The position numbers and the translations under genes are program-made. A DNA stretch of 12,698 nucleotides from contig JALOPK010000064.1 in the NCBI GenBank assembly GCA_025453925.1, positions 1 to 12,698 of the forward strand, read 5' to 3'. Under the pieces are notes generated by a model. That model saw only the letters and a program-made list of their open reading frames with translations. It did not search any database and was not told the DNA's origin. Shown here piece after piece: positions 1 through 12,698 of this stretch (positions are counted from its first letter, which is position 1; every line of letters begins with the position of its first letter). The DNA is from Candidatus Eiseniibacteriota bacterium. GTDB taxonomy: Bacteria > JAFGKV01.

Positions 1-925
1 TGCGGACGGGCCGGGCGTCTCTCCCGTGGGTAGGCGGTTCCAGTTGGAGCGTCGAGTGGACGATGCCGAACTGCTCGCGGAGCATAGTCTGGGCGTGATT
101 GAGACAGGTCTGCCAGTGCACTGTCTCGCTGCAATCGGGTTCAAGCCGCAGGTGGGCGCTGAGCGCAGGGATGCCGGATGTGATGGTCCAGATATGCAGG
201 TCATACACCTCGACGACGTGATCCATGCCGACCAGGGCCTGCAGCACGGCGTCGTAGTCGATATCAAGGGGAGTCGCCTGAAGCAGGATCTGGGTGCTCT
301 CCTTCAAGAGCCCGATGCCGCTCCAGAGGATCAGCGCGCCGATGGTCACGCTGGCAACGGCATCGATGGGAACCCAACCGGTGAGCCAGATCACTCCACC
401 CGCGATGATGGTGCCGACTGAGCCCAACGCATCCGCCACCATATGGGCAAAGGCTCCCCTGACATTGATGCTCTCCTTTCGACTGCGGAAGAGCACCGCG
501 GCTGACCAGATGTTCGCGACAAGACCGCCAACGGCGACGGCCAGCATCAACGGCCCCTCAATCTGCGGTCGTGAGGCCAGCCGTTGATAGGCCCTCACGG
601 CGATGAAGCCCACGATGACCACAAGGGTGGCGCCGTTGAGGAATGCTCCCAGCACCTCGGCGCGCAGAAGGCCGAAGGTACGCCTGGGATTGGGAGGCAG
701 GAGGGCAAGTCGCGCCGCCACCAGCGCCACGGCCAGGGCCGCGACGTCGGTCAGCATGTGGCCCGCGTCGGCGAGCAATGCCAGGCTATTGGAGAGGAGG
801 CCGCCGGCGGCTTCCACGACCAGGTAGGCGCTGTTGATGGCCAGCGCCATGCGGAGACGCCGGATGGAGACATGGCGGGTGTCGTGGTGGTGGCCGGGGC
901 AGTCGTGGCAGTGATCGGTGTGCAT
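1..925 (-). CDS. czcD: Cation diffusion facilitator (CDF) metal efflux transporter, CzcD/ZitB type, 3' end outside window
   Basis: This protein would export divalent metal (Zn2+, probably also Co2+ or Cd2+) from the cytoplasm in exchange for protons. I translated it from ATG 925; 308 codons are in the window with no stop, which is close to the usual family length, so only the tail is missing. The N-terminus is His/Cys-rich (MHTDHCHDCPGHHH), a likely metal-binding extension. Hydrophobic helices begin near residue 27. The two CDF signatures are HMLTD (H56, D60) in helix 2 and HMVAD (H161, D165) in helix 5; this two-His/two-Asp set is typical of Zn-type CDFs. The cytoplasmic domain contains LHIWTITSG (about 243-251), then SAHL and HSTLQLE, as in CzcD. 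An AAAGGA motif lies about 5 bases before the ATG. It is divergent from the YHS gene, which suggests a shared metal-handling role. The family call is firm; the exact metal is not. Confidence 0.93.
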   Translation of the reverse strand, partial: MHTDHCHDCPGHHHDTRHVSIRRLRMALAINSAYLVVEAAGGLLSNSLALLADAGHMLTDVAALAVALVAARLALLPPNPRRTFGLLRAEVLGAFLNGATLVVIVGFIAVRAYQRLASRPQIEGPLMLAVAVGGLVANIWSAAVLFRSRKESINVRGAFAHMVADALGSVGTIIAGGVIWLTGWVPIDAVASVTIGALILWSGIGLLKESTQILLQATPLDIDYDAVLQALVGMDHVVEVYDLHIWTITSGIPALSAHLRLEPDCSETVHWQTCLNHAQTMLREQFGIVHSTLQLEPPTHGRDARPVR

Positions 926-1094
926 GCTGGTCCTTTACGGCGGCGATAAGCCGCGGTCTCCACTGGTGTCCTGAGTGAGTTAGCAACTACCCTGCCGCCC
1001 CGCGTCAACCCTCTCGAGACCGCACACCTCCTGTAGACGGCCGGCTCTGCGGCCCGGAAACCGGCAGCCGCGGTAAGGGTGTCTCGATCGATCC

Positions 1095-1108
1095 GGCACG
1101 CTGCTTGC
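1095..1108 (+). promoter_or_regulatory. Candidate sigma-54 (RpoN) -24/-12 promoter for the triple-YHS gene
   Basis: The sequence CCGGCACGCTGCTTGCA matches the RpoN consensus (TGGCACG-N4-TTGCA) at all but one position. GG at 1095-1096 and GC at 1107-1108 are separated by exactly 10 bases. Transcription would start near 1120 and leave a leader of about 119 nt before the ATG at 1239. The rest of the 313-bp divergent interval (926-1238) holds no gene I can support. Upstream of the element is GC-rich, partly self-complementary DNA (about 1038-1075) where an activator could bind, but I recognise no specific site. This is a motif match only, without experimental support. Confidence 0.5.
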
Positions 1109-1238
1109 AGATCCGTACACAGAGTCACCAGACATGATGATCTTGAGCCGCACAGCCGCCCACCGTACGCACTGCGTGATCTCCACGGAGTCCGCTCGTG
1201 GCACCTTTGCAGCTCATGCCCACACGAAAGGATCCACC

Positions 1239-1904
1239 ATGGTGCGACTGACCGTGATTTCGCTCGTCCTAATGGCCGCAATTGGCATAGTCGAAAGCAG
1301 CCATGCCGAGGGCACACCGCAGACCTTGTGCCCGGTCATGGGCAACCCAATCAACAAGGATATCTTCGTTGACCACGACGGACAGAGAGTCTACCTCTGC
1401 TGCAATGGGTGCGTCGGCGAGTTCAAGAAGAGCCCCGGGAAGTACCTCTCGAAAATGGCGGCCGATGGCATCATGGTCGAGAAGTCCCCCGTGGCCCAGA
1501 CCATGTGCCCCGTGATGAACCAGCCCATCAACAGGGAGATCTTCGCCGACCACGACGGCCAGCGGGTCTACTTCTGCTGCAACGGGTGCGTCGGTGAGTT
1601 CAAGAAGGACCCGTCCGCCTACCTGAAGAAGATGACGGACGCCGGCGTCACGCCGGAAGTTGCCCCGGTCGCGCAGACGGTGTGCCCGGTGAGCGGCGAT
1701 CCGATCAACACCGCGTGTTTCATGGACCATGAAGGCCGTCGCGTCTACTTCTGCGGCGACGACTGCAAGGCGGCGTTCTCGAAGAGCCCCGGGAAGTACG
1801 TGGAGAATCTGGTGGGATCTGCGGTTGCCCCTGCGGGAAGTGACTGTGCGAAACCGGCCCGAGGCGGGTGTCCGCGTATGGGAGGATGCGGCGCTAAGAC
1901 GTAG
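1239..1904 (+). CDS. Secreted protein with three tandem YHS/TRASH-like metal-binding repeats
   Basis: This 221-residue protein has a signal peptide (residues 1-23, hydrophobic VISLVLMAAIGIV, likely cleavage after SHA), so it probably acts in the periplasm. Three repeats follow, at about 28-72, 87-131 and 146-190. Each has a CPV-x(4)-PIN opening, a D-x-x-G-x-x-VY segment, a cysteine knuckle and a closing P-x-x-Y. The knuckles are C54/C55/C58, C113/C114/C117, and C172/C176 in repeat 3, which has CGDDC in place of CCNGC. Opening cysteines are C31, C90 and C149. A Gly/Cys-rich tail adds C203, C211 and C217. YHS/TRASH domains bind or sense copper and other heavy metals, so a metal-sequestering or metallochaperone role is likely but inferred. 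An upstream in-frame ATG (1134) exists; I chose ATG 1239 because of its AAAGGA motif and because it places the signal peptide at the N-terminus. Confidence 0.85.
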   Translation: MVRLTVISLVLMAAIGIVESSHAEGTPQTLCPVMGNPINKDIFVDHDGQRVYLCCNGCVGEFKKSPGKYLSKMAADGIMVEKSPVAQTMCPVMNQPINREIFADHDGQRVYFCCNGCVGEFKKDPSAYLKKMTDAGVTPEVAPVAQTVCPVSGDPINTACFMDHEGRRVYFCGDDCKAAFSKSPGKYVENLVGSAVAPAGSDCAKPARGGCPRMGGCGAKT

Positions 1905-1919
1905 TATCCTCATGGGATG

Positions 1920-1947
1920 TGGGCCCGCCCCTATCGTGGCGGGCCCA
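1920..1947. terminator. Perfect 10-bp inverted repeat hairpin between convergent genes
   Basis: Arms TGGGCCCGCC (1920-1929) and GGCGGGCCCA (1938-1947) are exactly complementary around an 8-nt loop. The hairpin begins 15 bp after the stop of the YHS gene and faces the convergent remnant ending at 2013, so it may stop transcription from both sides. The downstream tail on the plus strand is only weakly T-rich (TACTTACTC), so intrinsic termination is likely but not certain. Confidence 0.65.
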
Positions 1948-2012
1948 TACTTACTCAAGTAGGGCGCAACCCGCCGTATCTGCGCGAAGCATACAGCGGG
2001 GATTCCTGGGAT

Positions 2013-2462
2013 TCACTCCCCTTCCTTCTTTGGTGCGGCCTCCCCCTCAGTGTCCTTCCAGGGTTGACCCGCCCGCACTGCGTGCTTTCCCTCGAGTGTG
2101 TATGCCACGCGCTCGTCGGTATCGACAGTCCAGGCGGACACGACAACCCGCCCCGGCCGGCTATGCGGAAGCCGCGCCGTGCCGGTGAAGGCGCATGGAA
2201 AGCCATCGGGCTTGCCCAGCATGCTCGCGATGTCGCGCCTGCCCGGCTGGATCCCGGACAGAGCAAAGGGATGATCGTCGCCGCCTGAATCCCTCCAGAC
2301 CAGAATAACGTTGGTGGCGGGCCTTTTCTGCGGGGCCAAGTATGCCCAGCCCGAGAATTCGACGACGTCAGGTTTGATGCGCCGGCACCTCTCCAGATCG
2401 CCACAGCCAATGCCACATCGAATCAACGGTGCCGTCTCTCTGGAGAAACAGGACCCCTGTAA
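2013..2462 (-). pseudogene. Orphan C-terminal domain fragment, paralogous to the end of the neighbouring membrane protein
   Basis: This reading frame is open from just after a stop codon at 2463-2465 to a stop at 2013-2015. It carries a domain clearly related to residues about 496-610 of the gene at 2604-4436. Shared landmarks in the same order are a Cys followed 10 residues later by FSGWA; P-x-TNV-[IV]-LV; HPFA versus SAPFA; a P/R-rich segment with D-[IV]-A; and V-[EV]-VSAWT-[IV]-D-x-D. No membrane segments or credible N-terminal half precede it. The first usable start would be a TTG at 2426, and the frame immediately upstream is closed. It looks like the tail of a former tandem duplicate that lost its body. 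A small free-standing domain protein cannot be excluded. The 140 bp between it and the next gene hold nothing I recognise. Confidence 0.6.
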
Positions 2463-2603
2463 TCAGACCTGCGTGGAGGACTGCCGCCGCGGCGGACCGC
2501 GCCGATCGATGGGGGAAAGCAGCGGCCCGATGATGGCCGGCAGGCCGCAGAACACCACATCCGTGCGGCCCGTTCGGTTTGGCCAGATGCATCCCTCGCC
2601 CCT

Positions 2604-4436
2604 TCACCACACGCCGAGGTGCAGCACGACCTTGGGGCACGATAGCTGGTGCGCCTCGGCCGAGTCCTCATCGATGGTCCAGGCACTGACCTCCAGCTTC
2701 CCGAGAGGGAGCGCGGCAGCGCCCACGTGACTGGCGAACCCGCACCGCGTAGCACCGGTGTCGCCGAGGAATGCAGCAACGTCCGGTCGGGGCTGCATGA
2801 CCCTGCGGATGGCAAAAGGTGCGGAATGGCCACGCCAATCGGTGTACACCAGGACCACGTTGGTGCCCGGCTGGCCGCGGCGGGGATCCCGCGCCCACCC
2901 GGAGAACAGGAGATCCCCACTCTCGGCCACTCGGCAGACATCGAGGGTACCCCAGGCCGCTTCGCCCTCGTCATGTGGGCCACGCCCCTCCCAGAAACGG
3001 CCCGGGGCCGGCAGCGGCGTGTCGAGAAGCCCCATGGCTGCCAGCTCAACGGCTCGAACCTTGAGGAATTCCACGTTCGGGTAGAGCAGAACGAGACGAC
3101 CCTCATCGTGAAACACCTTATGCAGCGAGAGCCCCAGCCTCCCTTCCTGCAGGCGTGTGCTGAAGCCCGTGACGGCTCGCTGGGAGACTACCAGTGCATT
3201 GCCGTGAAAGAACGCCAGAGCTCCCACGAACCCGACCAACCATGCGAAGGTCAGAACACTCAAGATCCGTTGACGAGGCGACGCATACCCAACGGTAGCC
3301 GGAGTCAGGCCGATGATCGCGATCAACAGATAGATGGAGAATGTCGTGTAGCGGCTATCTGCAGCCTGCTCCAGCCCGAAACCCATACGGCCCAAGGTGG
3401 TGGTGACGCCGCTGACCAGACCGTACAACCCTAGTACGATCCACGGATAGGCTGCGCCCAAGGGCGCCATGGATCGTCTTGCCACGGCACGGCCGACCCC
3501 CGCCAGGTAGAGACTTATCGCTGCCCCACCCACGACCATGCGGGTATCCTGGCTGAATGTGCTCGACTCCGGCACCAGCGGACTGCCGGCCCATGCGAGC
3601 AAGTACCGAAGCGCTTCCACGGGTTGTGAGAACACCAGGCTCATGGGCGGCTTGCCCGGCGGCTGGTGGTAGTCGTGGAAGTACAGGAAAATCGTGGCGG
3701 CAGCGCTGAGACCATACCAGAGGCGAGCGAACCACCGATGGCTCCGGCCGGATGTCACTCGCCCGTGATGGAGGCCCAAGAACTCAAGGGGAAGGAGAAG
3801 TATCCACAGGATCATCCCATTGGCATAGGAGAACGTCGCCACGAAGGCGAGTGCGCTGCCAAGTACCGAGCGGCCCCACAGGGGAAGCGATGACGAGGCC
3901 ACCAGGAGCCCCGTGGTGAGCATGAGCGGCGGGATGAACACCACGAGCTGGATGCCCCACAGCCAGTTGCTCCACTGAACCGGCGAGAATAGCACCACGT
4001 TGAGAAGGACGTATGTCCCAAAATGCCACCACCGCCCGCACGGCAGCCTGCGAAGCAGGAGGAACAGGTTCAGAGAAGTGAGACCCGCAACCACCATCGT
4101 GAGCACCATCTCCCACCGCACGTCCCATCCGCTCAGGAGGCCCATCCCCAGGAAGATCAGGCGGGGAAACAGCTTTCTGCTCTCATTATGCTGCGCAATG
4201 AGGTTCTTGAATGAGAGCTGGCCATCGTGATGCTGGATGAACACGTGAGAGATGTCCCACTGATCCATGTGGGGGACGTTGACCCAATGGGTCACCACGG
4301 TCCATGCGAGGTATGCCGCAGGAAACGCCGACGCGAGCAGTAGCAACGCAACAGGGGCGATTCGACCTGTGCGCGCCCGGGTGCGACGCGACACTGCGAC
4401 CAGGGATATGGCGGTCCTTCGTGCGTCCACGATCAT
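2604..4436 (-). CDS. Large polytopic membrane protein, possible GT-C-like glycosyltransferase, with C-terminal soluble domain
   Basis: This 610-residue protein has a first helix at about 27-50, then a polar loop with MDQWD (57-61) and QHNESRKLFPR (82-92). About ten or more further hydrophobic segments run to about residue 430, and a soluble mixed domain (about 496-610) with an SGWA...SAWTID pattern ends it. Acidic residues in the loop after the first helix, before many membrane spans, are the layout of GT-C glycosyltransferases, which take sugars from polyprenyl-phosphate donors. I recognise the pattern as that of a recurrent uncharacterised bacterial membrane family, but no named function follows. 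Its neighbour 60 bp upstream is a GT2 enzyme that could make such a donor; the two are probably co-transcribed. ATG 4436 is preferred over TTG 4442 because an AGG lies 8 bases before it. The gene is real; the function is inferred. Confidence 0.8.
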   Translation of the reverse strand: MIVDARRTAISLVAVSRRTRARTGRIAPVALLLLASAFPAAYLAWTVVTHWVNVPHMDQWDISHVFIQHHDGQLSFKNLIAQHNESRKLFPRLIFLGMGLLSGWDVRWEMVLTMVVAGLTSLNLFLLLRRLPCGRWWHFGTYVLLNVVLFSPVQWSNWLWGIQLVVFIPPLMLTTGLLVASSSLPLWGRSVLGSALAFVATFSYANGMILWILLLPLEFLGLHHGRVTSGRSHRWFARLWYGLSAAATIFLYFHDYHQPPGKPPMSLVFSQPVEALRYLLAWAGSPLVPESSTFSQDTRMVVGGAAISLYLAGVGRAVARRSMAPLGAAYPWIVLGLYGLVSGVTTTLGRMGFGLEQAADSRYTTFSIYLLIAIIGLTPATVGYASPRQRILSVLTFAWLVGFVGALAFFHGNALVVSQRAVTGFSTRLQEGRLGLSLHKVFHDEGRLVLLYPNVEFLKVRAVELAAMGLLDTPLPAPGRFWEGRGPHDEGEAAWGTLDVCRVAESGDLLFSGWARDPRRGQPGTNVVLVYTDWRGHSAPFAIRRVMQPRPDVAAFLGDTGATRCGFASHVGAAALPLGKLEVSAWTIDEDSAEAHQLSCPKVVLHLGVW

Positions 4437-4496
4437 GGCCAATGCCTGACAAGACGCCCTGACGCGCGCGACACGGCGATTCCGGTCGGGTCGAGT

Positions 4497-5420
4497 CTAG
4501 TGGTCGTCCATGGTCGCCCGGGATGCGGCGATCTGGCGGGAGAGGCTCGCCACCAGGAACAGCACCAGACAGATGGTGAGGAGCTGGAGTGCCAGCATGG
4601 CGGCGCCGAAGGCGATGGTCGTCGCCCAGTTGGGGAAGGCATAGACAGGCATGAACAGGCGCAAGAATGATGAGATCAGCATCAGGAGGATGCCAAGGGT
4701 AGCGGGCACCAGAGAGAATGCCGCCACACGGAGAGCGATGGTGTTGAGATATGGCAGGCTCGACCTGAGGGCGTGGTCGAAGAGGCCCTGCACGCCGACT
4801 CGCGATCGACCCTGGTAGCGGTGGAGCCTGGAAACTGGCACCCGAACGAGGGTGCCGACCTTGGGCAATGCGAGGCTGTATGTGACGTGAAACAGAGGTG
4901 ACCGGCTGATCTGGTCAGCCACCGGCTGCCCGTAGGCGGCAAAGTTTCCGAAGTCGGGCGTCACCCGCGTCAGCAGCCTGAACAACCTCTTGTACAAGGC
5001 ATACGCGCACCGGAACGCGAAGCCTTCCGGGCGTTTGCCGATCCGCTGCGCCACCGCGATGGTGCCGGGTGAAACCCGAGCCAAGAGCAACGGGATCGCG
5101 TGTACATCGTCCTGTCCGTCCGAGTCCATGGTGACGACGCAGTCGGCGCGGAGTCGCCGCGCCTGGTGACGGATGCCGTAGACGATCGCCTCCTGCGATC
5201 CCATGTTGTAGGGGGTATCGAGCACGACGGCGTCATGCCTGCGGGCCACGTCCTCGACTGCGTGATCAGGCCGCCCGAGGTCATTGACGATCAGCGTGGC
5301 CGTGACATACCGCCCCATGAGGACGTGGGCGAGGCCGGGCAGAAGCCTCGACAGGGCATCGGCCTCTCCGTAACTGGGCATCACGATAGTCAATCGGGTG
5401 ATGGCACTCTCGTCCTGCAT
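4497..5420 (-). CDS. Family 2 glycosyltransferase, polyprenyl-phosphate (DPM1/GtrB-like) type with C-terminal membrane helices
   Basis: This 307-residue protein would transfer a sugar from a nucleotide donor to polyprenyl phosphate on the inner face of the membrane. The GT-A fold begins with LTIVMPSYGEAD (about 10-21), followed by IVNDLG (44-49), LDTPYNMGSQEAIVYGI (67-83) and the metal/nucleotide-binding region VVTMDSDGQDD (95-105). AQRIGKRPEGF...YKRLFRLLT (124-151) and DFGNFAAYG (156-164) follow the pattern of dolichol-phosphate-mannose synthase-like enzymes. Two strongly hydrophobic helices fill about 235-295. The frame stays open upstream to 5717, but conservation begins at ATG 5420, which has GGGAGA about 6 bases before it. 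An AT-rich palindrome overlaps the likely promoter. The family is certain; the transferred sugar cannot be read from the sequence. Confidence 0.9.
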   Translation of the reverse strand: MQDESAITRLTIVMPSYGEADALSRLLPGLAHVLMGRYVTATLIVNDLGRPDHAVEDVARRHDAVVLDTPYNMGSQEAIVYGIRHQARRLRADCVVTMDSDGQDDVHAIPLLLARVSPGTIAVAQRIGKRPEGFAFRCAYALYKRLFRLLTRVTPDFGNFAAYGQPVADQISRSPLFHVTYSLALPKVGTLVRVPVSRLHRYQGRSRVGVQGLFDHALRSSLPYLNTIALRVAAFSLVPATLGILLMLISSFLRLFMPVYAFPNWATTIAFGAAMLALQLLTICLVLFLVASLSRQIAASRATMDDH

Positions 5421-5454
5421 GACCCGTCTCCCTCGAAGGCCCCATGGGCAGTAC

Positions 5455-5488
5455 TGATCCACTATTCTAATGTTAGAATAGTGAATCA
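5455..5488 (-). promoter_or_regulatory. 34-bp AT-rich palindrome filling the spacer of a candidate minus-strand promoter (likely operator)
   Basis: CACTATTCTAA (5460-5470) and TTAGAATAGTG (5473-5483) are perfect inverted arms around a TG. With one mismatch the symmetry extends to TGAT (5455-5458) and ATCA (5485-5488). On the minus strand TTGATT (5484-5489) could be a -35 element and AATAGT (5461-5466) a -10 element with a 17-bp spacer, starting transcription near 5454 and reading into the glycosyltransferase gene. A repressor dimer bound here would block that promoter. The AT-rich content stands out against the GC-rich surroundings. I cannot name the regulator, and no regulator gene is in the window. 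Confidence 0.55.
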
Positions 5489-6021
5489 ACCAGACAACCA
5501 TGTGCTCTGGAGTGTTCTCGCATCGGCGAGTTATGCGCGACACGGGCATGGCGCAAGTCTGCGGGCGTCTCTCCGGATCGATGCGGAGGCCCCGCAGGGG
5601 CGGCCCGTCGCCGACCTCGCGGCGGGAGCCCCCGGCGACTGCGGCCATGGCCTCCAGGCGCCACGCCGTGGCATACGCCGGAGACGTCTTCCCGGTCGTC
5701 CCCGCGACGCCTCTCATCGCCCGAGCCCTTCCACTGCCACTCCCACGAGACGTGTCCCCGACCGGATCGGCCGGCCGTCACCGCTGACTCCGACCGAGCG
5801 CCGGGCCACTCTGAGGGATTCCGGGCTGCGAATGACTCGCCCTGGGTCGCGGTTCCGTGCTGCTCCCTCTGTCAGCCCCCGCGCTCCGGCCGGCGAGGTC
5901 ATGGGTTCACGCCTGCGTCGCAGGGCCCACGTCGCAGGGAGCTTGTCCCGGGGGGAATCAACGCCATTTTCCCCTGCTGGCGTCTCACCTACGTTAATCG
6001 AATACCTGTGGGAGGTTGTCA
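5489..6021. other. Intergenic region, about 530 bp, no supportable gene
   Basis: Frames are open on both strands but encode Arg/Pro/Gly-rich sequence with no family resemblance, and none shows a convincing ribosome-binding site. This is what random GC-rich DNA gives. The one structure I see is a 6-bp inverted repeat, ACGCCA (5961-5966) and TGGCGT (5978-5983), about 40 bp before the next gene. It could be a small operator or part of the 5' leader of that gene. I find no clear sigma-70 promoter. Confidence 0.5.
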
Positions 6022-7752
6022 GTGTCCCGGCGGCCGGTGATCATCGGAGTTCTTCTTACCCTGCTGATGCTCGGGCGCGGCTGGCACAGTCTGACTCAGA
6101 AGTCGGCAACGTTCGATGAATGGGGCCACCTGGAAAGCGGGCTGGCCGTCTGCGCCCGGGATTCCGGCGTGTTTCCGTTCGCACTCACCAACCTCATCAA
6201 CCCGCCGCTGGCCCGCATCCTCGCGGCGTCTGCAGTCGGCCATCGCGAGTGGAGAGCGGCGTCCCTTCCGCCACCCGAAGCGCCGCGATGCCGAGCGGAA
6301 CGGAAGTGGCGGGAGCGGCTGGGAGCATTCCCCTTCCGCTACGATGTCGATTCCGTGGCGCTGGTGCATCGCGCCCGGCTTCCCGTGCTCGTCTTCTCTC
6401 TGCTCGGCATTCCACTCCTCATGGCCCTGGCCCGCGAAACGGGCCATCCGAGGGCCGCGCCGTGGGCTGCCATGGTCTATGCGCTGTGCCCCAACGTCAT
6501 GGCCCACGCGCGACTCATCACCCCCGACCTGCCGGTCTCGGTGCTGTGCCTGGCCACGATGCTCGCCTGGCTGCGGCTGCAGCGACGGCCCTCGCCGAGC
6601 CGGGTGCTCGTTGCCGGCGCGATCCTCGGAATGGCGCTGGCAACGAAGTACTCCGCTGGGCTGCTTCTTCCGGTGCTCGTGTTCGCGCCGCTGCTTGCCC
6701 TCTGCGAGAACCGTTTCCGGGCACTGATCTGCTCCACCCTGGCCGGGCTTCTCGCGGCGGGCCTCCTCATCGGTCTCTACTCGCTGACCGCCGTACCGTT
6801 CGTCACGCCGTCCGCCGTGGCGGTCGCCGAACACGGCGAAGAGATCGCCCGCTTCTTACCCCTCATGAAGACCTGGGTAGGCCGGCACCTGGCGATGCCG
6901 GTGGTGCTCTACCGCTACGGCGCCGTCGTGGCGGGCCGCGCCGTGATGAAGAGCTTCCTCATGGAGCATCACCGGTTCGGGGGGTGGCTAAGCTACTTCC
7001 CCATCGCCATGGCGGTGAAGACGCCGCTGGCCCAACTCGTGGCGCTCTCACTGGGAGCCGGATGGGCCTGCAGGAGAAGGGCATGGAACCCCTCGCTGGT
7101 CTGGGTGGCGGCCTTCCCCGCCGCCTATCTGGCCGTCACGCTTGCGAAGGGCATCCAGGTCGGGCTCCGCCACGTGCTGCCGGTATATCCGTTTATGGCG
7201 CTGGCCGCGGGCATGCTCTTGGCCGCCTGGTGGCGGGCGGGAGGTGGAAGGCGATGGGTCTCGGCGGCGCTGACTCTGGGCATGCTCGGGGAAGGCCTCT
7301 CTGTCCACCCCCACTACCTGGCGTTTTTCAACCTTGGCACGGGCGGTCCCGACCGAGGGTATCGCTACCTCGTGGACTGCAATCTGGATTGGGGCCAGGA
7401 TCTCCCTGCGCTGGCAGAGTTCCAGAGGCGCGAGCGCACGGGGACGCTCACCTTGTCATACTTCGGGAATGATCTACCGGAACGGTACGGCGTGGACTAC
7501 CAGGTTCTCTGCGCCCCGCACGGTGCTGCACCGCCGCCTCAGGGCGTCTACGCCATCAGCGCGACCCAGCTCCAGGGGCTCTACCAGTTCCCGGCTCGCC
7601 TCGACGGCATGGCCTGGTTCAGGCAGCGTGCGCCCACCCGTCTTGTGGGGCACTCCATTCTGGTGTATGACCTGCGCCTGGAAGGGGGCGTATCCAGTGA
7701 GACGGATGACTTGACTGCGGAAGACGCGCTCCTTAAGAATGGCTCTCGATAG
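6022..7752 (+). CDS. PMT/ArnT-like GT-C membrane glycosyltransferase (family 39-like)
   Basis: This 576-residue multi-spanning membrane protein would transfer a sugar from a polyprenyl-phosphate donor on the outer face of the membrane. After helix 1 (about 5-18) comes TFDEWGHLESG, whose acidic pair (D32, E33) sits where the GT-C catalytic acid lies, then NPPLARILAA. Later landmarks of the PMT family are HARLITPDLP, ALATKYSAGL, GLRHVLPVYPFMALAAG and, near the C-terminus, DCNLDWGQDLPAL. The C-terminal about 130 residues are soluble. GTG 6022 is preferred over TTG 6016 because GGAGG at 6011-6015 lies 6 bases from it and directly abuts the TTG. It ends 30 bp before the first Nqr-operon gene on the same strand, so it may share a transcript with the operon, though no functional link is obvious. 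The acceptor is unknown. Confidence 0.85.
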   Translation: MSRRPVIIGVLLTLLMLGRGWHSLTQKSATFDEWGHLESGLAVCARDSGVFPFALTNLINPPLARILAASAVGHREWRAASLPPPEAPRCRAERKWRERLGAFPFRYDVDSVALVHRARLPVLVFSLLGIPLLMALARETGHPRAAPWAAMVYALCPNVMAHARLITPDLPVSVLCLATMLAWLRLQRRPSPSRVLVAGAILGMALATKYSAGLLLPVLVFAPLLALCENRFRALICSTLAGLLAAGLLIGLYSLTAVPFVTPSAVAVAEHGEEIARFLPLMKTWVGRHLAMPVVLYRYGAVVAGRAVMKSFLMEHHRFGGWLSYFPIAMAVKTPLAQLVALSLGAGWACRRRAWNPSLVWVAAFPAAYLAVTLAKGIQVGLRHVLPVYPFMALAAGMLLAAWWRAGGGRRWVSAALTLGMLGEGLSVHPHYLAFFNLGTGGPDRGYRYLVDCNLDWGQDLPALAEFQRRERTGTLTLSYFGNDLPERYGVDYQVLCAPHGAAPPPQGVYAISATQLQGLYQFPARLDGMAWFRQRAPTRLVGHSILVYDLRLEGGVSSETDDLTAEDALLKNGSR

Positions 7753-7782
7753 GTGATGTTGTCCCCTCGCCGGGAGTCCTCC

Positions 7783-9174
7783 GTGGCGCCAGTCACATCT
7801 GCTCGTCGCTGGTCAATGACCGGTGGAATGGTGTTCGGCCGATACCGGGGCGATGAACCCACGGAATCGCCTGCCATCCCCGCCCCGTCCCAGGTGGTGC
7901 TTCCCGTGGGGATCCCTTCGCCCGATCTCCTGGTCAGGGAGGGCGACTCCGTCTGTGCCGGCCAACCTCTGGTCCCTCCCTCCCGGATCCTGCCCCGGCA
8001 CTTTCACCTTGCCAGCGTCTCCGGCACCGTCGCGGCGTTCATTCCTCACGGCAAGGGTATGCGCGCGCCAGTGTCAGTGGTGCTGAACAGGTCGCCCGGT
8101 GATGAGCATTGCGGCGAGCGCTTTGCGATGCCGTCCGATCCCGAGGCGGCCCGGCAGGTTCTGGTGCGCTCCGGAGCCGTGCACGGGTGCCCTCCTGATG
8201 CCGCGCGCTGGCTGCTCCAGCCCCGGGCCGCGCCCGTCACCGCGCTGCTTGTGGCGTGCTTCGCCTCAGGCCCTCTGGAGCCGCGCCGTCTGCGTCTGGC
8301 GGCCTGCGAGTCGTCGCATCTGCGTGAGGGGCTGGCCTTGTGGCGGAGTGCCGTCGGAGGGTCACCCGTTGTCCTCATGGTGGCGGAGGATGAAGCCGCG
8401 GCGTGGCGCGCAATGGGCGCCGGGCCGGGCGAAACCACCGTGCATCCATGCCCCCGGCGCTATCCCGCCGAGCATCCGCAGATGCTGGCCAGCCGGCATC
8501 TACGGCACGATCTCCCCGGGGGATCGCTTCCGCTCGACCGAGGCCTGCTGGTCATCGATCTCTTGGCGGTGTGTGCCGCCGGACAGGTGGCGGCGACGGG
8601 CGAGGCCTTGCGCGAGACCACCGTTGATCTCGTCGGCCAGGGCGCCGTGCGGCCGGTCACCCTGCGGGCGCGAATCGGCACGAGGGCGGCGGATCTGTTC
8701 AAGAGATTCGTCGTCGATCCTCCCCCATTGTTCGTGGGTGGCGGCCTGCTGGCGGGGGAGCGCCTCGGGCCGGAATCACCCGTGCTGCCCCACCAAGGCA
8801 CCATAGTCGCCCTGAGGGCGCCGACGCGGCGCTTCTTGAGCTTCATGTCTCCGGCGGTCCGCCGCCCTTCGTGGACCCGGGCGGCGCTCTCCTCGTTTCT
8901 TCCTCCACGGAGCCTGGAGGCCCGGGCGGAGGTGGGCGGTGAACTCCGGCCCTGCATCTCGTGCGGCGCCTGCGAAGAGGTGTGCCCGCGGGGCATTTCT
9001 CCCTCCCACCTCGCCAGACTCGCCGAGGGTGGATTCGTGGAGGAAATGATCCAGTACGGGATTGACCGCTGCATCGAGTGCGGGCTGTGTTCCTATGTCT
9101 GCCCCTCCAAGATCGAGCTCATGGCCGCCCTTCGGCGCGGGATCGAGGCCGTCGCCCGGGAGCAGGTCGCATGA
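7783..9174 (+). CDS. nqrA/rnfC: RnfC/NqrA-family subunit with two [4Fe-4S] motifs, first gene of the Nqr-like operon
   Basis: This 463-residue protein occupies the NqrA position. The N-terminal barrel-sandwich part reads LVREGDSVCAGQPL then HLASVSGTV, as in RnfC and NqrA. The C-terminal part has two ferredoxin-type motifs, C391-x2-C394-x2-C397-x3-CP (401) and C430-x2-C433-x2-C436-x3-CP (440). These are RnfC hallmarks and are absent from typical NqrA. In the middle, the RnfC NADH/FMN loop (GLGGAGFPT) is replaced by GAVHGCPPDA (131-140), and the NGAECEPY region reads CFASGPLEP. The late GGGLLAGE segment corresponds to RnfC GGPMMG. It may therefore pass electrons through Fe-S clusters without oxidising NADH; this is inferred. 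GTG 7783 follows GGGAG by 6 bases. GTG 7753 and ATG 7756 are in-frame alternatives with weaker sites. It overlaps nqrB by ATGA. Confidence 0.85.
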   Translation: MAPVTSARRWSMTGGMVFGRYRGDEPTESPAIPAPSQVVLPVGIPSPDLLVREGDSVCAGQPLVPPSRILPRHFHLASVSGTVAAFIPHGKGMRAPVSVVLNRSPGDEHCGERFAMPSDPEAARQVLVRSGAVHGCPPDAARWLLQPRAAPVTALLVACFASGPLEPRRLRLAACESSHLREGLALWRSAVGGSPVVLMVAEDEAAAWRAMGAGPGETTVHPCPRRYPAEHPQMLASRHLRHDLPGGSLPLDRGLLVIDLLAVCAAGQVAATGEALRETTVDLVGQGAVRPVTLRARIGTRAADLFKRFVVDPPPLFVGGGLLAGERLGPESPVLPHQGTIVALRAPTRRFLSFMSPAVRRPSWTRAALSSFLPPRSLEARAEVGGELRPCISCGACEEVCPRGISPSHLARLAEGGFVEEMIQYGIDRCIECGLCSYVCPSKIELMAALRRGIEAVAREQVA

Positions 9175-10256
9175 AACCCCTCCGCACGCTGATGGATGCG
9201 ATGTTGGCTCGATGGGGCAAAGGCCCGATCGCCCCCGTCATCGAGGCGCTGGACTTCTTTCTGTTCGGCCCCTCGACGGTGCCGGCAGGACCGCCCCATG
9301 TCCGCGATGTCATTGACGTGAAGCGTTTCATGTGGTGGGCGATCATGGGGCTGGTGCCGCCGTTCTTGGGAGCGGTCTACTTCTTCGGACCCCGCGTGCT
9401 CCTCATGGTGCTCGTGTCCTATGTCGCCGGGGCGGTGGTGGAAGTGGCCTTCTCGATCCTGCGCAGGGAGCCCATCGCCGAAGGCTTGCTCGTCACGGGT
9501 CTGATCTTTCCCTTGACCCTTCCCGTGGAGACCCCGCTCTGGATGGTCGCGATGGGGGCCATGTTCGGGGTGTTCTTCGGCAAGGAGGTTTTCGGAGGCA
9601 CCGGCCACAACATCATGAATCCCGCTCTGGTAGGCCGGGCGTTCCTCTTCCTGAGCTTTCCACGCGCCATGTCGTCAGGATGGGTGATCCCCGGCGAGGG
9701 AGCGCTGGGTGGCGACGCCACCACGGGTGCGACACCGCTCCTGACTGCCAAGCTGGCTCATGCCGCGGGAGGCTCGGCGTCCGACGCCGTCCGTCAGGCC
9801 ATGGGCAGTGACTGGTGTGCGCTGTTGTGGACCAAGGGACCTGACGCGATCGGCGCGACCTCCGCCGTACTCTGCCTTCTTGGCGGCATCATCGTGGTGG
9901 TCACGCGCGTGGCGAACTGGCGCATTCCCGCGGCCGTTGTGGGCACCGTGATGGTGGTGGGCGGGCTCCTGCACGCAGCTGCGCCTCAGGTTTTCATGCC
10001 GGTGCCATTCCAACTCATCGCCGGGGGGCTTCTCTACGGCGCCTTCTTCATGGCCACCGATCCCGTCTCCGGGCCGGTGTACAACGATGCGCGATGGGCC
10101 TACGGCGTCGGGATCGGGCTCCTGGTGCTGGTCATCAGAGCCCTCTCCGGCTTCCCCGAGGGCGTGATGTTCGCGATTCTCCTCATGAACCTGGTCGCGC
10201 CGCTGCTGGACCAGGGTAGCCGCTCGATGCGTGCCCGTCGGTGGCGCCGTGGATAG
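9171..10256 (+). CDS. nqrB: Na+-translocating NADH:quinone oxidoreductase subunit B
   Basis: NqrB is the large membrane subunit of the sodium pump and carries covalent FMN. This 361-residue copy is shorter than the roughly 410 residues of proteobacterial NqrB. Family landmarks are HVRDVIDVKR (about 43-52), EGLLVTGLIFPLTLP, FGKEVFGGTGHNIMNPALVGRAF and, near the C-terminus, ATDPVSGPVYN. The flavinylation motif is DATTGAT, fitting D-x-x-[ST]-GAT, with T188 as the FMN acceptor; an ApbE enzyme must attach the FMN. The start overlaps the stop of the upstream gene (ATGA), indicating translational coupling. HVRD-IDxKR and the GKEVFGGTG string favour NqrB over RnfD. Many hydrophobic helices are visible. 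Confidence 0.93.
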   Translation: MKPLRTLMDAMLARWGKGPIAPVIEALDFFLFGPSTVPAGPPHVRDVIDVKRFMWWAIMGLVPPFLGAVYFFGPRVLLMVLVSYVAGAVVEVAFSILRREPIAEGLLVTGLIFPLTLPVETPLWMVAMGAMFGVFFGKEVFGGTGHNIMNPALVGRAFLFLSFPRAMSSGWVIPGEGALGGDATTGATPLLTAKLAHAAGGSASDAVRQAMGSDWCALLWTKGPDAIGATSAVLCLLGGIIVVVTRVANWRIPAAVVGTVMVVGGLLHAAAPQVFMPVPFQLIAGGLLYGAFFMATDPVSGPVYNDARWAYGVGIGLLVLVIRALSGFPEGVMFAILLMNLVAPLLDQGSRSMRARRWRRG

Positions 10257-10923
10257 CCCGTTGCGCACCGTGCTGATGACCACGCTGGTCGCGGTGGTGT
10301 GCGCGGTCCTGCTGGTCGGGGTGCGCGGGGTCGTGAGCGCTTCGGTCGATCGCAACCTGCTCATCGATGAACAGCGCGCGGTGCTTGACGCGCTGGACGT
10401 CCGGGAGAGCGGCGTGGCGCTGGCCTGGGGTTCGGCAGCCGCCGTCGAAGACGCATTCGTTCGATTCGTGAGAAAGGATCGAGGCGCCGCCGGCATCGAG
10501 CAGGAGTTCGATGTCTTCACGTACATGGTCGGAAGCGAAACGAGGGGCGTCGCCATCCGGGTGTTCGGCCGGGGTCTATGGGGTGAGATCCGGGGATTCG
10601 TGGCCCTCGATCCCCGGCCGCCGGGAGCGGAGCGATGGCCGGTCCGCGGGCTGGTCATCTACCGCGATGAGGAAACCCCGGGCCTGGGAAAGCGCATGCG
10701 GGACGATGACTTCAAAGCCCGGTTCCGCACCGCCGCGGGGAAACTGGTCCCGGGGCTCCGCATCCTCAAGGGTGAGGGAAGCGCATCGGGACCGCTGGAG
10801 GTCGACGGCATCACTGCGGCGACCATCACCACCCAGGGTGTGCAGGGTCTGATCGATCGAGCCGTCGCCTGGTACGCCGGCGAGGCAGGGGTCGCTTCCG
10901 GGGAGAGTGCGCATGGCGGCTAG
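10249..10923 (+). CDS. nqrC: Na+-translocating NADH:quinone oxidoreductase subunit C (FMN-binding)
   Basis: NqrC is anchored by one N-terminal helix and carries a second covalent FMN on its periplasmic domain. Here the anchor is about residues 9-27 and the rest is soluble. GRGLWGEIRGFVAL and EETPGLGKRM match the NqrC core (GxGLW...ETPGLG). The flavinylation site reads DGITAAT with T192 as the expected acceptor; the normal Gly before AT is Ala, so attachment may be altered. GTG 10249 (224 residues, overlapping the nqrB stop by 8 bp) has a GGTGG just before it. GTG 10231 and ATG 10275 are alternative starts. It overlaps nqrD by 11 bp. Confidence 0.9.
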   Translation: MDSPLRTVLMTTLVAVVCAVLLVGVRGVVSASVDRNLLIDEQRAVLDALDVRESGVALAWGSAAAVEDAFVRFVRKDRGAAGIEQEFDVFTYMVGSETRGVAIRVFGRGLWGEIRGFVALDPRPPGAERWPVRGLVIYRDEETPGLGKRMRDDDFKARFRTAAGKLVPGLRILKGEGSASGPLEVDGITAATITTQGVQGLIDRAVAWYAGEAGVASGESAHGG

Positions 10924-11551
10924 AGGCCTGGTTCGCAAGGGCGCGCTGACCGACAACCCCATCGTGTATCAGATCCTCGGGGTCTGCTCGGCCCTGGCGG
11001 TGACCAACCGCTTCGAGAACGCCCTTCTCATGGGAGTCTCGCTCACCTTCGTGGTCGCGGGAAGCAGCGCGTTGGTCTCTGCCCTCCGGCACATCATCCC
11101 CAAGCGCACGCGGATGATCCTCGAAATGCTCATCATCGCGACGTTCGTGATCATCGTCGATCTGGCTCTGAAGGCGTATGCATGGGAAGCGGCCAAGGTC
11201 ATGGGGGCGTACGTGGCGCTGATCATCACCAATTGCATCGTCATGGGGCGCGCCGAGGCGTTTGCCATCGCCAATCCGGTGCGCGCCTCCTTCCTCGACG
11301 CCGTCGGCAACGGGCTCGGCTACACGTGGGTCCTTCTGGCGATCGCACTGGTTCGTGAGGTGCTGGGAACGGGCAAGATCTTGTTCACGACCCTTGCCCA
11401 CGCCGAAGTCCCGGTGGTTCCCGCGGCGTTGATCAGGGCCATTGACGGGCAGTTTCCCCTGCTCCTGATCCTGCCGCCCGGGGCGTTTCTTGTGTTGGGC
11501 GTGCTCATCTGGATCGTCAAAGCCCTGCAGGGGCCGGGCCGGGAGGTCTGA
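10913..11551 (+). CDS. nqrD: Na+-translocating NADH:quinone oxidoreductase subunit D
   Basis: NqrD is a small six-helix membrane subunit that, with NqrE, holds an Fe-S cluster inside the membrane. This 212-residue protein has NPIVYQILGVCSALAVT (C25) and LIITNCIVMGRAEAFA (C108), the two conserved cysteine regions, then GNGLGY and a REVLG-x-GK motif. CSALAVT and the ITNC-x-VMGRAEAFA string separate NqrD from RnfE, which usually has CPLLAVT and VVNC. ATG 10913 follows GGAGA by 6 bases and lies inside the end of nqrC. Its length is typical. Confidence 0.94.
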   Translation: MAARGLVRKGALTDNPIVYQILGVCSALAVTNRFENALLMGVSLTFVVAGSSALVSALRHIIPKRTRMILEMLIIATFVIIVDLALKAYAWEAAKVMGAYVALIITNCIVMGRAEAFAIANPVRASFLDAVGNGLGYTWVLLAIALVREVLGTGKILFTTLAHAEVPVVPAALIRAIDGQFPLLLILPPGAFLVLGVLIWIVKALQGPGREV

Positions 11552-11552
11552 G

Positions 11553-12164
11553 ATGGCGCCACAGATCCATTGGCTCTTGGTGTTGTTCGCCGCGGTCTTC
11601 ACGAACAACATCCTCCTCTCCTACTTCCTGGGGATGTGCTCGTTCCTGGCCGTGTCGCGCACCCTGAGCACGGCCTTCGGCCTCGGCCTCGCCGTGACGT
11701 TCGTCACCACGTTCACGTCCATCCTCAACTACGGCATCTACTACGGGCTTCTGGATCCGGCGACATCGCTGATCGGAATCGATCTCCGATTCCTCCAGTT
11801 CATCGTGTTCATCGTGGTCATCGCGGGGTTCGTGCAGCTTGTCGAGATGGTCATCGACAAATACTCCCCGGCCTTGTATCAGGCGTTGGGCATCTTCCTG
11901 CCGCTCATCACCGTCAACTGCGCCATTCTCGGCGTGTCGGTGTTCATGGTGATCCGCCGGTACACGTTCATGCAGGCCGCGGGCTACGGCCTGGGCAGCG
12001 GCCTCGGATGGTTCCTCGCCATCGTGCTCATCGCCGGCATCCGGCAACGGCTTCGATTCGCGAACACCCCTTGGCCCCTGAAAGGGGTCGGCATCACCAT
12101 GATCATGACCGGGCTCATGGCCATGGCCTTCATGGGCCTGGCCGGAGTCGCCAGTCTGGGTTGA
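11553..12164 (+). CDS. nqrE: Na+-translocating NADH:quinone oxidoreductase subunit E
   Basis: NqrE is the pseudo-symmetric partner of NqrD. This 203-residue polytopic protein has NNILLSYFLGMCSFLAVS (C29), LVEMVIDKYSPALYQALGIF and LPLITVNCAILG (C123), with the closing GVGITMIMTGLMAMAFMGLAG. The cysteines C29 and C123 pair with those of NqrD to bind the intramembrane cluster. MCSFLAVS and TVNC favour NqrE; RnfA normally has CPFLGVS and TTNC, although NNILLS here is slightly Rnf-like. A strong GGGAGG lies just before the ATG, within 2 bp of the nqrD stop. Confidence 0.94.
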   Translation: MAPQIHWLLVLFAAVFTNNILLSYFLGMCSFLAVSRTLSTAFGLGLAVTFVTTFTSILNYGIYYGLLDPATSLIGIDLRFLQFIVFIVVIAGFVQLVEMVIDKYSPALYQALGIFLPLITVNCAILGVSVFMVIRRYTFMQAAGYGLGSGLGWFLAIVLIAGIRQRLRFANTPWPLKGVGITMIMTGLMAMAFMGLAGVASLG

Positions 12165-12211
12165 GGGCAGGGCTCGGGATGCAAGGTCCAGGGTGCAGGA
12201 TTGTGGGTTCA
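12163..12211 (+). repeat. Degenerate heptamer tandem array, consensus GGGTGCA (7 units)
   Basis: Read in steps of seven from 12163 the units are GAGGGCA, GGGCTCG, GGATGCA, AGGTCCA, GGGTGCA, GGATTGT and GGGTTCA. The phase holds without insertion, and most units open with a G-rich triplet. It starts at the nqrE stop codon. Such decayed 7-bp arrays are typical of slipped-strand-derived intergenic repeats; a functional role is unknown. Confidence 0.5.
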
Positions 12212-12225
12212 CTGTGGCCGCTGAA

Positions 12226-12238
12226 GGCGCTGAGCGCC
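12226..12238. repeat. Short hairpin GGCGC-TGA-GCGCC
   Basis: Five-bp perfect arms flank a 3-nt loop. A near-identical 13-mer, differing only at the first loop base, recurs at 12316-12328 within a longer stem. This may be an attenuator or a protected mRNA end after nqrE, but there is no T tract. Confidence 0.4.
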
Positions 12239-12312
12239 GTCAGATATCTCAGGGTTGAGAGTACGAATCCCTCGCCCCAACCTGTCGCCACGCCGCTCTG
12301 CAGCGTGCCACA

Positions 12313-12331
12313 CCCGGCGCAGAGCGCCGGG
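12313..12331. terminator. Perfect 8-bp GC hairpin between nqrE and nqrF (possible partial terminator or processing site)
   Basis: Arms CCCGGCGC (12313-12320) and GCGCCGGG (12324-12331) are exactly complementary around AGA. CTGCAGCG occurs on both sides as a direct repeat (12298-12305 and 12333-12340). There is no T tract, so intrinsic termination is doubtful. It could stabilise the nqrABCDE mRNA or lower read-through into nqrF. Confidence 0.4.
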
Positions 12332-12406
12332 GCTGCAGCGGAAGACGCCGCATCGCCAACGAATGGACCACGTAGTCTCAAGCAAGGGTCCCGGGGTTCA
12401 ACCCCC

Positions 12407-12462
12407 GCGGTCCGCAGTCCTCAGTTCCGGTCTGTAGTCTGCGCACTGCCGACTGCCGACTC
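12407..12462. repeat. Degenerate heptamer tandem array, eight 7-bp units related to CNGTCTG/CCGACTG
   Basis: In steps of seven the units are GCGGTCC, GCAGTCC, TCAGTTC, CGGTCTG, TAGTCTG, CGCACTG, CCGACTG and CCGACTC. The phase is unbroken for 56 bp and neighbouring units resemble each other most, as expected for a drifting tandem repeat. It lies in the middle of the nqrE-nqrF gap and is non-coding. Confidence 0.6.
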
Positions 12463-12469
12463 TTCCCCG

Positions 12470-12493
12470 TTCATCCATTCGTCCATCCGTCCA
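12470..12493. repeat. Octamer tandem repeat TYCRTCCA x3
   Basis: Three 8-bp units, TTCATCCA, TTCGTCCA and TCCGTCCA, follow each other without gaps, just 7 bp after the heptamer array. The change of unit length from 7 to 8 marks a separate repeat. It is non-coding. Confidence 0.55.
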
Positions 12494-12514
12494 TCTTCTC
12501 CGTTCGACGTTCCA

Positions 12515-12541
12515 TGGCCTCCCTTTCTCAAATGGAGGCCA
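12515..12541. repeat. Perfect 8-bp inverted repeat upstream of nqrF
   Basis: Arms TGGCCTCC (12515-12522) and GGAGGCCA (12534-12541) flank an 11-nt loop. The right arm runs into AGGAGGGA (12541-12548), a strong Shine-Dalgarno-like sequence with no normal start codon at a usable distance. The hairpin could be an operator, an attenuator or a leader structure controlling nqrF; I cannot tell which. Confidence 0.4.
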
Positions 12542-12614
12542 GGAGGGATTCCGAGCTGCTCGCCCGCTCGGCCCTCCCGTCTGTCCCCGGACCTCGCCTC
12601 ATGAGCAGTTGTAG

Positions 12615-12698
12615 ATGACGGAATTCGCTGCGGCGGTTGCGGTGCTGGCCGGCGTCTCGGGCGTGCTGGCGTGGCTCCTGGTGCTGGCCGAAGGGAAG
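12615..12698 (+). CDS. nqrF: N-terminus of NqrF, NADH-oxidising subunit (3' end outside window)
   Basis: Only 28 residues are inside the window. They form one hydrophobic helix (AAAVAVLAGVSGVLAWLLVL) ending in AEGK, which fits the single N-terminal anchor of NqrF before its 2Fe-2S domain. Gene order (A-B-C-D-E-F) makes NqrF the expected product. RnfB also begins with one helix and occupies the equivalent place in Rnf operons, so it remains possible, especially given the RnfC-like first subunit. A TAG lies in frame immediately before ATG 12615, so the start cannot be further upstream. The ribosome-binding site is weak. Unlike its tightly packed partners, this gene is 450 bp from nqrE. Confidence 0.65.
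   Translation, partial: MTEFAAAVAVLAGVSGVLAWLLVLAEGK

Follow-up and report, generated by a model that had tools for sequence, protein, structure and literature searches.

An Nqr-type operon of Candidatus Eiseniibacteriota encodes an NqrA that retains the two [4Fe-4S] cluster motifs of RnfC

RESULTS

An Nqr operon headed by an iron-sulfur NqrA

The window examined here is the whole stretch of DNA that was analyzed (12,698 bases), and it makes up all of contig C440 of a Candidatus Eiseniibacteriota draft genome (G000, 82% complete). It carries an operon of the Na+-NQR type whose A subunit is an NqrA with the two cluster-binding motifs of RnfC, and operons that share this combination form a grade below the classical Nqr operons. 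We regard the identity and evolutionary position proposed here for the window operon as highly probable. Genes A to E follow one another tightly on the plus strand, and a truncated nqrF comes about 450 bases later (Table 1). That interval (12165-12614) holds no convincing gene; nqrE and nqrF abut in G002, which belongs to the same family as the source genome.

Table 1. Positions of the operon genes and of selected features of the A subunit in the window
Feature	Position	Strand	Description
nqrA of the Fe-S type	7756..9174	+	472 aa; fold shared by NqrA and RnfC; NqrA-type loop for membrane anchoring; FMN/NADH loop degenerate; ferredoxin domain (2x[4Fe-4S]) at the C terminus
Membrane-anchor insertion segment of A	8734..8952	+	NqrA type; present in NqrA, not in RnfC
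First CxxCxxCxxxCP motif	8953..8988	+	C400-P411; predicted [4Fe-4S] site
Second CxxCxxCxxxCP motif	9070..9105	+	C439-P450; predicted [4Fe-4S] site
nqrB	9171..10256	+	361 aa; HVRD motif, GKEVFGGTGHN, TGAT covalent-FMN site
nqrC	10231..10923	+	FMN-binding domain, AATIT flavinylation motif
nqrD	10907..11551	+	Two intramembrane [2Fe-2S] cysteines (GVCSALAVT, ITNCIVMG)
nqrE	11553..12164	+	Two partner cysteines (GMCSFLAVS, VNCAILG)
nqrF, 5' end	12615..12698	+	First 28 codons, with a TM helix; truncated at the end of the contig

The A subunit combines NqrA anatomy with RnfC cluster motifs

A first-pass annotation of the window had reported two complete CxxCxxCxxxCP motifs in the A protein, and we confirmed both. 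That annotation took GTG 7783 as the start of the gene. The open reading frame spans 7753-9174 on the plus strand, and ATG 7756 is the likely start because the G002 homologue begins at the aligned position; the motif cysteines C391-C401 and C430-C440, numbered from 7783, are thus C400-C410 and C439-C449 when numbered from 7756. The A protein shares 48% identity with this homologue, in which all eight ligand cysteines are kept. The window protein has 15 cysteines in total, and one of its seven nonligand cysteines is conserved in G002. Between the two genes, codon positions 1, 2, and 3 differ at 42, 31, and 62%, respectively, and within the Fe-S domain they differ at 24, 20, and 54%, a pattern which indicates that the A gene is under purifying selection. 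The AlphaFold2 model of the A protein (pLDDT, 87.5; pTM, 0.89) is confident in the region of the Fe-S motifs. Given the retained ligands, the large excess of changes at codon position 3 over position 2, and the confidence of the model in this region, the motifs are not a product of chance.

The model matched both RnfC of A. woodii (9ERI; Z, 34.0; 2.8 A over 414 residues) and NqrA of V. cholerae (7XK3; Z, 32.8; 3.2 A over 426 residues). The distance from the GGxxxG motif to the first cysteine is 73 residues in the A protein, compared with 73 to 79 in classical NqrA and 37 to 41 in RnfC. In V. cholerae, residues 330 to 379 of NqrA form a membrane anchor that is wound around the N terminus of NqrB (PMC9325719). 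The window protein has lost two sequence features of RnfC, the Gly-rich FMN/NADH loop (GMGGAGFPTHVK) and the NGAECEP motif; its columns for GMGGAGFPTH and NGAECEP read GAVHGCPPDAARWLL and VACFASGPL. Both features are degraded in every Fe-S NqrA protein. Based on the anchor insertion, the lost FMN/NADH loop, and the structure matches, the A subunit is an NqrA by anatomy that has the clusters of RnfC. The first-pass reading of the gene as an RnfC at the head of an Nqr operon fits neither this anatomy nor the placement of the protein on the NqrA side of its tree. The transplantation of an RnfC into an Nqr operon is ruled out by the anchor insertion together with the A-subunit tree built without the Fe-S domain.

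A search of the protein against HMMs of both families had been proposed along with the first-pass annotation. The protein passed neither curated cutoff, scoring 73.9 bits against the NqrA model (TIGR01936; cutoff, 321) and 113.2 bits against the RnfC model (TIGR01945; cutoff, 246).

The downstream subunits are of the Nqr type

In profile searches, each of the subunits B to E scored higher with its Nqr model than with its Rnf counterpart (nqrB, 285.5 versus rnfD, 248.9 bits; nqrC, 80.1 versus rnfG, 39.8 bits; nqrD, 210.9 versus rnfE, 181.6 bits; nqrE, 243.2 versus rnfA, 203.6 bits), yet the Nqr scores lie mostly under the Nqr curated cutoffs. These scores, together with the tree described below, uphold the first-pass assignment of B to E to Nqr. 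Subunit B also exceeds the curated cutoff for rnfD (248.9 versus 207) and subunit D that for RsxE (192.6 versus 184), which may lead such operons to be annotated as Rnf. With the A subunit under both of its cutoffs and B and D over the Rnf ones, automatic annotation can easily miss this class.

The N-terminal region of the window NqrB extends about 42 aa ahead of HVRD, compared with roughly 6 to 17 aa in most RnfD proteins; in V. cholerae, this region forms the quinone pocket and binds quinone-site inhibitors (PMC9325719). G140 is kept in the window NqrB, G141 is replaced by Ala, and the protein has FGGTGxN, not FGGLGxN. All four cysteines of the D/E cluster and the flavinylation motif of NqrC are present.

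The rest of nqrF was found on another contig of the same genome (C343), on the minus strand, starting mid-gene at the end of that contig. This is the sole full-strength nqrF match in the genome (457.9 bits; cutoff, 295). In G002, all six genes are contiguous (L042), and the first residues of the G002 NqrF align with the truncated window frame at 12615; by comparison with G002, about 25 nqrF codons fall in the assembly gap between C440 and C343. The electron input module is that of NqrF, with a TM helix, a [2Fe-2S] ferredoxin domain, and FAD/NADH domains, and a gene for an RnfB polyferredoxin was found neither in the window nor in the G002 operon. The downstream F/B gene, whose domains the first-pass annotation had proposed to read, is nqrF and not rnfB. 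The source genome also has a separate rnfC-D-G locus with the standard RnfC FMN/NADH loop (contig C367, L044).

No gene in the window near the operon hints at an electron acceptor, its neighbors being glycosyltransferases only. Elsewhere in the window, a small protein with three repeated YHS/TRASH-like metal-binding units (1134-1904) adjoins a zinc-type cation efflux gene (2-925, minus strand) that is cut by the contig end.

Fe-S NqrA is widespread

Using patterns that cover its Cys region, we scanned public genomes for the A subunit and recovered at least 80 loci, at least 44 of which have an Fe-S NqrA. Together with the window and five proteins from whole-genome searches, at least 50 Fe-S NqrA proteins were classified, and all eight ligand cysteines are present in 50 of the 50. 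It is important to note that for the 44 scan loci this proves little, because the patterns were themselves based on cysteines. All eight cysteines are also present in L040, L042, L175, L176, and L178, which were found without a Cys pattern. Most Fe-S NqrA genes stand in operons with B to E and nqrF, and the others are cut by contig ends or belong to variant modules. Judging by record titles among the matches listed, they span about ten phyla. Sources are Omnitrophota, Armatimonadota, Bipolaricaulota, Fraserbacteria, Spirochaetales, Tissierellales, Dethiobacter, Planctomycetota, Verrucomicrobia, Eisenbacteria, Desulfobacterota, and unnamed lineages. A single hybrid or an artifact is thus ruled out by 49 further Fe-S NqrA proteins. 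Of the Rnf/Nqr hybrid suggested at first, the pairing of an Fe-S A subunit with Nqr-type B to E stands, but its singularity does not.

When 290 genomes were searched with the nqrA model, 25 had an NqrA over the cutoff and at least 6 had the Fe-S type, under the cutoff. Among the 20 of those 25 over-cutoff proteins that were examined, none has both Fe-S motifs. The first-pass annotation had allowed that many NqrA proteins might carry both motifs; this proved true of uncultured and anaerobic lineages but not of these 20 proteins. The Fe-S nqr operon is absent from G001, a genome of the same genus as the source.

Variant modules were also observed. In three Fe-S NqrA operons (L052:6954-7980, L077:7948-10897, and L176:5103-8668), NqrF is reduced to its [2Fe-2S] ferredoxin part, which is fused to NuoE in L077 and L176 and followed by a separate NuoE gene in L052; a NuoF-type FMN subunit comes next in L077 and L176. 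These modules possibly represent a different NADH input, of the bifurcating type. In Fraserbacteria and relatives (L049:14789-16734, L051:11703-14064, and L063), Fe-S NqrA and NqrB occur without NqrF, in whose place are 2Fe-2S and PF04060 "FeS" domain proteins; L051 and L063 are also without recognizable C, D, and E.

Fe-S operons form a grade below classical Nqr

In a tree of subunits B, D, and E from 75 loci, the split between Rnf and Nqr has a support of 100 (here, tree support is SH-aLRT only), and the window falls on the Nqr side. The first-pass annotation had stated that a placement of B to E inside Rnf would make this a plain Rnf operon, and this is not where they are found. Within Nqr, the Fe-S operons form a paraphyletic grade, and the operons with a cofactor-free NqrA form one late branch that adjoins the Fe-S operons of Desulfobacterota and has an Fe-S locus (L071) at its base. 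The placement of all Fe-S operons in one clade was rejected (AU test, p = 0.0008). In a tree rooted on the D/E duplication, the classical operons are nested in both halves, and the E subunits bear out the placement with Nqr; resolution is lacking at the deepest D forks and at several deep forks of the B+D+E tree. The A-subunit tree built without the Fe-S domain agrees with the B+D+E tree and places the window protein on the NqrA side. For the Fe-S domain on its own, the columns were too few to resolve a tree.

Traces of the clusters and of the loop were found as well. Of the 20 classical NqrA proteins (L155-L174), 14 have a cysteine at ligand position 7 and 15 have one at position 8; going by their positions, these are fossil ligands. 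Graded remnants of the FMN/NADH loop are seen in L040 and L046. On the sequence evidence, Fe-S NqrA looks ancestral for Nqr, and both trees and the NqrA-type anchor loop suggest that NqrF was in place prior to the loss of the clusters. Read most simply, the data point to an Nqr ancestor with NqrF and an Fe-S NqrA, to the decay of the FMN/NADH loop as the first change, and to a single loss of the clusters. The early suggestion of an evolutionary intermediate between Rnf and Nqr agrees with the grade that the Fe-S NqrA operons form.

DISCUSSION

A proposed NADH-driven pump with two exits

In NQR, electrons pass from NqrF through the D/E cluster and NqrC to the NqrB flavins and quinone (PMC10643135; PMC9325719), and in Rnf the two RnfC clusters bridge the RnfD riboflavin to FMN and NAD+ (PMC12174285). 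The best explanation of the window operon as a whole, which we favor with moderate confidence, is an NADH-driven pump of the Na+-NQR type, composed of A to F, with an NqrA that has kept both [4Fe-4S] clusters of RnfC. Electrons from NADH would enter through the FAD and [2Fe-2S] cluster of NqrF, reach the [2Fe-2S] cluster in NqrD/E, and continue through the FMN of NqrC to the FMN and riboflavin of NqrB, with Na+ pumped as in NQR. From the riboflavin, they could leave to quinone at the N-terminal pocket of NqrB or through the two NqrA clusters to a soluble acceptor other than NAD+. Since the clusters are kept and the FMN/NADH site is lost, we infer that the riboflavin could be oxidized via NqrA by such an acceptor. 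It is likely that the clusters are assembled and lie within electron-transfer reach of the NqrB riboflavin. We see a little short of an even chance that a soluble non-NAD acceptor takes up the electrons, either alongside quinone or in its place, and the extra electron exit raised in the first-pass annotation thus stands as a possibility. More tentatively still, Fe-S NqrA operons would be a widespread, unrecognized class of NADH-driven Na+ pumps with a second exit, able to run without quinone, and cofactor-free NQR would be a late derivative with that exit closed.

The quinone exit is supported by the N-terminal region of NqrB and by menA or polyprenyl synthase genes that lie behind nqrF in L046, L047, L050, and L073, on deep branches. 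Neither menD over the cutoff nor mqnA/D was found in G002 (98% complete), although a menA-type gene is present there, or in the Phycisphaerales chromosome of L058; this speaks, as suggestive evidence only, against quinone as the only exit. Of the 24 genomes with Fe-S NqrA, most of which are drafts, 11 have a strong match to mqnA/D or menD. This mixed quinone status weighs against the favored explanation; due to the mixed result and the incompleteness of the drafts, we dropped the census as a clean discriminator.

Alternative roles for the clusters

The clusters might be structural only, holding the C-terminal domain on NqrB, with quinone as the sole exit as in V. cholerae NQR. Cofactor-free NqrA keeps its fold without clusters, the NqrB region that forms the V. 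cholerae quinone pocket is present (PMC9325719), and menA and prenyl synthase genes stand beside several deep Fe-S nqr operons, all of which would suit a structural role. We nonetheless consider it unlikely, because the eight ligands are kept across many phyla, also in operons found without the Cys pattern, and because some Fe-S NqrA genomes show no menD or mqn genes.

The clusters might instead serve as an electron entry, by which ferredoxin or another low-potential donor would reduce the NqrB riboflavin and quinone through NqrA, beside the NADH input at NqrF. Rnf is reversible, its RnfC clusters bridge the RnfD riboflavin to the RnfC flavin (PMC12174285), and the loss of the FMN/NADH loop leaves the clusters open to a protein partner. 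However, electrons that enter at the riboflavin would skip the D/E step, the one credited with Na+ pumping (PMC11889175), so that energy would be wasted, and the source genome has a separate rnf locus. This role appears quite improbable to us.

We give very little credence to the idea of a true chimera, in which recombination with an RnfC gene would have restored the Fe-S domain. The genome does encode an RnfC (L003/L044), and the Fe-S domain by itself is too short for a resolved tree. However, two data sets place Fe-S NqrA as a grade below the classical proteins, a single Fe-S clade is rejected by the AU test, about 33 extra NqrA-type residues directly precede the cysteines, and the domain would have had to be regained many times separately. 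A plain Rnf operon, or an artifact of assembly or annotation, which the B and D scores over the rnfD (248.9 versus 207) and RsxE (192.6 versus 184) cutoffs might suggest, is hardly credible and is refuted by nqrF (on another contig, and contiguous in G002), by an operon without rnfB, by the placement of B, D, and E on the Nqr side with a support of 100, and by the recurrence of the arrangement in independent genomes.

Order of evolution and significance

The published model has RnfB lost first, followed by the loss of the FMN, NAD, and Fe-S sites of RnfC, and NqrF recruited last (PMC4014512). The Fe-S NqrA operons look like the missing steps from Rnf to Nqr but in the reverse order, since they have NqrF and have lost the FMN/NADH loop but still keep both clusters. 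All solved NQR structures have a cofactor-free NqrA whose function is unexplained (PMC12174285), and with the proposed NADH-driven pump NqrA would be explained as the relict of an electron exit. In the open-access literature searched, we found no description of an Fe-S NqrA; reviews and structural papers describe NqrA as cofactor-free. Fe-S NqrA also occurs in cultured organisms, such as Desulfoluna butyratoxydans (L102), from which an Nqr with the extra clusters could be purified.

Comparison with known systems

The window operon resembles V. cholerae Na+-NQR (7XK3, 8A1U) in its gene set, its A-to-F order, its NqrF input module, the N-terminal region and covalent-FMN site of NqrB, the cluster cysteines of NqrD/E, and the anchor loop of NqrA. 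It differs in that the V. cholerae NqrA is cofactor-free, whereas the window NqrA has two intact [4Fe-4S] sites. With Rnf, as represented by RnfC of A. woodii (9ERI), C. tetanomorphum (7ZC6), and A. vinelandii (8AHX), it shares the fold of the A subunit and the two cluster sites; unlike Rnf, it has no RnfB, has lost the FMN/NADH loop, and has the NqrA-type anchor insertion and the NqrF input module.

Operons reported as NqrBCDEF without NqrA in Pseudothermotoga (PMC4148951) and Clostridium ultunense (PMC5924567) are likewise Nqr operons of anaerobes. The Tissierellales operon L050 has an Fe-S NqrA at its head. By analogy, the "absent" A subunit of Pseudothermotoga and C. ultunense may be an unrecognized Fe-S NqrA, which offers a possible reading of these reports.

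The Rnf of Desulfobacula toluolica Tol2 also has an RnfC with Fe-S clusters and without an NADH domain (PMC5109826). It was described with a large RnfB, not NqrF (PMC5109826), and, unlike the window, the loci of Tol2-type appearance (L056, L084, L087, L099, and L104) fall on the Rnf side of the B+D+E tree. In Desulfobacterota Rnf operons that resemble the Tol2 type (L056, L059, L064, L084, L087, L099, L104, and similar loci), RnfC is without the Gly-rich FMN/NADH loop and the clusters are kept.
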